Origin: Ruminococcus sp.
Lineage (GTDB): Bacteria; Bacillota; Clostridia; Oscillospirales; Acutalibacteraceae
Assembly (NCBI GenBank): GCA_017404665.1
Contig: JAFRBX010000004.1
Location: forward strand, 52,703 to 116,702
Reading direction: 5' to 3'
Length of the DNA: 64,000 nucleotides
The position numbers were made by a program, and so were the translations under genes. Position 1 is the stretch's first letter; every line of letters starts with the position of its first letter. Shown piece by piece: positions 1 through 64,000 of the stretch. The notes under the pieces were generated by a model. The model was not told where the DNA came from. It worked only from the letters and a program-made list of their open reading frames with translations, and ran no database searches.

Positions 1-159
1 GGGCAGATATTGGTATTCAATATGCTGATACCCGTTTTCGGCGCGGTATGGTCGTTTGTGATTCTCGGTGAACGTCAGATCTTTGAGCCGCTCTATCTGA
101 TCAGCATTCTGCTGACCGCGGCGGGGATCGTGCTGGTGAATATCCGTATGAAAAAATAA
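1..159 (+). CDS. EamA/DMT-family permease, C-terminal fragment (cut by window edge)
   Basis: An open frame enters from the left edge and ends at TAA 157-159. Its 52 residues form two hydrophobic segments joined by the motif G-E-R-Q-x-F-E, and the chain ends in a basic tail (IRMKK). A conserved glutamate after a helix, followed by a last helix that begins with a small-residue-rich ILLTAAGI stretch, is typical of the end of the second EamA domain of drug/metabolite exporters in the inner membrane. The substrate cannot be read from this piece, and the rest of the gene lies outside the window. Confidence 0.7.
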   Translation, partial: GQILVFNMLIPVFGAVWSFVILGERQIFEPLYLISILLTAAGIVLVNIRMKK

Positions 160-242
160 GGCGGAGCCTTAGGTTGCGCAAACGTTGCTCACGATACAGC
201 GGCGTGAACGTTATCTGCGTTATGATATAGACTGATAAACAA

Positions 243-268
243 AAAAGCAGGCGTAAAGCCTGCTTTTA
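243..268. terminator. Bidirectional terminator between the permease and rpsT
   Basis: A 10-bp stem (AAAAGCAGGC / GCCTGCTTTT) encloses a short loop. The A-run on one side and T-run on the other let it end transcription from both convergent genes. Confidence 0.8.
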
Positions 269-293
269 TCGATTTAGTGTGAAGTTGATAAGA

Positions 294-554
294 TCAAGCG
301 GATGCGTTCAGACGCTTCGCCAGAGAAGACTTCGCTCTCGCGGCAGTGTTCTTGTGCAGAAGACCCTTCGCGACGGCCTGGTCGATTTTCTTTGTAGCAA
401 GACGTACCGCCTCAGCCTTGTCATCAGCGTTTGTATCTACCGCGATGTATGCCTTCTTGATGTAGGTCTTGAGGGCAGACTTCATGGCTTTGTTCTGGGC
501 TGTCTTGGTCGCGATAACCTTAACGCGCTTCTTTGCTGATTTAATATTCGGCAT
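294..554 (-). CDS. rpsT: 30S ribosomal protein S20
   Basis: This 86-residue basic protein begins MPNIKSAKKR, the hallmark start of S20. It continues with the long helical, Lys/Ala-rich body ending in SSLAKRLNA, at full family length. S20 binds 16S rRNA early in small-subunit assembly. The start is fixed by an AAGGAGGTGGG ribosome binding site directly upstream on the minus strand. The gene is monocistronic here, with its own promoter (646-674) and a terminator at 243-268. Confidence 0.97.
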   Translation of the reverse strand: MPNIKSAKKRVKVIATKTAQNKAMKSALKTYIKKAYIAVDTNADDKAEAVRLATKKIDQAVAKGLLHKNTAARAKSSLAKRLNASA

Positions 555-645
555 TGTCCCACCTCCTTAAAATACAGTAAATAGTAAGCCGAATCCGGTT
601 TAACACGGCGCCGGAATCGGATATCAACGTTTTCACGTACAATCA

Positions 646-674
646 ATGATACCATTAATGCGCGCAAAATGCAA
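646..674 (-). promoter_or_regulatory. Probable sigma-A promoter of rpsT
   Basis: On the minus strand TTGCAT is separated by 17 bp from TATCAT, about 90 bp upstream of the rpsT start codon. Confidence 0.55.
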
Positions 675-809
675 GCATTTTATGGATTTTCTCGGGATTT
701 TTTTGAAGATTGTAGCTGTTGCGGGCTCCTGACACAAGATGTTGTGGCACATTGACGATCGGATCATCCGAAAGAGAGGCGCTTGTACCGCAGATCGTGC
801 GGCGGCGCC

Positions 810-1070
810 TTAATCATTGCGGTTGCGCAGCACAAAATACCAGACAAGACACAGCACCAGCACAATGAGCGCGACGCCGCGATAGATCCAGCCGTAGACG
901 CCCGCCTTGAGGTTCACGGCGGTGAGGACGTCGATCAGCTCCCATACGCCCAGAAACACCATAAAGCCCGACAGGATGTACATGATCGGGGTGCGGTAGC
1001 GGCGGATGCAGGAGTAGATCAGATACGCCGCCAGCAGGAACCATACGATAACGCTCAGCCAGCCGGTCAT
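810..1070 (-). CDS. Small integral membrane protein, unknown function
   Basis: This 86-residue protein has three hydrophobic helices, at roughly residues 3-20, 28-48 and 60-80, and a basic C-terminus (RNRND). No family was recognised. Its ATG overlaps the end of the upstream membrane protein by 4 bp (ATGA), so the pair is translationally coupled and probably forms one membrane assembly or shares one role. The same helix-basic-turn-helix pattern in both proteins suggests they may be diverged duplicates. That is inference only. Confidence 0.6.
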   Translation of the reverse strand: MTGWLSVIVWFLLAAYLIYSCIRRYRTPIMYILSGFMVFLGVWELIDVLTAVNLKAGVYGWIYRGVALIVLVLCLVWYFVLRNRND

Positions 1071-1348
1071 GATTTATCCCTCTTTTTGCGCTTACTCTTC
1101 ATGCGGGTCATGAACAGCATGAAGATGTAGTACAGCACGATCAGGATCGTGCCGATGCGGTTGATATAGCCGGGCACGGCGGAGGTGGGGTAGAGCTCGT
1201 AAACAAAAAACGAGATGATCTGCCACGCGCCCTGAAAAATCAGGAAGAACGCCATCGGACGCAGCAGGGTAAGCCTGCGGAAATACGGCGTCAGCATGAT
1301 GATCGCCGCCGCAAAGCACAGGATCGCGGTAATAAAGGTCAGGATCAT
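1067..1348 (-). CDS. Small integral membrane protein, unknown function
   Basis: The 93-residue form starting MILTFITAIL is preferred because GGGAG lies 8-9 nt upstream of that ATG, while the longer in-frame extension runs into a repeat at 1371-1417. Three or four hydrophobic segments are followed by a strongly basic tail (TRMKSKRKKRDKS), which by the positive-inside rule should be cytoplasmic. The gene is coupled to the downstream membrane protein by a 4-bp overlap. The family was not recognised. Confidence 0.6.
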   Translation of the reverse strand: MILTFITAILCFAAAIIMLTPYFRRLTLLRPMAFFLIFQGAWQIISFFVYELYPTSAVPGYINRIGTILIVLYYIFMLFMTRMKSKRKKRDKS

Positions 1349-1370
1349 GGTATCAGCTCCCATAATAATC

Positions 1371-1417
1371 GTCATTGCGAGGGATAAACTCTTTTTCATC
1401 CCGCGGCAATCTCAACC
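1371..1417. repeat. GTCATTGCG...GGCAATCTC short interspersed repeat
   Basis: This is one copy of an imperfect inverted repeat with arms GTCATTGCGAG and GCGGCAATCTCAACC. Related copies lie at 3182-3215 (diverged), 7121-7164, 10889-10927, 27705-27750 and 56059-56206, all between genes. Confidence 0.7.
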
Positions 1418-1499
1418 TTATTATATAGGATTTGTCGGAAGGTGTCAACTTTGAGAGAAGAGAAAGGGTCGGTCTAACGATGGATGTGCGGCTTCTTTT

Positions 1500-1743
1500 C
1501 CAGCCCCCTCTGACGAGGGGGCAAGCGGAAAGATGTTTTGAAAGAGAAAGTTGTTCGAATCGCAGGGGAGAGATAACGCGACATAATAAATACAAACCGT
1601 ATTATGACTTAAGCCGGCGGGGAAGTATCATTGCGTAAGAGATGGAGTCAGGCGTTTTATTACTGTTGTAACGCTGCGTTATCTCTCCCTCCGTCACCGA
1701 CCTTGACGATCGGCGACACCTCCCTCGTCAGAGGGAGGCTTGG
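1500..1743. repeat. MITE-like repeat, copy 1
   Basis: This roughly 244-bp non-coding element has terminal inverted repeats (left CCAGCCCCCTCTGACGAGG; right end matches its reverse complement with small changes). It also has an internal inverted pair, GGGGAGAGATAACGC (1566 on) and GCGTTATCTCTCCC (1676-1689). A second copy is at 19108-19363. No protein is encoded. The surrounding 1349-1831 gap holds no other recognisable gene. Confidence 0.65.
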
Positions 1744-1831
1744 ATGCGCCCTGCCCTTCAATAAGATACATTAATTAGATACACGTTCGTTTCGGGTATA
1801 ACAAAACCGCCCTAATGCAGGACGGTAAACA

Positions 1832-2158
1832 TTAAATATTTGGGATAATATCTGCGAATCCCTTTGCTGCCTTATATATTTTTTGCATGATCGTCTTTTC
1901 TTGTAGATACTCAAGACCTTTCAGAGTAATCTCCGGTCTGGTGACCTTTACGCGCGGATATGCACAATCAACTGCGTTCCATACACTGACGCCGGTAACA
2001 TAGTCGTTATCAACGAGCATTTTCATGATCCTGCACCACAAAGGATACGGAATATTCAGTTGCTCTGCTGAAATACTTGACGTGTCAAATTCTTCTAGTT
2101 CCATCGACCTTTCAAGAATACGCAGTATTTTATAGATGATTCTGAAATTATCCATCAC
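1832..2158 (-). CDS. YjcQ-family phage-associated protein
   Basis: This 108-residue protein begins MMDNFRIIYKILRILERSMELEEFD and ends with ITLKGLEYLQE plus a helical tail. That matches the YjcQ family (small winged-helix-like proteins common in Firmicutes prophages and integrated elements) as I know it. The role is uncertain; the fold suggests DNA binding. It lies downstream of the MuF-like fragment and its small partner on the same strand, so it is probably part of the same prophage remnant. The length is normal for the family. Confidence 0.7.
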   Translation of the reverse strand: MMDNFRIIYKILRILERSMELEEFDTSSISAEQLNIPYPLWCRIMKMLVDNDYVTGVSVWNAVDCAYPRVKVTRPEITLKGLEYLQEKTIMQKIYKAAKGFADIIPNI

Positions 2159-2202
2159 GATCTCCTCAACTTAAAACCGCCCTCACGTCGTGGGAGCGGT
2201 TA

Positions 2203-2448
2203 TCATTTTCGTGTCATCTTTTTTCTTTTTTGTCCTACTTCAAGAGAAAACAAGAGTACATTTTCATAACTCACATCTTCTCCATGATCGATATAGTCGA
2301 TTATCAGCTGTCGATCCTCATCATAAGGACTGTCGGCAAGAGTGCCGAGGATATAGTCGGGATCCTGTGAAAAAGTCTTGAGCCTTTCAATAAGCTCTAA
2401 TGTGACTTTTGAAGGCTTTTTCTTTTGGATGTACTCTTCAACCGTCAT
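2203..2448 (-). CDS. Small acidic protein downstream of MuF-like toxin fragment (possible immunity partner)
   Basis: This 81-residue protein is predicted largely helical, with charged segments (PSKVTLELIERLKTF, SPYDEDRQLIIDYIDHG) and a basic C-terminus (GQKRKKMTRK). It overlaps the end of the upstream capsid/toxin-like frame by 4 bp (ATGA), so the two are co-translated. In prophages carrying MuF polymorphic toxins, the gene right after the toxin module is often the immunity gene. That is the only basis for suggesting the role, and no immunity family was recognised. Confidence 0.5.
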   Translation of the reverse strand: MTVEEYIQKKKPSKVTLELIERLKTFSQDPDYILGTLADSPYDEDRQLIIDYIDHGEDVSYENVLLFSLEVGQKRKKMTRK

Positions 2449-3029
2449 TCTATCCTCTCCTTTGCGATGATCCGATAATTGCCGGGACCGTTATTCTCGA
2501 CTGTATAATAATAATCTCCGATCGCCTTTCTGAAAACCTTTTTTCTTCTTTGCTCCGGAGTAATGTTGGTTTCTATCTCGCTCATGACATGCGCATATTC
2601 CGACTTTGGCAGAATAACGGTCGGAAAGCTTTTACTTGAATGAGCAAACAATTGTAAATTGATTGGTAAATGTCCTGTCTTTATTATACCACTTTCCTCG
2701 GCTTTTTCAAGTAGTCCGTCGTAATAATCCTGCCAGCTTCCGCTATATTCCGCCCACTGATCGGCACGACCGAGATAGGTCTGTTTGTTGGTCGGATCGA
2801 GGGCGTATTTGCCGAGTCGGCGGTACATCTTTTCCATCCGCTTGCCGTATGCCGTTTTCTGCTCGGCGCGCTCGAGCTCGGTCAGATCCTCCTGTGCTTT
2901 TTGCGGCAACACTTCTTGATCCGGCGGGGTGCTGATCCCCTCAAAGTACGGGGACGAGCTGTCCTTGCAGCGCGGATGAAACAATGTGGATATCTGCCCA
3001 AGGCTGATTTTTCCTGCTTTACAAAAAAT
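2445..3029 (-). pseudogene. 5'-truncated phage minor capsid (MuF-like) protein with toxin-like C-terminal domain
   Basis: The open frame begins abruptly after an in-frame stop at 3030-3032 and has no ATG start; TTG at 2984 is the first usual start codon. Its opening residues, F-H-P-R-C-K-D-S-x-S-P-Y-F-E-G-I, match the end of a phage minor capsid/MuF domain. A helical linker, the phage-typical phrase INLQLFA and about 60 residues starting FPTVILPKSEYAHVMSEI follow. Such tails on MuF proteins are usually polymorphic toxin or nuclease domains. The N-terminal portal-associated half is missing and no other head genes are nearby, so this is a remnant. The tail may still be translated with the small downstream gene. 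Confidence 0.6.
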
Positions 3030-3043
3030 TCACAATTAAATTA

Positions 3044-3071
3044 TTGACTTTTTCTGATTTTGGGTTATACT
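3044..3071 (+). promoter_or_regulatory. Sigma-A promoter of the hrcA heat-shock operon
   Basis: TTGACT (3044-3049) and TATACT (3066-3071) are separated by 16 bp, directly upstream of the CIRCE element. Confidence 0.85.
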
Positions 3072-3083
3072 ATGTATTGTAAG

Positions 3084-3110
3084 TTAGCACTCGAACATCG
3101 AGAGTGCTAA
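3084..3110 (+). promoter_or_regulatory. CIRCE operator (HrcA binding site)
   Basis: TTAGCACTC, nine spacer bases and GAGTGCTAA form a perfect match to the CIRCE inverted repeat. It sits just after the promoter, where HrcA blocks transcription at normal temperature. This gives autoregulation of the hrcA-grpE-dnaK locus. Confidence 0.97.
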
Positions 3111-3259
3111 AAGCAAACAAAAGGGAATACGAACAGATTCCTGCTCTGCGGCAACCCTCCGCCGCTTCGCGGCACCTCCCTGAGGATTGTGGAGGCTTTG
3201 GGCTTCGCAATGACGAATGAAAATGCGCTCCGGGCGGTCACGGCAAAGGAGGCGACGGT

Positions 3260-4279
3260 ATGGCGCTCGCGTTACGAAAAGAGAAGATACTGTCGGCTGT
3301 CGTGGAGACCTACATCCGCACCGGCGAGCCGATCGGCTCCAAGACGCTGCTGGAGGAGACGGAGCTGGGCGTGTCGTCCGCAACCGTCCGCAATGAGCTG
3401 AAATCGCTGGACGAGGAAGGCTATCTGCACCAGCCGCACACCTCTGCCGGCCGCGTGCCGACAAGACAGGGCTATCGCTACTACATCGACAATCTGATGA
3501 AGCCCGCGATCCTGCCCGAACGATTGCGCGAAAACATCGAACGCGGGATACGCGCGGGAGCGGGGGCTCCGGAGAGCATCCTCAGCCGCGCGGCGATGGT
3601 GCTCTCACAGCTGGCTCACGCCGCCGCCGCGGCGACGACGCCGTCGTCGGACGAAGCGAGAGTCCACCGCATCCGCTTTGTATCCACGGGACGGCACACC
3701 GCCATGGCGGTGCTGGTCACCTCCAACGGGATGGTCAAATCACGGCTGTTCCGATGTGATTTTGTCGTTACGCCGCAGCTTTTGACGATGTTCGACAAGG
3801 CGGTGAACGAGGCGTTCGCGGGGGTGAAGCTCACGGATGTGACGCAGGGCTTTCTTCAGACTGCGGCTTCGGGTATGGGAGAGCTGACGCTCTTCATCTC
3901 GGACGCGCTGGTGGCGATCTATGACGCGGCGCAGAGCGCTCTGGAGGTCAACGTCATTGTCGCGGGTCAGACGAATCTGCTGTTTTCGGACAGCTACGAT
4001 TTTGAAGCCGCTCGCAGCGTGATGCGGTTTTTGAGCGATACAAAAGGTGTATCGGGGCTGCTGAACAACAGCCGCACCCATATGATCTACCTCGGCGGCG
4101 AGAGCAGGATCCCGGAGCTGAGGGGCAGCGCGGTGGTGACCGCCCGCTATGAGATCGGCGGCGAAAACGCCGGGGCGGTAGCGGTGATCGCGCCGCTGCG
4201 GATCGATTATAAAACCATTATGAGCGAGGTCATCTACGCCGCTGGATGCGTGTCCCGCGCGATAGGAGAGCTGCTGTGA
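3260..4279 (+). CDS. hrcA: Heat-inducible transcriptional repressor HrcA
   Basis: This 339-residue repressor matches the normal family length. The N-terminal winged helix (about residues 1-75) carries the typical RKEKILSAVVETYIRTGEPIGSKTL start and SSATVRNEL recognition helix, followed by G-Y-L-H-Q-P-H-T-S-A-G-R-V-P-T. The C-terminal part holds the GAF-like and dimerisation regions. HrcA binds CIRCE (3084-3110) and is kept active by chaperonin. AAAGGAGG upstream of ATG 3260 sets the start. It is first in the hrcA-grpE-dnaK-dnaJ order and lies 15 bp before grpE. Confidence 0.97.
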   Translation: MALALRKEKILSAVVETYIRTGEPIGSKTLLEETELGVSSATVRNELKSLDEEGYLHQPHTSAGRVPTRQGYRYYIDNLMKPAILPERLRENIERGIRAGAGAPESILSRAAMVLSQLAHAAAAATTPSSDEARVHRIRFVSTGRHTAMAVLVTSNGMVKSRLFRCDFVVTPQLLTMFDKAVNEAFAGVKLTDVTQGFLQTAASGMGELTLFISDALVAIYDAAQSALEVNVIVAGQTNLLFSDSYDFEAARSVMRFLSDTKGVSGLLNNSRTHMIYLGGESRIPELRGSAVVTARYEIGGENAGAVAVIAPLRIDYKTIMSEVIYAAGCVSRAIGELL

Positions 4280-4294
4280 GGAGAGTGAGATAAG

Positions 4295-4879
4295 ATGAAA
4301 AAGGAAAAGAAGAAGCCCGAAGCCGAAGAGACCGAAAAGGTCAAAGAAACGGCTGAGCAGGCTGAAGAAGTAACGGAAGAGCCCGTGAAAGAAACGGCGG
4401 AGGAAGCCGTTGAAGCAAAGAAGGAACCTTCTAAGGAAGAAAAATTGATCGAAGAGCTCAAGGCGGAGAAAGAAAAATATATCCGTCTGTACGCCGAGTA
4501 CGACAACTACCGCAAGCGCACCTCAGCGGAAAAGCTGCAGATCTACGACGACGCGACCGCGCGGGTGGTCAAGGAGCTGCTGCCCCTTGCCGACAGCCTG
4601 ACGCAGGCGATGGCGCAGTTCGAGGGAAAGGACGTCCCCGAGGAATTCAGCAAGGGTATCGCGCTGATCGCCCAGCAGCTGAAAACCTGTCTGGAAAAGC
4701 TCAAGGTCGAGCCGTTCTGCGAGGTGGGCGACACCTTTGATCCCGCGCTGCATAACGCGGTGTCGATGGTCGAGGATGAGAGCCTGCCGGAGAATTCGAT
4801 CTCGGCGGTATATCAGAAGGGCTATAAAATCGGCGACAAGATCATTCGTCACGCGATGGTCGTCGTGGCGAACGCCTGA
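4295..4879 (+). CDS. grpE: Nucleotide exchange factor GrpE
   Basis: This 194-residue protein releases ADP from DnaK. Residues 1-55 are a very Glu/Lys-rich, low-complexity tail. The GrpE coiled coil and beta domain follow, with the recognisable stretches Y-R-K-R-T (about 68-72), VKELLPLADSL and F-D-P-x-L-H-N-A-V. The end (VYQKGYKIGDKIIRHAMVVVA) is canonical. The acidic tail is longer than usual but of a common type in Clostridia. It is co-transcribed with hrcA, with GGAGAG upstream of the ATG. Confidence 0.96.
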   Translation: MKKEKKKPEAEETEKVKETAEQAEEVTEEPVKETAEEAVEAKKEPSKEEKLIEELKAEKEKYIRLYAEYDNYRKRTSAEKLQIYDDATARVVKELLPLADSLTQAMAQFEGKDVPEEFSKGIALIAQQLKTCLEKLKVEPFCEVGDTFDPALHNAVSMVEDESLPENSISAVYQKGYKIGDKIIRHAMVVVANA

Positions 4880-4890
4880 CGGCGTTTGCA

Positions 4891-4925
4891 GTTAGCAGAT
4901 AACAGATCTCAGTTAGCAGTTGTGG
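4891..4925 (+). repeat. GATAACA-type heptamer array
   Basis: Five 7-bp units in phase, related to GATAACA (GTTAGCA, GATAACA, GATCTCA, GTTAGCA, GTTGTGG), start 11 bp after the grpE stop. A GGGAGGGC...GCCCTC hairpin sequence follows. Confidence 0.7.
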
Positions 4926-5047
4926 GAGGGCTTCGCCCTCACCTATTAACATATAAAACGGGAGGAGCATTCCTCGGCGGAGACGCCTCCCCCTCTGTTG
5001 CTTCGCGACGTCTCCCCAACGGGGAGCACCCCTCCCCTACAAAGAAA

Positions 5048-5082
5048 CTAACCACTGGTCACTGACCACTAACCACTAAACA
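5048..5082 (-). repeat. TAGTGGT-type heptamer array upstream of dnaK
   Basis: Five consecutive 7-bp units (CTAACCA, CTGGTCA, CTGACCA, CTAACCA, CTAAACA) read as YAGTGRY-type units on the minus strand. The array ends immediately before the dnaK ribosome binding site, so it is in the dnaK leader. Confidence 0.7.
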
Positions 5083-5095
5083 TGGAGGTATTATT

Positions 5096-6937
<1,842 letters not shown>

Positions 6938-6943
6938 TCGTTG

Positions 6944-7002
6944 GAGAACGGCTAACAGATAACAGATAACGGTGAAGAGCGTGCGATGCCCGCACCCGAT
7001 TC
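6944..7002 (+). repeat. Composite repeat: GATAACA heptamers plus GC-rich module
   Basis: Five heptamer-phase units (GAGAACG, GCTAACA, GATAACA, GATAACG, GTGAAGA) begin 7 bp after the dnaK stop. They run into a GC-rich module ending CCCGCACCCGATT. The same heptamer-to-GC-module order occurs at 47768-47825. Confidence 0.65.
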
Positions 7003-7025
7003 CTGTTCTGTATTTACTTTTACGG

Positions 7026-7054
7026 TTGATTCATGTTCAACACAGCAGTATAAT
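7026..7054 (+). promoter_or_regulatory. Sigma-A promoter upstream of dnaJ
   Basis: TTGATT (7026-7031) and TATAAT (7049-7054) lie 17 bp apart. No CIRCE element is present, so dnaJ may also be expressed independently of HrcA. Confidence 0.7.
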
Positions 7055-7060
7055 AATAGA

Positions 7061-7092
7061 CGGGCGGGTAAGGCTCATGCAGTACCCGCCCG
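7061..7092 (+). other. GC-rich stem-loop at the 5' end of the predicted dnaJ transcript
   Basis: A 10-bp perfect stem (CGGGCGGGTA / TACCCGCCCG) begins where transcription from the 7026-7054 promoter should start. It has no T-run, so a 5' mRNA-stabilising hairpin is likelier than a terminator. A weak dnaK terminator remains possible. Confidence 0.5.
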
Positions 7093-7120
7093 CATAGTGC
7101 TTTCAGAATCACATTAATTC

Positions 7121-7164
7121 GGTTGAGATTGCCACAGCCGCGCTGCGGCTTCGCAATGACGATT
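7121..7164. repeat. GATTGCC...GCAATGAC short interspersed repeat
   Basis: GGTTGAGATTGCCACAGCC and GGCTTCGCAATGACGATTG flank a short GC-rich centre. This is one of the clearest copies of the family and lies in the dnaJ leader. Confidence 0.7.
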
Positions 7165-7181
7165 GAGAAGTGGGTGACACC

Positions 7182-8315
7182 ATGGCAGATAAACGAGATT
7201 ATTATGAGGTCTTAGGCGTCAACAAAGGCGCCTCGGACGATGAGATAAAAAAAGCCTACCGCCAGGCGGCAAAGAAGTACCATCCCGACCTGCATCCCGG
7301 CGACAAAGAGGCGGAGGAAAAATTCAAGGAAGTCAACGAGGCGTATGAGGTACTCTCCGATAAGGAGAAGAAGGCGCGCTATGACCAGTTCGGTCACGCG
7401 GGCGTCGATCCTAACTACGGCGCGGGAGGCGCAGGCTCGCCGTTCGGTCAGGACATCGACTTAGGCGACATCTTTTCGAGCTTCTTCGGCGGCTTCGGCG
7501 GCAGAAGAGCAGCGAATCCCAACGCGCCGCGCCGCGGCTCGGACATCGAGACCCAGCTGTACATCAGCTTTGAAGAGGCGGCAAAGGGCTGCCGCAAGAC
7601 CGTGCAGTATCAGGCGGTATCCACCTGCAAGGATTGTAACGGTACCGGCGCCGAGAAGGGCACTACGCCCAAGACCTGCTCCGCCTGCGGCGGCAGAGGT
7701 CAGGTGACGATCAACCAGCGCACACCCTTCGGCGTGGTGCAGACCTCGCGCCCGTGCGACGCCTGTAAGGGCAAGGGCAAGATCGTGGAAAAGCCCTGTC
7801 ATGTCTGCGGCGGACGCGGTCAGGTGCGCCGCAAGAAGACCGTGGAGGTCAACGTGCCTGCCGGCATCAACGAGGAGCAGGTGCTCAACGTATCCGGGCA
7901 CGGCAATTCCGGCGTCAACGGCGGTCCCGCAGGCGATCTGCATGTATATATCGGCATCCGTCCGCATCCGATCTTTGAGCGCAGGGGCGACGACGTGTGG
8001 TGCGATCTGCCCATCACCTTTACACAGGCGGCGCTGGGAGCGACCGTAACGGTGCCGACCTTGGACGGCAAAGCCAGCTATGAGATCCATGAGGGCACTC
8101 AGCCGGGCGACGTCTTTAAGCTCAAGGGCAAGGGCATACCGCATTTGGGCGGCAGAGGCAGCGGCGACCAGTATGTCAGGGTTGTGATCGAGGTGCCGAA
8201 GAACCTGAACAGCAAGCAAAAGGAGCTGATCAGGCAGTTTGACACGGCGATCGGGGACAAAAATTACCAGAAGCGAAAGGGCTTTATGGATAAGCTCAAG
8301 GACATTTTCGGATAA
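7182..8315 (+). CDS. dnaJ: Hsp40 co-chaperone DnaJ
   Basis: This 377-residue type I J-protein stimulates DnaK ATPase and delivers substrates. The J-domain (residues 5-70) carries HPD at 34-36, and a Gly/Phe-rich linker spans about 76-108. Four CxxCxGxG zinc motifs lie at about 149-213 ([32 protein letters not shown]). The C-terminal substrate-binding domains follow. The ATG at 7182 ([12 protein letters not shown]) is chosen over an in-frame GTG at 7170 because it gives the usual DnaJ start, although the ribosome binding site is weak. Confidence 0.97.
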
Positions 8316-8320
8316 ATTAT

Positions 8321-8361
8321 ACGGGATTGCTGCGGCTTTTTACGAACCGCGGCAGTCCCGT
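8321..8361 (+). terminator. Probable dnaJ terminator
   Basis: A long stem, ACGGGATTGCTGCGG paired with CCGCGGCAGTCCCGT, starts 6 bp after the dnaJ stop. The T-tract is poor, so it could also be a processing or stability hairpin. Confidence 0.55.
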
Positions 8362-8425
8362 AGCGTTTATAATTTCATACATGTTTTTATCAGCACAGCG
8401 CTTCGTTTGAAACATGATGAAGCTA

Positions 8426-8454
8426 TTGACAACACGGCATATATCGTGTACACT
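8426..8454 (+). promoter_or_regulatory. Sigma-A promoter for the 8546-9133 membrane protein and nadE
   Basis: TTGACA (8426-8431) and TACACT (8449-8454) lie 17 bp apart. Confidence 0.65.
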
Positions 8455-8545
8455 ATAACTAATTTGACAAATTGTTTTTATGCAGATTAGATAAAATTCA
8501 GCCAACACTTTAGCCATTCATCCTCCTCGAAAGAAGGTGTGTTCC

Positions 8546-9133
8546 ATGCAAAGAGAAATCAATAAAGGATTTGTCTGCGGTATCTTGGCGGCGATCGCCG
8601 TTGTTTTGGGCGGTGTTCTGGTTGCGATCGGCTACTATATGTACAACGACTTTTATGTACAGGTAGAATACTTCTATCAATACGGAGATATGGATAATAC
8701 CGGCCAAAAGATCATGTACGGCGGTTTTGCACTGATCGGCGTGGGGGTCGTATTGTTCCTGATCGGTTTATATTTCATGATCAAGGAAAGACGTCAGTTT
8801 GCCGGCAAGGTGTATGATCAGGACTATGACGAGTTTGATGATATGGTCGCTCAGATGGCAGGCAACAAAACGATCTTCGATGTATTTCACAGCGAAAACC
8901 ACACAAAGATATTCAGCTTTTACCGGAATAAAACCTGTATATTCAAGAAAGGCGACGACGTCTACCGCGGCACCATGGAGCCGCTGGAATGGAAGGCGGG
9001 TCATCCGACGCTATGGCGCATCACCCTGAACATCGGGGACAACGAAGCGGTTTGTCAGGTCAACAAGGTTGACGGAAATATTCTGGTCAAAAACAGCAGA
9101 GGCGAAGAAATATTCTATCGCGGAAGAGAATAG
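8546..9133 (+). CDS. Membrane protein with two N-terminal helices, unknown function
   Basis: The protein has 195 residues. GAAGG lies 8 nt before ATG 8546, which is preferred over the GTG at 8537. Two transmembrane helices (about residues 9-32 and 55-77) flank a short Tyr-rich external loop (YNDFYVQVEYFYQYGD). A soluble C-terminal half of about 115 residues follows, with no recognised motif but a beta-rich look. The gene sits 9 bp upstream of nadE and shares its promoter. No functional link to NAD synthesis is evident. Confidence 0.65.
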   Translation: MQREINKGFVCGILAAIAVVLGGVLVAIGYYMYNDFYVQVEYFYQYGDMDNTGQKIMYGGFALIGVGVVLFLIGLYFMIKERRQFAGKVYDQDYDEFDDMVAQMAGNKTIFDVFHSENHTKIFSFYRNKTCIFKKGDDVYRGTMEPLEWKAGHPTLWRITLNIGDNEAVCQVNKVDGNILVKNSRGEEIFYRGRE

Positions 9134-9142
9134 AGGTACGTT

Positions 9143-9892
9143 ATGTTTGACGCGAAGAAAATGAAGGACGCCTGCGTACAGTGGATACGCGGCTGGTTTG
9201 AAGAAAACGGCAAGGGCTGCAGCGCCGTGATCGGTATCTCGGGCGGCAAGGACAGCTCCATCGTCGCGGCGCTGTGTGCCGAGGCGCTGGGCAAGGACAG
9301 GGTCATTGGCGTGCTGATGCCAAACGGTGAGCAGGCGGATATCGATAAGGCGCAGTTGTTGGTCGATACGCTCGGGATCCGGCATTATATCGTCAATATC
9401 AAGGATGCGGTCGACGGGATCACCGCGGCGATCCCCTTTGCGCTGAGCGATCAGAGCCGGATCAATCTACCGCCGCGCATCCGTATGGCGACGCTTTACG
9501 CAGTGTCGCAGAGCCACAACGGGCGCGTCGCCAACACCTGCAATCTCAGCGAGGACTGGGTCGGCTATTCTACCCGCTACGGCGATACGGCGGGTGATTT
9601 CAGCCCGTGCTCGCACTTTACCGTGGACGAGGTCAAGCAAATCGGCAGAGAGCTCGGACTGCCGGCGGCACTGGTGGACAAGGTGCCCTCCGACGGCTTG
9701 TGCGGTAAAACGGACGAGGACAATCTCGGATTTACCTACGCGGAGCTGGATCGCTATATCCGCACCGGCGAGATCGATGATCCCGTGAGCCGTGAGCGCA
9801 TCGACCGCCTGCACAGGATCAACCTGTTCAAGCTGCAGCTGATGCCGTCGTTTGAATCAGGTCTGCCGGAAAAAGGGGATCAAAAATCATAG
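9143..9892 (+). CDS. nadE: NH3-dependent NAD+ synthetase
   Basis: This 249-residue enzyme of the adenine-nucleotide alpha-hydrolase fold amidates deamido-NAD+ with ATP and ammonia, the last step of NAD synthesis. The P-loop-like SGGKDSS lies at residues 33-39. Other family marks are the NTCNLSEDWVGYSTRYGD stretch and the KVPSDGLCGKTDEDNLGF loop. There is no glutaminase domain, so it belongs to the short, ammonia-using class. It follows a membrane protein gene by 9 bp and is closed by the terminator at 9913-9953. Confidence 0.95.
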   Translation: MFDAKKMKDACVQWIRGWFEENGKGCSAVIGISGGKDSSIVAALCAEALGKDRVIGVLMPNGEQADIDKAQLLVDTLGIRHYIVNIKDAVDGITAAIPFALSDQSRINLPPRIRMATLYAVSQSHNGRVANTCNLSEDWVGYSTRYGDTAGDFSPCSHFTVDEVKQIGRELGLPAALVDKVPSDGLCGKTDEDNLGFTYAELDRYIRTGEIDDPVSRERIDRLHRINLFKLQLMPSFESGLPEKGDQKS

Positions 9893-9912
9893 AATAATAC
9901 TAATATTCAATA

Positions 9913-9953
9913 AAAAGCTTCTGACCTGCATCGGTAAGTCAGAAGCGCTTTTT
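9913..9953. terminator. Bidirectional terminator between nadE and the 9952-10857 gene
   Basis: AAAAAGCTTCTGAC pairs with GTCAGAAGCGCTTTTT. It has A and T runs on both sides and serves two convergent genes. Confidence 0.85.
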
Positions 9954-10857
9954 ATTTCTTTGAAAAATCGAGGGCGTAAAAGCCGAAATGCGGGAACGCG
10001 GCTTCATCGGCGACAGCGATCAGCAGCGTGCCGCCGACATCGGGAAAGCCTTCGGCGGATATCAGATAGACGGTCTCCTTGCGCAGGCTCCACTCAGAGG
10101 TCAGCTTGGTGATGGAGCAGCTTGCGCAGTGTTCTCTGACGCGGTTGCAGACGCCCATTATCCAGAGGTTATCAATATCATAGGCTTCGACAGACACTTC
10201 GGAAACGCCCGCGGCCTCTGAATCCAGCGCGTCGTGCGGCAGCGGTTTGCGAAAGCGCAGATTTAATATCTCGCCGCCGACCGCGCTGCGGCAGGAACAG
10301 TAGAATATGCCGTCACTGTGTCGGTATTCCTGATCTATCAGGGTGTCTACGGCGCTGCAGAATGAAGTGATCGCCGTGATCTCTGCGTCGGAAAGGTCCT
10401 CGTACTCGGGGCGATCCGTGCCGTTTTGCGTCAGGTCCTCCGCTTTTTTGATGCAGGCGTTGTAGACGGAGAGCTTCAGGTCGCCGCGATCCAGCTCGGT
10501 CAGCAGTCGGCGGTTGAATTCGTCAAAGCTGAGTACACGGGTATAGGACAGATCAAATTCGCGCTCATGCTCGGGATAGCGGTGATAATAGCGGCAGATG
10601 AGCTGCCCCGCGCTGTTTGTGCCGAACACGCTGTAGGCTTCGAAAATATCGTTGCGCTCCCGGCGCTCGATGCCGCCGCGCACCTGCGTACGGCACCATT
10701 CGATGAAATCATCCGCAGGCTTTGCTGTTTCGAGCGGTTTTTCGGCAGGAACCGCGGGACTCTCGGCAGGTTCTTCGGGGATAGGCAGGGTCGTTGGCTG
10801 CGGCTGAGTATCCTGATGTTCGGTTTTGGAACGGAAAAAGCGGAACGGATTTTTCAT
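9952..10857 (-). CDS. Conserved-looking hypothetical protein with Pro-rich N-terminal linker
   Basis: The protein has 301 residues starting MKNPFRFFRSK; GGAGG lies 5-6 nt upstream of this ATG, which decides against a longer frame. A basic start and a Pro/Glu/Ala-rich disordered stretch (about 20-50) lead to a soluble domain of about 250 residues. That domain holds several cysteines (FYCSCRSAVGG, REHCASCS) that could be structural or metal-binding. It has no signal peptide and no family I recognise. The gene stands alone between a terminator and the repeat at 10889-10927. Confidence 0.6.
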   Translation of the reverse strand: MKNPFRFFRSKTEHQDTQPQPTTLPIPEEPAESPAVPAEKPLETAKPADDFIEWCRTQVRGGIERRERNDIFEAYSVFGTNSAGQLICRYYHRYPEHEREFDLSYTRVLSFDEFNRRLLTELDRGDLKLSVYNACIKKAEDLTQNGTDRPEYEDLSDAEITAITSFCSAVDTLIDQEYRHSDGIFYCSCRSAVGGEILNLRFRKPLPHDALDSEAAGVSEVSVEAYDIDNLWIMGVCNRVREHCASCSITKLTSEWSLRKETVYLISAEGFPDVGGTLLIAVADEAAFPHFGFYALDFSKK

Positions 10858-10888
10858 AGCGTCCTCCGTATGGCATTTTTTATTAATT

Positions 10889-10927
10889 GTCATTGCGAAG
10901 CCCTTTAGGGCTGTGGCAATCTCAACC
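10889..10927. repeat. GTCATTGCG...GGCAATCTC short interspersed repeat
   Basis: A compact copy: GTCATTGCGAAGCCC and GGGCTGTGGCAATCTCAACC around a short centre, just upstream of the 9952-10857 gene. Confidence 0.7.
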
Positions 10928-10946
10928 GATTAATAAGGGTCAAATA

Positions 10947-10966
10947 CCCCGCTGCTTGCACCGGGG
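10947..10966. repeat. REP-like palindrome matching the joined ends of the IS at 63379-63975
   Basis: CCCC and GGGG flank GCTGCTTGCACC. Read on the minus strand, the left half equals the IS end at 63379-63392 and the right half equals the IS end at 63962-63975. They are joined at the shared 8-mer TGCAAGCA, and the flanking A/T-rich bases are similar too. Confidence 0.6.
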
Positions 10967-11078
10967 AAGTTTATTGAATACATGATAGCAGATAACAGGA
11001 TATTTGTAAATCGCGAACAAAAGATTTCTGTTGTGCAGAGGCTGAAAATGTGCTACAATCACGGCAGAGGTGATAACA

Positions 11079-12026
11079 GTGAAAATCGTATTGACCGACG
11101 CGCAGACCGTTGTGGACGACCTCGTGACCGCCGACTGCCTGAATGAGTTCGGCGAGGTGGTATCCTACGGGCTGCTGGCGTATGAGGAGATCGCGCAGGC
11201 GATCGCCGACGCGGATATGGTGGTTGTCAACAAGACGCTGCTCAACAGCCATACACTCCGATTGGCAAAAAAGCTGCAATATATCGGGCTTTTCGCAACG
11301 GGCTACAACAATATCGACGTCGACTACTGCCGCGAACACGGGATAACGGTGTGCAACGCGGGCTCCTACTCGACCAACGCGGTCGCGCAGCAGACCTTTG
11401 CGCTGATTCTGGAGCATTACAACAAGGTTGCCGCATATCATCGGTATGTGCAGGACGGCTGCTGGAAGCGCAGCCCTACCTTTTCGCCGTTTGTCTATCC
11501 GCTCAACGAGCTGTGCGGCAAGACGCTGGGCATTGTGGGCTTAGGCGCCATCGGTCAGGAAGTTGCAGCGATCGCGAACGCGTTTCACATGCGGGTCATC
11601 GCGTATAACCGCAGCAAACGGGATGTGCCCGGCGTGGAGCAGGTGAGCTTTGAGAAGCTGCTCAGCGAGAGCGATATCGTCAGCGTGCACTGTCCGCTGA
11701 ACGCTGATTCTGAGAATATGTTCAACAAAGAGACCTTCGCGAAAATGAAGACCGGCGCGCTGTTTGTCAACACAGCCCGCGGCGGCGTTTTGGCAGAGCA
11801 GGACTTGTATGATGCGCTGCAAAGCGGTCATCTCGGCGGCGCGTGCATCGACGTGCTTCGCGTGGAGCCGATGGAGGAGGACTGTATTCTGATGGGCGCG
11901 AAAAACTGCATCATCACGCCCCATGTCGCGTGGGCGCCGCTGGAGACTCGTCTGCGTCTGATGGGTATCGTAGCGGATAACATCAGGGGATTCTTGAACG
12001 GTACACCGAAAAATGTTGTCAGTTAG
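11079..12026 (+). CDS. D-2-hydroxyacid dehydrogenase (glycerate dehydrogenase-like)
   Basis: The protein has 315 residues; GTG 11079 is chosen because GAGGTG sits 6 nt upstream. The two-domain NAD-dependent D-2-hydroxyacid dehydrogenase layout is visible. The NAD-binding G-L-G-A-I-G-Q motif is near residue 150, the substrate arginine is in N-T-A-R-G-G-V-L, the catalytic glutamate in the V-L-R-V-E-P region and the histidine in I-T-P-H-V-A-W-A. The motif pattern is closest to hydroxypyruvate/glycerate reductases, but the substrate is not proven. A GNAT gene follows 12 bp downstream and the pair ends at a strong terminator. Confidence 0.88.
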   Translation: MKIVLTDAQTVVDDLVTADCLNEFGEVVSYGLLAYEEIAQAIADADMVVVNKTLLNSHTLRLAKKLQYIGLFATGYNNIDVDYCREHGITVCNAGSYSTNAVAQQTFALILEHYNKVAAYHRYVQDGCWKRSPTFSPFVYPLNELCGKTLGIVGLGAIGQEVAAIANAFHMRVIAYNRSKRDVPGVEQVSFEKLLSESDIVSVHCPLNADSENMFNKETFAKMKTGALFVNTARGGVLAEQDLYDALQSGHLGGACIDVLRVEPMEEDCILMGAKNCIITPHVAWAPLETRLRLMGIVADNIRGFLNGTPKNVVS

Positions 12027-12038
12027 AGGGATAAAGAT

Positions 12039-12506
12039 ATGATCAGAAGAGCAGAGAACAAGGATATCGACAGATTGAACGACCTGCTGTATCAGGTGCA
12101 GCGGCTGCACGCCGAGGGCAGACCCGATATTTTCAAGCTCGGAGCGAAAAAATATACGTCGGAGCAGCTCGGAGCGATCCTCGCGGATAACAACACGCCG
12201 GTCTTTGTATATGAGGAAGACGGTTTCGTGATGGGATATGCCTTCTGCGTTTATCAGGTGACGCAGGAGTCCGATTCGCTTTGCGCCAGAAAGGTGCTGT
12301 ACATCGACGATCTGTGCGTGGATGAACCGTATCGCGGTAAACATATCGGCAAAAGGCTGTATGAATATGTGCTGGATACCGCGCGGGAAAACGGCTGCGA
12401 CAGTGTGACGCTGAACGTCTGGCGGGTCAATCCGTCAGGTGAAAAATTCTATCAGCGGATGGGGATGCAGCCGCTCAAGACGATGATGGAACAGAAACTG
12501 CCGTAA
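12039..12506 (+). CDS. GNAT-family N-acetyltransferase
   Basis: This 155-residue single GNAT domain has the acetyl-CoA loop motif R-G-K-H-I-G-K-R-L at about 106-114, after V-L-Y-I-D-D-L-C-V-D-E-P-Y. The distal motif N-V-W-R-V-N-P-S-G-E-K-F-Y-Q-R-M-G-M is present too. The start MIRRAENKDID is family-typical. The acceptor (small molecule or protein N-terminus) cannot be read from sequence. It is probably co-transcribed with the upstream dehydrogenase. Confidence 0.88.
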   Translation: MIRRAENKDIDRLNDLLYQVQRLHAEGRPDIFKLGAKKYTSEQLGAILADNNTPVFVYEEDGFVMGYAFCVYQVTQESDSLCARKVLYIDDLCVDEPYRGKHIGKRLYEYVLDTARENGCDSVTLNVWRVNPSGEKFYQRMGMQPLKTMMEQKLP

Positions 12507-12521
12507 AAACGATAGTTGGAC

Positions 12522-12570
12522 AAGGGACTGTGAAAAACGAAGCTGCACGCTTTGTTTTTCACAGTCCCTT
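12522..12570. terminator. Strong bidirectional terminator
   Basis: AAGGGACTGTGAAAAAC pairs with GTTTTTCACAGTCCCTT around a loop of about 15 nt. It separates the GNAT gene from the convergent XRE regulator. Confidence 0.85.
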
Positions 12571-12584
12571 TCATTAGCATTATT

Positions 12585-12908
12585 TTATTTCATGCCGATA
12601 CTTTTCTTATACCTGATAAAACGGATAAAATCCTTGACGCTTTCGATATCCGCTTCCTGAAAATCCTGCGGTATCCGTATGATGTTTTTATCACGCTGAT
12701 AGGAGTACGGTTCATCCGTCAAGCCCAGCAAATAATCGACGGATACATCAAAAAATCTTGCCAGCAGCACTTTTAAGGAATCATCCGGATCACTTCGGTT
12801 GCATTCGTAGGATGAAACGGTGTAGTGTGAAACGCCCAGTATTTTCGCGATTTCCGCCTGTGAGATCCCTCTGTCTTTTCTCAGTTCCTGCAATCTTTCG
12901 CCTATCAT
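12585..12908 (-). CDS. XRE-family helix-turn-helix repressor, divergent from the protease-FHA gene
   Basis: This 107-residue protein has a Cro/CI-type HTH at about residues 4-58 (IGERLQELRKDRGISQAEIAKILGV, then VSSYECNRSDPDD and the VSVDYLLGLTDE closing helix). A short C-terminal helical segment could dimerise. Its promoter region shares a 190-bp intergenic stretch with the divergent protease-FHA gene. Two near-identical sites (12944-12960, 13032-13050) lie there in opposite orientation, so control of both its own gene and the protease gene is the simplest reading. Confidence 0.88.
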   Translation of the reverse strand: MIGERLQELRKDRGISQAEIAKILGVSHYTVSSYECNRSDPDDSLKVLLARFFDVSVDYLLGLTDEPYSYQRDKNIIRIPQDFQEADIESVKDFIRFIRYKKSIGMK

Positions 12909-12943
12909 ATCCTGCGACCCCTTTTTTGAGTGTAGTTATATTA

Positions 12944-12960
12944 TATGCATTCTCACAATT
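12944..12960 (+). promoter_or_regulatory. Candidate operator site 1 for the XRE repressor
   Basis: TATGCATTCTCACAATT overlaps the region between a minus-strand TATAAT (12940-12945) and its -35 (TTATTG, 12963-12968) in front of the XRE gene. It matches the reverse complement of site 2 apart from a 2-nt gap. Confidence 0.6.
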
Positions 12961-12995
12961 AACAATAAAAATTTGGCTGTTTCTTCGAAAAAAAC

Positions 12996-13030
12996 TTGAC
13001 AATTCGTATAATTCTCGTTATTATGATAAT
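12996..13030 (+). promoter_or_regulatory. Promoter region of the protease-FHA gene
   Basis: A perfect TTGACA at 12996-13001 is followed by an AT-rich stretch with several possible -10 hexamers (TTATTA at 13018, TATGAT at 13022). The exact -10 is uncertain. Confidence 0.5.
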
Positions 13031-13031
13031 A

Positions 13032-13050
13032 AATTGTGAGAAATTGCATA
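13032..13050 (-). promoter_or_regulatory. Candidate operator site 2 for the XRE repressor
   Basis: AATTGTGAGAAATTGCATA is the inverted counterpart of site 1, with centres about 89 bp apart. It lies just downstream of the protease-FHA promoter, where a bound repressor would block transcription. Confidence 0.6.
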
Positions 13051-13100
13051 GTTCGACAGGCTTTTCCGGCTATCATCACTATTTCAGGAGGGAACGGAAC

Positions 13101-14612
13101 ATGACTACAAAAACGAAATCGACACAAAGGCTGATCAGTCTGCTGACGGCAGTACTATTGACAGCGGGTCTGCTTTGCGCGGCGATCATTCCGGCGAGCG
13201 CATCGGAGGCTGACGTCCGCGCGACGGCTGACGGCATCCTGCATTTCGGAAAGCTGTACAATGATGTGTATTTGGGCAGCGGCTCCTGCTTTCTGATCAA
13301 CGAGGATACTATCATCACCGCGAATCACTGTGCACGTTTTTCGCAGCTGGAATATGACTATCTGAAGGAACAATACGGCTGGACGAAAAAAGAGATCGAC
13401 AGCGGCTTCTCCGATAACGATAAAGGTCAGGGCTTTACCTACGAGGTCACACTTGCCCGTGATTTTACGATCGAGGCAACCTTGGTCAACAGCAGCGAAA
13501 ACATGGATTTTGCCATTCTGAAGCTGAGTCAGCCCATCCAGAACCGCAGTTATCTGACCCTGCGCGACAGTACGACGGTCGAGGCTGCCGAGACAGCGTA
13601 CGCTGTCGGCTTTCCGGGAGCGAAGGATTCAGAGTCCATCACCTATCAGTACTATAACCAGAAGGATATCGCTTTTGAATCGGGCACCATCAACAGAAAG
13701 CAGTATACGGATACCTACACCCTCGCAGACAGCGGCGCCGTATTCTCGGGCGAGGTGCTGATGCTTTCGGCGGGTACGATATCTGCCGGCAACTCCGGCG
13801 GTCCTATGATCGATACGAACGGTAACGTTATCGGCATCTGCAGCGCGGCTTCCACGGGCACATGCTACGCGTCCGCTATCAGTCAGGTCATGGAAATTTT
13901 GGACGCGCTGGGAGTGCCTTATCATAAGTATGACGGTTCGAAGGATGACGATGATTCCAAAAAGACAGAAGCGGTCGCTTCACAGAGCGAAACGACTGCC
14001 GAAGCAGAAACCGAAGCCGTAGTCGCCGTCGCAGCCGAACCCGCGACCCAAGCCGCGACCGAGACCGCTGCCGGGACCGAAACGCAGGGCACCGGCATGA
14101 CACTGCTGATCATCATCATCGCAGCGGTCGTCGTTCTGATCATCGCGGCGGTCGTTATCCTCCTGATCGTGATGTCCAAAAAGAAAAACAGCGCCCCGAC
14201 CCAAAGCTTCGGCAGCGTTCCGCCGACCCGTCCGGTCGATCCCGGCAACTACAATGCGGGAGAAACCACCATGCTCAGGAGCGACGTAGGCGAAACGACC
14301 GTGCTCGGCGGCGGTTCCGAGGGCTTTATGCTGGTGAGAAAGAGCAATAATGACAGAGTCATGATCCGAAAACCGGAGTATATCATCGGCAAGGATAAAA
14401 CCAAGGCGGACTACTGCATTACGGACAACACCTCCGTAAGCCGGACCCACGCCAAGATCCGTGTGCGCTCGGGAAAGTGCTACATTACCGATCTCGGCTC
14501 TACGAACTGCACCTATGTCAACGGGATCACGCTGGCGCCCAATCAGGAAAAAGAGTTGATCTCCGGCGACAGGATCAAGCTCGCGGATGTCGAATTCACT
14601 TTTTACGGATAA
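13101..14612 (+). CDS. Membrane-anchored trypsin-like serine protease with cytoplasmic FHA domain
   Basis: The protein has 503 residues; AGGAGGGAACG precedes ATG 13101. A signal peptide (1-35) is followed by a trypsin/HtrA-like protease domain with a visible triad: H76 in ITANHC, D136 in ENMDFAIL and S232 in AGNSGGP. After an acidic Ala/Thr/Glu-rich linker comes one transmembrane helix (334-357), a basic stop, then a linker with two E-T-T-x-L motifs (388-392, 398-402). A C-terminal FHA domain (about 408-503) has the phosphothreonine-binding S-x-S-R-T-H (445-450) and N469. The topology puts the protease outside and FHA inside, so proteolysis may be coupled to the kinase/phosphatase pair downstream. 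Confidence 0.9.
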   Translation: MTTKTKSTQRLISLLTAVLLTAGLLCAAIIPASASEADVRATADGILHFGKLYNDVYLGSGSCFLINEDTIITANHCARFSQLEYDYLKEQYGWTKKEIDSGFSDNDKGQGFTYEVTLARDFTIEATLVNSSENMDFAILKLSQPIQNRSYLTLRDSTTVEAAETAYAVGFPGAKDSESITYQYYNQKDIAFESGTINRKQYTDTYTLADSGAVFSGEVLMLSAGTISAGNSGGPMIDTNGNVIGICSAASTGTCYASAISQVMEILDALGVPYHKYDGSKDDDDSKKTEAVASQSETTAEAETEAVVAVAAEPATQAATETAAGTETQGTGMTLLIIIIAAVVVLIIAAVVILLIVMSKKKNSAPTQSFGSVPPTRPVDPGNYNAGETTMLRSDVGETTVLGGGSEGFMLVRKSNNDRVMIRKPEYIIGKDKTKADYCITDNTSVSRTHAKIRVRSGKCYITDLGSTNCTYVNGITLAPNQEKELISGDRIKLADVEFTFYG

Positions 14613-14672
14613 ATAAGGATGAAAAACTGCTTCCGGTACGAACGAGACGCGCCGGAAGGCAAAAGGCACATA

Positions 14673-14695
14673 CGCCGCCGCTGACTGCGGCGGCG
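14673..14695 (+). terminator. Possible terminator of the protease-FHA gene
   Basis: CGCCGCCG and CGGCGGCG form an 8-bp GC stem with a 7-nt loop, followed by a weak T-rich stretch (ATGTTTTCG). Confidence 0.5.
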
Positions 14696-14779
14696 ATGTT
14701 TTCGTCCCGAACCTTTCTCTTTCCCCTGAAGAGATCAGATGTGCGCGACCACGGTTTTTGATGTGCGCGACGATTTTTG

Positions 14780-14808
14780 TTGACAGTGTTATGCGGCGGT
14801 GCTATAAT
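14780..14808 (+). promoter_or_regulatory. Near-perfect sigma-A promoter for the FHA-phosphatase-kinase operon
   Basis: TTGACA (14780-14785) and TATAAT (14803-14808) lie exactly 17 bp apart. The start codon of the first gene is 235 bp further on. The leader is AT-rich and I see no riboswitch or attenuator in it. Confidence 0.85.
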
Positions 14809-15042
14809 AAAATAGCATAATTGGATTTTTAGGTTCAAAAATGGGAAAAATCGGCTTTTTCAGCAGTTTTTTGGCATTTTCACATCTTGAGTTCCGTTCT
14901 CCGAACCATCATATGAATACCCCATATATTGTATATATTACAATAACTTGAAACTTTTGATGATTCGGGAGAGTGTGCCGTTATGATTTCGATCTGTTAC
15001 CGGATCGATGGAATATATTGCATTTTCAGGAGGAGAAGAACC

Positions 15043-15852
15043 ATGCGTAAGACAAAGAAGACTTTCAGAAGACTACTCGGCATTATCACAGCGATCGCGG
15101 TCATGCTCTGCGTGATGACCGCAGCGGCGCAGATATCAGCGGCTGCTGCGGACGGTCTGACGGCGGCGATCGATCAGGTGACCGGTGAGGCGCTGAAGCC
15201 CTTGACCGGCGATTATTATGTCAGTACATCCGGCAGCAATACGACGATCATTGCGCTTGTGATTCTGATTATCTTTTTGATTCTGATGCTTGCCGCCGTG
15301 GTTGTGGTCGTGCTGATCGTGATGAACAAAAAGAAGAACAGCGCCGAACCCGGTCCGGGATCGGTTCCTTCTCCTGCGCCGACGAATGCCCAGAGCTTTA
15401 ACCGTGTCCAGCCCGGCGCGCAGCCTGTGCCGAACAGCCGTCCCCAAGGATTTGCGCCCGTGCAGCCGCAGGCGGTACAGAAGCCGGCTCCCGCGGCAAA
15501 CGTATCTTTCCCTGTAGAGGACGGAGCGGGCGATACAACGGTTCTCGGCGTCGGCAGCCAAGGGTTTATCCTCCTGCGCAAAAACGGCAGCGAAAGGATC
15601 AGCATCAATAAGGCGGAGTTCTTTATCGGAAAAGAACAGGCAAAGGTCGATTACTGCATCAAGGACAACAACTCGATCAGCCGCAGACATGCGAAGATCA
15701 AGGTGCGCGCGGGCAAGTGCTATATCAGCGACTTAGGCTCCACCAACTGCACCTATATCAACGGCACCAAGCTCTCTCCCAACCAGGAGGTCGCGCTGAT
15801 CCCCGGCGATGAGATCAAGCTCTCGAACGAGGTATTTGAATTCATCGGATAA
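15043..15852 (+). CDS. Single-pass membrane protein with cytoplasmic FHA domain
   Basis: The protein has 269 residues; AGGAGGAGAAG precedes ATG 15043. A signal peptide (1-36) leads to a very short external segment and a transmembrane helix (69-93). A Pro/Gln-rich linker carries D-T-T-V-L (164-168), and an FHA domain spans about 174-269 with S-I-S-R-R-H (211-216) and S-T-N-C-T-Y. From the helix onward it is clearly a paralogue of the 13101-14612 protein, with the same MNKKKNSA/MSKKKNSA stop-transfer and near-identical FHA end, but lacking the protease. It should read phosphothreonine marks written by the kinase encoded two genes downstream. Confidence 0.88.
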   Translation: MRKTKKTFRRLLGIITAIAVMLCVMTAAAQISAAAADGLTAAIDQVTGEALKPLTGDYYVSTSGSNTTIIALVILIIFLILMLAAVVVVVLIVMNKKKNSAEPGPGSVPSPAPTNAQSFNRVQPGAQPVPNSRPQGFAPVQPQAVQKPAPAANVSFPVEDGAGDTTVLGVGSQGFILLRKNGSERISINKAEFFIGKEQAKVDYCIKDNNSISRRHAKIKVRAGKCYISDLGSTNCTYINGTKLSPNQEVALIPGDEIKLSNEVFEFIG

Positions 15853-15937
15853 TCGATTCCATACAGACAGATACACTTTTTCTACACGCCCGGGCGATGA
15901 CGGCGTCGCCGTCGGGCGGAAAGGCTGAGGAAATCAA

Positions 15938-16705
15938 ATGAGTTTTTTAACGACAGTACATACTGACGTCGGCATCAAAAAAAGCACCAATCAGGATTCT
16001 GCGCTTTTGATGGAGGCGCAGACTGATTTCGGCAGCGTCCTGTTATCGGTCATCTGTGACGGTATGGGGGGCTTAGCAAAGGGCGAGGTCGCCAGCGCTA
16101 CCGTGATCGACGCGTTCGTCACATGGTTCGAGCATGAGCTGCCCAAGCTGCTCCACCGCGAGGACTGCGAGCGGATGATCTTCGGCGAGTGGGAAGAGCT
16201 GATCATGGACTGCAATCAAAAGATCGCCGCCTATGCCGCCGAGCTGAAGCTGAGTATGGGCACGACGCTGAACGCGCTGCTGTTCCTCAAGGATAAGTAT
16301 TACATCGTCAACGTCGGTGACTCCAGAGCGTATCTGCTCACGGACGCCTTGTATCAGCTCACGAAGGATCACAGCTTTGTACAGCGTGAGATGGATATGG
16401 GCCGCATGACCCCCGAAGAAGCGGCGGTCAGCCCCCGACGCAACGTCCTGCTGCAGTGTGTGGGAGCGAGTCCCATCATCACGCCCGACTATTTCAGCGG
16501 CAATTACGCACCCGGTCAGGTCTATATGCAGTGCTCCGACGGCTTCCGTCACGCCGTGACCCCCGAGGAGATCTATCAGTATCTCAATCCCGAGGCGCTG
16601 ACGGACGAAGCAACGATGAAGGAAAACGCTGTCTATCTGACCGAGCTGAACAAAAACAGAAGAGAAACAGATAACATCACCGTCTTGGCGGTCAAGGTGA
16701 TCTGA
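15938..16705 (+). CDS. PP2C-type protein phosphatase
   Basis: This 255-residue single-domain metal-dependent phosphatase shows the expected metal-ligand and core motifs: T-D-V-G-I-K-K-S-T-N-Q-D-S (9-21), C-D-G-M-G-G (40-45), N-V-G-D-S-R-A-Y and the terminal D-N-I-T-V-L-A-V. It is cytoplasmic, and by family knowledge removes phosphate from Ser/Thr targets of the partner kinase. It lies between an FHA gene and the kinase gene, 10 bp before the latter, a standard phosphatase-kinase arrangement. Confidence 0.95.
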   Translation: MSFLTTVHTDVGIKKSTNQDSALLMEAQTDFGSVLLSVICDGMGGLAKGEVASATVIDAFVTWFEHELPKLLHREDCERMIFGEWEELIMDCNQKIAAYAAELKLSMGTTLNALLFLKDKYYIVNVGDSRAYLLTDALYQLTKDHSFVQREMDMGRMTPEEAAVSPRRNVLLQCVGASPIITPDYFSGNYAPGQVYMQCSDGFRHAVTPEEIYQYLNPEALTDEATMKENAVYLTELNKNRRETDNITVLAVKVI

Positions 16706-16715
16706 GGGTGATGCT

Positions 16716-18467
16716 ATGCTGGAAATAGGTTCTTTAGTAGACGGAAAATATAAGGTGCTCCGTGTCGTCGGCAAGGGCGGCATGAGCGTCGTTTATCAGG
16801 CGGTAAACGAAAAAGCCAATAAAATATGGGCGATCAAAGAGGTCCGCAAGGACGGCGTGCAGAATTATGAGGTCGTCAAGCAGAATCTGATCGTGGAAAC
16901 AGAGCTGTTGAAGCGCTTCAACCATCCCAATCTGCCGAGCATTATCGACGTCATCGACACCGACGACGCGTTTCTGATCGTGATGGACTACATCGAGGGC
17001 AACTCGCTGGCAAAGCGGCTGGAGGAGAGCGGCGCGCAGGATCAGGACGATGTGGTGGAATGGGCGATGCAGCTGTGCGACGTGCTGGGCTACCTGCACT
17101 CGCGCAAGCCGCCGATCATCTACCGCGATATGAAGCCGTCCAACGTGATGCTCAAGCCCGACGGCAATATCTCGCTGATCGACTTCGGCACTGCGCGCGA
17201 GTTCAAATCCACCAGCGTGGAGGACACGACCTGTCTTGGCACGCAGGGCTACGCCGCTCCGGAGCAGTACGGCGGGCACGGTCAGACCGACGCGCGTACC
17301 GATATCTACTGTCTGGGCGCAACGATGTACCATCTGGTGACGGGGCATAACCCGAGTATGCCGCCGTATGAGATGTATCCCATCCGCCAGTGGGATCCCA
17401 CTCTCTCCTCGGGTCTCGAAAAGATCATCCTCAAATGTACACAGCGCAATCCCGACGACAGATACCGGAATTGTGCCGAGCTGATGTACGATCTGGAGCA
17501 TTACCGCGACCTCGATATCGAAAATCTGAAGTCGCAGAATAAAAAATGGAAGCTCTTCCTCACCTGCGCGATCATCACGCTTGCCGCGGCGGTAGGGGCG
17601 CTGGGCTTCAAGCTCGCCGAAAGCAGCGCGAAGGCGTCGACCTATGACGGTCTGATCAAGGAAGCGGTCGACAACAAAGCTGACGGCGGCACCTTAGAGG
17701 ATTCCGAAAAGATCCTCAGCCGCGCCATCGAGCTGGAGCCGGAAAATACCACGGCTTATCAGGAGATGCTGAACCTGTATATCGGCGGCAACGATCTGGA
17801 GCTGACCGAGGAGGAACACCTCAAGATCCGAGCGAAGATCCGCAGCCATGAGGACGTCCTCAGCTCGAAGAATCCGTCAGGCTACGCGGAGCTGGCTAAG
17901 ACGCTGGCGGACGACGCGTTTTTCAGTATCGGCGCCATGAGCGCGACGGACAACAGCATCGATGAGACAAAGGGCTATCAATATGCATCCAACTGGTACG
18001 CGACCGCACTGGAAATGTGCGAGCTGACCCATAACGAAGAAATGAAGGCGGAGGTATCGCACCGCAAGACGATCGTCGACGCCTATATCTCGCCGGGCGG
18101 TCTCGACCGCGAGGGCAATCCCACTACGGATTACGCAGAGACCTTCCGCTCGATGAAGAGCATCGTGGAAAACGACGAGATCGAAGCCTCCAACATCGCG
18201 GTCAAGATGCGCTGCTACAAGGTCATCACCTATCTGCTGAGCGAACATGACAACGACTTTTTCAACAGCGGAGAGGTCGACAGAAGCGATTATGACGCGC
18301 TGGTCGATACCATCGACGAAAAGCTGACCGAGATCGAAAACAGCGATCTGTATCAGAACAACACCGAAAGCAACAAAGGATATCTCAAGCAGATGATGAC
18401 GGACGCCAAGCAGTATATCGAAAATATCCGTCACGGCTCCGACAGCGGCAGCGCCGCTTCACAGTAA
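16716..18467 (+). CDS. Transmembrane Ser/Thr protein kinase with extracellular helical-repeat domain
   Basis: This 583-residue protein has a kinase domain at 10-270: the G-K-G-G-M-S-V-V-Y loop (19-27), K41, the catalytic Y-R-D-M-K-P-S-N (136-143, Tyr in place of His of HRD) and D-F-G (156-158). The activation segment G-T-Q-G-Y-A-A-P-E follows. One transmembrane helix lies at about 280-298. The 285-residue exterior part looks like helical TPR-type repeats, not PASTA domains, so its signal is probably not the usual muropeptide. All catalytic residues are present. It is co-transcribed with the FHA and PP2C genes. Confidence 0.94.
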   Translation: MLEIGSLVDGKYKVLRVVGKGGMSVVYQAVNEKANKIWAIKEVRKDGVQNYEVVKQNLIVETELLKRFNHPNLPSIIDVIDTDDAFLIVMDYIEGNSLAKRLEESGAQDQDDVVEWAMQLCDVLGYLHSRKPPIIYRDMKPSNVMLKPDGNISLIDFGTAREFKSTSVEDTTCLGTQGYAAPEQYGGHGQTDARTDIYCLGATMYHLVTGHNPSMPPYEMYPIRQWDPTLSSGLEKIILKCTQRNPDDRYRNCAELMYDLEHYRDLDIENLKSQNKKWKLFLTCAIITLAAAVGALGFKLAESSAKASTYDGLIKEAVDNKADGGTLEDSEKILSRAIELEPENTTAYQEMLNLYIGGNDLELTEEEHLKIRAKIRSHEDVLSSKNPSGYAELAKTLADDAFFSIGAMSATDNSIDETKGYQYASNWYATALEMCELTHNEEMKAEVSHRKTIVDAYISPGGLDREGNPTTDYAETFRSMKSIVENDEIEASNIAVKMRCYKVITYLLSEHDNDFFNSGEVDRSDYDALVDTIDEKLTEIENSDLYQNNTESNKGYLKQMMTDAKQYIENIRHGSDSGSAASQ

Positions 18468-18480
18468 AGGCGGTGGGACA

Positions 18481-19062
18481 ATGGAAACTTATCAGATCAT
18501 GCAAATCGGTTTTTATGTATGTCTCGCCTTGGCTGTTCTGTTCTTCATTATCAGCCTGCTGCTGTTCTTCCTGTTTGACGTCCGCGCAATCATCGCTGCC
18601 AAAAGCGGCAAGAAAAAGGCGAAATCCATCAAGGAGCTGGAGGCGGAGAACAGCGCTACCGGCAGACTGATGAGGAAGAAGCCTGCCGCTCGCACGACGG
18701 GTAACCTCGAAAAGAAAAAGCCCGTAATCAAAAAGGGTGTCGTGCAGACGCCCGCGGAGCTCGACGGCAGTTCCGCCACCGCGAAGATCAGGAAAAAGGG
18801 CAAGACCGCCGAGATCGGCAGGACAGCCGAACTCGGAAAGCAGCCCGCTCAGCCTGTTCCGGATACCTCGGGCGCAGAAGAGACCTCTGTGCTCGGAGCC
18901 GAGCGCGCCGAGACGTCGGTGCTGTACGACAGCCCGACCGTGCGCCTTGACTCCGCCGAGACGACGATATTGGTGCAGTCGGCGAGCATCCCCGAGGTAG
19001 AGGGTGTGCGCTTTGAGATCGTCAAAAAAATCGTGTGTGTCAGCACGCAGGAAAGAGCGTAG
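18481..19062 (+). CDS. Single-pass membrane protein with repeated E-T-S/T-x-L motifs, candidate kinase substrate
   Basis: The 193-residue protein has an N-terminal helix at 7-32, a Lys-rich cytoplasmic stretch (40-85) and a low-complexity tail. The tail carries ETSVL (134-138), ETSVL (144-148) and ETTIL (160-164), and it ends with a short conserved-looking FEIVKKIVCV segment. The same short motif stands just before the FHA domains of the two FHA proteins in this locus. Acidic-Thr-Thr motifs preceding FHA domains are known phosphosites in actinobacterial GarA-type proteins, so these are likely targets here (inference). The gene starts 13 bp after the kinase stop, in the same operon. Confidence 0.65.
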   Translation: METYQIMQIGFYVCLALAVLFFIISLLLFFLFDVRAIIAAKSGKKKAKSIKELEAENSATGRLMRKKPAARTTGNLEKKKPVIKKGVVQTPAELDGSSATAKIRKKGKTAEIGRTAELGKQPAQPVPDTSGAEETSVLGAERAETSVLYDSPTVRLDSAETTILVQSASIPEVEGVRFEIVKKIVCVSTQERA

Positions 19063-19107
19063 GAAGGCTCTCTGACGGACACGTGTGTCACGGGGGGCAA
19101 ACGTACT

Positions 19108-19363
19108 AAGCCCCCTCTGACGGATACGCGTATCACGGGGCAGCCGAACGAAGCGTTTGATAGAGTATGATGTGCTATACCGGCAGGGGAGAGATAACGC
19201 GGCGTAGCAATTACATATCGCCTAATGACTCAAGCCGCCGCGGAAGTACCCTTACTCACGGTATCAGGTCCGACATTTCTCTTCTGCTTTAACGTTTCGT
19301 TATCTCTCCCTCCGTCACCGCCTTAGTCGGCGGCGACACCTCCCTCGTCAGAGGGAGGCTTGG
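19108..19363. repeat. MITE-like repeat, copy 2
   Basis: This roughly 256-bp element is homologous to 1500-1743. It has the left end AAGCCCCCTCTGACGG, the internal inverted pair GGGGAGAGATAACGC (19186-19200) and CGTTATCTCTCCC (19298-19310), and the right end GAGGGAGGCTTGG. It lies between the signalling operon and the surface-protein genes and fills most of the 19063-19446 gap. Confidence 0.65.
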
Positions 19364-19446
19364 AAACGCCCTGCTCCGTATATGGACGGAATCTAATGGA
19401 TAGTTCCGGCGGGAACAAGCCCCCGCCCTGCATGAGGTGCATTTTA

Positions 19447-19920
19447 TTGAAACATGCAATCAACTTAATAAAGCGGACGGTTCTCTTCCTGCTGCTCTCG
19501 TCGCTGTCGCTGCTGCTCGCGGCGTTCGGCGACTACCGCGGAAAGTGGTGGAACATCCTCGCCGCTGTCGGCGTGGGCGCGGGCTTCTGGATATTCCTGA
19601 TACTCGGCTATATCAGCTTTTATCAGCTTTCCAAGCGGAGAAAGGAACAGGAGAAGGGCAGCCGTTCCCAAAAAGACAAACAAAGACCCGGTATCATCGT
19701 ATTTTTCGCGAATCCGTACGCGAGGGCGGCGGATATCGCGATGGTAATATCGTTCATCGCAACGGTGGTATTTCAATTTGTTCCGTTCAGCGAGGTCGTC
19801 TCGCTGGGATCCATCGCGGCGTTTGTGTTTTCGGCACAGATGCACGGCATATTCAACGGAGTGAATTTTCAATATATATATAAGGGTGAAAAACACAACC
19901 GGAAAAGGAGTGTAGAATGA
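19447..19920 (+). CDS. Small integral membrane protein upstream of the giant surface protein
   Basis: The protein has about 157 residues with TTG 19447 as start (GAGGTG lies 8 nt upstream); an ATG at 19432 is the alternative. Two helices (about 8-27 and 33-53) are followed by a charged cytoplasmic loop (SKRRKEQEKGSRSQKDKQ) and two further hydrophobic segments. The family was not recognised. Its stop overlaps the start of the 2,549-residue surface protein (ATGA), so the two are co-translated and may act together, for example in export or anchoring. This is inference from position only. Confidence 0.6.
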   Translation: MKHAINLIKRTVLFLLLSSLSLLLAAFGDYRGKWWNILAAVGVGAGFWIFLILGYISFYQLSKRRKEQEKGSRSQKDKQRPGIIVFFANPYARAADIAMVISFIATVVFQFVPFSEVVSLGSIAAFVFSAQMHGIFNGVNFQYIYKGEKHNRKRSVE

Positions 19921-22900
19921 TGAAGAAATCGATGAAAAATGCATGGTTTCTGAAGGTGCTGGCGCTGGTGCTGGCGCTCGGACTGCTGATCGGCGCGGCG
20001 CCTGCCGCGGCGCTGGACGGCGAGACGACCGCACAGGACGAGACCGTCGTATCCGAGACCCCCTCAGAGGAAGAGACCCCTGCGGAAGATGAAACGGTCA
20101 TTCCCGACGAGCAGTCCGAAGGTGATGCTGAGGACGGCGAGGAAATCGACGGAGTCCCGATCGAAGCAGACAGCTCGACTGAAAAAGAGCCGGTCGCCTC
20201 GAAGGGTGATAAAGATTTAGCTGAAACGGCTGAGGCTCCCGCGGGCGTGACGATCGACGTCGATGAAGGCAGTTATGAAAGCTATAACGATTACTACTAT
20301 ACCGGCATCAAGAGCATCGAGATCTCCTTTACAAAGCCGGATGAGCTTACAGAGGAGCAGCTCAAAGTGGCATTTGATCAGAACCTTACCGAGACGGAGG
20401 ATTATGATCGCGTTGACTGGTGGGATGATTACGGTAACTTAACCGCCTACAGAGATTTGTACATTGACGGCGATGATGTAGAGATCGAAATGGATATCGA
20501 AGAGTTTGTCGATTTCAGATACAACAGTGAAGGATTCTCTGACGGAAAAGCGGACGGTATCTATACACTGGTGTTCTCTTATGACATTGACGGTGATGGC
20601 AACCCCATACTGTACAGTCAGGACTTCATGATCGACAACGCCGCGCCCACTTTCAGTGAAGCGCAAGCCGATTCTAATGACGTATGGGTGACCGACGCAA
20701 ATGTCAGCTATGCTGCTTCCGACGCCGGCTGCGGCGTCGCAAAAGTTCAGCTATACTATTTCAATAAAGGATATTATTACGTATGGGACTTTTCAAACAG
20801 TCCGGAAGGCAATTTTGCAATAAACAAGAGCGGGTCGTACGAATACGCTGTCAAAACGATCGACAACCTCGGGAACGAATCCCCCTACCTGTCTGTCGGC
20901 ACGATCAAGGTCGATAAGGCGTCCCCCGCCGTCGGCGAGAACGTCGACTATGACAAGGCGGCTCCCGGCTCCGACGAATGGACGAACGAGGCGGTCGAGG
21001 CGACCTTCAGCGTGACCGCGGGCGATTCCGGCGTCAAGAGCGTGAAGATCAAGGATTCGTCCAAGACCGTTAAGGATAAGGGCGACGGCAAATACGCCGT
21101 GACCTTTGAGGACGACAAGGATATCACCGTCGTCGTGACCGCGAACAACGGCAAGACCGCCGAAAAGAAGATCGCCGCGCCGCAGGTCGATACGACAAAG
21201 CCTGACAAGGACAGCATCCGCAACGTCGGCGTCAAGCGCAGCGACGAGACCAAGCTGCTGAATCTGCTGACCTTCGGTTTGTATGATAACCAGGATATCA
21301 CCCTGACAGTCTACGCCTCCGACTCCGGCTCCCCGATCGCCGAGATCAGCGCCGACAACGCCAAGGCGGTGAAGATGCGCGGCTTCAAGGTCACGGACGG
21401 CGTAGCGTCACAGGACTTTACGCTTTCTCCGGGCAGCACCGCCGAGGACAGCGACTTTACCAACCTGAAATTCACCTTAAAGGACGCCGCGGGCAACGAG
21501 AGCGAAGCCGCGATCGCCCTCAAGGATATCGTGAAGTTTACCGTTGACTCCGAGAGCACCGTCGAGAAGGCGGGCGCTGAGCTGGGCGAGCTGATCACCA
21601 CGAATATCGCTCCCGATATCTCCGAGTTCACCATCACCTCCGACAAGAGCGGCGACAGCGTCTATCGCAGCGACGTTGAGATCAAGACGACTGTCACCGA
21701 GAACCTGACCGGTCTCAAGAGCGTGAAGGTTTACTTCGATAAAGCGGATAAATTTGATAAAGAGAACAACTATAAGCCCCGGGAGGGCGTGAAGGACGTT
21801 TCCTCCTGTGTGAGCGCGATCTCCTCCGAGACCAAGACCAAATCGGCGACCGTGGATTATACTGTCGATAACGACTCTGCTTCGGGCAGCTATGTGATCT
21901 ATGTCGAGGCGAAGAACAACAGCGGCAACACGCTGGCGCACTATAAGCAGATTGTCATCGATAAGGACGAACCTAAGCTGGAGATCACCTCCAAGCCCGA
22001 TGATTGGACGAACACAGAGGGCACAAAGATCGTCATCAGCGCCGCCGATCAGCCCGAAGGCGGCTCCGGCATCGAGAAGGTGACCGTCAACGGCACTGAG
22101 ATCACTCCCGATGAGGACGGCGCCTATTCCTTCAATCCCGAAGCGGGCAAGGAGTATGAGATCGAGGCGATCGACCTTTTCGGCAACAAGACGACATTAG
22201 AAAAGGGCGGCATCAAGCTTACGCCCGAACAGGTCAAGTTCGACGATAAGGCGCCGACGATCAGCGCCTTTACCTACAGCAACGACAATAACGCCAAGTG
22301 GAGCGACAAGGTCACCGTGACCTTTACCGTTGATGACAAGCTCGACGGCAAGACGCTATCCGGCGTGAACAAGGATAGCTTCACCCTGACAAAAGCGGAC
22401 GGCTCCGCGACTGCGGCTGAGATCAAGCCGGAGTATGACGATATTAACGACGTCTACAACTGCTCGTTCACCGCCGCCGACAACAACACCGCCTATACTA
22501 TAAATGTAAAGGATAAGGCGGGCAATGCCGCCGAAGCCAAGACGACCGAGGTCATCAAGCGCGACGACAGCGAGCCCGTGATCGAGAAGATCGTTTTCGC
22601 CAATATCGCGAACGCGAAGAAGTTCGGCGTGTACGGCAAGGGAGACGTTCTCGCTACCGTGTACGTCAAGAGCGGTCATTCCGCGCCCGTGGACGATATC
22701 AAGCTCTATAACGACAAGACCGAGATCAGCTCCGACGCTGCGATCACCGAGGACGGCGAATACTTTATCAAGAGCTTTGCCGTTCCCGAGGCTGAAACGA
22801 ACGGCAGCGCCTACAAGAAGCTGGGCGCGTACGCCAAATCCGCGGCGGGCGTGCATACCCGCAAGGATACCGAGGACGGCATCGTCGGCATCGCCGATAT

Positions 22901-25900
22901 CAACGTCTATGTCGGCGACGCGCCGCTGGATAAATTGGCTGACTTCTTCGAGGCGGTCGCCAAGACCACCGGTCCCGCCGTTACCGCGGAATATACCTAT
23001 CCCGCAACCTTCAACGGCGCGCTCGGCTATGAACATAAAGACGACGGCAGCGTGGATGCATTCGGCATCTTCACCTTTGAGATCGAGGACGAGATCGCTG
23101 GCGTGGACGACGACACCGTCAAGGTCTATTTCGATACCGCCGATAAATTTACTGTCGACGGGGAAGGCAAATATATCCCCAAGTCCGACGCCAAGGAAAT
23201 GGCGGTGACATGGACTCCCGCCGAGAACGATCCCGATAAGAAGAACACTAAGACCACCGGAACCTTCGCGGAGACAGCGGCGACCGACAGCGGCTCCTAT
23301 GTGCTGTGCGCCGTCGCGAAGAACCTCTCCGGCGTGGAAAAAATCACCTCCGAAAAGCTGGATATCGACAACAGCGCTCCCGTGATCGGCGATGTGACCT
23401 ATCTGCCTGTCGACGGCAAGAACCCGTCCGAGAAATGGGTGAACAGCGATGTGACCGTAGAGTTTACCGTGACCGACAAGCCCGACGCTGTCAGCGGCGG
23501 CGTTGAGACCGTTACCGTCACCGGCGACGTCGACGGCGAGGATTATGCGGTCACAGACCTCGGCGGCGGCAAGTACAGCTTCACTACCGGCATCTCCCAG
23601 ACCTATACCGTCAAGGCAAACGATAACTTCCATATCAAGGCGGACGATCTGACCACCGCAAGGGTGCTGGTCGATCAGGAGCCCGCGCACATCAGCGTGC
23701 CGGAGCTTATAAGCTATCAGAACAACTGGACAGCGGATGAAAAGACAATCACCTTCACCGTCGACGATCTGTCCGATTATGAGAAATACACCGATGACGC
23801 TGACAAACAGCTCTCCGGCATCGACACCATTGTCGTCACCGACGCGGACGGCAGCGAGTATCCGCTGAAGGAAACGGTGGATAAGACCGCTCAGAGCAGG
23901 ACCTATTCCTTCATCGCGACCCGTTACAGCGACTATACCGTCACCGTGACCGATATCGCGGGCAACGTCAAGACCAGCGACGAGGACGAGGACACCAAGC
24001 TCAGCGAAGTTAAGGTCGACACGGAGGCTCCCGTGATCGACAACGTCAGCTTCAGCAAGGCGGATACCTCCGTTATCGACAGGATCCTGCACTTTTTGAC
24101 CTTCGGCATCTACGCCGATAAGGACGTCAGCATCCAAATCAAGGGTACCGATCCCTTTGCTTCCTCCAAGATCAAGGACGTCAAGGTCGTCTTTACCGAC
24201 GCCAAGACAGAAAAAACGACCGAAAAGACAGCGGCAAAGGAGATCACCGGAGGTGATCCGGATGCTTGTGAGATCGACGCGGCGATCGAGATCAATAACG
24301 GACTGATCAGCGACAGCCGGAACATCACGATCGAGATCACCGATATGGTCGACCATACCACCGGCGTGATCAGCCTGTCACAGCTTTACAGTGAGCACAA
24401 GGTGACCGTTCCCGACGGCTTTATGATCGCCGACAAGGATTTTGAGGTCATCATCCACGAGAACGCGCCTGTTATCACCGGTATTCAGCCGTATGCGAAT
24501 TCCGGCGATACCAAGGAGTTTGTCCATGACGGCACCTACTGGTACAGCGATAATGATTTCTCGGTCGATTTCAGCGCGACCGACGATATCTCGAAGCTGC
24601 ACGGTCTTACCGTGACGCTAAACGGCGACAGCAACGATATCACGACCGAATGCACCGAGACCGGCACCTCGACCGCTCTGAAGAAGACCTACACCGACTT
24701 TGAGATCGCAGCGGATCCCTCGACCCGTAATGATGAGATTGTCACTGAGAAGAACGGCACCGTGAGCATCCCCGCTCTCAGCGACCAGAGCATCCTGCGC
24801 TATGTCAGTCAGGTTTCGGCGGCGAATCAAATCAGCATCACCGCTCAGGGCAATAACGGCATCACCAACACCGTGTCAGCGCCCGATATCTTCATTGACG
24901 ATATCGCACCCGAGATCACGAAGTTCGAATTCACCGGCGACGGCGTCTCCGAGCTGGAAGGCGATCCCGCCGATCTCTCCCATGTGGGCGATACGCTCGA
25001 CGGCGTCACCGGCGACAACTACGTTTATTTCTTCAAGGATCAGGCCGAGGTCACGATCACCGCGACCGATACCCACAGCGGCATCAAGGGCAGCGGCGTG
25101 CGTCAGATCCATCTGATTACCATCGGCACAGCCGATGTGGACGGACCCGGTGTGAACTCCTATTATCACTCCGATGTTTCCGCCGACAACAACGGCGACC
25201 TGACGGCGAGCTTTACCATTCCCGCCGGCTTCCGCGGCAGCCTCTATGCCTACGCGACCGACCAGGTCGAGAACGACGGCAGATATTATAATCCTCACAA
25301 CCTGATCGCGGAGAACTACGATCTGCACGCCGCCTCCAGCAGCACTGCGATCACGGTCGACAACACCAACTATGTGACGACCGACAACAACGGTCATCCG
25401 CTGTATAACGGCGACGTCCTCCTCACCCTGACGGTCGAGGACCGCTTCTCCGGCATCAAGACGGTCGACTACTCCTTCGACGGGATCGAGTCCTCCGCTC
25501 ACTACAGCGGTACCGTTTCGATCGACAACGACGGCAATATCACTGACTCAAAGGATAGAAGCTGGACGGTCGAAGAGACCGACAAGAATCTGGTGACCCG
25601 CATCTCCATGCAGATCACGCTTGACGGCTTCGGTTCCTTTAACAGCAACGATATCATGCTCTCACTGTCCGGCTATGACCGCTCCGGCTACGCGATCGAT
25701 GAGACGACCCGAACCGTCAGCATCGACACTACCAAGCCGGTCATCGAGGTCACCTACGATCCCGCCGCAGGCTCGGGCAACACCTACGGCACCGACGAAT
25801 ACGAGTACTTCAAGGTCAGCCGCACGATGAACGTGGTCGTTTATGAACGCAACTTCGATCCTGCGCTCTTCGACTACAGCGGCATCCTGAACAATTATGT

Positions 25901-27566
25901 CAGCGGCGACGTTCCGGCGCTGGCGGCCGGCGAGAACTGGAGCACGAGCTACAGCGACTATACTGATTCTTCCGCACACTACGCGTCCTTTACCTTCGCG
26001 AACGACGGCGACTATGCGATCACGCTCGACTGCACCGATGAAGCGACCAACAAGGCGGACACCTACACCGGCGAGAAGTTTACCATTGATAATATCGACC
26101 CGACCGTGGAGGTCAGCCTGAATCCCTCCGCTCCCGTCAACGGCAAGTATTATAATCAAAAGGTCACTGCAACTATCACCGTGCATGAGCACAACTTTGC
26201 CGAGGGAGATACCTATGTGACCTTTACGCCCACCAAGACCGATTATGATACCAGCTATGATACCTCGCCCGTAGCGCCTGCCCTCACCGGCTGGTCCGAG
26301 AGCGGCACCGATACCCACGTGACGACCGTGGAGTTCTCCACCGACGGTATCTATTCCTTCACCTTTGATTATCAGGATAAGGCGCTGCGTGCAGCACAGC
26401 AGTTCACCCAAAACGAGTTTGTCGTCGACAAGAACATCGACAAGCTGATCGAGTTCATCGACGTTGATAACGCGACGGCATACAACGGTGAGATCATCCC
26501 CAAGGTCAGATTCACCGATACCAACCTCGACACAGCGGATACTATGCTGACCCGCGTCAGTCTTGATATCAGCAGCCTGACCCAGAGCACGGACGAGGCG
26601 AAGATCGACCACACGATGACGCCTCTTACCGGATCTCAGCGTACGGACGCCTACGTCAACTTCCCCTCGGAGGTTGAAAACGACGGTATCTATGAGCTTG
26701 AGGCGACGGGCACCGACCTTGCGGGCAACACCAAGACCGAGACGATCCTCTTCTCCGTCAACCGCTTCGGCTCTACCTTCATGCTCACCAAGGCGAGCGG
26801 CGAGTGGGTCGGCAAGGGCTTTACCAATACCGCTGACGAGCTCGAGGTTATCGAGATCAACGTCAACGAGGTCACGGATCAGGCGGTATCCGTATCGCAT
26901 AACTCCCAGACCCAAAAGCTTGCCAAAAAGTCGAACTTCGATTTCAGCTTTGTCGGCGGCGAAGAGAACTGGTACCGTTACAACTATGATATCTATCAAA
27001 ACAACTTCGCCGAGGAAGGCAATTACTCTGTCACCGTATCCTCGACCGATACCTTCAACAAGTCCGTCAGCAACCGCACCGCGTACGTTGATGAGGAAAA
27101 AGGCATCGTCAAGAACTGCCCGATCGCATTCGTGGTCGACCAGACGGCGCCGAGCATCCTGATCGAGGGCGTCGAGTCCGATACGCCTTACGGTGATCCC
27201 GAGAAGACGGTCCAGATCATCTGCACCGATACCAACATCGATCCCGAATCGCTGGTAATCACGGACGAGAACGGCGCCAAGCTGCAGGAAGGCACGGATT
27301 ATCAGGTAGAAGCGCTTGCGGGCGAGCTTGATATCGAGCTGCTCGTCGACAAGGCGGGCAAGCATTCGCTGAGTGTTTCCGTAGCCGATCTGGCTGAAAA
27401 CAGCAGCGCCGACGCGGTCACCGACTTTGAGCTGAACGCGTCCATCTTCACCCTGTTCTTCCACAACACCGCGGCGGTCGTAGGCACCGCGATCGGTCTT
27501 GCGGCGCTGGTCGGACTGGCGATCTTCCTGATCCTGAAGAGGAGAAAGAAGCAGGAGCAGGGATAA
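19917..27566 (+). CDS. Giant cell-surface protein with tandem Ig-like domains and C-terminal membrane anchor
   Basis: The protein has 2,549 residues. The N-terminal signal peptide (about 1-33, ending AAPAAALDG) is followed by an acidic Glu/Thr/Asp-rich stretch. A long series of beta-sandwich repeats of bacterial Ig/cadherin-like type comes next, recognised by recurring phrases such as V-D-x-x-A-P-x-I, D-x-A-G-N, K-V-Y-F-D-x-A-D-K-F and L-T-F-G-x-Y-x-x-x-D. The protein ends in one hydrophobic helix and the basic tail LKRRKKQEQG. There is no LPxTG, so anchoring is by the helix rather than sortase. It may act in adhesion or as a surface scaffold. Codon use matches neighbouring genes and no internal frame break was noticed. 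Confidence 0.85.
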   Translation: MMKKSMKNAWFLKVLALVLALGLLIGAAPAAALDGETTAQDETVVSETPSEEETPAEDETVIPDEQSEGDAEDGEEIDGVPIEADSSTEKEPVASKGDKDLAETAEAPAGVTIDVDEGSYESYNDYYYTGIKSIEISFTKPDELTEEQLKVAFDQNLTETEDYDRVDWWDDYGNLTAYRDLYIDGDDVEIEMDIEEFVDFRYNSEGFSDGKADGIYTLVFSYDIDGDGNPILYSQDFMIDNAAPTFSEAQADSNDVWVTDANVSYAASDAGCGVAKVQLYYFNKGYYYVWDFSNSPEGNFAINKSGSYEYAVKTIDNLGNESPYLSVGTIKVDKASPAVGENVDYDKAAPGSDEWTNEAVEATFSVTAGDSGVKSVKIKDSSKTVKDKGDGKYAVTFEDDKDITVVVTANNGKTAEKKIAAPQVDTTKPDKDSIRNVGVKRSDETKLLNLLTFGLYDNQDITLTVYASDSGSPIAEISADNAKAVKMRGFKVTDGVASQDFTLSPGSTAEDSDFTNLKFTLKDAAGNESEAAIALKDIVKFTVDSESTVEKAGAELGELITTNIAPDISEFTITSDKSGDSVYRSDVEIKTTVTENLTGLKSVKVYFDKADKFDKENNYKPREGVKDVSSCVSAISSETKTKSATVDYTVDNDSASGSYVIYVEAKNNSGNTLAHYKQIVIDKDEPKLEITSKPDDWTNTEGTKIVISAADQPEGGSGIEKVTVNGTEITPDEDGAYSFNPEAGKEYEIEAIDLFGNKTTLEKGGIKLTPEQVKFDDKAPTISAFTYSNDNNAKWSDKVTVTFTVDDKLDGKTLSGVNKDSFTLTKADGSATAAEIKPEYDDINDVYNCSFTAADNNTAYTINVKDKAGNAAEAKTTEVIKRDDSEPVIEKIVFANIANAKKFGVYGKGDVLATVYVKSGHSAPVDDIKLYNDKTEISSDAAITEDGEYFIKSFAVPEAETNGSAYKKLGAYAKSAAGVHTRKDTEDGIVGIADINVYVGDAPLDKLADFFEAVAKTTGPAVTAEYTYPATFNGALGYEHKDDGSVDAFGIFTFEIEDEIAGVDDDTVKVYFDTADKFTVDGEGKYIPKSDAKEMAVTWTPAENDPDKKNTKTTGTFAETAATDSGSYVLCAVAKNLSGVEKITSEKLDIDNSAPVIGDVTYLPVDGKNPSEKWVNSDVTVEFTVTDKPDAVSGGVETVTVTGDVDGEDYAVTDLGGGKYSFTTGISQTYTVKANDNFHIKADDLTTARVLVDQEPAHISVPELISYQNNWTADEKTITFTVDDLSDYEKYTDDADKQLSGIDTIVVTDADGSEYPLKETVDKTAQSRTYSFIATRYSDYTVTVTDIAGNVKTSDEDEDTKLSEVKVDTEAPVIDNVSFSKADTSVIDRILHFLTFGIYADKDVSIQIKGTDPFASSKIKDVKVVFTDAKTEKTTEKTAAKEITGGDPDACEIDAAIEINNGLISDSRNITIEITDMVDHTTGVISLSQLYSEHKVTVPDGFMIADKDFEVIIHENAPVITGIQPYANSGDTKEFVHDGTYWYSDNDFSVDFSATDDISKLHGLTVTLNGDSNDITTECTETGTSTALKKTYTDFEIAADPSTRNDEIVTEKNGTVSIPALSDQSILRYVSQVSAANQISITAQGNNGITNTVSAPDIFIDDIAPEITKFEFTGDGVSELEGDPADLSHVGDTLDGVTGDNYVYFFKDQAEVTITATDTHSGIKGSGVRQIHLITIGTADVDGPGVNSYYHSDVSADNNGDLTASFTIPAGFRGSLYAYATDQVENDGRYYNPHNLIAENYDLHAASSSTAITVDNTNYVTTDNNGHPLYNGDVLLTLTVEDRFSGIKTVDYSFDGIESSAHYSGTVSIDNDGNITDSKDRSWTVEETDKNLVTRISMQITLDGFGSFNSNDIMLSLSGYDRSGYAIDETTRTVSIDTTKPVIEVTYDPAAGSGNTYGTDEYEYFKVSRTMNVVVYERNFDPALFDYSGILNNYVSGDVPALAAGENWSTSYSDYTDSSAHYASFTFANDGDYAITLDCTDEATNKADTYTGEKFTIDNIDPTVEVSLNPSAPVNGKYYNQKVTATITVHEHNFAEGDTYVTFTPTKTDYDTSYDTSPVAPALTGWSESGTDTHVTTVEFSTDGIYSFTFDYQDKALRAAQQFTQNEFVVDKNIDKLIEFIDVDNATAYNGEIIPKVRFTDTNLDTADTMLTRVSLDISSLTQSTDEAKIDHTMTPLTGSQRTDAYVNFPSEVENDGIYELEATGTDLAGNTKTETILFSVNRFGSTFMLTKASGEWVGKGFTNTADELEVIEINVNEVTDQAVSVSHNSQTQKLAKKSNFDFSFVGGEENWYRYNYDIYQNNFAEEGNYSVTVSSTDTFNKSVSNRTAYVDEEKGIVKNCPIAFVVDQTAPSILIEGVESDTPYGDPEKTVQIICTDTNIDPESLVITDENGAKLQEGTDYQVEALAGELDIELLVDKAGKHSLSVSVADLAENSSADAVTDFELNASIFTLFFHNTAAVVGTAIGLAALVGLAIFLILKRRKKQEQG

Positions 27567-27632
27567 CAGAACAGGTATCAGATAACAGATAACAGTTAAC
27601 AGATAACAGTTGTGGGAAACGCTGACGCGTTT
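27567..27632 (+). repeat. GATAACA heptamer array with downstream GGGAAACGCTGACGCG module
   Basis: Starting on the base after the surface-protein stop codon, seven units in strict 7-bp phase (CAGAACA, GGTATCA, GATAACA, GATAACA, GTTAACA, GATAACA, GTTGTGG) run into GGAAACGCTGACGCGTTTT. The same pairing occurs at 55846-55898. Confidence 0.75.
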
Positions 27633-27652
27633 TGAATTTGAATAACGACAAA

Positions 27653-27695
27653 GAAACAACGTGCACGACTCTTTGTGAGCTGTGCACGTTGTTTC
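27653..27695. terminator. Hairpin between convergent genes, probable terminator
   Basis: GAAACAACGTGCAC and GTGCACGTTGTTTC form a perfect 14-bp stem with a 15-nt loop. The T-rich side is within the stem, so termination efficiency is uncertain. Confidence 0.55.
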
Positions 27696-27704
27696 GTTTG
27701 AGAT

Positions 27705-27750
27705 GTCATTGCGAGGGCTCGACACGCACGTCGACCCGTGGCAATCCCAC
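27705..27750. repeat. GTCATTGCG...GGCAATCCC short interspersed repeat
   Basis: GTCATTGCGAGGG and CCCGTGGCAATCCCAC arms surround an ACGCACGT-containing centre. The 27567-27866 gap consists almost entirely of repeats and a hairpin, with no gene. Confidence 0.65.
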
Positions 27751-27790
27751 AAAGTGGCGTACCGCCTTTCTGTTACAACTGACGTATCTC

Positions 27791-27867
27791 AATCGGGTGC
27801 GGGTGTCCCGCCCTTCACTGTTATCTGTTATCTATTATCTGATATCTGTTAACTGTTATCTGTTCTC
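27791..27867 (-). repeat. Inverted composite repeat: GC module plus TGTTATC heptamers
   Basis: AATCGGGTGCGGGTGTCCCGCCC is followed by seven consecutive 7-mers (TGTTATC, TGTTATC, TATTATC, TGATATC, TGTTAAC, TGTTATC, TGTTCTC). These are the reverse complement of the GATAACA unit and end exactly at the stop codon of the minus-strand gene. Confidence 0.75.
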
Positions 27868-29531
27868 TACAGTCCCTCAACAGGATTGCCGCTGATCAGG
27901 TCGTTCGCGCCATTGATCAGGCTGTTGATGTAGGATTTACTCGCGGTGCCGATGACAGAGCCGTTCAGCTCCAGCACATAGCCGTTTTCACCGCCTGACA
28001 GGACGTTCAGGGTGTCGGGGGAGCGGTCGGCGGTGTAGCGCAGGGTTACGCTCATGACCGTGTCCGCGCCGGTCGAGTCTGACTGACCCTGATTTTTGAC
28101 CGCGGTGATGTTCTGATAGAATACGTTGAAGTCGTCTTCCTTCAGGTCCTTGCCGTTATAGGTCGCGGTCGAGGTGTACGATTCCTGCTCATTGCCGTCG
28201 TCATCGGTAATGGTTTCCGATGTTGTGGTGACGTCGAGGGTGAAGGAGGTATCTCCCGCTGTGAAGTCGATGCTGTCGACAAATCTGAGCTTGGCGGGCA
28301 GTGGGTTTTCGGGCAGCAGGGCTTCGACGCTCGTTTTTGCCCAGCATACCGCGGCAAGCTGGATGGTATAGATCACGTTGGTGTCGGGATTATAGACGTT
28401 GACGATGCCGCTGCTGTCGGGCGCTGAGGCGTGCAGGGTGATATCCGTGTCGGGGTAGGACGCCTCGACGGTCGCATAAGGCTCGCTCAGCCCATAGGAC
28501 GCCGTCTGAGCGGCGCTCGGGTTGACGCATACGACGGATTCGGCATACAGACCGCGGATGTTGCCCGCGATGTCGCCGGCTTCGATAGGATTTGCGATCA
28601 TCCGCACGGGGGCGGTGACAATGTAGGAGGCGTCGATCGCCTCGTCGGTGTTGGGCTCCAGCGTGATCGGCTCGTTAAAATGCGTGCCGGATACGGTCAG
28701 CGTCGAAAACTGCGCGTTGTCGGAATCCTCGTTGACTGCGGTGATGTTCAGACTGATGAGGTCGTTGACGCTGTACAGGAAGTATTGCACATCATCGTTC
28801 GGTACCAGATACACCGTGTCGGAGGTGCCGAAGCCGAGGTAGGTGCCGGCTTCGCCCGCCGCCTCGCTGCCGACGCGGATCACGGCTGAAGTATCATCCG
28901 CGTAATGTGCCGTTACCGTGGCGCGGGGGCTGTCCAAGCCGTAATCGGCGAGCTTCGCGTTGACGGCGATGACGCGCGTTACATCGATCGTTGCGCAGTG
29001 AGAGGCGACCTCGTTGGCGGCGTCGGATTGCAGATCGTAGTCCTCAAAGCCCTTGAGCGTATAGACGGTCGCTTCGCCCTCGGGCGTATCGGCAAGGACG
29101 GTGAAGGATCCGTTTTGATTTTCGACGTCGACTCGGACCACGTCGGCGGTAGGGACGCTCAGCAGCGTGCCGCTGCCGTCCGCTTTCAGCTTGCCGTTTT
29201 CATCAAGCGCCGCGTCTGCCTCATGAATGCCGTCGGCGTTGACGTCAAGCGTCAGCTTAGCGGGCTGTGAGGTCGCGTCTTCTGAGTATCCCGGCTGACT
29301 GCGCAGGAATACCAACAGAGCGGCCAGAACGGCGATCACAACGACCGCGCCGAGGATGATGAACAGCGTTTTGCGGGACTTTTTCATGGTTTTTTTGGAG
29401 GGATTTTCAGCCTGTTCTCGGCTGAGAAAGCTCTCTAAGGGTGCGTCCTCTTTTTCATTAATAATATTATTGTTGGCAGCAGTTTTGTTTTCTTCAGCCG
29501 CTGCCGTTTCTTTTTTCAGTTCATCAGCCAT
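27867..29531 (-). CDS. DUF4340-type membrane-anchored protein of a Gld-like ABC system
   Basis: This 554-residue protein has an Ala/Glu/Asn-rich cytoplasmic start (1-50), a transmembrane helix (about 54-76) and a large exterior part. That part carries repeated segments such as V-x-R-V-D-V-E-N-Q-N-G-S-F-T-V and Y-G-L-D/S-x-P-x-A-T-V, the hallmarks of DUF4340. It is last in the operon ATPase-permease-GldG-like-DUF4340, and its start overlaps the GldG-like stop by 1 bp. By context it is an accessory extracytoplasmic component of that ABC complex. The transported or mechanical target is unknown. Confidence 0.8.
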   Translation of the reverse strand: MADELKKETAAAEENKTAANNNIINEKEDAPLESFLSREQAENPSKKTMKKSRKTLFIILGAVVVIAVLAALLVFLRSQPGYSEDATSQPAKLTLDVNADGIHEADAALDENGKLKADGSGTLLSVPTADVVRVDVENQNGSFTVLADTPEGEATVYTLKGFEDYDLQSDAANEVASHCATIDVTRVIAVNAKLADYGLDSPRATVTAHYADDTSAVIRVGSEAAGEAGTYLGFGTSDTVYLVPNDDVQYFLYSVNDLISLNITAVNEDSDNAQFSTLTVSGTHFNEPITLEPNTDEAIDASYIVTAPVRMIANPIEAGDIAGNIRGLYAESVVCVNPSAAQTASYGLSEPYATVEASYPDTDITLHASAPDSSGIVNVYNPDTNVIYTIQLAAVCWAKTSVEALLPENPLPAKLRFVDSIDFTAGDTSFTLDVTTTSETITDDDGNEQESYTSTATYNGKDLKEDDFNVFYQNITAVKNQGQSDSTGADTVMSVTLRYTADRSPDTLNVLSGGENGYVLELNGSVIGTASKSYINSLINGANDLISGNPVEGL

Positions 29532-31057
29532 TATCGATGCCTCCTTCTGATCCAGACGATCAATCCGGCGATCAGCACGGTGATCGGAATGACGAAGCGC
29601 ACAAGGATTGACGGGAAGGTGATCGCGTCTATAGAGGAGACGCCCAGCTCGTTGGCGGAGGGATCCTTGCCTTCGATTACGATGCTGACGTCGTCGCGTG
29701 AGGACAGGACGTTGAACAGGTTGACGAAGTACGCCGCGTTGTTATAGGAGCTGATGGACAGGTAGTTGGAGGTAAGCGCGTCGTAGGAGCCGATCACGAC
29801 GACGGAAGAATCCTTGCCGTCCTCGGTGCCGTCGCTGCGGATACCGATAGCGGCGCCGTTGAGCACCTGATATTCAGGATCGAAGCTGTCCAGATCCTCC
29901 TTCTGCAGATCCATGGGGAAGAGGAAGCTGTTCTCAGACGACTGCAGCAGGGGCTTCGCGATCGTATCATCGGTGACGGAGACGGGCATAGTCAGCATCA
30001 TGACGACGGGGATGGAGCCGTTGCGCAGCTCGGAGGTGTAGGTCGTGTCCTCGCCGTAGTCAAATACAGAAAGCGTGTTATTGCCGCCGGGGATGAGGTA
30101 GCTTTCGTTGGTCTCGTAGATGTAGCCGTACTGCACCTCCATGCCGTAGTCGGCGAGCAATGCGTTGAGGTTCGGGAAATCGCTTACGGGATGTTGGTCG
30201 TTCGGGAAGTAGAACAGATGATGACCGTATTTGCCGTCGTTTTTCAGCCAGTCGGAGAGTGTGGTATAAATATCGTCGTCGATGTCGACGTCGGGATCGT
30301 AGATGATCACGAACTCACTGTCCTCTGCGATAGAGCCGTTGAGCAGGCTGACGGTCTCGATCTCATAAGCGTTGTTTTCGAGCAGGGTGGTGAAGGGGGT
30401 CATATCCTGCTCGCCCTGACCGCTGAGCACGGTGACCTTGGTTTTATCGGTGGTGGTGACGTTGAGGATAGCGGTCGTCAGCGCCTGTTCAACGTTCTGA
30501 CCGTTGATCACGACGGTGCCGTAGTAGCTGTACTGCGTCTGATCAAAGGAGAACAGATCGGTCATGTCCACTGCGCGGTAATGCTCGCCGCAGACCACGA
30601 GAATCGCGTGGCTCTGCGTCCAGTCGATCTGCGGATAGGCGGTTGTAAAGGTAGGCTCGGCGGTGATATCGACATAGTGCAGCTCGACGTTATCGCTGCT
30701 GTTTTCCATCGCATGCAGCAGCTTGTTCGCCTGCACGCGGTATTTGTAGTTGTTGCTGTCGCCGCTTTCAAAGTCGGTCTCCTTTTGCAGGACGTAGATG
30801 GAAACCGGCTCGCTGACCTCTGTGAGGAAGTCTTTGGTCTCCTGCTGCAGCTGATAGGAGGCGTTTTCGGTGACGTCGATATACAGCGGGAATTTGTCGG
30901 TGACCGCCGACATCACGATGTTGAACAGAATGATTGCCGCGATGAACAGAACGGTCAACAGGACGGAGACCGCGCCTCTGCGGGTGCCGCGCGAGGTGAA
31001 AAAGCCTTTGATATTAAGCTTTTTCTTGGTGTCGGAGGGTTTCTTTTTGTCTTCCAT
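29531..31057 (-). CDS. GldG-family ABC-associated membrane protein
   Basis: The 508-residue protein has a basic cytoplasmic start and a helix at about 34-55, then the family phrase D-V-T-E-N-A-S-Y-Q-L near residue 80 and an exterior Rossmann-like domain. The chain ends in a second helix (FVIPITVLIAGLIVWIRRRHR). This matches the GldG/ABC-type uncharacterised transport protein family, the partner of GldA ATPase and GldF permease. In Bacteroidetes these act in gliding; in Clostridia the role is not established. It begins 11 bp after the permease stop. Confidence 0.85.
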   Translation of the reverse strand: MEDKKKPSDTKKKLNIKGFFTSRGTRRGAVSVLLTVLFIAAIILFNIVMSAVTDKFPLYIDVTENASYQLQQETKDFLTEVSEPVSIYVLQKETDFESGDSNNYKYRVQANKLLHAMENSSDNVELHYVDITAEPTFTTAYPQIDWTQSHAILVVCGEHYRAVDMTDLFSFDQTQYSYYGTVVINGQNVEQALTTAILNVTTTDKTKVTVLSGQGEQDMTPFTTLLENNAYEIETVSLLNGSIAEDSEFVIIYDPDVDIDDDIYTTLSDWLKNDGKYGHHLFYFPNDQHPVSDFPNLNALLADYGMEVQYGYIYETNESYLIPGGNNTLSVFDYGEDTTYTSELRNGSIPVVMMLTMPVSVTDDTIAKPLLQSSENSFLFPMDLQKEDLDSFDPEYQVLNGAAIGIRSDGTEDGKDSSVVVIGSYDALTSNYLSISSYNNAAYFVNLFNVLSSRDDVSIVIEGKDPSANELGVSSIDAITFPSILVRFVIPITVLIAGLIVWIRRRHR

Positions 31058-31068
31058 ATCGAACCTCC

Positions 31069-31773
31069 TCAGCTCCAGCGGCGCTTCTCAAACACTCTCA
31101 CGCACAGGAACAGGAAGATCGCGATGACAGAGAGGAAGAAGATCACGCTGGTCAGATTGATGATGCCGTTGATGAAGTTGGTAAAGTGGGCGTCGAAGGA
31201 GATATTGTGCAGGAAGTTGGTGAACCACTCCGTGCTGATCAGGTTGGACAAAGAGTCGAGCATATAGATCAGCAGACCGACGCCGATGGAGATGACCGCG
31301 GCGATGACCTGGCTCTCGGTCAGCGCGGAGATGAACAGGTCGATGGCAATCAGCGCGCCGCCCATCAGCAGCATGCCGAGCATGGTGGTCAGAAAGACCG
31401 CCCAGTCGGGTGAATTGTAGCACGCGAGGATGAAGATGTAGATCAGGTATACCGCGTTGCAGATGCAGTACAGCAGGAACGCGCCGAGGAATTTGCCCAG
31501 CACCATTTGCGTCAGGCTGACGGGCGCGGTGAGCAGGGCTTGGTCGGTTTTTTGCTTTCGTTCCTCTGAGAAGGAACGCATCGTGATGATCGGGATCACC
31601 AGCACGACGATCATCAGCATGCTCAGGAACACGTAGCTCATCGAGGTGGTGTTAGAGAGCAGGCAGTACATATAGAAAAACAGTCCGGAGAAGAAGGTGA
31701 ACACGGCGAGGACGATATAACCGATCGCCGAGTTGAAATAGGAGCTCAATTCACGTTTGATAATGGCTGTCAT
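31069..31773 (-). CDS. ABC-2 type permease (GldF-like)
   Basis: This 234-residue protein has six predicted helices. Family features are the start MTAIIKRELSSYFNSAIGYI, the motif TMRSFSEERKQKTDQALLTAPVS after helix 2 and the GKFLGAFLLYC helix. It forms the membrane channel for the ATPase encoded directly upstream, with a 1-bp overlap of stop and start. It is the usual length for this subfamily. Confidence 0.88.
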   Translation of the reverse strand: MTAIIKRELSSYFNSAIGYIVLAVFTFFSGLFFYMYCLLSNTTSMSYVFLSMLMIVVLVIPIITMRSFSEERKQKTDQALLTAPVSLTQMVLGKFLGAFLLYCICNAVYLIYIFILACYNSPDWAVFLTTMLGMLLMGGALIAIDLFISALTESQVIAAVISIGVGLLIYMLDSLSNLISTEWFTNFLHNISFDAHFTNFINGIINLTSVIFFLSVIAIFLFLCVRVFEKRRWS

Positions 31774-32696
31774 CAGTCCTCACCCCCTTGCGTCAGTTTC
31801 AAAAAGCTCTCTTCCAGCGTCAAGCCGCCCGCGCGCATCATCAGGATCGGGCAGCCCGCTTTCGAGAGCGCAAAAAAGATGCCGCGGCGCACATCACAGC
31901 CGCTTTCATATTCGACGGTATAGGTCTGTCCGGCGCCTTTGGATACGCGCTTGACACCCTCAACAGCGCCGATCGCGTCGCGCACGGCGCTGACGGAGCC
32001 GTCAACCTCCAGCATGAGCACGCCGCTGCCGCTGACGGCTTCAGAGAGCTCGTCGGTCTTGGCGTCGGCGACGATCTTGCCGTTGTTGATCATCACGATT
32101 CGGTCGCATACGGCGCTCACCTCGCTGAGTACGTGGGACGAAAAGATGATGGTATGCTTTTTGCCGAGGGATTTGATCAGCTTGCGGATGTCGATGATCT
32201 GCTTGGGATCCAGACCGACAGTGGGCTCGTCGAGGATCAGCACGGGCGGATTGCCCATCAGCGCTCCCGCCAAGCCGACGCGCTGGCGGTAGCCCTTACT
32301 GAGATTGCGGATGACGCGGTCGGCGACGTCCGAGATCTTGACGATCTCCATCACCTCAGCGACATGCTCCTTCTTGGGCAGGCGCACTTTTTTCAGGTCA
32401 AAGATGAATTCGAGCCAGCGGCGCACGGTCATATCCTGATACAGCGGGGGCTGCTCGGGCAGATAACCGATCTTCGCCTTCGCCGCTTTGGGGCTTTCGA
32501 GGATATCGACGCCGTCAATCAGCACGGTGCCCTCGGTCGCGCCGATGTACCCGGTGATGATGTTCATCGTGGTACTCTTGCCCGCGCCGTTGGGACCCAG
32601 CAGTCCGACGACCTCGCCGCTCTCGGCAGTAAAGCTGATGTGATCCACAGCCTTGACGCCGCCGTAGCGCTTCACAAGATTTTGTACTTCTATCAT
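31773..32696 (-). CDS. ABC transporter ATP-binding protein (GldA-like)
   Basis: The 307-residue ATPase has Walker A G-P-N-G-A-G-K-S-T-T (about 35-44), the Q-loop in G-Y-L-P-E-Q-P-P, and the signature L-S-K-G-Y-R-Q-R. Walker B is V-L-I-L-D-E-P and the switch histidine lies in F-S-S-H-V-L. A C-terminal domain of about 90 residues follows, as in the bacitracin/gliding-type ABC-2 ATPases. It is first in a four-gene operon with two promoter candidates upstream. Confidence 0.95.
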   Translation of the reverse strand: MIEVQNLVKRYGGVKAVDHISFTAESGEVVGLLGPNGAGKSTTMNIITGYIGATEGTVLIDGVDILESPKAAKAKIGYLPEQPPLYQDMTVRRWLEFIFDLKKVRLPKKEHVAEVMEIVKISDVADRVIRNLSKGYRQRVGLAGALMGNPPVLILDEPTVGLDPKQIIDIRKLIKSLGKKHTIIFSSHVLSEVSAVCDRIVMINNGKIVADAKTDELSEAVSGSGVLMLEVDGSVSAVRDAIGAVEGVKRVSKGAGQTYTVEYESGCDVRRGIFFALSKAGCPILMMRAGGLTLEESFLKLTQGGED

Positions 32697-32935
32697 ATGT
32701 TGATCTCCTTTGGTACCGGAGCATGGATGAACGGCTGTCTGAATACAAGCATTACATTTTGCCCGGCACCTGATATTAAACCATTCTACATTATAGCACA
32801 GGGCAAAAGATTAATCCAGTGAATTTATTGTTAATAATGCGGTTGTCGATCCAGATGTTGCTGTCATAAACGAGCTTTTAATCTTTATTCATCTCATGTA
32901 TGTGCCCCATTTTATTGTCATTTGCACTCTTCATC

Positions 32936-32964
32936 ATTATAACTATAGAAACGATTATTTGCAA
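32936..32964 (-). promoter_or_regulatory. Sigma-A promoter of the ABC operon
   Basis: On the minus strand TTGCAA and TATAAT lie 17 bp apart. A second, weaker set (TGGATT-17-TATAAT, 32790-32818) is closer to the start codon. I see no gene in the 325-bp gap 32697-33021. Confidence 0.7.
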
Positions 32965-33021
32965 TACCGGATCATGTAAAACACACGCGAATCTAATTCT
33001 GAAATAGAAATGAAACACATA

Positions 33022-33552
33022 TTACAAAGCAGTATGAATAAGACAAAAGAAACGTAAAGTAAGCACGCCCACGCCTAAGGCCGTCATTGCCGACGCGCCG
33101 ATCGCGCGTACCTTACCGGACTGTACCAGCCTGTGCAGCGCCTCCATCGTTTCTTCGATCGGAGTGGAGTAGTCGAAGCGGTGGATCTGATACAGGTCGA
33201 GGTAGTCTGTCTGCAAACGCTTGAGCGTACCGTCGATTTCGCGGCTGATCGCGTCCCTGCCCAGCTTGCCGTCGTTGAAATAGACCTTTGACGCGAGCGC
33301 AATCTTGTTGCGCGGGATGCCGAGATTTTTCAGCGACTGACCGATGTATTCTTCACTCGTGCCGAAGGAGTAGCAGTTCGCCGTGTCGATAAAGTTGACG
33401 CCCAGCTCATAGGCGTGCGCGAGCATCTTTTGTGTCGCGTTCTGATCCAGCGTCCATTGATGGAACTTCTCAGACGCTTTTCCAAAGGACATACCGCCGA
33501 CGCAGATCTTAGATACTGTAATATCGGTGTTGCCTAATTTTTTATATTGCAA
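33022..33552 (-). pseudogene. Aldo/keto reductase, C-terminally truncated
   Basis: The frame has 176 residues where the family has about 310-330. The N-terminal half is intact: M-Q-Y-K-K-L-G-N-T-D-I-T-V-S, F-I-D-T-A-N-C-Y (catalytic Asp and Tyr), the A-S-K-V-Y lysine and the Y-Q-I-H-R-F-D histidine. It breaks off after VRAIGASAM and continues as an unrelated tail (TALGVGVLTLRFFCLIHTAL). The NADPH-binding C-terminal half is missing, so a working enzyme is unlikely. Loss probably came from a deletion, since the intergenic DNA downstream shows no leftover reductase sequence. Confidence 0.8.
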
Positions 33553-33608
33553 GACTCATTCCTCCTGAGTGCCGATATAGTGTAGATGACAGCGTTTGCG
33601 GATCTCAG

Positions 33609-34475
33609 TTATGCGTGGATGTTGATACCGTTGAGGGCTTTGACGAACATCGGGTCGTCGTGGTTGACGATCTCGCTGTGGCCGAGATCCTTTGCGGCGA
33701 CTGCCGCCATCTCGTCATCGGTCAGTTCGAAGTCCCAGATGTCGATGTTCTGCTGCATACGCTCGACCTTAACCGATTTTGGGATGATCGAAACACCGCG
33801 CTGGGCGTTCCAGCGGAGGACGACCTGCGCGTTCGACTTGCCGTACTTGTCGCCGATTGCCTTGATCTCGAGATCGGTGAAGATGCCGTGCTTGCCCTCT
33901 GCAAGCGGTCCCCATGCCTGCGGCGCGACGCCGTAAGCCTTCATGTTCTCGAGCGCCTTTTCCTGTGTGAAGAAGGGATGCAGCTCGACCTGATTGACGG
34001 CGGGGATGACCTCGACATTCTCGCAGAAATTCGCGAGGATCGCCGGGTAGAAGTTCGCCACGCCGATCGCTTTGGTCAATCCCTCCTTGTATGCCTTTGT
34101 GATGCCTCTGTAGGCGGCAAAGTAATCGCCCATCGGCTGGTGGAGCAGGACAAGATCGACATAGTCCATATCGAGCTTTTGGAGTGAGGTTTTGACCGCC
34201 TCATATGCAGTTTCCTCTTTTTTCTGATCCTGTACCCAGACCTTGGTGGTGATGAACAGCTCTTCTCTGGTCGCGATCCCGTCGGCGATCGCGCGGGCGA
34301 CTGCCTTGCCGAGCGCTTCTTCGTTCATATACGCTGCAGCGGTATCGAGCAGGCGATAGCCGGTCTTGATCGCGTCATAGACGACTCTTTCGCACTCGGC
34401 GGGATCGGGGATCTGAAATACGCCGAAGCCCTCCAAGGGCATTTTTGTTCCGTTGTTTAATGTCATATACTCCAT
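33609..34475 (-). CDS. Aldo/keto reductase
   Basis: This full-length 288-residue TIM-barrel reductase has D and Y in L-L-D-T-A-A-A-Y, K in T-T-K-V-W and H in L-L-H-Q-P. The nucleotide-binding end is N-A-Q-R-G-V-S-I-I-P-K-S. It belongs to the 2,5-diketo-gluconate/glyoxal reductase-like group and would reduce small carbonyl compounds with NADPH. GGAGA precedes the ATG. It lies among flavodoxins and other oxidoreductases, consistent with a stress or detoxification cluster. Confidence 0.93.
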   Translation of the reverse strand: MEYMTLNNGTKMPLEGFGVFQIPDPAECERVVYDAIKTGYRLLDTAAAYMNEEALGKAVARAIADGIATREELFITTKVWVQDQKKEETAYEAVKTSLQKLDMDYVDLVLLHQPMGDYFAAYRGITKAYKEGLTKAIGVANFYPAILANFCENVEVIPAVNQVELHPFFTQEKALENMKAYGVAPQAWGPLAEGKHGIFTDLEIKAIGDKYGKSNAQVVLRWNAQRGVSIIPKSVKVERMQQNIDIWDFELTDDEMAAVAAKDLGHSEIVNHDDPMFVKALNGINIHA

Positions 34476-34500
34476 GATGATTCTCCTTTATCTAATATGA

Positions 34501-34800
34501 TTATTGACATTCTTCTAAGATTTCCAGTAATTCATCGGCAGTCAGCTTTTTGGCGCAGCCGGGAGTGATGATGGTGGATTCGGCGATCGCCTTCCAGTCG
34601 GTATCGGTGATGTCCATCTCACTGAACTTGGTCGGAAGTCCGACCTCCTTGATAAACTCTTCAAGCTCGTAAATACCTTCGCAGGCAATAGCGTCATCGG
34701 TTTTACCGTTGGGATCTATACCCCATACGTTCACGGCAAACCTTACGAATTGAGCCGGAGTTTTCTTTATGATCTCATATACATTCGATAGATGTTCTTC
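34501..34800 (-). pseudogene. Iron-containing alcohol dehydrogenase, C-terminal fragment
   Basis: About 98 codons are open after an in-frame TGA near 34806, without a convincing start (a GTG at 34734 gives 77 residues). The sequence runs E-E-H-L-S-N-V-Y-E, then R-F-A-V-N-V-W-G-I, and G-L-P-T-K-F-S-E-M with a helical end. This matches the last quarter of butanol-dehydrogenase/YqhD-type enzymes. The catalytic metal-binding domain is absent. The fragment begins right where the flavodoxin gene ends, pointing to a deletion joint. Confidence 0.75.
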
Positions 34801-34806
34801 ATCAGA

Positions 34807-35517
34807 TCAATAGCCGAGACCGCTCAGCCAGCTTTCGACCTCACTGTCGACGGTCGCCTTGTCTGTGCCGCCGGTGACGTTGCAGCCATCCTTAACAGTC
34901 GCGTTCGGCTCAAGGTCACGGATGTCGTCATAGGTGCCGCCGTCGCGGGAACCGGCGTGGGTGTTGAACGGGATGATGGTCTTGCCCGAGAAGTCGTAGG
35001 TCTCAAAGAAGGTATCCATCACCATCGGCATCTCATACCACCAGATCGGGTAGCCGATGAAAACAGTATCGTATTCTGTGGGATCGACAGAGAGGCTGAA
35101 CGCGGGGCGGTCGCCGTTGTCGCGCTCATTCTTCGCCTGGTCCGCGACCTCATCATAGCCTGTGGGATAATCCTCCGTGGGGATGATCTGTGCGATCTCG
35201 CCGCCGACGGTGTCGTGGATCTTCTGCGCAATCAGCTCGGTTGCGGATACGCCGTCGATCATCGGGGTAGCGGATGAAACGGTATCGACATCGCTGTAGT
35301 TGTTCGCGCTGAAATAGACGACCAGAACCTTTTCGCCGTTCTCAGGGGCAGATGTGTCAGCCTGCTGTGCAGATTCAGTATCACCCTGCACTGAAGCATT
35401 AGTTTCAATGGTTTTCGTTTCTTCTGCTTTCTCGGCAGGTGTACTCTCCGATGAGCCGCATGCCGCAAGCGAGAGAACCATCAGTGCACAAAACAGGATT
35501 GCAATGATCTTTTTCAT
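34807..35517 (-). CDS. Flavodoxin-domain lipoprotein
   Basis: This 236-residue protein has a lipoprotein signal with lipobox L-A-A-C (Cys20) and a Ser/Glu/Thr-rich spacer. A flavodoxin-like domain (about 72-236) begins V-L-V-V-Y-F-S-A-N-N-Y and contains I-G-Y-P-I-W-W-Y-E-M-P-M and N-T-H-A-G-S-R-D-G-G. It should bind FMN and sit on the outer face of the membrane as an electron carrier or quinone/azo-type reductase. It is expressed from its own promoter (35552-35580). Confidence 0.85.
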   Translation of the reverse strand: MKKIIAILFCALMVLSLAACGSSESTPAEKAEETKTIETNASVQGDTESAQQADTSAPENGEKVLVVYFSANNYSDVDTVSSATPMIDGVSATELIAQKIHDTVGGEIAQIIPTEDYPTGYDEVADQAKNERDNGDRPAFSLSVDPTEYDTVFIGYPIWWYEMPMVMDTFFETYDFSGKTIIPFNTHAGSRDGGTYDDIRDLEPNATVKDGCNVTGGTDKATVDSEVESWLSGLGY

Positions 35518-35551
35518 GGGATTATCCTCCGATTCATTTATTACTGATTAT

Positions 35552-35580
35552 ATTATAAATGCTGTTTTACCGTTTGTAAA
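35552..35580 (-). promoter_or_regulatory. Sigma-A promoter of the flavodoxin lipoprotein gene
   Basis: On the minus strand TTTACA and TATAAT lie 17 bp apart, about 35 bp upstream of the start codon. Confidence 0.6.
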
Positions 35581-35697
35581 ATACTTATTATTTATTAAAA
35601 TATAAGTATCAGTTATATGAATATAAATGTTTGCTATTTTACTTTTTGCCGGTTCTGTATTATAATGATAACAAAACAAGCGGATAAAGTTTTTATG

Positions 35698-36333
35698 ATG
35701 AAAGTATTATTGGTCAACGGCAGTCCCAATAAAAACGGCTGTACCTATACTGCGCTCAGTGAAATACAAAAAACGCTGAAAGAAGAAGGCGTAGAATCGG
35801 AGATCTATTGGATCGGCAAGAAGCCGATTGGTGGATGTATCGCGTGCTTTCAGTGTGCGAGCAAGGGAAAGTGCGTATTCGACGACAAGGTCAACGAGTT
35901 CACCGCGCTCGCGCAGGAATACGACGGCTTTATCTTCGGCTCGCCGGTGTATTTTTCCGGCATGAACGGCAGCCTGATGAGCTTTATGGACAGGGTATTC
36001 TTCTCCTCGTCACGGCAGGCGCCGCATCCGTTCCGCTTCAAGCCTGCCGCGGCTGTCGTCAGTGCAAGACGCGCCGGTACGACTTCAACGCTCGACCAAA
36101 TCAACAAATACTTCCTGCATCAGCAGATGCCGATCGTCACCTCACGCTACTGGAACATGGTGCACGGCAATACACCCGGCGAGGTCATGCAGGACGGGGA
36201 GGGCTTGCAGATCATGCGCGTCCTCGCCCGCAACATGGCGTGGATGCTGAAGCTCAAAGAAGCAGGCGAGAAAGCGGGCGTTCCCCTGCCGAAGCAGGAA
36301 GAACAGCGCATCGCTACCAATTTCATCAGATAA
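35698..36333 (+). CDS. NADPH-dependent FMN reductase-type flavoprotein
   Basis: This 211-residue protein has the flavodoxin-like phosphate loop V-N-G-S-P-N-K-N-G-C-T at residues 7-17. The G-G-C-I-A-C-F-Q-C pair of cysteines is typical of iron-sulfur flavoprotein/NADPH reductase relatives, and F-G-S-P-V-Y-F follows. It reduces flavin or quinone-like acceptors by family knowledge. ATG 35698 is used because the domain begins there, although an adjacent ATG (35695) is possible. It is divergent from the flavodoxin lipoprotein. Confidence 0.85.
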   Translation: MKVLLVNGSPNKNGCTYTALSEIQKTLKEEGVESEIYWIGKKPIGGCIACFQCASKGKCVFDDKVNEFTALAQEYDGFIFGSPVYFSGMNGSLMSFMDRVFFSSSRQAPHPFRFKPAAAVVSARRAGTTSTLDQINKYFLHQQMPIVTSRYWNMVHGNTPGEVMQDGEGLQIMRVLARNMAWMLKLKEAGEKAGVPLPKQEEQRIATNFIR

Positions 36334-36599
36334 GCTGAAAGGATGCCGCTGAATTGTCGACATCCTTTTTCAATGGGCTTCATCTTTTTTCAACATTGTT
36401 TATCGTTGATCAAAGGACAACAGATTGTTATGCTGTTTTTGCTGATACCGAGCGAGGCAATACGGCTGTTGTCTACATAGGATAATGATGAAAGAAAAAC
36501 CGCCATGCCGTCATCGATCCTGTTAGCCGTAAGATCACGCAGTACAGTTTTGTCGGATAGTTCAGCCGCTTTTTGCATATCCTCGCGGATAGGCTGTCA

Positions 36600-37112
36600 T
36601 CAAAGACACGCCATCGCCCAATTCTTCACCTGTGATCTTGACGAGGGAGCGCTGCCGCCGTGAACGGCGAGGCTTGAGCCGAGCTTGGCGCCTTTACAAG
36701 ATGTTTTCATCGTTTTCGGAACGCCGCCTAAGCCGGAGCCCTCGTGGGTCACGACATAGTGCACGGTCTTGCCCGTGAAGTCGAGCCTTTCGAGCTGTGC
36801 ATACAGCGCCATCGGATAAATGCCCCACCAGTTCGGACCGACAATAAAGATGTTGTCGTAGTCGGAAATATTGTCCAGATATGCCTTCAGCTCGGGGCGC
36901 GCCTTTGCTCTGAGCTCGGCTTTCGCTTCTTCGATACAGACCATATAATCGGTATCATACGGTTTGACGGTATCGACCTCAAAGACATCCGCCCCGACAG
37001 CGTCCTTGATATATTCCGTGATCAGCTCGGCGTTGCCCTTGCTGAGATTCTTGACAGAGCCGTTGACATAATTCTGTCCGCGCCTGGAATAGTAAATGAT
37101 CAAATTCTTCAT
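36600..37112 (-). CDS. Flavodoxin
   Basis: The 170-residue protein begins MKNLIIYYSRRGQNYVNG, a flavodoxin FMN-phosphate loop, and shows N-W-W-G-I-Y-P-M-A (isoalloxazine-contacting) and T-H-E-G-S-G-L. The C-terminus reads S-R-S-Q-V-K-N-W-A. It carries low-potential electrons in place of ferredoxin. It is the third flavodoxin-fold protein within 2.3 kb, suggesting a cluster devoted to flavin-based redox chemistry. Confidence 0.88.
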   Translation of the reverse strand: MKNLIIYYSRRGQNYVNGSVKNLSKGNAELITEYIKDAVGADVFEVDTVKPYDTDYMVCIEEAKAELRAKARPELKAYLDNISDYDNIFIVGPNWWGIYPMALYAQLERLDFTGKTVHYVVTHEGSGLGGVPKTMKTSCKGAKLGSSLAVHGGSAPSSRSQVKNWAMACL

Positions 37113-37217
37113 AAAATCCTCCTAAATGAAAATGATTTGTTTCCCCGCCGCTGATGACTTTTCCGGAATAGTAAAACGTTTTTAAAGGCGGGATTGGGTG
37201 CAGCGACTCGCTGCCTC

Positions 37218-37586
37218 CTAATAAGTCGAAGCTGCGCTTCGTGTGATTTTCCATTGTCCGTCTGTCTTTTTCAGACTGCATTTCTGCTGTAAGTGCCAGT
37301 AGTGCTTTCCTCCACCGAATACTGCCGCCTGTACATAGGATTGCCCCGTGATGACTGCGCTGTCACCGTTTACTGTTACAGGCATGTTTTCATGAACTGC
37401 CGAATAATAGTTCAGCGTGCCGTCGAGTACGGCGTTGATAAACTCGCTTTTGTTCTGACACATTCCTGTCATATGCACGAGGACAAAGCTTTCGTCAAGG
37501 ACGTCGTCGAGCCCTTGCTTATCTTTTGCGATCATCGCGGTGTACATTGCTTTGTAGCTGTTTTGGATCAGCACAGTCTCCTCCAT
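37218..37586 (-). CDS. NTF2-like (SnoaL/DUF4440-type) small protein
   Basis: The 122-residue protein has the alpha+beta cone-fold pattern: N-terminal helix SYKAMYTAMIAKD, then L-D-E-S-F-V-L-V-H-M-T-G, K-S-E-F-I-N-A-V-L-D-G, and a final beta strand pair ending W-K-I-T-R. NTF2-like proteins bind small ligands or act as simple enzymes; no catalytic set could be assigned. It is encoded between the flavodoxin and SDR genes on the same strand. Confidence 0.75.
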   Translation of the reverse strand: MEETVLIQNSYKAMYTAMIAKDKQGLDDVLDESFVLVHMTGMCQNKSEFINAVLDGTLNYYSAVHENMPVTVNGDSAVITGQSYVQAAVFGGGKHYWHLQQKCSLKKTDGQWKITRSAASTY

Positions 37587-37654
37587 CGGTATTCACCCCA
37601 TACTTGCTCTGCATACCCGCATTACCTGAGCATGCATGTGATTCACCTTACCTT

Positions 37655-38491
37655 TTATTGCGGTTTCAGCGGACCGTAGAAGTAGCTTGCGGTCGCGCCG
37701 CCGTCGATCAGAAAATCGGAGCCGGTGATAAACGCTCCTCTGCTGTCCATGACGAGCTCGGCAAGGCTCGCGACCTCATCCGCAGTGCCCGGACGACCGG
37801 CGGGACATTTGGCAAACATATTCATATAGAAATCGCCGCGCGGTCCGTTAAACTCATCGATGGCAAGCGGAGTCACGATGATACCGGGTGAAATGGAGTT
37901 CACTCTCGCCTTTCGCTCGCCCCAGCGTACCGCCTCATACATCACGCGCTTGACGTTACAGCGCTTTGCCAGCTGGTAGGCATGGAGCGTGTCGCGGATG
38001 TTCTCGGGCTGTAATACTTCGAGACTGAGCAATTCCTCTGTCGGAGTGGTGGCGAGCTGCTCATCGATCTGGGCGCCGAGAGCGGGCATACGGTGACCCG
38101 ACTGACTCGAGATCGTCACACCCGTGCCGCCCTCCTTGATGACCTTCCCAACTTCTTCTAATAATACGGCTGTACCGTATAAATCTACCTTTAAGATCGT
38201 TTCGATCGGAGCCTGTGAGGGTGATACGCCCGCCGCGTTGATCAGGTGGGCGATCTCGCCGTACTTCTGTGCTTCCGCAATCAAATTCAGAATAGATTCT
38301 CTCGATGATAGATCACACTCAACGAATACAGCGTCAAAGCCTGCTTCATTCATGATCTTTGTGATCGCCTCGCCGTTTGCGTGGCTTTTATCGCCGACGA
38401 CGAGCTTTTTGCCCATCGAGATCCTGCGCGCGATCGCCATACCGATCTGTCCCGCGCCTGTTAAAATGACGACATCCTTCATCAAAAACAC
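37655..38491 (-). CDS. Short-chain dehydrogenase/reductase
   Basis: This 278-residue Rossmann-fold enzyme has the NAD(P) motif T-G-A-G-Q-I-G-M-A near the start, the N-A-A-G-V-S strand, serine in T-I-S-S-Q-S-G, Y-Q-L-A-K as Y-x-x-x-K, and the S-P-G-I-I-V-T-P-L loop. The protein ends G-G-A-T-A-S-Y. It is SDR-like throughout; the substrate is unknown. It lies next to, and on the same strand as, a LysR regulator that may control it. Confidence 0.9.
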   Translation of the reverse strand: MFLMKDVVILTGAGQIGMAIARRISMGKKLVVGDKSHANGEAITKIMNEAGFDAVFVECDLSSRESILNLIAEAQKYGEIAHLINAAGVSPSQAPIETILKVDLYGTAVLLEEVGKVIKEGGTGVTISSQSGHRMPALGAQIDEQLATTPTEELLSLEVLQPENIRDTLHAYQLAKRCNVKRVMYEAVRWGERKARVNSISPGIIVTPLAIDEFNGPRGDFYMNMFAKCPAGRPGTADEVASLAELVMDSRGAFITGSDFLIDGGATASYFYGPLKPQ

Positions 38492-38573
38492 CTCTTTTAT
38501 CTTTCTGATGAAAGTATAACAAAACCTCCGCTTTCAATCAATCTAAAAAGCAGAGGTTATTCATAAGTAAAAC

Positions 38574-39470
38574 TTATTCTATTGCGTTTGTGAAACGCTG
38601 TTTCAGCATATCGGCGAATTCTTCGACGTAGAAGCCTGAGTTATCCTCTTTCCAGAAGGCGCAGTAATTACGGGTGAGTTGCTTACCGCTGCGATAGAGC
38701 GGAAGCCGATGAATACCAGAGCCGAAGTAATCGGATTTTCCGACGCCTTCGATCGGCATCACTCCCTGCCCCAGCACCACCATCATCCGCGCTCTTTGCA
38801 GATTTTCAGCAAAGAGAAAATCGCCCTGAAAGCCGACAACATCACGATAGTAGGTCTGCTCGGTATCCTCCTGCCCTTTGGAGGCGACGAGGATACACGG
38901 CGTGTTCTTGAGGTCGGCGATCTCGATCTCGCTGAGCTTCGACAAAGGATTGTTGGTTGACAGCTCGATGAAGCAGTTGGAACGGATCAGTTCAAAATTA
39001 ACGTATTCATCCGAGAAGGCGCGGCGCTGATCGTTGAGCACCAGATCGACCTTTCCAAAGCGCAGTTCGTCGTATAATTCCTCGTGATTGCCCTCGATCA
39101 CATTCACGCTGACGTCCGGATACTTTGCAGCAAACTGAGCAAGAGCGGAATGAAATTCATCGCCGCCGTAGCATTTCAGATAGCCGATGTTGAGAACTGC
39201 GTTGTCCTTGTGGGCGATACGCACTGTCTCGCGGCAGATACGCTCCAGCTCCGAGCTGAGCACCACCGTTTTTTTATAAAAATATTCGCCTGCAGGAGTG
39301 AGAGTAAATTTGCGGTTTTTGCGCTCAAAGAGCTTGACGCCGATCTCCTTCTCGAGCGATTGTATCTGCTGAGAGATCGCCGACTGCGAGATATAGCACG
39401 CCTCCGCCGCCTCAGTAAAGCTGCTCTTTTCCACTACTGCCTGAAAGTATTTGATCTGCCTGAGAAGCAT
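38574..39470 (-). CDS. LysR-family transcriptional regulator
   Basis: This 298-residue protein has an N-terminal winged HTH (1-60; LRQIKYFQAVVEKSSFTEAAEACYISQSAISQQI) and a substrate-binding domain that ends near residue 290. It is full length. By context it could control the SDR gene downstream or the CMD-family gene directly upstream, all on the minus strand. No inverted repeat clear enough to call an operator was found. Confidence 0.93.
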   Translation of the reverse strand: MLLRQIKYFQAVVEKSSFTEAAEACYISQSAISQQIQSLEKEIGVKLFERKNRKFTLTPAGEYFYKKTVVLSSELERICRETVRIAHKDNAVLNIGYLKCYGGDEFHSALAQFAAKYPDVSVNVIEGNHEELYDELRFGKVDLVLNDQRRAFSDEYVNFELIRSNCFIELSTNNPLSKLSEIEIADLKNTPCILVASKGQEDTEQTYYRDVVGFQGDFLFAENLQRARMMVVLGQGVMPIEGVGKSDYFGSGIHRLPLYRSGKQLTRNYCAFWKEDNSGFYVEEFADMLKQRFTNAIE

Positions 39471-39532
39471 GGCTCCACATCCTTTTACACCAGTATAAAG
39501 GAAATCCGCGGAAAAGTAAATACTGTTATAAG

Positions 39533-40297
39533 TTATTCTAATGATCCAGCTGCTTTGCTAACACAGCTGAGAGCGTTCAGGCTGCGCGGATAGCCGATAT
39601 ACGGCAGACATTGTGAGATGACCGCGATCAAAAACTGCTTATTATTTCCGATGCGTATATTCGCCGCTGCGTGCGAAGTAAGCTGCGGCTCACAGCCGCC
39701 CTGCGCCGCAAGGAAGCAGAAGGTGATCATCTCGCGCTGTTGATAGTCGAGCCCCATTCGTGTGTAATAGTCTCCGAAGCAGTTGTCGGCGAGCCACAGG
39801 TTGATATGTCTGCTTTCCTCGGGACCGGACTTCCAGAAGTCGCGCATACCCTCGCCGAAGATGTCCACCTGAGTCTGCGTACCCGCTTCACGCCGGTTCT
39901 CCGTGGTGGTCGTTGCCTGCCCTTCGAGCGGGAGCGATATCCCCTGCGCTTCCAAGACCTTGTTGACCGTCTTCAAAAACGGGAATACTCTGCCGATTCC
40001 GAGATAGGCTGTCGCCTGATAGACCGTTTCCTTGATCTCGACGGGAGTCACGCCGAAGTTCAGCGCGGCAGGAAGAAGCTTTTCAAATTCATCAACTCCC
40101 TGACAGCCGAGAAGCGTCGCAAGGATAGCGAGAAATCTCGTTTTATCGTCAAGCTGAACACCCTCCTGATTGATGACCTCGTCAAAGGCGAAATTATCGA
40201 ACCGCTCGATGAACTCGGGGTCGGTACGCAAAAAATCCGACTGATATCCCGGGAACATCCTTTCATGATATTCCTTTGCACATTCTGTCATAGACAT
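39533..40297 (-). CDS. Carboxymuconolactone decarboxylase (CMD)-family protein
   Basis: The 254-residue protein has two AhpD-like helical repeats. The first carries LAILATLLGCQGVDEFEKLLPAALNFG. The second has M-I-T-F-C-F-L-A-A-Q-G-G-C-E-P-Q-L-T-S-H, whose Cys and His resemble the CxxxH-type active site. Many relatives are peroxidase-like or decarboxylases. GGAGG precedes the ATG with 9-nt spacing. Confidence 0.85.
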   Translation of the reverse strand: MSMTECAKEYHERMFPGYQSDFLRTDPEFIERFDNFAFDEVINQEGVQLDDKTRFLAILATLLGCQGVDEFEKLLPAALNFGVTPVEIKETVYQATAYLGIGRVFPFLKTVNKVLEAQGISLPLEGQATTTTENRREAGTQTQVDIFGEGMRDFWKSGPEESRHINLWLADNCFGDYYTRMGLDYQQREMITFCFLAAQGGCEPQLTSHAAANIRIGNNKQFLIAVISQCLPYIGYPRSLNALSCVSKAAGSLE

Positions 40298-40492
40298 ACA
40301 GCATTACCTCCGATCATATCATTGTATTGTCATTCTACCAAAACCGCAGAGGTCAATCAATTCTGTTTACAGGGGTCAACAATAAGTTTTACTAATAAAA
40401 ATAAGCTGATTTATCAGTTGAAAGGTCGCCGAACATGGTATATAACACTGTTTGCGCCCGGTATCTTCCTTAAGAGGCTTTAAAATTTCCTA

Positions 40493-40521
40493 TTGATTTC
40501 CGTGCGGATATATTGTAGAAT
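40493..40521 (+). promoter_or_regulatory. Sigma-A promoter of the lipoprotein gene
   Basis: TTGATT and TAGAAT lie 17 bp apart, about 45 bp before the start codon. Confidence 0.65.
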
Positions 40522-40566
40522 ATACAGGTACATCGGAAAAACATATTAAGAAAAGGAATGATATAG

Positions 40567-41064
40567 ATGAAAAAGATGATCGCTTTGATCACGGCGCTTA
40601 TGATGGTACTATCGCTGACCGCCTGCTTCGGTTCAAGCAGTACGGATTCGACCGCGGATGAGGCAAAGGCAGCAGATATCTCTGCTTATGATGATGATTT
40701 TGAAGGCTTGCTCTCGTATATCACCGACAACAACTCCGGCTGTATGGAGCAGGAGATTTACTACGGTATACTCGGAGCCGATAACGGCAAGCGCGTGATT
40801 TTTAACAACAATCCGTATGTCGAGATCTACGATTTCAGCAGCGTTGTCGACAGCGCTGCGACTGCGGACTCCGCCGATCCCGCAAAGGCGAAGGAGATCC
40901 TTGCGGATATCAAGGACGACGGCAAGTTCAAGCCGATGGCCGACGGCATCGAGATGACCGCCGTGATCACCGACAGCGGCAAATACGTGATCGCGTGGGA
41001 CGCTTCCCGCGGATTCGACTATGAGAAGAAGGTCGCTACCGACGAAGTCAAAGCCAAATGGTAA
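40567..41064 (+). CDS. Small lipoprotein, unknown function
   Basis: This 165-residue protein has a signal peptide with lipobox L-T-A-C (Cys20), a Ser/Thr linker, then about 120 soluble residues with an acidic surface. No domain was recognised. The signal sequence closely resembles that of the 34807-35517 lipoprotein. It is monocistronic, with its own promoter and the terminator at 41082-41118. Confidence 0.7.
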   Translation: MKKMIALITALMMVLSLTACFGSSSTDSTADEAKAADISAYDDDFEGLLSYITDNNSGCMEQEIYYGILGADNGKRVIFNNNPYVEIYDFSSVVDSAATADSADPAKAKEILADIKDDGKFKPMADGIEMTAVITDSGKYVIAWDASRGFDYEKKVATDEVKAKW

Positions 41065-41081
41065 GATCGGATAAATATTTT

Positions 41082-41118
41082 ACGGGCTATCGCACTGCAT
41101 CTACGATAGCCCGTTCTT
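41082..41118. terminator. Bidirectional terminator
   Basis: ACGGGCTATCG and CGATAGCCCGT form an 11-bp stem, followed by a T-rich stretch. It lies between the lipoprotein gene and the convergent pyruvyl transferase gene. Confidence 0.75.
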
Positions 41119-42509
41119 CATGTATTGTTATGGTCAAAAATTTTTTTGTATGCGCGGAAGGAGCGCTTTTGGCTCAGGCGTTTGAGCTCTGAGAGCGCGG
41201 CATCGCGTTCTTTTTCGGCTTTTTGCCGTTTCGAGCGCTCGATCTCCAGCTGTCGGCGAAGCTGATCGCTGTCCTTTTTCAGCCTGCGGATATCTCCTTT
41301 TTTGCGGTCGTCGGAGATGAACAGCGCATAGTAGCGGCTTTCGGCGCGCTTGAGCTTGGTGCGCATGTCAATGGTATCCTCGTCGGCGGGGACGGTCATC
41401 TTCCGCAGGCGCTCGCAAACCGTGTCATGATCGTAGATCGCAGGTGCTTCTGTAGGGGCGAGGATGGCTGCGTAGGAATCGTACAAAAACCGATACAGCG
41501 TCATCAGTACTGCCGGGTCGGGATGATAATCCCGCTCTTTGAGCAAAGCTTCGGTCATCTGCACGGCTGTTTCGGCTGACCAGTCCTGCGGCGCGACCGC
41601 GCGCTGCGGATAACCGATCTTGCGGTACAGATCGGGGATCTTCGGATTCCAGATATAGTTGACGGACGGAACGCTCAGCGCGTAGGCGATGATCGAAGCG
41701 TGCATCCGGATGGCGATCACGGCGTCAAAGGAGGCGATCGCCTGCACGACCTCGCGTGAGGTCTCGGAGATGATCAGCTTTTCGCGCGGGATCTGATATT
41801 TCTTTTCAAAATGTCTGAGGGTATTGATATCCCATGTCGAGCCGTTGGTGAAGAAACGATAGTCGATCCCCCTCTGTTCCAGCATTTGAGAGAAGGCGCA
41901 GAGGTATTCCTCTTCCTTGGTCAGCGTCCAGTCGACGCCGTTGTCCTTAAAGAGACCGCCGCGCACGACGTTGATGCCGACAAGGGGGATGGAACGGCTT
42001 TTTTTGGAGGCGAGCGCGTCGGCGATATCCTGCGCGTAGACGGAACCGATCCATACGGCGGGATCGCAGACGGATTGGATGGTATAGGACTGCTCGCCCG
42101 CGTACCGGCGGAACAGGCTGTCGCTGTCGCGCACGGAAAAAGCGCGAATGCAGGGGTAGGACAGCATCACGTGCAGGCGGTCGTAGCTTTCATCGGCGGT
42201 TTCCATCTGGTTCATCCCCAGAGAGGAGAACATGACGGGGATACCGCGCTCATTCGCCAGCTGAAGAACGTGCTCGATATGGCTCGCCACGCCGAGATAG
42301 TTGATGCCGAACATCGCGCCCCCCGCAAACACGATCAGGTCCGCTGAGACGATCTGTTCATCGTCGGGCGCTTTCAAAGGCATGACGTCCAGCGTATAAT
42401 CGCTGATACCCAGATTTTGCAGCGCGACCTTCGTCAGCTGTAAAAAACAGGTGCGTATCAGCATATCGCCGTAGTTATCGTCAAAAAAAGCTGCTGTCAA
42501 TATCCTCAT
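41118..42509 (-). CDS. Polysaccharide pyruvyl transferase-family protein with C-terminal coiled coil
   Basis: The 463-residue protein has a two-domain GT-B-like fold typical of the CsaB/WcaK family: N-terminal F-D-D-N-Y-G-D-M, F-A-G-G-A-M-F-G, V-G-I-N-V-V-R-G-G and the C-terminal A-I-R-M-H-A-S-I-I-A-Y-A motif. Pyruvyl transferases add pyruvate ketals to cell-wall sugars. Residues from about 385 form a charged coiled coil that is an extension beyond the core and might tether the enzyme. It has no nearby exopolysaccharide cluster, though glycosyltransferase genes lie 6 kb away. Confidence 0.82.
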   Translation of the reverse strand: MRILTAAFFDDNYGDMLIRTCFLQLTKVALQNLGISDYTLDVMPLKAPDDEQIVSADLIVFAGGAMFGINYLGVASHIEHVLQLANERGIPVMFSSLGMNQMETADESYDRLHVMLSYPCIRAFSVRDSDSLFRRYAGEQSYTIQSVCDPAVWIGSVYAQDIADALASKKSRSIPLVGINVVRGGLFKDNGVDWTLTKEEEYLCAFSQMLEQRGIDYRFFTNGSTWDINTLRHFEKKYQIPREKLIISETSREVVQAIASFDAVIAIRMHASIIAYALSVPSVNYIWNPKIPDLYRKIGYPQRAVAPQDWSAETAVQMTEALLKERDYHPDPAVLMTLYRFLYDSYAAILAPTEAPAIYDHDTVCERLRKMTVPADEDTIDMRTKLKRAESRYYALFISDDRKKGDIRRLKKDSDQLRRQLEIERSKRQKAEKERDAALSELKRLSQKRSFRAYKKIFDHNNT

Positions 42510-42572
42510 CCAATCACCGCCCCGTTCATAAAATATAGCTTATCCGTCATAAAAAGTCAATATCAGCACAGT

Positions 42573-42613
42573 AAAAAACACACAGCAGCTTACCGAAGCG
42601 GCTGTGTGTTTTT
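42573..42613 (-). terminator. Terminator of the rnf operon
   Basis: AAAAACACACAGC and GCTGTGTGTTTTT stems surround a loop, placed right after the rnfB stop. Confidence 0.85.
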
Positions 42614-42621
42614 GATGTAGA

Positions 42622-43416
42622 TCATGACTTAAAATAGGTGATGCAGTTCTGCGGGCAGGCTTCGACGCAGGCGCCGCAGTTCGTGCAGAGCGCGGGGGTG
42701 ACAGTCGCGCAGAAGTTTTCGACCTTGACAGCGCCCTGATCGCAGGCTTTCTCACATTTTTTGCAGCCGATGCAGCCGACGTCGCAGAGCTTGCGGGTCA
42801 CAGCGCCCTTATCGTGATTGGAACAGCGGTTGATCGCCATGTCCTTTTTGGGAACGATCTCGATGATGCCTCTGGGACACGCCTTGACGCACAAGGTGCA
42901 GGCGCGACACTTGGCGCCGTCGACATAGGCGACGCCGTTTTTGACGTGGATCGCGTCATAGGGGCAGACGGCTTCACAGTCGCCCAGACCCATACAGCCA
43001 AAGGAGCAGGCGGTGAGTCCCCCGCCGATCTTCAGCGCGGCGGAGCAGCTCATGATGCCGCTGTACTCCGCCTTGTAGGTGGTGTGGTCGAGGGAGCCCA
43101 TGCATTTGACGACCGCGACCTTAGGCTCGATGCTGCCCGTGCTGACGCCGAGGATCTCGGAGATTGCCTTGGTGCAGCTGAGTCCGCCTGGGGCGCACAG
43201 TCCGACCTCTGCTTCACCCTTCGCGAGAGCGGCGGCGTAGCCGGAGCAGCCGGAATAGCCGCAGGCGCCGCAGTTGGCGCCGGGGAGCGCTTCGAGGATC
43301 TTTTCAGCCTTTTCATCCTTGGGCACCGCCATGATGATGGAGGCGAAGGAGAGGATCAGTCCGATCAGCAGTCCGATGCCGGCGACGACGCCGACAGCTA
43401 TCAAAATACTACTCAT
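42622..43416 (-). CDS. rnfB: Rnf complex subunit B (iron-sulfur protein)
   Basis: The 264-residue protein has an N-terminal membrane helix (about 4-30). Then comes the 4Fe-4S motif C-G-A-C-G-Y-S-G-C (about 49-57), further Cys in C-A-P-G and C-S, and several ferredoxin-type CxxCxxCxxxCP clusters. It is the electron entry subunit that takes electrons from ferredoxin. It is last in rnfCDGEAB. Confidence 0.95.
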   Translation of the reverse strand: MSSILIAVGVVAGIGLLIGLILSFASIIMAVPKDEKAEKILEALPGANCGACGYSGCSGYAAALAKGEAEVGLCAPGGLSCTKAISEILGVSTGSIEPKVAVVKCMGSLDHTTYKAEYSGIMSCSAALKIGGGLTACSFGCMGLGDCEAVCPYDAIHVKNGVAYVDGAKCRACTLCVKACPRGIIEIVPKKDMAINRCSNHDKGAVTRKLCDVGCIGCKKCEKACDQGAVKVENFCATVTPALCTNCGACVEACPQNCITYFKS

Positions 43417-43427
43417 ATCCGACCTCC

Positions 43428-44051
43428 TTAGCTAAGCGGGATGAGCTTATCGACAAAGCCCGCGAACCCGAGGAAAGACAGCGACACCAGCGCGGCGGCG
43501 ACCAGCGTGATCGGCAGACCCTTGAGCGATTTGGGAATATCGGCGCTCTCGAGACGCCCGCGTACGCCCGCGAACATGACCATCGCCACGAGGAAGCCGA
43601 TACCGGCGCCGAAGGCGTTGACCAGCGCGTGACCGTAGGTGTAGGCGTAGGCGGTGGTGGAATCGACCTTCTGGAGCACCAGCATGGTCACGCCCAGCAC
43701 GGCGCAGTTGGTGGTGATCAGCGGCAGGTAGATGCCCAGCGAGTTGTACAGCGCGGGGATATACTTGCGCAGGATGATCTCGACGAGCTGGACCAGACCC
43801 GCGATGATCAGGATGAACAGCACGGTCTGCAGATACTCCATGCCCATCGGAACGAGCAGGTACATGTAGATCGGGAAGGTGACGGCGGTCGCCAGCACCA
43901 TGACGAAGGTGACGGCGACGGACATGCCCACGGCGGTGTTGAGCTTTTTGGAAACGCCTAAGAACGGGCAGATGCCGAGGAATTTAGAGAGAACGTAGTT
44001 CTCGGTGAGGATAGCCGCGAGGAATACGGCGACGAGTGATTTAATCAGCAT
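43428..44051 (-). CDS. rnfA: Rnf complex subunit A
   Basis: This 207-residue membrane protein has six helices. It has the family signature I-L-T-E-N-Y-V-L-S-K-F-L-G-I-C-P-F-L-G-V-S. RnfA pairs with RnfE as inverted-topology halves of the membrane core that binds an iron-sulfur cluster and moves ions. Its start overlaps the end of rnfE by 11 bp. Confidence 0.96.
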   Translation of the reverse strand: MLIKSLVAVFLAAILTENYVLSKFLGICPFLGVSKKLNTAVGMSVAVTFVMVLATAVTFPIYMYLLVPMGMEYLQTVLFILIIAGLVQLVEIILRKYIPALYNSLGIYLPLITTNCAVLGVTMLVLQKVDSTTAYAYTYGHALVNAFGAGIGFLVAMVMFAGVRGRLESADIPKSLKGLPITLVAAALVSLSFLGFAGFVDKLIPLS

Positions 44052-44739
44052 TGGCGGCCGCCTCCTTTACGGTTTTTTCACAGGTTTTTGTCGAGCAGTT
44101 CTCGGATATCGGGCAGCCGTCGCAGGGCGAGGTCTTGACCTTCTTGCCCGCGCGGGAATTGAGCTTGTTGGCGAGCATGATCAGCATGCCGAACACAAAG
44201 AAGCCGCCGGGGGGCAGGATGAAGATCAGGATCTGAACCGGCATGAGCTGTACGCCGAACAGAGAGCCTGAGCCGAGGAACTCGCGGATGATACCCATGC
44301 ATAAGAGCGCCGCCGTGAAGCCGACGCCCATCCCGAGTCCGTCGAGGATGGACGGGAGGACGGGGTTCTTGCCGGCGAACATTTCGGCACGTCCGAGGAT
44401 GATGCAGTTGACGACGATCAGCGGCAGGTAGATGCCTAAGGAGTCGTTGATCGCGGGGGCAAACGCCTTGACCAGCATTTGCACGACGGATACGAAGCCA
44501 GCGATGATGGTGATGTAGGCGGGGATACGGACTTTATCGGGGATAAATTTGCGCAGGAGCGAGATAACGGCATTGGAGCAGACAAGAACCGCGGTCGCGG
44601 CGACGCCCATGCCGATCGCGTTAGAGGCGGAGGTGGTGACGGCGAGGGTGGGGCAGGTGCCGAGCACCAGACAGAGTACGGGATTCTCTTTGACGATGCC
44701 CTTGGTAAACTCTTTGATAAGACTTGTTTTAGCCATCAT
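44041..44739 (-). CDS. rnfE: Rnf complex subunit E
   Basis: The 232-residue protein contains the K-E-N-P-V-L-C-L-V-L-G-T-C-P-T-L-A signature and six helices. It ends with an extra Cys-rich tail (CDGCPISENCSTKTCEK). That tail is longer than in classical RnfE and has four cysteines that might bind a metal or cluster. It overlaps rnfG by 4 bp. Confidence 0.95.
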   Translation of the reverse strand: MMAKTSLIKEFTKGIVKENPVLCLVLGTCPTLAVTTSASNAIGMGVAATAVLVCSNAVISLLRKFIPDKVRIPAYITIIAGFVSVVQMLVKAFAPAINDSLGIYLPLIVVNCIILGRAEMFAGKNPVLPSILDGLGMGVGFTAALLCMGIIREFLGSGSLFGVQLMPVQILIFILPPGGFFVFGMLIMLANKLNSRAGKKVKTSPCDGCPISENCSTKTCEKTVKEAAANAD

Positions 44740-45305
44740 TCACCCTCCTTACCGTTTTCGTTATAGATCGCGACCGCTTCATTGACCGCCCTTGTGACCG
44801 CGCGGGAGCTGATGGTCGCCGAGGTGACGGCGTCTACGGTCTGGGCGTTGCCGGAGCTGTCGTCTTTGCTGACACCGATGTCTTCATTGACGTTCAGACC
44901 CTTATACTGGTCGCGAAAGCTCGCGTTTGAGGTGTTCTTGCCCAAACCCGGGGTCTCGTCGTCGTTGTAGAATACGTCTACGCCGATGATCTCACCGTCC
45001 TTAATACCGGTCATGACCTTGACCTGACCGCCGTACCCTTGGGTCGCGGTGGAAATCGCGTAGCCAACGGCGTTTCCCGAGTCGTCAAGACCCTTGTACA
45101 TCACGTCGGGGATGACCTCTTCAAAGGTCGCGGCGTCGGGGCATACGTTCTGCATACTCTGGTTTTTGCTTTCCAGCTCGTTTGCGGCGATCTTCTCGGC
45201 GGTGACGTTGTTGGTCAGCGCGAGCGCCGCGGTGACGACAAGGCAGATGAGGAACAGCGAGATCGTGGGGATCAGGATCGCTTTGGGGGTTATTTTGAAT
45301 CTCAT
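44736..45305 (-). CDS. rnfG: Rnf complex subunit G (covalent FMN protein)
   Basis: The protein has 189 residues; ATG 45305 (MRFKITPKAIL) is used because GGGGGA lies just upstream and the residues before it are out of family. One helix (about 10-32) is followed by an FMN-binding domain. The flavinylation site lies in T-S-A-T-I-S-S near residue 165, where the Thr would carry FMN by phosphoester linkage. It overlaps rnfD by 4 bp. Confidence 0.94.
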   Translation of the reverse strand: MRFKITPKAILIPTISLFLICLVVTAALALTNNVTAEKIAANELESKNQSMQNVCPDAATFEEVIPDVMYKGLDDSGNAVGYAISTATQGYGGQVKVMTGIKDGEIIGVDVFYNDDETPGLGKNTSNASFRDQYKGLNVNEDIGVSKDDSSGNAQTVDAVTSATISSRAVTRAVNEAVAIYNENGKEGE

Positions 45306-46252
45306 TTTTGCTCCCCCTTCTTCTTTTTGATATAGCCCAGCGTGCGGGGCACGGTGGCGCGCTCGATCAGCGGCACCAGAATGTTCATCAGGAGGATCGA
45401 GAAGCTGACGCCCTCGGGCATATTGGAGAACTGACGGAGCATAATGGTAAAGAAGCCGCAGCCGACGGCGAAGATGACCTTGCCCCACTTGGTGACGGGT
45501 GAGGTGGTGTAGTCGGTCGCCATGAAGATCGCGCCGAGCAGGACGCCGCCCGACAACAGCTGATACAGCGGGTCGAGTCCGACGATCAGGCTCATGAGCG
45601 CCGCTGTCGCGAGATAGACGCAGGGGATGATCGGGGAGATCACCTTTCGGATAACAAGGTAAATGCCGCCCAAAATCAGGACGACGGCGCAGACCTCGCC
45701 GATGGAGCCGCCGCAGCGTCCGAGAAGAAGGTCGATGTAGGAGTAGGTACCGGCTTCGGCAACCAAAGGCGTTGCTGAGGTCGTCGCGTCGATGGCGGCC
45801 GCTGCGGGAGCGCCGAGAGCTGGCGCCCAGTGCATCATTGCAGAGGGGAAGGATACCAAAAGTACAATGCGCGCCGCTAATGCGGGATTGACAAAATTCA
45901 TGCCGATGCCGCCGAACATCTGCTTGACCACGACGATCGCGATCAGACAGCCGAACATGGCGATCAGCGGGTTGATATCAACGGGGAGGTTCAGCGCGAG
46001 CAAAAGACCTGTCACGACCGCGGAAAGGTCGCCGATGGTGGCGTCGCGCTTCATGATCTTGCGGGAGACGTACTCGAGCAGGACGCAGGTGGCGACGCAG
46101 ATCGCGATCAGCACCAGACTGCGCAGTCCGAAGATCACGCATGCCGCGATCGCTGCCGGACACAGCGCGATAATGACGTCGAGCATGATGCGGCGGGTAC
46201 TGTTATTGCCTTTAAAATGCGGGGAGGAGGACACATGTAATTTTTGTTCCAT
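45302..46252 (-). CDS. rnfD: Rnf complex subunit D
   Basis: This 316-residue membrane protein has about nine helices. The covalent FMN attachment motif T-S-A-T-P-L-V is near residue 155. It belongs with RnfA/E/G in the ion-translocating core. It begins at the base where rnfC stops, and the tight coupling of the set argues for stoichiometric synthesis. Confidence 0.95.
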   Translation of the reverse strand: MEQKLHVSSSPHFKGNNSTRRIMLDVIIALCPAAIAACVIFGLRSLVLIAICVATCVLLEYVSRKIMKRDATIGDLSAVVTGLLLALNLPVDINPLIAMFGCLIAIVVVKQMFGGIGMNFVNPALAARIVLLVSFPSAMMHWAPALGAPAAAAIDATTSATPLVAEAGTYSYIDLLLGRCGGSIGEVCAVVLILGGIYLVIRKVISPIIPCVYLATAALMSLIVGLDPLYQLLSGGVLLGAIFMATDYTTSPVTKWGKVIFAVGCGFFTIMLRQFSNMPEGVSFSILLMNILVPLIERATVPRTLGYIKKKKGEQK

Positions 46253-47622
46253 TACTTTTTACCTCCTTTGCTCGCGGCGACCGCTTCGCGCTTTGCCTTT
46301 TGCAGCAGTGCCTTGCCCACGCGGATGTTCTGCACCAGATGGCGCTTGGCGGGACAGGTGAAGGAGCAGCAGCCGCATTCCATGCAGTTCATGGCGTTGT
46401 AGAGCTTCAGTCCGTCGATATCGCCGCGGTTCGCCGCGTTGGCGAGCTCCAGCGGCTGCAGGCGCATCGGACAGGCGTCAAGACACTTGCCGCAGCGGAT
46501 GCACGCGGAGGGTTCGTTGAATTTTGCCTCTTTTTCGGAGAGAGCTAAGATCGCATTATTTTGTTTCAAAACATACAGCTCATCGTTCGGCAGGGAGATA
46601 CCCATCATGGGACCGCCCATGATCAGCTTGTAGGGCTGTTCCTTGTAACCGCCGACGAAGTCGATGACCTCTTTGATCGGGGTGCCGATGGGGACGATGA
46701 CGTTCACAGGGTTCTCGATACAGCCGCCGTCAACGGTTAAGCGGCGGGAGATCAGCGGGATACCCGTCTTGAGGTAACGCGCGATGAAGGCGATGGAGCC
46801 GACGTTCATGACAAGACACCCGGCGTCAGAGGGCAGACCGCCGACCGGCACCTCGCGTCCGGTGCACGCCTTGATCAGGATCTTCTCGGCGCCCTGCGGG
46901 TAAGTCGCCTTGATGGGCAGCACGCGGATCTCATCCTCGGGATCGACGGAACTGTCGGCGATCTCGCGCAGTGCTTTTATCGCGTCGGGCTTGTTGTTCT
47001 CGATACCGATGATCACGCGGTGGATGTTCAGGAATTCCTTGACCGTGATGATGCCGGAGATGACGTCCCAGCTGTTCTCGAGGATCTCGCGGTGGTCGGA
47101 GGTGATGTAGGGCTCGCACTCGGCGACGTTGATGATCAGGGTGTCGACGTGCTTGTCAGAGGGGATGTTGAGCTTGACCGCCGTAGGAAAGCCCGCGCCG
47201 CCTAAGCCCACCAGTCCACTGTCGCGGACGGCGGTGATCAGGTCGGAGAGGGAGTCCACCTGCGGGGGTTTGATATCGGGCGAAAGGCGCTGTTCACCGT
47301 CGCTCTCGATAAAGATGGCGTCCACCTTGCTGCCGTCGGGCATGGTGATCTTGTCGATTTTCTTGACCTTGCCGGAAACGCTTGCGTGGATCGGGGCGCT
47401 GACAAAGGCGTCGCTGCCCGCGATCTGCTGGCCGACGTCTACCGTGTCGCCGACCTTGACCATCGGCTTGCACGGCGCGCCGATATGCTGGGTCATCGGC
47501 AGGGCGACCAGAGCCGGCACAGGCAGCACGACACTCTCTTTGTGCGCGGTGTTCTTGTTGTGAGGAGCGTGCACGCCGCCTTTGGTGCGGTACGGCCGCT
47601 TGGGAAAGCTGAGCTCAGCCAT
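46252..47622 (-). CDS. rnfC: Rnf complex subunit C (NADH- and Fe-S-binding)
   Basis: The 456-residue protein has a biotin-lipoyl-like N-terminal domain, a nucleotide/FMN-binding region with G-L-G-G-A-G-F-P-T, a SLBB domain and two C-terminal 4Fe-4S motifs: C-I-R-C-G-K-C-L-D-A-C-P and C-M-E-C-G-C-C-S-F-T-C-P. It passes electrons from the membrane core to NAD+. It is first in the operon, with a promoter at 47703-47731. Confidence 0.96.
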   Translation of the reverse strand: MAELSFPKRPYRTKGGVHAPHNKNTAHKESVVLPVPALVALPMTQHIGAPCKPMVKVGDTVDVGQQIAGSDAFVSAPIHASVSGKVKKIDKITMPDGSKVDAIFIESDGEQRLSPDIKPPQVDSLSDLITAVRDSGLVGLGGAGFPTAVKLNIPSDKHVDTLIINVAECEPYITSDHREILENSWDVISGIITVKEFLNIHRVIIGIENNKPDAIKALREIADSSVDPEDEIRVLPIKATYPQGAEKILIKACTGREVPVGGLPSDAGCLVMNVGSIAFIARYLKTGIPLISRRLTVDGGCIENPVNVIVPIGTPIKEVIDFVGGYKEQPYKLIMGGPMMGISLPNDELYVLKQNNAILALSEKEAKFNEPSACIRCGKCLDACPMRLQPLELANAANRGDIDGLKLYNAMNCMECGCCSFTCPAKRHLVQNIRVGKALLQKAKREAVAASKGGKK

Positions 47623-47702
47623 GTTATTCCTCCTTCATCAAAAATATAAAGAAAAATTGCACAACTACAGTTCTTTTGCGTATAAAAACACGCTTAACAT
47701 AT

Positions 47703-47731
47703 ATCATAACATTATATATGTCATTTTTCAA
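47703..47731 (-). promoter_or_regulatory. Sigma-A promoter of the rnf operon
   Basis: On the minus strand TTGAAA and TATGAT lie 17 bp apart, giving a leader of about 75 nt before rnfC. Confidence 0.7.
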
Positions 47732-47767
47732 GGTGAAATCGCTGTTAAAAAAATAACACTTTGATGA

Positions 47768-47825
47768 GATAACAGAGAACAGATAATAGATAACAGTGGC
47801 GGGCGGGCGCTGCCCGCACCCGATT
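47768..47825 (+). repeat. Composite repeat: GATAACA heptamers plus GC module
   Basis: GATAACA, GAGAACA, GATAATA and GATAACA run in 7-bp phase into GGCGGGCGGGCGCTGCCCGC and CCCGATT. They lie directly before the spoVAE ribosome binding site. Confidence 0.75.
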
Positions 47826-47853
47826 CTGTTTGGAAAAGGAAAGGAAGATAAAA

Positions 47854-48207
47854 GTGCAATTTGTATGGGCATTTTTGGTAGGCGGGGCGCTGTGCCTGAT
47901 CGGGCAGGTGCTGATCGACCGCACCTCGCTGACGCCGGCGCGTATATTGACGGGCTTTGTTGTAGCAGGGGTCGTGCTGTCGGCGATCGGTCTGTACGGA
48001 CCGTTGGTAGAGATCGCGGGAGAAGGCGCGGCGGTGCCGCTGTCGGGGTTTGGGCATCTGATGGCGCAGGGTGTACGCGACGCTGTCGACAAGGACGGCG
48101 CGATCGGGATCCTGACCGGCGCTTTGACCGCCTCGGCGGCGGGGATCGGCGCGGCGGTGGTGCTGTCGCTGACGGCAGGGCTGGTGAGCAAGCCGAAGGA
48201 AAAGTAG
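47854..48207 (+). CDS. spoVAE: Stage V sporulation protein AE (SpoVAE/AEb type), orphan
   Basis: The protein has 117 residues; GTG 47854 follows GGAAG. The start VQFVWAFLVGGALCLIGQVLIDRTSLTPARILTGFVV and the four-helix pattern with G-A-A-V-P-L-S-G-F-G match the SpoVAE family of spore-membrane dipicolinic-acid channels. Neither spoVAC nor spoVAD is adjacent, unlike the usual C-D-E order. Either the operon is split in this lineage or this is a retained single gene. Confidence 0.85.
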   Translation: MQFVWAFLVGGALCLIGQVLIDRTSLTPARILTGFVVAGVVLSAIGLYGPLVEIAGEGAAVPLSGFGHLMAQGVRDAVDKDGAIGILTGALTASAAGIGAAVVLSLTAGLVSKPKEK

Positions 48208-48212
48208 TAAAC

Positions 48213-48240
48213 GGATAACAGAGAACGGAGAACGGTTAAG
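48213..48240 (+). repeat. GATAACA-type heptamer array after spoVAE
   Basis: GATAACA, GAGAACG, GAGAACG and GTTAAGG in 7-bp phase begin 6 bp after the stop codon. GAAAGCCTGATGGCTTTTG follows, a variant of the module seen at 27615 and 55880. Confidence 0.65.
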
Positions 48241-48294
48241 GGAAAGCCTGATGGCTTTTGATTTGCATAAAAAAGGGTACGCGTGCCCAAACTA

Positions 48295-48323
48295 AAAACG
48301 GAGGGCTGCTGCCCTCCGCTTTT
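48295..48323. terminator. Bidirectional terminator
   Basis: AAAACGGAGGGC and GCCCTCCGCTTTT form a stem with a TGCT loop between convergent genes. Confidence 0.85.
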
Positions 48324-48328
48324 AGTGC

Positions 48329-48496
48329 TTACTGTATTGAATAATCGAGGTATTCCTCAAGCTGTTCATCATCTTTTTTCTGCTTCTCTCTGACAACGAG
48401 GAAAGCAGTTACCGCCGCGGTAATCGCTGCCACCGCAGACACAATCCAGATGATCCATTTGTAATCAAATTTCTTGTCGTTGCAATTCTTACACAT
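48329..48496 (-). CDS. 55-residue single-pass membrane protein
   Basis: ATG 48496 is preceded by GGAGG at 7-nt spacing, and the frame ends at TAA just before a strong terminator. A short Cys-containing head (MCKNCNDKKF) comes first. A 22-residue hydrophobic helix (about 14-36) then leads into a charged tail (REKQKKDDEQLEEYLDYSIQ). The clean signals make it likely real despite its size. Two cysteines three apart in the head could bind a metal. No family is known to me. Confidence 0.7.
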   Translation of the reverse strand: MCKNCNDKKFDYKWIIWIVSAVAAITAAVTAFLVVREKQKKDDEQLEEYLDYSIQ

Positions 48497-48674
48497 AACT
48501 GTGCCTCCGATTTTAGTTTTGTAAATATACTATAAGAAAATAATACCAGAAATTTTTGAAAAGTCAATATGTTGTATGTAAGTTTTATAAAAACTTCATA
48601 ATTTGCGGCATATCTTGGGGTGTGATGATACTATTATCCGCCGCGCGGGCGGGATTATGCGCGATTGATCGGTA

Positions 48675-50456
48675 TCATTCAGGATCGCTGAGCTCGGCGG
48701 TGTCATAGATCAGCGGCATGTTGTATTCGCGCTCATAGATCTCTTTCCACAGGGCGTAGTTCCTGTCGCGCATATCGGCGACGCTCTCGCGGTAGGAGAG
48801 CTTGGGGTCGGGACAGATCGGCTCGCCGATGTGGATGGTGTACTCCTGTACAAAAAAGCCGTCTTCGCCCATGATGTCGGAGTCCTGCATGGTGATGAAG
48901 CACGGCAGGACGGGGACGCTGTTGCGCACCGCAAAGCTGTAGGCGCCGTTTTTGAGGGGCTTGGGCTTGCGATAGTTCCACCACATACTCTGTTCGGGAT
49001 AGACGAGGATGAAATCGCCCTTTTGCAGGAGCTTGTCGACGCCCTGCATGAACTTTTTCATCGTGCGCAGGTTAGAGGAGAGGGGCAGGGTGTTGCAGTT
49101 GCGCATCAAAAAGCCGTAGAAGCCCGGGAACGAGGTGTAGTTGCCCTCGCGGATCACGCGCCAGAAGGTGCGGTCGGGCTGCTGCGCCGCGTCGTATGCC
49201 AGCTGCATCGCGAAGCTGTCAAAGGCGTTGAAGTGGTTGCAGGTGATGATGGCGCCGCTGTTCAGATTGCGGAAATTCTCGATGCCCTTGATGTCCTTGA
49301 TGATCATTTTTTTGTCGGCGATCAGCGAGTTGACATAGCGGCGGGCGGCGGCGAAGGCAAATTTGCTCTTCATCTTTTTGCGGATACCTCTGTCGCCGTA
49401 TTCGATCTCGTCGGGCATGAGGGTGCGTGAGGGCGGATCGTCCTCTACGTCTTCGTCAAAGCGTCCCTCGCGCTCGAACTGCGCGATCTTTTCTAAGATA
49501 GCGACCCTGTCCTTATCGCGAACGGAGTTGTCGAGCTGCTTCTGATAATTATCGTCACGATCGGTCTCAAATTTAGCCAGTGCCAACAAGTTGTCCATAA
49601 CCTCCGCATCCTTCATTTTATCTTCTTCAGTGAAATTCTCCAGCACAGCGCGGATCTCATCATATACATCCGTTTCGGCTGCATAGCGCCAGAAAATGTC
49701 GCCGCCGGTACAGTCGGGATAGTGCCAAGGCTTGCTGACCATGATGTAGTGGATGATCTTCGCTTCTTCGATCGGGTAGGGGAAGCTGCAGTACGCTTCG
49801 GTGTTCCAGCGCTGATCGAGCCACAGGATATGATCCTTGCAGATCAGGTTGAGGTAGTCCTCGTCCTGTGTGACGACGAACTGATACTCTGCCAGCCTGT
49901 CCGCAAAGCGACGGAGCACTTCTTTTTTGCGGAACATATCGGCGTTGATGAGCAGTACGCCCGCGTTGAAGAAGTTGTGGCGGGACACGCCGACGACCTT
50001 TTCGGCGTAGGTACCGTAATGGTCGGTCTGCACCATCGCCTGCTCGTGACAGGCGCCGATCCAGTTTTCGCCGAGCTCGGTGCGGTGCAGCTCACTGATA
50101 TCGCCCTGAACGATGGTATCGCCGTCGATATAGATCACCTTGTCATACTCGGGAAACATATCTGCGATGAACATTCGGAAATAGGTGGTGTTGGAATAGT
50201 AATCGCGCACGGGGAGCACGTCGGTGACGGCGTGCAAGCGCTCGCTGACGTCGGTGAAGATGATATCGAAGTTGTTGCGCTTGAGCTTGAGCGCCTTTTG
50301 CTGCTGCTCGGGCGAGATGCCGGTGTGCAGGATATAGATGCTGTAGTGACAGTCGGGCGAGGCGTTTGCCATCATCGAGTGGATCGATACGACGGAATAT
50401 TTGACGAAGCCTTCGTCACAGGCGTAAAAGATCGGGATCGTTTTTTTCTGTTCCAT
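48675..50456 (-). CDS. GT8 glycosyltransferase fused to PlsC-type acyltransferase
   Basis: The 593-residue protein has two domains. Residues 1-275 are a family 8 retaining glycosyltransferase with the metal-binding D-G-D (111-113) and H-N-F-F-N-A-G (160-166). Residues about 275-355 are an acidic helical linker. Residues 380-580 are a lysophospholipid/1-acylglycerol-phosphate acyltransferase fold with N-H-F-N-A-F-D (H408, D413) and V-Y-P-E-Q-S (485-490). The fusion suggests it glycosylates and acylates one molecule, most simply a membrane glycolipid. It is third in a same-strand set with a second GT8 and a stand-alone acyltransferase. Confidence 0.85.
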   Translation of the reverse strand: MEQKKTIPIFYACDEGFVKYSVVSIHSMMANASPDCHYSIYILHTGISPEQQQKALKLKRNNFDIIFTDVSERLHAVTDVLPVRDYYSNTTYFRMFIADMFPEYDKVIYIDGDTIVQGDISELHRTELGENWIGACHEQAMVQTDHYGTYAEKVVGVSRHNFFNAGVLLINADMFRKKEVLRRFADRLAEYQFVVTQDEDYLNLICKDHILWLDQRWNTEAYCSFPYPIEEAKIIHYIMVSKPWHYPDCTGGDIFWRYAAETDVYDEIRAVLENFTEEDKMKDAEVMDNLLALAKFETDRDDNYQKQLDNSVRDKDRVAILEKIAQFEREGRFDEDVEDDPPSRTLMPDEIEYGDRGIRKKMKSKFAFAAARRYVNSLIADKKMIIKDIKGIENFRNLNSGAIITCNHFNAFDSFAMQLAYDAAQQPDRTFWRVIREGNYTSFPGFYGFLMRNCNTLPLSSNLRTMKKFMQGVDKLLQKGDFILVYPEQSMWWNYRKPKPLKNGAYSFAVRNSVPVLPCFITMQDSDIMGEDGFFVQEYTIHIGEPICPDPKLSYRESVADMRDRNYALWKEIYEREYNMPLIYDTAELSDPE

Positions 50457-51286
50457 TACAGATCCTCCGTAGTTTTGATACTGATATACTCGTTGAGGAT
50501 ATCGTCGAATTCATAGTAGTGAAAGACGCTGTGTACCTTATCGACCTGCCATTGCTTGATGTTCTCGGTGTGGGGGTAGGGGGTGTAGAACAGGCGCTTG
50601 GAAAAGTGCCGCACCACTGTATGCGTGTGCAGGAATTTCTGGTCGTTGAAGCGCTGGGGGAGCAGCTTTTTCTTTGTGGTCGCGTGGATCAGCGCCGTCT
50701 GGTCGGCAAAGAGGAATTTTTTGCGTCTGAGCTCCTCACGGGCTTTTTCAAAGAGTTTGTTTTTGCGTGCCTCTTTCATATTGAAAAGGATGACGCCCGC
50801 ATTGATATAATTGGGATAGAGCAGGTACTTGCCGTAGTGATCGCGCGCCGCGGCGTATTCATAACCTTCGACGTCGATATCGTACAGCAGATGCACGTCG
50901 CGCTGGAAGAGAATATCCGCGTCGAGATACAAAAGCTTGCCGTCCTGCGGAACGCCGTCGACGAGGTCGGCGAGCAGCCGCAGCAGGGTGTAAGGAGAGC
51001 AGTAGGCGCCCTCGTTGGGGCAAAAGGCGAATTCCCGCTCATACAGCGCCGTGACGTCGTGGACGGTCAGGGTGTTCTCGGGGTTATATTTTTTGACGGT
51101 CTTTTCCAGCAGGACGATGTGCGCCGCGGGCAGACCGATGTACTTTTCGCTCAGGCGGGGCAGCTCCATGGTGAAGATGTGAAAGGCGAAGGGCTCGGCG
51201 GAGCGGGTGCGCTTCATCAGGGATAAGGCGCAGGTGAGAAAGCCGTCGAAAACGCCGTCGTTTCCGCAAAAGAGTACATGTACCAT
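50456..51286 (-). CDS. GT8-family glycosyltransferase
   Basis: The 276-residue protein starts MVHVLFCGNDGVFDGFLTCALSLMKR. The D-A-D metal motif sits in L-L-Y-L-D-A-D-I-L-F, then N-A-G-V-I-L-F-N, the usual family 8 marks. It would transfer a sugar from a nucleotide donor in the cytoplasm. Its stop overlaps the start of the GT8-PlsC fusion by 1 bp, so the two are translationally coupled. Confidence 0.88.
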   Translation of the reverse strand: MVHVLFCGNDGVFDGFLTCALSLMKRTRSAEPFAFHIFTMELPRLSEKYIGLPAAHIVLLEKTVKKYNPENTLTVHDVTALYEREFAFCPNEGAYCSPYTLLRLLADLVDGVPQDGKLLYLDADILFQRDVHLLYDIDVEGYEYAAARDHYGKYLLYPNYINAGVILFNMKEARKNKLFEKAREELRRKKFLFADQTALIHATTKKKLLPQRFNDQKFLHTHTVVRHFSKRLFYTPYPHTENIKQWQVDKVHSVFHYYEFDDILNEYISIKTTEDL

Positions 51287-51303
51287 ATGGTTCCTCCGTT
51301 ATT

Positions 51304-51373
51304 GAGTGGCTAGTGGTCAGTGATCAGTGGTTAGTGATCGGTAGTTAGTAGTCAGTTTTTCGGTGGCAAGTGA
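51304..51373 (+). repeat. TAGTGGT heptamer array
   Basis: About ten units in 7-bp phase (GAGTGGC, TAGTGGT, CAGTGAT, CAGTGGT, TAGTGAT, CGGTAGT, TAGTAGT, CAGTTTT and others). They fill most of the gap between the acyltransferase and the GT8 gene. Confidence 0.75.
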
Positions 51374-51391
51374 CTGTTATCAAAGGCAACA

Positions 51392-52165
51392 TCATGTTGC
51401 CTTGATGTATTTGATGACCTCGATGTTCGAGTATTTTGCGCGATCGCACATCCGTGTGTAGACCTCGTCGCGCAGCTTTTTGCGGCGTTCCTTGAGGGAG
51501 AGCGCCATGTCGGGATAGAAGGGTCCGTCGATATAGGTGGTCATGCGCGGGCTTTTGTGTCTGCCGCGCTTTTGATAGGTGTTGACAAAGCAGAACACCG
51601 GCGTGCCGTCCTTACAGGGATAGCCGAAGGAGCCGTCGGGGAAGGGTCGGATATGGGTGTAATACGGCCAGATGTGCGCTTCGGGGTAGATCACGACAGC
51701 ATGACCGCGTTGGATGCGTGAGGCGATGCAGGCGTTGAAATTGCGGTAAGCGTCACGGGTGTCGGGCAGCGGGATTGCGCCCAGCGAAGGGTTGATGCGT
51801 CCGAGCACGGGCATGGATACGTTGTTGGGATGCACAATGAAGGATACGCGCTTAGGAAAGCAAAAGACGTTCGGGGTGAACGGATCGCCGATATCCTGTG
51901 TATGATTGCCGTAGAAAAAGACGCCTGTTTTGCGAAAAGGCTTGAGCTTTTCTCTGCCGACCGTGTGCTGGTGCAGGACGAGCTTGACGTACAGGAACGC
52001 GATCGGGGTCGCGACGATCCTGTACCAGAAGAAGCGGGTGAAGGCGCGGACAGGTCCGTGACGGTCATAGATGTAATCGCCGTCAATCTTCTTCGGTGTG
52101 ATGACTGCCGTGGAGAATTCATCGTTCAGTTCATCCGTGTAGTAAATGACTCGGCGTTTGTCCAC
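51392..52165 (-). CDS. Lysophospholipid acyltransferase-family protein
   Basis: This 257-residue protein has the G-N-H-T-Q-D-I-G-D active-site region near residue 90 and V-V-I-Y-P-E-A-H-I-W around residue 170, so it is a PlsC-like fold. An N-terminal hydrophobic stretch (FWYRIVATPIAFLYVKLVL) anchors it to the membrane. The spacing in the NHxxxxxD region differs from the classic NHx4D. It is probably co-expressed with the two downstream glycosyltransferase genes in glycolipid formation. Confidence 0.8.
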   Translation of the reverse strand: MDKRRVIYYTDELNDEFSTAVITPKKIDGDYIYDRHGPVRAFTRFFWYRIVATPIAFLYVKLVLHQHTVGREKLKPFRKTGVFFYGNHTQDIGDPFTPNVFCFPKRVSFIVHPNNVSMPVLGRINPSLGAIPLPDTRDAYRNFNACIASRIQRGHAVVIYPEAHIWPYYTHIRPFPDGSFGYPCKDGTPVFCFVNTYQKRGRHKSPRMTTYIDGPFYPDMALSLKERRKKLRDEVYTRMCDRAKYSNIEVIKYIKAT

Positions 52166-52183
52166 AGACAGCCTCCTTTGTTT

Positions 52184-52267
52184 TAGTGGCTAGTGATTAG
52201 TGGTTAGTGGCTGGTTGTTGGCGGATAGTGACTAGTGAATAGTGTTAAGTGGTCAGTGGTCAGTGCT
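52184..52267 (+). repeat. TAGTGGT heptamer array, longest copy
   Basis: Twelve consecutive 7-mers, all related to TAGTGRY (TAGTGGC, TAGTGAT, TAGTGGT, TAGTGGC, TGGTTGT, TGGCGGA, TAGTGAC, TAGTGAA, TAGTGTT, AAGTGGT, CAGTGGT, CAGTGCT). They sit just upstream of the acyltransferase ribosome binding site. I see no gene in the remaining 52268-52698 stretch. Confidence 0.8.
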
Positions 52268-52698
52268 GATGCGGGGCGGTTGATTACCGCCGCCGTGTCG
52301 AATTATATCAAAACAAGCGGCATATGAAAAGCTACTGATTCAGAGGGAGTATCTACATACAAATTATACGGTTCTACGCTGTGGTTTACGGCGGGTAGAG
52401 CCGCTCTACCGACAGTAGAGTGCACAGAGAAAACGCCGTCGTCATGCGATTTTTTGAGGGAAGAGCTTCTCTACCGGACCGTGATTGCGTTCTATGTGCA
52501 GACGTGCCGCGGAATACGGCGGAAATCTGCATCAGCTGCGTAAATCCTCATGATAATAATCATTATAACAAGTTGTGATTTTGAAATCAAGAGAGATCGC
52601 GAGCAGCCGGAGAGATAATCAAGATGTTATCGCGTAAGAAATGTGCAAGATTGACAGAACAGATGAGCGCGGCAGGGGAGAACGGAGGAAAAAACCAC

Positions 52699-52726
52699 TT
52701 GAAATCCACGCGGAATCTGATAGAAT
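52699..52726 (+). promoter_or_regulatory. Sigma-A promoter of the E2-like gene
   Basis: TTGAAA (52699-52704) and TAGAAT (52721-52726) lie 16 bp apart. Transcription would start near 52733, inside the longer open frame, which supports the ATG at 52816. Confidence 0.6.
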
Positions 52727-52815
52727 ATGAAATGCATCGATTGGCAAAACAATCTTCGACGTTTTATTTCTCTTCTTCCTCGGCAAGGCGGGGAAGATGT
52801 TTGGAGCGGATGAGA

Positions 52816-53382
52816 ATGACCCAAAGCAGAAATGACCGCTTGGCGGCGGATTATCGCGATATGCTCAAGCTGCAGGAGCGCCCCTATCTTTCATGGATCG
52901 CCGTGAAGGGCGAGCCTCCCTGTGCGGAGGAATACCTGCTGACCGTGCGGATCAGGACCTATGCCCTGTCGGTTATTTCCGGCAAATACACCGTCGGCGT
53001 CATCGACCGCTGCACGATCCGAATAACGCTGTGGGATTCTTATCCCAACGTCGCGCCGCAGATCAGGATGCTCGGTTTCCCTCCCGTGTTTCATCCGGGC
53101 TGGTACTCAAAGGGCGTCTACTGCCCCTGTGAGCCGTGGCGTCCCGAAACGACGCTCATGGAGTATGTCATGCGGATGCTCAGAACCCTGCAGTATGATC
53201 CGGCGCTGATCGATGCGCAGTCGCCGGCGAACTACAAGGCGCTGGACTGGTATCTGAAAAATCGGGATAACCCGGTGTGGTTCCCGTCGGATCGCACCGC
53301 GCTGACTCAGAATGACGCGGAAACCGTCGCCGCGATGGAAAAAGCCGCGTTCGCCTTTGACGAGATCATCGGCATCTTATAG
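52816..53382 (+). CDS. E2 ubiquitin-conjugating enzyme-like protein
   Basis: The protein has 188 residues; GGAG lies 9 nt before ATG 52816. The UBC core is readable. A helix and beta meander lead to Y-P-N-V-A-P-Q-I-R (76-84). The H-P-G (93-95) stands where E2s have HPN, G100, then C103 with exactly the His-to-Gly-to-Cys spacing of eukaryotic E2s. W108 and the closing S-P-A-N-Y-K-A (136-142) follow. C103 is thus the probable thioester cysteine. The HPN asparagine is replaced by Gly, and C105 is a second nearby cysteine. No E1, JAB protease or ubiquitin-like gene is adjacent, so partners must be elsewhere. It is monocistronic with its own promoter and terminator. Confidence 0.75.
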   Translation: MTQSRNDRLAADYRDMLKLQERPYLSWIAVKGEPPCAEEYLLTVRIRTYALSVISGKYTVGVIDRCTIRITLWDSYPNVAPQIRMLGFPPVFHPGWYSKGVYCPCEPWRPETTLMEYVMRMLRTLQYDPALIDAQSPANYKALDWYLKNRDNPVWFPSDRTALTQNDAETVAAMEKAAFAFDEIIGIL

Positions 53383-53398
53383 AAGCATCATAAACGAA

Positions 53399-53422
53399 CA
53401 GCACCGCTTTCGGCGGTGCTGC
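53399..53422. terminator. Terminator after the E2-like gene
   Basis: CAGCACCGC and GGCGGTGCTG form a stem with a TTTC loop, followed by CTGCTTTAT. Confidence 0.7.
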
Positions 53423-53551
53423 TGCTTTATACTTTATAGAATAGATGATGATTTGACCCGCCGTTGATGAAGCGTCATAATCAATCAACTTATCAATAGG
53501 CGGAATAAGCGGCACGCCGCAAAGGGGGAACGGGGTGCAGCATCATGCTGC

Positions 53552-55768
53552 TTAGTTTCTGCGATCTCTGCGGGGACGGCGGTTTCTGTCGCCGCCGCCG
53601 CGGCGGGGTCTGCGTTCCTCGTCGGGATTGTTTTCGGGAGTCAGACCGTCCACCTCGATCAGCACATCTCTGCGGCTGAGGTTGAGGCGGCCCTTGTCGT
53701 CGATCTCCTGAACCTTGACGCGGATCACGTCGCCGACATTGACGACGTCGGTGACCTTGTCGACACGCTTGACGTCGAGCTGGCTGATGTGAACCAGACC
53801 CTCTTTGCCGGGAGCGATCTCAACGAACGCGCCGAAGTCCATCAGGCGGGTGACCTTGCCAAGATACATTGCGCCGGGCTCGGGATCGGTGGCGATGGTC
53901 TGGATGATCTCGATCGCGCGCTGGCACTTCTCGGCGTCAAGACCCGCGACGAATACCTGACCGATCTCGCCCTCTTCCTCAATGTCGATCTTACAGTCGC
54001 ACTGCGCCTGGATCTCCTTGATGACCTTGCCGGACTTGCCGATGACCTCGGCGATCTTGTCGGCGGCGATGGTAGTGGTGAACATCTTGGGTGCGTACTT
54101 GCTGAGTTCGGGTCTGGGCTCTGCGATCGCCTTGAGCATGACCTCGTCGAGGATGTAGACGCGCGCCTTGTGGGTCTTTTCCAGCGCTTCCTTGACCATT
54201 TCGGGCAGCAGACCGCTGATCTTCAGATCCATCTGGATCGCGGTGATACCGTCATGCGTACCGGCGACCTTGAAATCCATGTCGCCGAAGAAGTCCTCTA
54301 ACCCTTGGATATCGACCATGGTCATCCAGCGCTCGCCCTCGGTGATGAGGCCGCAGGAGATACCTGCGACAGGCGCCTTGATCGGAACGCCCGCGTCCAT
54401 GAGCGCGAGGGTGGAGCCGCAGACGGAGCCCTGAGAGGTGGAACCGTTTGAGGATACGACCTCGGATACCAGTCTTAATGAATAGGGGAACTCTTCCAGC
54501 GAGGGGATGACGGGCAGCAGCGCGCGCTCAGCGAGGGCGCCGTGACCGATCTCGCGTCTGCCGGGACCTCTGGAAGGTCTGGTCTCGCCGACAGAGTAGG
54601 ACGGGAAGTTGTAGTGGTGCATATAGCGCTTCTCGGTCTCTTCATCGATGCCGTCGAGCAGCTGCATGTCGCCGACGGTGCCGAGGGTCGCGATGGTCAG
54701 GACCTGAGTCTGACCTCTGGTGAACATACCTGAGCCGTGAACGCGGGGCAGGATGCCGACCTCGGAAGCGAGGGGGCGGATATCATCCATGCCTCTGCCG
54801 TCAACGCGCTTCTGCTCGTCTAAGAGCCAGCGGCGGACGATGAACTTCTGTGTCTTGTACAGACATTCGTCGATCTTCGCTTCACTCTCGGGATAGATCT
54901 CGTCGAATTTTGCGTGAACAGCCTCATAGATGGGCTTGAGCCTCTCGTCGCGGACGGTCTTGTCGTCAGTGTCAAGAGCCGCCTTGACGTCCTCTTCCGC
55001 AAAAGCCTTGATCGCCTCGAACATGTCGTGATCGGGCTCGTTAGAGGGATATTCGAATTTGGGCTTGCCGATCTCGGCGACGATGCCCTTGATGAACTCG
55101 ATGATCTTCTGGTTGGCTTCATGACCTGCCATGATGGCATTGTACATGACTTCGTCGGAAACACAGTTCGCGCCGGCTTCGATCATCGCGATACGCTCAC
55201 TGGTAGACGCGACGGTGGTAGCCATGTCGGATACCTTGCGCTGCTCGGCGTTGGGGTTGATGACGATCTCGCCGTCAACAAGACCGACGGAAACGCCGGA
55301 GATCGGACCGTTCCACGGGATGTCGGAGATGGAGATCGCGATCGAGGTACCGATCATCGCGGTGATCTCAGGAGCGCAGTCGGGATCAACGGACATGACG
55401 GTTGCGACGATAGAAACGTCGTTGCGCATATCCTTGGGGAACAGCGGGCGGATCGGGCGGTCAATGACGCGGGAGGTCAGGATCGCCTTCTCAGAGGGTC
55501 TGCCCTCGCGGCGCATATAGCTGCCGGGGATCTTGCCCACGGAGTAGAGCTTCTCTTCATAGTCGACGGAGAGAGGGAAGAAGTCGATGCCGTCGCGGGG
55601 CTTCGCCGAAGCGGTAGCCGCAACGTGTACGACGGTCTCGCCGTAGCGCACCAAGCAGGCGCCGTTGGCGAGCTGGGTCATTTTGCCGGTCTCAACGACC
55701 AGCGGTCTGCCCGCGAGCTCGGTCTCGAACACGCGGTACTTGTCAAATGTCATAGCCTTGTTAGCCAT
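53552..55768 (-). CDS. pnp: Polyribonucleotide nucleotidyltransferase (PNPase)
   Basis: The 738-residue 3'-5' phosphorolytic exoribonuclease has two RNase PH-like domains with an alpha-helical domain between them. A KH domain (MFTTTIAADKIAEVIGKSGKVIKEI) and an S1 domain (GAMYLGKVTRLMDFGAFVEI) follow. The end is an Arg/Gly/Asp-rich tail (RRPRRGGGDRNRRPRRDRRN), a likely RNA-binding addition. It works in mRNA decay. It follows rpsO on the same strand, the usual order, but with a 500-bp repeat-rich gap. Confidence 0.97.
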   Translation of the reverse strand: MANKAMTFDKYRVFETELAGRPLVVETGKMTQLANGACLVRYGETVVHVAATASAKPRDGIDFFPLSVDYEEKLYSVGKIPGSYMRREGRPSEKAILTSRVIDRPIRPLFPKDMRNDVSIVATVMSVDPDCAPEITAMIGTSIAISISDIPWNGPISGVSVGLVDGEIVINPNAEQRKVSDMATTVASTSERIAMIEAGANCVSDEVMYNAIMAGHEANQKIIEFIKGIVAEIGKPKFEYPSNEPDHDMFEAIKAFAEEDVKAALDTDDKTVRDERLKPIYEAVHAKFDEIYPESEAKIDECLYKTQKFIVRRWLLDEQKRVDGRGMDDIRPLASEVGILPRVHGSGMFTRGQTQVLTIATLGTVGDMQLLDGIDEETEKRYMHHYNFPSYSVGETRPSRGPGRREIGHGALAERALLPVIPSLEEFPYSLRLVSEVVSSNGSTSQGSVCGSTLALMDAGVPIKAPVAGISCGLITEGERWMTMVDIQGLEDFFGDMDFKVAGTHDGITAIQMDLKISGLLPEMVKEALEKTHKARVYILDEVMLKAIAEPRPELSKYAPKMFTTTIAADKIAEVIGKSGKVIKEIQAQCDCKIDIEEEGEIGQVFVAGLDAEKCQRAIEIIQTIATDPEPGAMYLGKVTRLMDFGAFVEIAPGKEGLVHISQLDVKRVDKVTDVVNVGDVIRVKVQEIDDKGRLNLSRRDVLIEVDGLTPENNPDEERRPRRGGGDRNRRPRRDRRN

Positions 55769-55845
55769 AGAGTTACCTCCTGTAAATATATTTTCACAGG
55801 ATTTTTCATACTTAGGTTTAGCAATAAAACCAAGAATCTTTTTCA

Positions 55846-55983
55846 GAGAACAGATAATAGAGAACAGATAACAATTAAGGGAAACGCTGACGCGTTTTTA
55901 TTTTGTAGTACGTTTGTAGTTATTTCGAATCGGGTGCGGGTGCCCCGCCCTTCACTGTTATCTTTTATCTGTTAACTGTTCTC
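55846..55983. repeat. Composite palindromic repeat between rpsO and pnp
   Basis: A GATAACA heptamer array (55846-55880) leads into GGAAACGCTGACGCGTTTT, about 30 bp of spacer, the GC module AATCGGGTGCGGGTGCCCCGCCC, and an inverted TGTTATC array (55956-55983). The order is the same as at 27567-27867, in compact form. Confidence 0.75.
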
Positions 55984-56058
55984 TCTCCAAAATCCCTCGT
56001 TTTACCGCTAAAGTTAAGTGAAAAATCCTGTATTTGACGTTTTCTGCATTTCACAATC

Positions 56059-56206
56059 GGTTGAGATTGCCGCATCGTCCTCATCGGCTGTACTCGGTAG
56101 GCGTATCCGGTTGGTACGCCTTGACCTCGTTTCGCCGTTCGTCCTCTCCCCACCGCGCGGGGCGCGTCGGGGACCCCGAAAAAAGACGTTCACTCCTCGC
56201 AATGAC
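56059..56206. repeat. GATTGCC...GCAATGAC repeat, long copy
   Basis: Arms GGTTGAGATTGCCGC and CTCGCAATGAC are the same as in the short copies but lie about 125 bp apart, with a GC-rich interior. It sits between rpsO and pnp. No gene is seen in 55769-56268. Confidence 0.55.
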
Positions 56207-56268
56207 AAATCCATATTAACGAAATGCAGGGCAAACGGGTCTCCCCGTCTGCCCTCATGCCGATTGGA

Positions 56269-56532
56269 TTACTTACGGATACCCAGTCTCTGAATGATAG
56301 AACGGTATCTCTCGATATCTACCTTGATGAGGTAGTTGAGCAGCGCGCGGCGCTGACCGATCATCTTGAACAGACCGCGGCGGGAGTGATGGTCCTTCTT
56401 GTGGATTTTGAGGTGCTCGGTGAGGTCGTTGATCCTCTTGGTGAGCAGCGCGATCTGAACCTCGGGAGAACCTGTGTCACCCTCATGAGTGGCATACTCC
56501 TGCATGATAGCAATCTTTTCTTCCTTCAGCAT
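56269..56532 (-). CDS. rpsO: 30S ribosomal protein S15
   Basis: The protein has 87 residues starting [31 protein letters not shown], the invariant S15 start, and ending with [16 protein letters not shown] 56532 is chosen over an upstream extension because AGGGTG precedes it and it gives the exact family length. S15 binds the central domain of 16S rRNA. Its usual neighbour pnp follows. Confidence 0.97.
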
Positions 56533-56684
56533 TGTTTTCACCCTTTCTTTTAAATTTGCGCTCCGCATAGTACAGGGCAGGTGAAATCCTCGTCGAGGCG
56601 TATCCCCTGAACCATATCGGGCGTCAAGTGATATTCTACCACAATTATTCTCAAATGTAAAGAAAAATCGGATAGTGATTCTTC

Positions 56685-57083
56685 CTATTTTGGCGGAATA
56701 AATCTATCTTTTTTAGACATATTCCCCATCATCATCCGCACCTGCGCCTTTTCCTCTTTGCTCAGGGAACGGTACAGCGCGATCAGCCCGCGCTCCTCCT
56801 TAGAGAGCTGATAGATAGGACTGTCAGCGTTGCCGACATCCTTCAGACGGTCCGTCGGCTCCGCCGGATCGTCCTCCATAGGCAGCAGCTCTGTCGGAGG
56901 AATGTTGAAGATCGCGGCGAGCTTCACAAGGATTGTCAGGTTAGGCTCGCTTGCCGCTCCCTCATACTTCGCGTAGGTGGAGCGGTCAATATTCAGCGCG
57001 TCGGCTATCTGCTTCTGCGACAGCGCGCACGCTTCGCGATAATACCGCAGCCTTTGCGCTACATACTTCTTTTGTGACGTCAT
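56685..57083 (-). CDS. XRE-family helix-turn-helix regulator
   Basis: This 132-residue protein has an HTH_3 domain at about 10-65 ([57 protein letters not shown]). An acidic linker and a C-terminal helical segment ([29 protein letters not shown]) of a kind common in Clostridia follow. GGAGG precedes the ATG. A -10-like TATACT lies far upstream (57275-57280, minus). The target genes are unknown. Confidence 0.85.
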
Positions 57084-57307
57084 CTAAACACCTCCGGCAC
57101 ACAATCATCCGGCGCTGAACCTGTCCTGTCCGCCAGGAGCCGTACCTTCTGCACGGGAAGGGAACGACTAATCAGATAAACGATCCTCCGGCCGGTTTTT
57201 CGCAATATGCCGTCGACAGGAACCGGTTATCTTTCAGTGATCAAGAAGCACTGACCGACGGTATGACTGCTATCAGTATAACGTGAAAAAACGTCACTAT
57301 CACTGAA

Positions 57308-57328
57308 CTGTGAAATTTATTCACAGTC
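57308..57328. promoter_or_regulatory. Palindrome upstream of the XRE gene, possible operator
   Basis: ACTGTGAA-ATTTA-TTCACAGT is a perfect 8-bp inverted repeat around 5 bp, in the 628-bp gap 57084-57711. No gene is convincing in that gap. Confidence 0.4.
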
Positions 57329-57711
57329 AGACGTTTGATATGCGCAGCGTTTATTGCTGTGGCGCGGCTGTGCTGTAATTATTCTGTCCGAATAGCAGAC
57401 ACTTTATGCTGTGTTTGCCGATACGCAGGGTTTGTCGGAAGTTGCTCAATCGCCCCGGCAGAGCAATCTGATCGGTTCGACAAACAGGTGAACGCTCATA
57501 TTGAAACCGGATTTGAAAACAATGCGAAAATGCAGATCGAAAAAATGATGCGAAAAGCTCTTGAAAAATCCGTCAAAGTAGGTTATAATCATATAGCGCA
57601 GATCGCGGACGGTTAAAAGAAACAGCTCGGTGATTTGAAAACTACATCCGGATAGCTCAGATTTTTCAATGCGTTGTGTTTCATCCGCGGTGCACAAACA
57701 ACAGAATATTC

Positions 57712-57787
57712 GCTAGAGTGGCGCAGTTGGTAGCGCAATTGATTCGTAATCAATAGGTCGTGGGTTCGAGTCCCATCTCTAGCTCCA
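57712..57787 (+). tRNA. tRNA-Thr (anticodon CGT)
   Basis: The cloverleaf is complete: acceptor GCTAGAG with CTCTAGC, D-arm GCGC...GCGC, anticodon stem ATTGA/TCAAT with loop TTCGTAA (anticodon CGT), and T-arm GTGGG-TTCGAGT-CCCAT (last pair G-T). The encoded TCCA end follows. It reads ACG codons. The integrase gene 230 bp downstream makes the 3' half a likely attachment site. Confidence 0.96.
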
Positions 57788-57790
57788 TCG

Positions 57791-57829
57791 GAGACGAATT
57801 TGAGAAACCTCTCAAATTCGTCTCTTTTT
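57791..57829 (+). terminator. tRNA-Thr terminator
   Basis: GAGACGAATTTGAG and CTCAAATTCGTCTC form a perfect 14-bp stem followed by TTTTT, 4 bp after the tRNA. Confidence 0.92.
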
Positions 57830-58017
57830 GCATTTAACCGCATAGACAAGCCGTTTCTGAGCCATTCTATCTTATAGTTATTTCCAGTAATTTGGAAAAT
57901 ACTCTAGGATAAAAAAGATTTTATCACCAAAAAATAATCAATTTGGCTATAGTTTTGGCTATAAAATTGTTGACTTTTCAGCCCTGCGGAGGTACTATTT
58001 AATTGAGGTGATGATCT

Positions 58018-59088
58018 ATGAAAATTAAAGCCGTAAAGTTACCAAGTGGGAATTGGAATTGCAGAATCGGATATACTGACGCAGATGGAAAACGACAGAG
58101 AAAATCTTTTACTGCTCCGACTAAAGCAGAAGCGTTAGCTTTAGCAACAGATTTTAAACTGGAAAAGAAGTTAAAAAAGAATCCGATTAACAGAACGCTA
58201 AGAGAAGCAACAGAAGCATTTATAAATAGCAGAGAAAACCTTTTATCTCCCTCTACGCTTGCAGGGTATAAATCTATAAGCAAAAATGCGTTACAAGCCC
58301 TTATGGATAGAAGAATAGGAAGCATTACAGCAGAAGAGTATCAGCAAGCACTTAATGAATACGGCAGAGATAAACAGCCAAAGACTGTTAAATCAGTACA
58401 CACTTTTTATCATCGAATACTGAAAGAATACGGTATTGATATAGCAGATAAAGCAACAATAAAGAAAAAGGTTGCAACCGAGATCGAGATACCGACAGAT
58501 GAAGAAGTTGTAGAGATTCTGCAAAAGGTTAAAGGAACAAGATTAGAGCTTTTTGTCAATCTGATTGTTGCGCTGGGTTTAAGAAGAAGCGAAGCAATCG
58601 CTATTAGATGGAAAGATATTGATTTCAAAAACAATACGGTATATATTCATAATGCAAGAGTTAAGAATGCAGATGAAGAATTTGTAGAGAAGAAAACAAA
58701 GAATGCAACAAGCACTAGAACATTGGATTTACCGCCGCAGTTAGTTGAATTATTAAAGGATAAAAAAGGAAAGCCGAACGATTATGTTATTACCGAGAAT
58801 CCGAAAACCTTATTCAGCGATTATAACAACAGAGTATCAAGAGGTGAATTCAAATACAGACCGCATTCTCTGCGCCATTACTACGCCAGCGTAATGCTCA
58901 AACAAGGCGTACCGAATAAATACGCTAAAGAGCGCATGGGACACGCTTCTGAATATATGCTGACAAGAGTTTACCAGCATATCGACAAACAGAAACAGGC
59001 TGAATATTCTGTAGTGTTAAACAGCTTCTATGATAACCTTGCAAAAGAAGCGGAAGAAACGCCGCAGGATGCCGCTACGGTAGAGTAA
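58018..59088 (+). CDS. Tyrosine recombinase (integrase)
   Basis: The 356-residue protein has an N-terminal AP2-like arm-binding domain (1-45; KLPSGNWNCRIGYTDADGKRQRKSFT), a SAM-like core-binding domain (about 60-140), and a catalytic domain. The catalytic residues are Arg in L-G-L-R-R-S-E-A, H-S-L-R-H, G-H-A-S and Tyr in T-R-V-Y-Q-H. It would integrate or excise the element at the adjacent tRNA-Thr. Its AT-rich codon use contrasts with the backbone. It is closed by the terminator at 59107-59144. Confidence 0.95.
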   Translation: MKIKAVKLPSGNWNCRIGYTDADGKRQRKSFTAPTKAEALALATDFKLEKKLKKNPINRTLREATEAFINSRENLLSPSTLAGYKSISKNALQALMDRRIGSITAEEYQQALNEYGRDKQPKTVKSVHTFYHRILKEYGIDIADKATIKKKVATEIEIPTDEEVVEILQKVKGTRLELFVNLIVALGLRRSEAIAIRWKDIDFKNNTVYIHNARVKNADEEFVEKKTKNATSTRTLDLPPQLVELLKDKKGKPNDYVITENPKTLFSDYNNRVSRGEFKYRPHSLRHYYASVMLKQGVPNKYAKERMGHASEYMLTRVYQHIDKQKQAEYSVVLNSFYDNLAKEAEETPQDAATVE

Positions 59089-59106
59089 TTAAGTAATAGA
59101 AAGAAG

Positions 59107-59144
59107 AAACGCACTTTGCTAGATGAAACAGCAAAGTGCGTTTT
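59107..59144. terminator. Bidirectional terminator after the integrase
   Basis: AAACGCACTTTGCT and AGCAAAGTGCGTTTT form a 14-bp stem between the integrase and the convergent XRE-like gene. Confidence 0.85.
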
Positions 59145-59361
59145 ATAATATCTGTTCGTTTTCGGTAGGAGTATATTTCATAATCTGTTCTACTTTACAA
59201 TCAAGTATTCTGCATAGATCATTGATTGTAGTAGTATTTAGCGGTTTGTTCTTTCGTAATTTGTCAATAGTAGAACTTGAAATATGGTACTTATTGATAA
59301 GTGTATAAGTTGATTCTTTTGATCTAGATAACGAATCCCAAAAAGGCTCATAAGTAATCAT
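59143..59361 (-). CDS. Small Cro/CI-type HTH regulator
   Basis: The protein has 72 residues starting MITYEPFWDSLSRSKESTYTLINKYHISSSTIDKLRKNKPLNTTTINDLCRILDC. This is the compact HTH_26-type fold found in phages and mobile elements. AGGGGGAAG precedes ATG 59361. It is divergent from the zinc-ribbon gene pair, and the shared 110-bp gap holds two GACTATARTC sites over a promoter (59407-59434). It probably represses that promoter. Confidence 0.85.
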   Translation of the reverse strand: MITYEPFWDSLSRSKESTYTLINKYHISSSTIDKLRKNKPLNTTTINDLCRILDCKVEQIMKYTPTENEQIL

Positions 59362-59404
59362 ATTACTTCCCCCTTTGAGTATATTGTAATTTATAGCTTT
59401 TTTC

Positions 59405-59434
59405 TTGACTATAGTCGCTAAAAAGACTATAATC
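59405..59434 (+). promoter_or_regulatory. Sigma-A promoter with overlapping repressor sites
   Basis: TTGACT (59405-59410) and TATAAT (59428-59433) lie 17 bp apart. GACTATAGTC (59407-59416, a perfect palindrome) and GACTATAATC (59425-59434) cover the -35 and -10, with centres 18 bp apart. Confidence 0.75.
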
Positions 59435-59470
59435 AAAGTAGCCATATTATTATACTTTAGGAGGTTGTTT

Positions 59471-59710
59471 ATGACTGCAAAAGAAATAGTAAAAAATGTT
59501 ATTCTACCAATAGGAATTATAGTTATTGCAATCATTGTAATAGCCACAAGTTGCAGTAAACTATCATCATCTAAAAAGTCGGATAGTGCGGTTTACTGTT
59601 GGTACTGTAGCAAAGTGATATACAACGATGGAAAAGCAATTCACTGTAAACGTGTAGCAGAAGGCAGATACACTTGTGATTATTGCGGAAAAGAAAACGT
59701 AATAGACTAA
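59471..59710 (+). CDS. Small membrane protein with zinc-ribbon tail
   Basis: The protein has 79 residues; AGGAGG precedes ATG 59471. One hydrophobic helix (about 10-29) comes first. A tail follows with C-W-Y-C-S-K and C-D-Y-C-G-K, two CxxC knuckles about 24 residues apart that form a zinc ribbon. It is 18 bp upstream of a larger zinc-ribbon/CFI-box gene and shares its repressed promoter, so the two probably work together. The function is unknown. Confidence 0.7.
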   Translation: MTAKEIVKNVILPIGIIVIAIIVIATSCSKLSSSKKSDSAVYCWYCSKVIYNDGKAIHCKRVAEGRYTCDYCGKENVID

Positions 59711-59728
59711 AGAAAAGGGGATAAAAAG

Positions 59729-60889
59729 ATGAAAGCAATTAAGTGTGAAATGTGCGGAAGCGACAATTTGGTTAAGCAAAATGATTTGTATATCTGTCAG
59801 AGTTGCGGCACTAAATACAGCACAGAAGAAGCAAAAAAACTATTGGTTGAAATCAAGGTTGATAAATCTGATGAAACGGCTAAACTATATCAATTAGCAA
59901 GAATTGCAAAGAAAGATTTTGACGCAGTAAGTGCCGCAAAATACTATGAGCAGATTAAAGTATTATGTCCTGATGATTGGGAGGCGGCTTTTTTCAGCCT
60001 ATATTTCAGATTGTATCAGTGTAGAATATTTCAAATTCAGAGTTCAGCAAACACTTTGAATAACAGCTTGTCAACAGTGTGCCAGTTAGTCCTCTTAATA
60101 AAGGACGACAATAAAAAAGTAATGGTTGACGCTGTACTTGAAATACTTGTTTATGTTCAAGCGTTTGCTAAGACGATGGACGAAAGCGCACTGAAACATT
60201 TAAATGAGTGCTGTACTATTAGAACTTCAACTGATGGTTTTCAAAATCTGATGATTGAGTATGGAGATAGGGCAATAGCAATAGCAAATATGTTACATAC
60301 AGCGGCATTGTTAGCTAAAGGTTTCGTTGAACTAAATACGGGAGAACGGTTAAAATCACAGATTGTTTCCTGTGAAAAAACAGCGGCAAAGTTATTAACT
60401 AATATTCTTGGTTTTGTAGCTCCCCAGTATCGAAGTGAATATACTAATATGCTTCAAGAGTATAAGAAAGTGATAAGAGAATATGAGCCTAGTTATATCC
60501 TGCCATCTTCTGACCTATCTATCTTTAACAACGATATTAGAATAGTACTCAATAAAACTAACGGAAGAAACAGCTTAAGCGGCGAATCCTCAAATACATC
60601 TTCAACATCGAATTCAAGTGGCGGTTGTTATGTAGCAACTTGTGTTTATGGTTCATATGACTGTCCGCAAGTTTGGGCACTAAGAAGGTATCGAGATTAT
60701 TATTTAGCACCTAAAAAATTTGGTAGATTGTTTATCCGCTTATACTATGCGATTAGTCCTACTCTTGTGAGGTGGTTTGGTAAAAAAGAATGGTTTAGAA
60801 GAATTTGGAAGAATAAACTTGATAAGAGGATTGAAATACTAAAGCAAAACGGAGTGAAAGATTCACCTTATCAAGATATTGAGTGGTAA
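59729..60889 (+). CDS. Zinc-ribbon protein with C-terminal CFI-box-like region
   Basis: The 386-residue protein has an N-terminal zinc ribbon (C-E-M-C-G-S at 6-11 and C-Q-S-C-G-T at 23-28). An all-helical middle (40-270) and a Ser/Asn/Thr linker (about 282-300) lead to a C-terminal block starting G-G-C-Y-V-A-T-C-V-Y-G-S-Y-D. The block continues W-x-L-R-R-Y-R-D and Y-Y-A-I-S-P. It matches the CFI-box C-terminal domain found on varied bacterial proteins, whose function I do not know. It carries cargo in a repressor-controlled operon of the mobile element. Confidence 0.75.
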   Translation: MKAIKCEMCGSDNLVKQNDLYICQSCGTKYSTEEAKKLLVEIKVDKSDETAKLYQLARIAKKDFDAVSAAKYYEQIKVLCPDDWEAAFFSLYFRLYQCRIFQIQSSANTLNNSLSTVCQLVLLIKDDNKKVMVDAVLEILVYVQAFAKTMDESALKHLNECCTIRTSTDGFQNLMIEYGDRAIAIANMLHTAALLAKGFVELNTGERLKSQIVSCEKTAAKLLTNILGFVAPQYRSEYTNMLQEYKKVIREYEPSYILPSSDLSIFNNDIRIVLNKTNGRNSLSGESSNTSSTSNSSGGCYVATCVYGSYDCPQVWALRRYRDYYLAPKKFGRLFIRLYYAISPTLVRWFGKKEWFRRIWKNKLDKRIEILKQNGVKDSPYQDIEW

Positions 60890-60923
60890 AAATGCCGCTA
60901 CGATAAAAGGATAAAGAAAGATA

Positions 60924-60960
60924 AAAAAGAGGAAGTAGCGGTTGATCTACTTCCTCTTTT
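60924..60960. terminator. Bidirectional terminator
   Basis: AAAAGAGGAAGTAG and CTACTTCCTCTTTT form a 14-bp stem between convergent genes. Confidence 0.85.
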
Positions 60961-60963
60961 CAA

Positions 60964-61194
60964 TTATGCACATAAGCACATTATTTGTTTTTCATCTAAC
61001 TGCATTATCTGAATCAGACGCCGGAATTCCCACAGCGTAAATCTGTCTATATCGTTGAGCTTGTTGTAAAGCGAGGATTGACTAATCTGTAGCTTTTCGG
61101 CAAGCTCACTTTTATTATATCCGCTTCTGTATAAGTATGCAGTAACCATTATCTTAAATTCAACAGTTCTTCTATCAACCTTTTTCTTTGCCAT
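60964..61194 (-). CDS. Small HTH protein
   Basis: The protein has 76 residues starting MAKKKVDRRTVEFKIMVTAYLYRSGYNKSELAEKLQISQSSLYNKLNDID, a helix-turn-helix of XRE/phage type. GGAGG precedes ATG 61194. It is downstream of, and in operon with, the 61235-61480 gene. It is a likely regulator of element functions, with target unknown. Confidence 0.78.
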   Translation of the reverse strand: MAKKKVDRRTVEFKIMVTAYLYRSGYNKSELAEKLQISQSSLYNKLNDIDRFTLWEFRRLIQIMQLDEKQIMCLCA

Positions 61195-61234
61195 GATAAT
61201 TCCTCCGTTTATTCGTTCTTTTCCGCTACGGTTA

Positions 61235-61480
61235 TTATTCAATAGCGAGTAATTCATCAAGGAACGAGGGCTTTTCTTTCTTCTTATTGGAAAACAGTTC
61301 GGGTAGAAACTGACGAGCAAATTCAGTTCTGAAAGGTGCAAAATATTTTCTTCCTTTTGACTCCTTTTGCTTTTTTATTTCCGCTACGATCCACTCCCTA
61401 GCTTCTTGGTGTTCGGTGTAATACGTCTTTACGAAAGCCTTGTCAATGTCGATTACTTTGGTGATTTTTGTCTCTGTCAT
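61235..61480 (-). CDS. Small hypothetical protein of the mobile element
   Basis: The 81-residue, highly charged helical protein has no membrane segment and no recognised domain. AAGGA lies upstream of the ATG, and a good promoter (61558-61586) drives it with the HTH gene downstream. It ends with P-S-F-L-D-E-L-L-A-I-E. Confidence 0.6.
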   Translation of the reverse strand: MTETKITKVIDIDKAFVKTYYTEHQEAREWIVAEIKKQKESKGRKYFAPFRTEFARQFLPELFSNKKKEKPSFLDELLAIE

Positions 61481-61557
61481 TTTAAAATTCCTTTCTTGAT
61501 TAATTCATTTTTCAATTCAGTTCTGAAGGTGTTGTCCCCTCTCTTTACTGTGACTAT

Positions 61558-61586
61558 AGTATAGCACTTTGTTGTATAAATTGCAA
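61558..61586 (-). promoter_or_regulatory. Sigma-A promoter for the 61480-60964 gene pair
   Basis: On the minus strand TTGCAA and TATACT lie 17 bp apart. The rest of the 61481-61936 gap contains only AT-rich sequence and a short AGATTTT...AAAATCT hairpin; no gene is seen. Confidence 0.75.
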
Positions 61587-61936
61587 GTAAACCTTAGACT
61601 TACGAGGGTGCTATTTGTGCAAAATGACGAAAGAGCAAAATGATTGTATTATCGCTTTTTTGGCTTAAACAGTAGCTTTTTTAGATATATCTCTATAATT
61701 CTGTAGCGGCAGAGCGCCAGACCGCCGAAAACGCCCGTCCGAAAGTTTTTTATTGTGCAAGTTTACTGCTTATCCATTTGAAATTTTCAGAGCATTTAGT
61801 CAGACTCATTTTATTAGATTTTTTCCATAGAAAATCTACTTAGTAAATGAGGGCAGATAATAAAGATTTGCAACCTTTATGAATGTAGCTTTACTTCCTT
61901 GCTACGACTGCCCTACTACGCTTTATAGGAGGAAGA

Positions 61937-62467
61937 ATGATTAACACACAGAGTTTTGTGCTGTATGAGAGCGTATACAAGCATATACAAACACTTCAAA
62001 AGAGAGTATCAACCGAAATAGCGTTGAAGTATGCTAACGCAGTAATGGAATTCGGTCTATATGGAGTAATACCGAATGAAGATGATGAAGTTTGGATATA
62101 CGGATTTGAGCAAGCGATGACTTCTATCTATTCATCTAAAGAGAAATACAGCAAGGCAATAGACAACGGTAAAAAAGGTGGCGCGCCGAGAAAGTACAAT
62201 CATGATCTAATTGTGAAGTTAAAAGGGCAAGGACTAACGAACAAGCAGATAGCAGAAGAAATAGGTTGCGCCGAAATCACGGTATCTAGAGCATTGAAAG
62301 AAGATCGAGAAAGAAAAGAGGACAAAGAAGAACAGGATAACATATCTAATCTAAACCTTAATGACAAGGATAAAGAAACAGTTACAATAAAAGTAAATGA
62401 TAATAGCAAGAATAAAGACAATGAAAAGAATTCTTTTTTAAAAAAATCTTTTACTGCTTATTTATAA
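61937..62467 (+). CDS. DUF6291-like protein with HTH, element replication/regulation
   Basis: The protein has 176 residues; AGGAGGAAG precedes ATG 61937. The N-terminal half (S-F-V-L-Y-E-S-V-Y-K-H-I, then A-V-M-E-F-G-L-Y-G) matches a domain frequent in phage and plasmid replication-associated proteins. A central G-G-A-P-R-K-Y-N-H segment and an HTH (LKGQGLTNKQIAEEIGCAEITVSRAL, about 95-120) follow, then a low-complexity Asn/Lys/Asp tail. It likely binds element DNA. Confidence 0.7.
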   Translation: MINTQSFVLYESVYKHIQTLQKRVSTEIALKYANAVMEFGLYGVIPNEDDEVWIYGFEQAMTSIYSSKEKYSKAIDNGKKGGAPRKYNHDLIVKLKGQGLTNKQIAEEIGCAEITVSRALKEDRERKEDKEEQDNISNLNLNDKDKETVTIKVNDNSKNKDNEKNSFLKKSFTAYL

Positions 62468-62578
62468 ATATATCATAAATCAGAATCAGCCATTTTTGGC
62501 ATCTGGGTACATATTTTTACAGAACAACAAAAGGGGATAATCCTATAACAAAGCCCCTACCATTAGGAGGAATCAATA

Positions 62579-62806
62579 ATGAATAATGAAGTATTAGTAG
62601 GAAAAATTTTAAGAGCGTTTAAAAGCGTTGGTATGACGATCGCTGGATTTGCGAAAGCAGAAGGCTTCAATGTAAAGGTGTTGTATAATCTCAGCGGTAA
62701 AAGAAAAGCAAGTGATGAATTACTAAATCAGATCATCTTTTGTTTACAACAAAACTATCCCAAGCAGTATCAAAACATAATGAAGATTGTAGAGGTGACA
62801 GAGTAA
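62579..62806 (+). CDS. Small HTH-like protein of the mobile element
   Basis: The 75-residue protein has I-A-G-F-A-K-A-E-G-F-N-V-K-V-L-Y-N-L-S-G-K-R-K resembling a phage-type recognition helix, and a helical end. TAGGAGGAATC precedes the ATG. Its stop overlaps the next start by 1 bp. It is probably a DNA-binding accessory factor. Confidence 0.65.
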   Translation: MNNEVLVGKILRAFKSVGMTIAGFAKAEGFNVKVLYNLSGKRKASDELLNQIIFCLQQNYPKQYQNIMKIVEVTE

Positions 62807-63132
62807 TGAACAGCGGCATTTTTGGCGGTTATACTCACCATGATAGATACGGTTTGACTTATAGCCCAAATTATGAATTTGAAAACAAGGTAAGAGAAGT
62901 AGTAAGAGAAGAAATAGACATATATATGACACAGTACAAAGACCGATTAGCACAGGATATTGAATCGGGCGTACTCAGCGCAATAAATTATGATGTGCAA
63001 ACGATAGCAGATGTTTCGATAGGTGATGTTAATGATATGATAAGTTCTGAGAAGGTCAGCAGTTTTGTATCAGGCAAGATTGCAGAGGAAATAGGAAAGC
63101 GTATACATAACTTTAAATTGACAATAGTGTGA
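62806..63132 (+). CDS. Hypothetical protein of the mobile element
   Basis: The 108-residue protein has a Gly/Tyr/His-rich head (MNSGIFGGYTHHDRYGLTYSPNYEF) followed by an amphipathic helical body without a recognised family. It starts at the stop codon of the preceding gene and uses its GAGGTGACAG as ribosome binding site, so the two form an operon. Confidence 0.6.
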   Translation: MNSGIFGGYTHHDRYGLTYSPNYEFENKVREVVREEIDIYMTQYKDRLAQDIESGVLSAINYDVQTIADVSIGDVNDMISSEKVSSFVSGKIAEEIGKRIHNFKLTIV

Positions 63133-63333
63133 AAGTGGTTTAGCCGCAGAAAAGATAATAAGTATATGTATACGTTTATTTATAAGAATATATAGTTTTC
63201 TGTTCTTTTATCTATAAGTAGAATTATGAAGGGTGTCGTATGTAAAAGTATACAATAACGAACAGGATAAAAAGAAACAAATAATAGTTCGTAAAAGTTC
63301 TAAAAATATTTTACACACGTTCGTAAATATGTA

Positions 63334-63361
63334 TTGACATTTGCGAACGCTGTGGTATAAT
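63334..63361 (+). promoter_or_regulatory. Strong sigma-A promoter reading into the IS
   Basis: TTGACA (63334-63339) and TATAAT (63356-63361) lie 16 bp apart. An inverted repeat CGTTCGTAAAT / ATTTGCGAACG (63318-63349) spans the -35, and further half-sites lie upstream (GTTCGTAAA at 63288). The natural target gene is not in the window. Confidence 0.75.
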
Positions 63362-63378
63362 AACAGTAGAATGAACAT

Positions 63379-63975
63379 CCCCGGTGCAAGCACTAAAATG
63401 TCCACCGGACATTTTACCCGCGCACAGCGCGGGCGGGGTATCACTTCGCTTTGCTCTACGGATTACGATTGAATATGGAAAGTTGCTGATATTCACCGTA
63501 ATCTTGTTTACCCTGTTCCTTGACGTACTGCGCTATTACATCTTCATTGGTATTCTTGCCTACCGTTGCGACAAAATAGCCGTCGGACCAGAGTTCTCCT
63601 CCCCAAAGTTGCTTCTTAACTTCGGGATGCTCGGCAAATATCATTCTCCCTGTTATGCTTTTTATCACTTTGATTATCTCGCTAGGGCTATGCGTTGGGG
63701 TTGACTGGATCAAAAAATGAACGTGGTTCTTATCTGTTCCAATTTCTAAAAATCTGATCCACTCATACCTTAGCTCTATTCCCTCACATATTTGCACGAG
63801 CGCTTTGTCCACCACGTCCGTGAATATTATCCGACGGTATTTTGCCGGGCAAACGAAATGGTAAACAAGATTACTCACATTGTGTGATAAATATACGTAA
63901 CTACTCTCCCCCACTGTAATCCGTCCTTTCGAGTACATTATACTCGAAAGACTCTTTCGCTGCAAGCAGCGGGGA
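63379..63975 (-). mobile_element. IS200/IS605-type insertion sequence
   Basis: The ends carry CCCCGG-TGCAAGCA (63379-63392) and TGCAAGCA-GCGGGG (63962-63975). Subterminal hairpins are AAAATGTCC-ACC-GGACATTTT with CCCGCGC...GCGCGGG at one end and TTTCGAGTA...TACTCGAAA at the other. It carries one transposase gene and no tnpB. The exact cleavage points are inferred. Confidence 0.65.
63456..63914 (-). CDS. tnpA: IS200/IS605-family HUH transposase TnpA
   Basis: The protein has 152 residues from GTG 63914 (AAAGGA upstream); an ATG at 63938 is possible. The Y1-transposase core is clear: Y-H-F-V-C-P-A-K-Y-R-R near the start, the HUH pair in K-N-H-V-H-F-L-I-Q, and W-S-D-G-Y-F-V-A-T-V-G. The C-terminal helix bears Y-V-K-E-Q-G-K with the likely catalytic Tyr. 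It moves single-stranded DNA by recognising hairpins at the IS ends. It is full length and apparently intact. Confidence 0.92.
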   Translation of the reverse strand: MGESSYVYLSHNVSNLVYHFVCPAKYRRIIFTDVVDKALVQICEGIELRYEWIRFLEIGTDKNHVHFLIQSTPTHSPSEIIKVIKSITGRMIFAEHPEVKKQLWGGELWSDGYFVATVGKNTNEDVIAQYVKEQGKQDYGEYQQLSIFNRNP

Positions 63976-64000
63976 ATTATACCCTAATTTGGTTATTAAA

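Follow-up and report, generated by a model that had tools for sequence, protein, structure and literature searches.

A stand-alone E2 (UBC)-like protein of Ruminococcus sp. and the variable cysteine position of its relatives

The stretch of DNA analysed here, called the window, comprises 64,000 nucleotides of contig JAFRBX010000004.1 of Ruminococcus sp. (genome G000 in our set). At 52816..53382 on the plus strand it carries a gene for an E2 (UBC)-like protein of 188 amino acids (P0001), recognised by the translation of its open reading frame, by matches to Pfam, UBC9 and operonic E2s, and by dN/dS. The reading frame is open further in the 5' direction, from an ATG at 52624 (252 amino acids), but the relatives align from the methionine at 52816 and this start is therefore the best supported. 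A promoter-like sequence, TTGAAA-16-TAGAAT, is positioned 5' of the gene (52699..52726, plus strand) and a terminator-like hairpin 3' of it (53399..53421, plus strand). Both are consensus matches only, in a region with five promoter-like sites against 1.4 expected and seven terminator-like sites against 1.3 expected. The flanking genes, one acyltransferase-like (Pfam just under the cut-off) and one coding for polynucleotide phosphorylase (by eye), are both on the minus strand, and the E2-like gene looks monocistronic. An earlier reading made from the sequence only had described the gene as stand-alone, which agrees with our tblastn search: with 11 queries and E values up to 1, the roughly 9 kb to each side of it yielded no E1, JAB or Ubl gene. 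No ThiF-family match was found on contig C72.

Besides the E2-like gene, the window contains a 593-amino-acid fusion of a glycosyltransferase family 8 and an acyltransferase domain (Pfam) at 48675-50456 on the minus strand, adjoined by a second glycosyltransferase family 8 gene at 50456-51286. At 58018-61500 there is an integrase-like gene with small regulator-like genes after it (by eye); a mobile element may have its edge here.

UQ_con is the sole Pfam family matching P0001 at E values up to 1 (E 6.6e-4, 19.7 bits); the match spans residues 67-151 only and lies below the curated cut-off of 27 bits. No NCBIfam family was found for P0001. A search of the solved structures gave 33 distinct sequences at E values up to 1. 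The top of the list is taken by eukaryotic enzymes, UBC9 and RAD6/UBE2, with UBC9 chains first (phmmer E 7e-5, residues 67-150). In the UBC9 alignment FHPGWYSKGVYC stands opposite FHPNVYPSGTVC of UBC9, and H93-P94-G95 stands opposite its FHPN. At E values up to 1, UQ_con is matched by 12 of the 13 aligned family members, P0001 included, with a best value of 1.2e-6. We also compared a profile of the 13 family rows with bacterial operonic E2s (six clostridial ones and that of Crinalium) using hhalign, and the two align along the domain, over 153 columns, with prob 98.1, E 7e-14 and 27% identity. Judged by these sequence matches, the gene is real and a member of the E2 (UBC) superfamily. This is what the sequence-only reading had proposed, and the HMM search against UBC families that it suggested returned the UQ_con match. 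The fold in detail is putative.

The residues named by the sequence-only reading, H93, G95, G100, C103, C105 and S136-P-A-N139, are all present in P0001 as described. H93-P94-G95 (53092..53100, plus strand) aligns with the HPN motif, whose Asn position holds N in 12, D in 11, C in two, A in two, E in one and G in one of the 29 orphan copies, as we call the stand-alone relatives including the window copy. HPG in place of HPN is thus true of the window copy, the single one with Gly, but it does not describe the family, and the Asn expected of a catalytic E2 is kept in 12 of the 29. C105 (53128..53130, plus strand) is likewise found in the window copy only. Gly95 and Cys105 had been taken to hint at unusual chemistry. 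Because each occurs in one of 29 copies, we rejected the ideas that C105 serves as another catalytic cysteine and that Gly95 signals special chemistry.

The counterpart of the E2 catalytic cysteine is C103 (53122..53124, plus strand). Of the 29 orphan copies, 22 have Cys here and seven have Ser, and the G106 copy has no cysteine anywhere. Conservation of C103 among orthologues was the test that the sequence-only reading had set for itself; with Ser in seven copies, the family as a whole does not conserve the Cys of a catalytic E2 and the catalytic reading fails in part. Ranked by conservation within the first 150 positions, C103 is 68th and position 95 is 130th. The loop F-H-P-x-W-Y-S-K-G-x-Y is nearly invariant, with P94, W96, Y97, S98 and Y102 in all 29 copies and H93, K99 and G100 each kept in 28.

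The Ser codon at position 103 is TCG in G071, G073 and G148, and AGC or AGT in G106, G152, G155 and G164. TCG cannot be joined to AGC or AGT by any single base change, which argues for at least two changes at C103. Parsimony gives four changes on the best tree; the well-supported branches force only one, and both rows from genome G122 are long branches in this tree. That Cys was the earlier state and Ser the later one, and how often the change occurred, is what we infer from these data.

The NG86 dN/dS among the orphan copies has a median of 0.25 over 243 of 406 pairs, leaving aside the 163 pairs with dS outside 0.02-1.5 or undefined. The orphan copies are under purifying selection. For the close pair of Ser copies, G071 and G073, dN/dS is 0.21, so at least these Ser copies are not decaying. 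The fragment G120b was left out of the tree, the entropy and the dN/dS calculations, and the G122 copies were left out of the latter two. The C-terminal part from F156 (53281..53379, plus strand) is mostly without counterpart in the aligned operonic E2s. In the 28 full-length orphan copies the tail carries [IV][IV]D in 25, E-I-[IV]-D in 18 and DSW in 17 cases. [IV][IV]D is absent from G164, G174 and the window copy, which ends in FDEIIGIL.

Within one genus, 30 of the 161 genomes carry the family, 29 of them as stand-alone copies and G122 as the thirtieth. Restricting the set to genomes with completeness of 90% or more and contamination of no more than 5% gives 13 of 81. In total 32 copies and fragments were extracted: the 29 orphan copies (full length in 28 cases, with G120a cut at a contig end), the fragment G120b and two diverged copies in G122. 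In the order-wide sample the family is found in one of 394 genomes, that of the window itself. In the sample of the taxonomic family, P0004 as query has hits in two of 398 genomes, the window's own and G1247. A scan of public genomes for close relatives gave nine loci labelled as uncultured Ruminococcus or Clostridiales, some of them from goat gut; all nine are contigs already within the genus set.

The neighbours of the gene vary from copy to copy; most often, in 14 of 31 loci, there is a gene resembling zinc-dependent phospholipase C (assigned by Pfam on one member). We searched the 30 orphan loci with the 11 queries for E1, JAB, Ubl and ThiS genes, taken from G122, G809, G073 and G124, and no match scored below E 0.2; 19 of these loci have at least 3 kb on both sides, while the remainder run into contig ends. 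The same queries recovered the E1, JAB and Ubl of G122. The survey of neighbours of orthologues proposed in the sequence-only reading thus came out negative for the orphan loci, where no Ubl, E1 or JAB gene was found beside the E2-like gene, and positive for G122, which has the operon.

This G122 operon contains the nearest relative outside the orphan set, E2a, with 45% identity over 160 amino acids. The gene order is E2a, an 80-amino-acid Ubl, JAB, an 86-amino-acid protein, E1 and a second E2 without Cys, followed by genes for a ClpB-like AAA+ protein, an ATP-grasp and a transglutaminase-like protein. The Ubl matches YukD at E 4e-4, below the cut-off. The E1 belongs to the ThiF family and matches the PADLOC E1-E2 models (best 7e-14) and BilD (4.5e-4). 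E2a shares with P0001 the N-terminal helix region, the FHPxW loop, the Cys, the SPAN and the FPSD..LT.N end, and differs from it in being operonic and in lacking P0001 residues 54-60 and most of the C-terminal tail. The second E2 in this locus (L076:1913-11961) lacks both the active-site His and the Cys, and together with E2a it may form an E2/UEV-type pair within a single bacterial system. A short motif, [GS]GF(E/S/T)(I/V)(V/I)(S/R)R, was seen by eye at the ends of three proteins of the operon, namely the C-termini of the AAA+ and transglutaminase proteins and the N-terminus of the 86-amino-acid protein. As the G122 genome is 80% complete with 4% contamination and the operon lies on a lone contig of 12.4 kb, it might be foreign.

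Further operonic E2s were found in the class Clostridia, where the UQ_con search gave hits in six of 391 genomes. At E 0.001 this search did not recover the copy of the window itself, so relatives elsewhere may likewise have escaped it. The E2 in each of the six loci is preceded by a small Ubl-like gene and an E1-like gene (labelled by eye), the E1 of locus L085 being in two overlapping frames. In the five loci that continue past the E2, a JAB-like gene comes next, followed in four by a trypsin-like gene (by eye); Prok-JAB confirms one of these JABs, that of G809. On a Crinalium plasmid, ThiF, two small proteins, E2 and Mov34 are found in a row, which we read as E1-Ubl-Ubl-E2-JAB, the Ubl labels being our own. 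HPN and Cys are present in all seven of these E2s. The E2 domain of the clostridial operons, with their YukD-like Ubl and ThiF-like E1, and of Crinalium aligns end to end with the orphan family, from which these E2s differ in being encoded together with E1 and Ubl. In G1247, an E2-like gene matched by P0004 (E 1.8e-6) lies beside a cut E1 and a JAB (both by eye); no Pfam match was found for the E2 or the JAB of this genome.

The sequence-only reading had also considered a partner encoded elsewhere in the genome, which we sought in G000 (95.93% complete). One ThiF-family protein exceeds the cut-off, and it is TcdA-like (best NCBIfam model PRK15116, under its own cut-off). A hidden E1 was rejected, since the three places matched by the ThiF profile are this TcdA-like protein, a malic-enzyme-like protein and a sub-threshold match cut by stops. 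No YukD, no G122-type Ubl and no Prok-JAB match was found in G000, and the genome thus does not provide E1 and Ubl together as far as YukD and the G122-type Ubl stand for the latter. The absence of partners is strong evidence, not absolute, given the completeness of 95.93%, the ease with which short, fast-diverging Ubls are missed and the under-detection by the Prok-JAB model, which leaves the JAB of G122 below the cut-off and finds none in G1247. Of the earlier proposal of an E2 with unusual chemistry or a distant partner, the E2 family and the stand-alone setting are upheld, but neither the chemistry nor the partner is.

Across the 161 genus genomes, a G122-type JAB is found in one, and a G122-type Ubl in G122 with one weak match in G091. 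E1-family homologues are found in 152 and are, G122 itself apart, at most 37% identical among the matches listed; those of G000, G073 and G124 were inspected. Among the 30 carriers of the E2-like family, Prok-JAB passes the cut-off in two, G073 and G124, and gives sub-threshold matches in four, G004, G122, G141 and G174. In G073 and G124, two of 29 carriers, the JAB lies beside an E1. The JAB of G124, with ThiF- and ThiS-like genes, looks like part of a ThiS/ThiF sulphur cluster (by eye), and that of G073 lies in an FtsK/WXG100-like region (by eye). The latter locus (L137, C153:27000-41000) comprises the Prok-JAB and ThiF-family genes (Pfam), an adjoining gene for a 182-amino-acid protein and the FtsK/WXG100-like genes. 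This cluster was rejected as the source of the E2, the 182-amino-acid protein showing no detectable relationship to it (hhalign prob 0.1) and having no Pfam match. As G073 carries the Ser form as well as an E1, E1 and orphan gene can co-occur.

Since its nearest outside relative lies in a Ubl/E1/E2/JAB operon, such an operon is the most likely source of the orphan gene, presumably with a change from operonic to orphan. The partners undetected in its own genome, the Ser tolerated in place of Cys and the near-invariant His loop together make a binding module the best reading: P0001 is probably a stand-alone E2-fold protein that came from a Ubl/E1/E2/JAB operon and now acts mainly as a non-catalytic, UEV/RWD-like binding module. 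The E2 of a bacterial conjugation operon would have been the ancestor. The gene would then have parted from E1, Ubl and JAB while the E2 scaffold, and above all its His loop, was retained, and the protein may now bind rather than conjugate, using its conserved groove, with the C-terminal tail possibly involved as well. A role in binding is suggested by this conservation. With no partners in the window genome and the Cys missing in about a quarter of the relatives, the enzyme role has probably been lost. Several findings speak against a pseudo-E2. C103 is kept in most copies, that of the window included, only one change at this position is forced by the well-supported branches, and the tail motif in its commonest form is absent from the window copy. 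In addition there are the JABs beside E1 in G073 and G124 and the sub-threshold JAB matches in G004, G141 and G174.

In the species with one of the 22 Cys copies the protein may, by the residues it keeps, have a catalytic role. It could there be an active E2 charged by an E1 and Ubl that are encoded elsewhere or unrecognised, the Ser minority having lost activity. C103 and the H93 kept in 28 copies, the E1-family homologues in 152 genomes and the E1/JAB cluster of the Ser carrier G073 all point this way, yet we think it rather unlikely: the only ThiF-family protein over the cut-off in G000 is TcdA-like, the searches for YukD, G122-type Ubl and Prok-JAB were empty there, and the selection on the Ser pair G071/G073 means that Ser is not simply decay. 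A variant that we rate as unlikely is a free-standing former operon E2 that would be thioester-competent in some species via an unrecognised or borrowed E1, and whose Ser form elsewhere would hold Ubl as a stable oxyester.

A modulator directed at a mobile or foreign conjugation system, binding its Ubl, E1 or E2 as an antagonist or as an immunity factor, would account for the sporadic presence (stand-alone in 29 of 161 genus genomes, among varied neighbours), and G122 attests a Ubl system within the genus. We nevertheless consider this quite improbable. No relative was found in viral contigs by a pattern-based scan (44 stretches), which diverged relatives can escape, or in 50,697 phage records, so a phage source of the gene is not supported. 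Plasmids gave only a weak cyanobacterial match, the Crinalium E2 with 26.6% identity to P0001 at E 0.05, and no PADLOC model, BIL and CBASS included, matched P0001 or P0004 at E 0.01. That the protein acts on eukaryotic ubiquitin of a rumen protist or animal host, charged by the host E1, is very hard to credit despite the eukaryotic enzymes among the best structure matches and the goat gut origin of several relatives, as P0001 lacks, by eye, any hydrophobic N-terminal stretch suggestive of a signal peptide, seven copies have Ser for the catalytic Cys, and a bacterial operon contains a closer relative.

The UEV domains of eukaryotes use the E2 fold without thioester catalysis. The same is described for the eukaryotic RWD domains by Iyer et al. 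2006 (PMC1779556). Measured against these domains, in which the fold is kept and the Cys is gone, the Cys is absent from seven of the 29 orphan copies and retained in the window copy, and binding of Ubl by the orphan protein is putative. Bacterial operons of E1, E2, JAB and Ubl have already been described, as have polyUbl operons whose E2-like domains are catalytically inactive (PMC1779556). Those inactive domains are likewise a bacterial E2 fold without the catalytic Cys; they sit with polyUbl and JAB-E1, whereas the orphan protein is stand-alone with a Cys/Ser-variable site. BilABCD, in which BilB has a CEHH motif, is covered in a 2024 review (PMC11354881). BilABCD and CBASS Cap2 have E2-like domains of bacterial conjugation too, but these are operonic and the orphan is not. 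Among the matches listed in the open-licence PMC literature, we found no stand-alone bacterial E2 with a variable cysteine.

If the preferred reading of a mainly non-catalytic binding module is true, one genus would hold a natural series in which an E2 leaves its partners and then loses its catalytic cysteine under selection. It would be a parallel to the eukaryotic UEV and RWD proteins and a testable case for the origin of pseudo-E2s and for a non-conjugating use of the E2 fold, with the G122 operon, where a Cys-bearing and a Cys-less E2 occur together, as a companion system for tests. If instead the Ser form holds Ubl as an oxyester, one genus would preserve the passage from enzyme to pseudo-enzyme.
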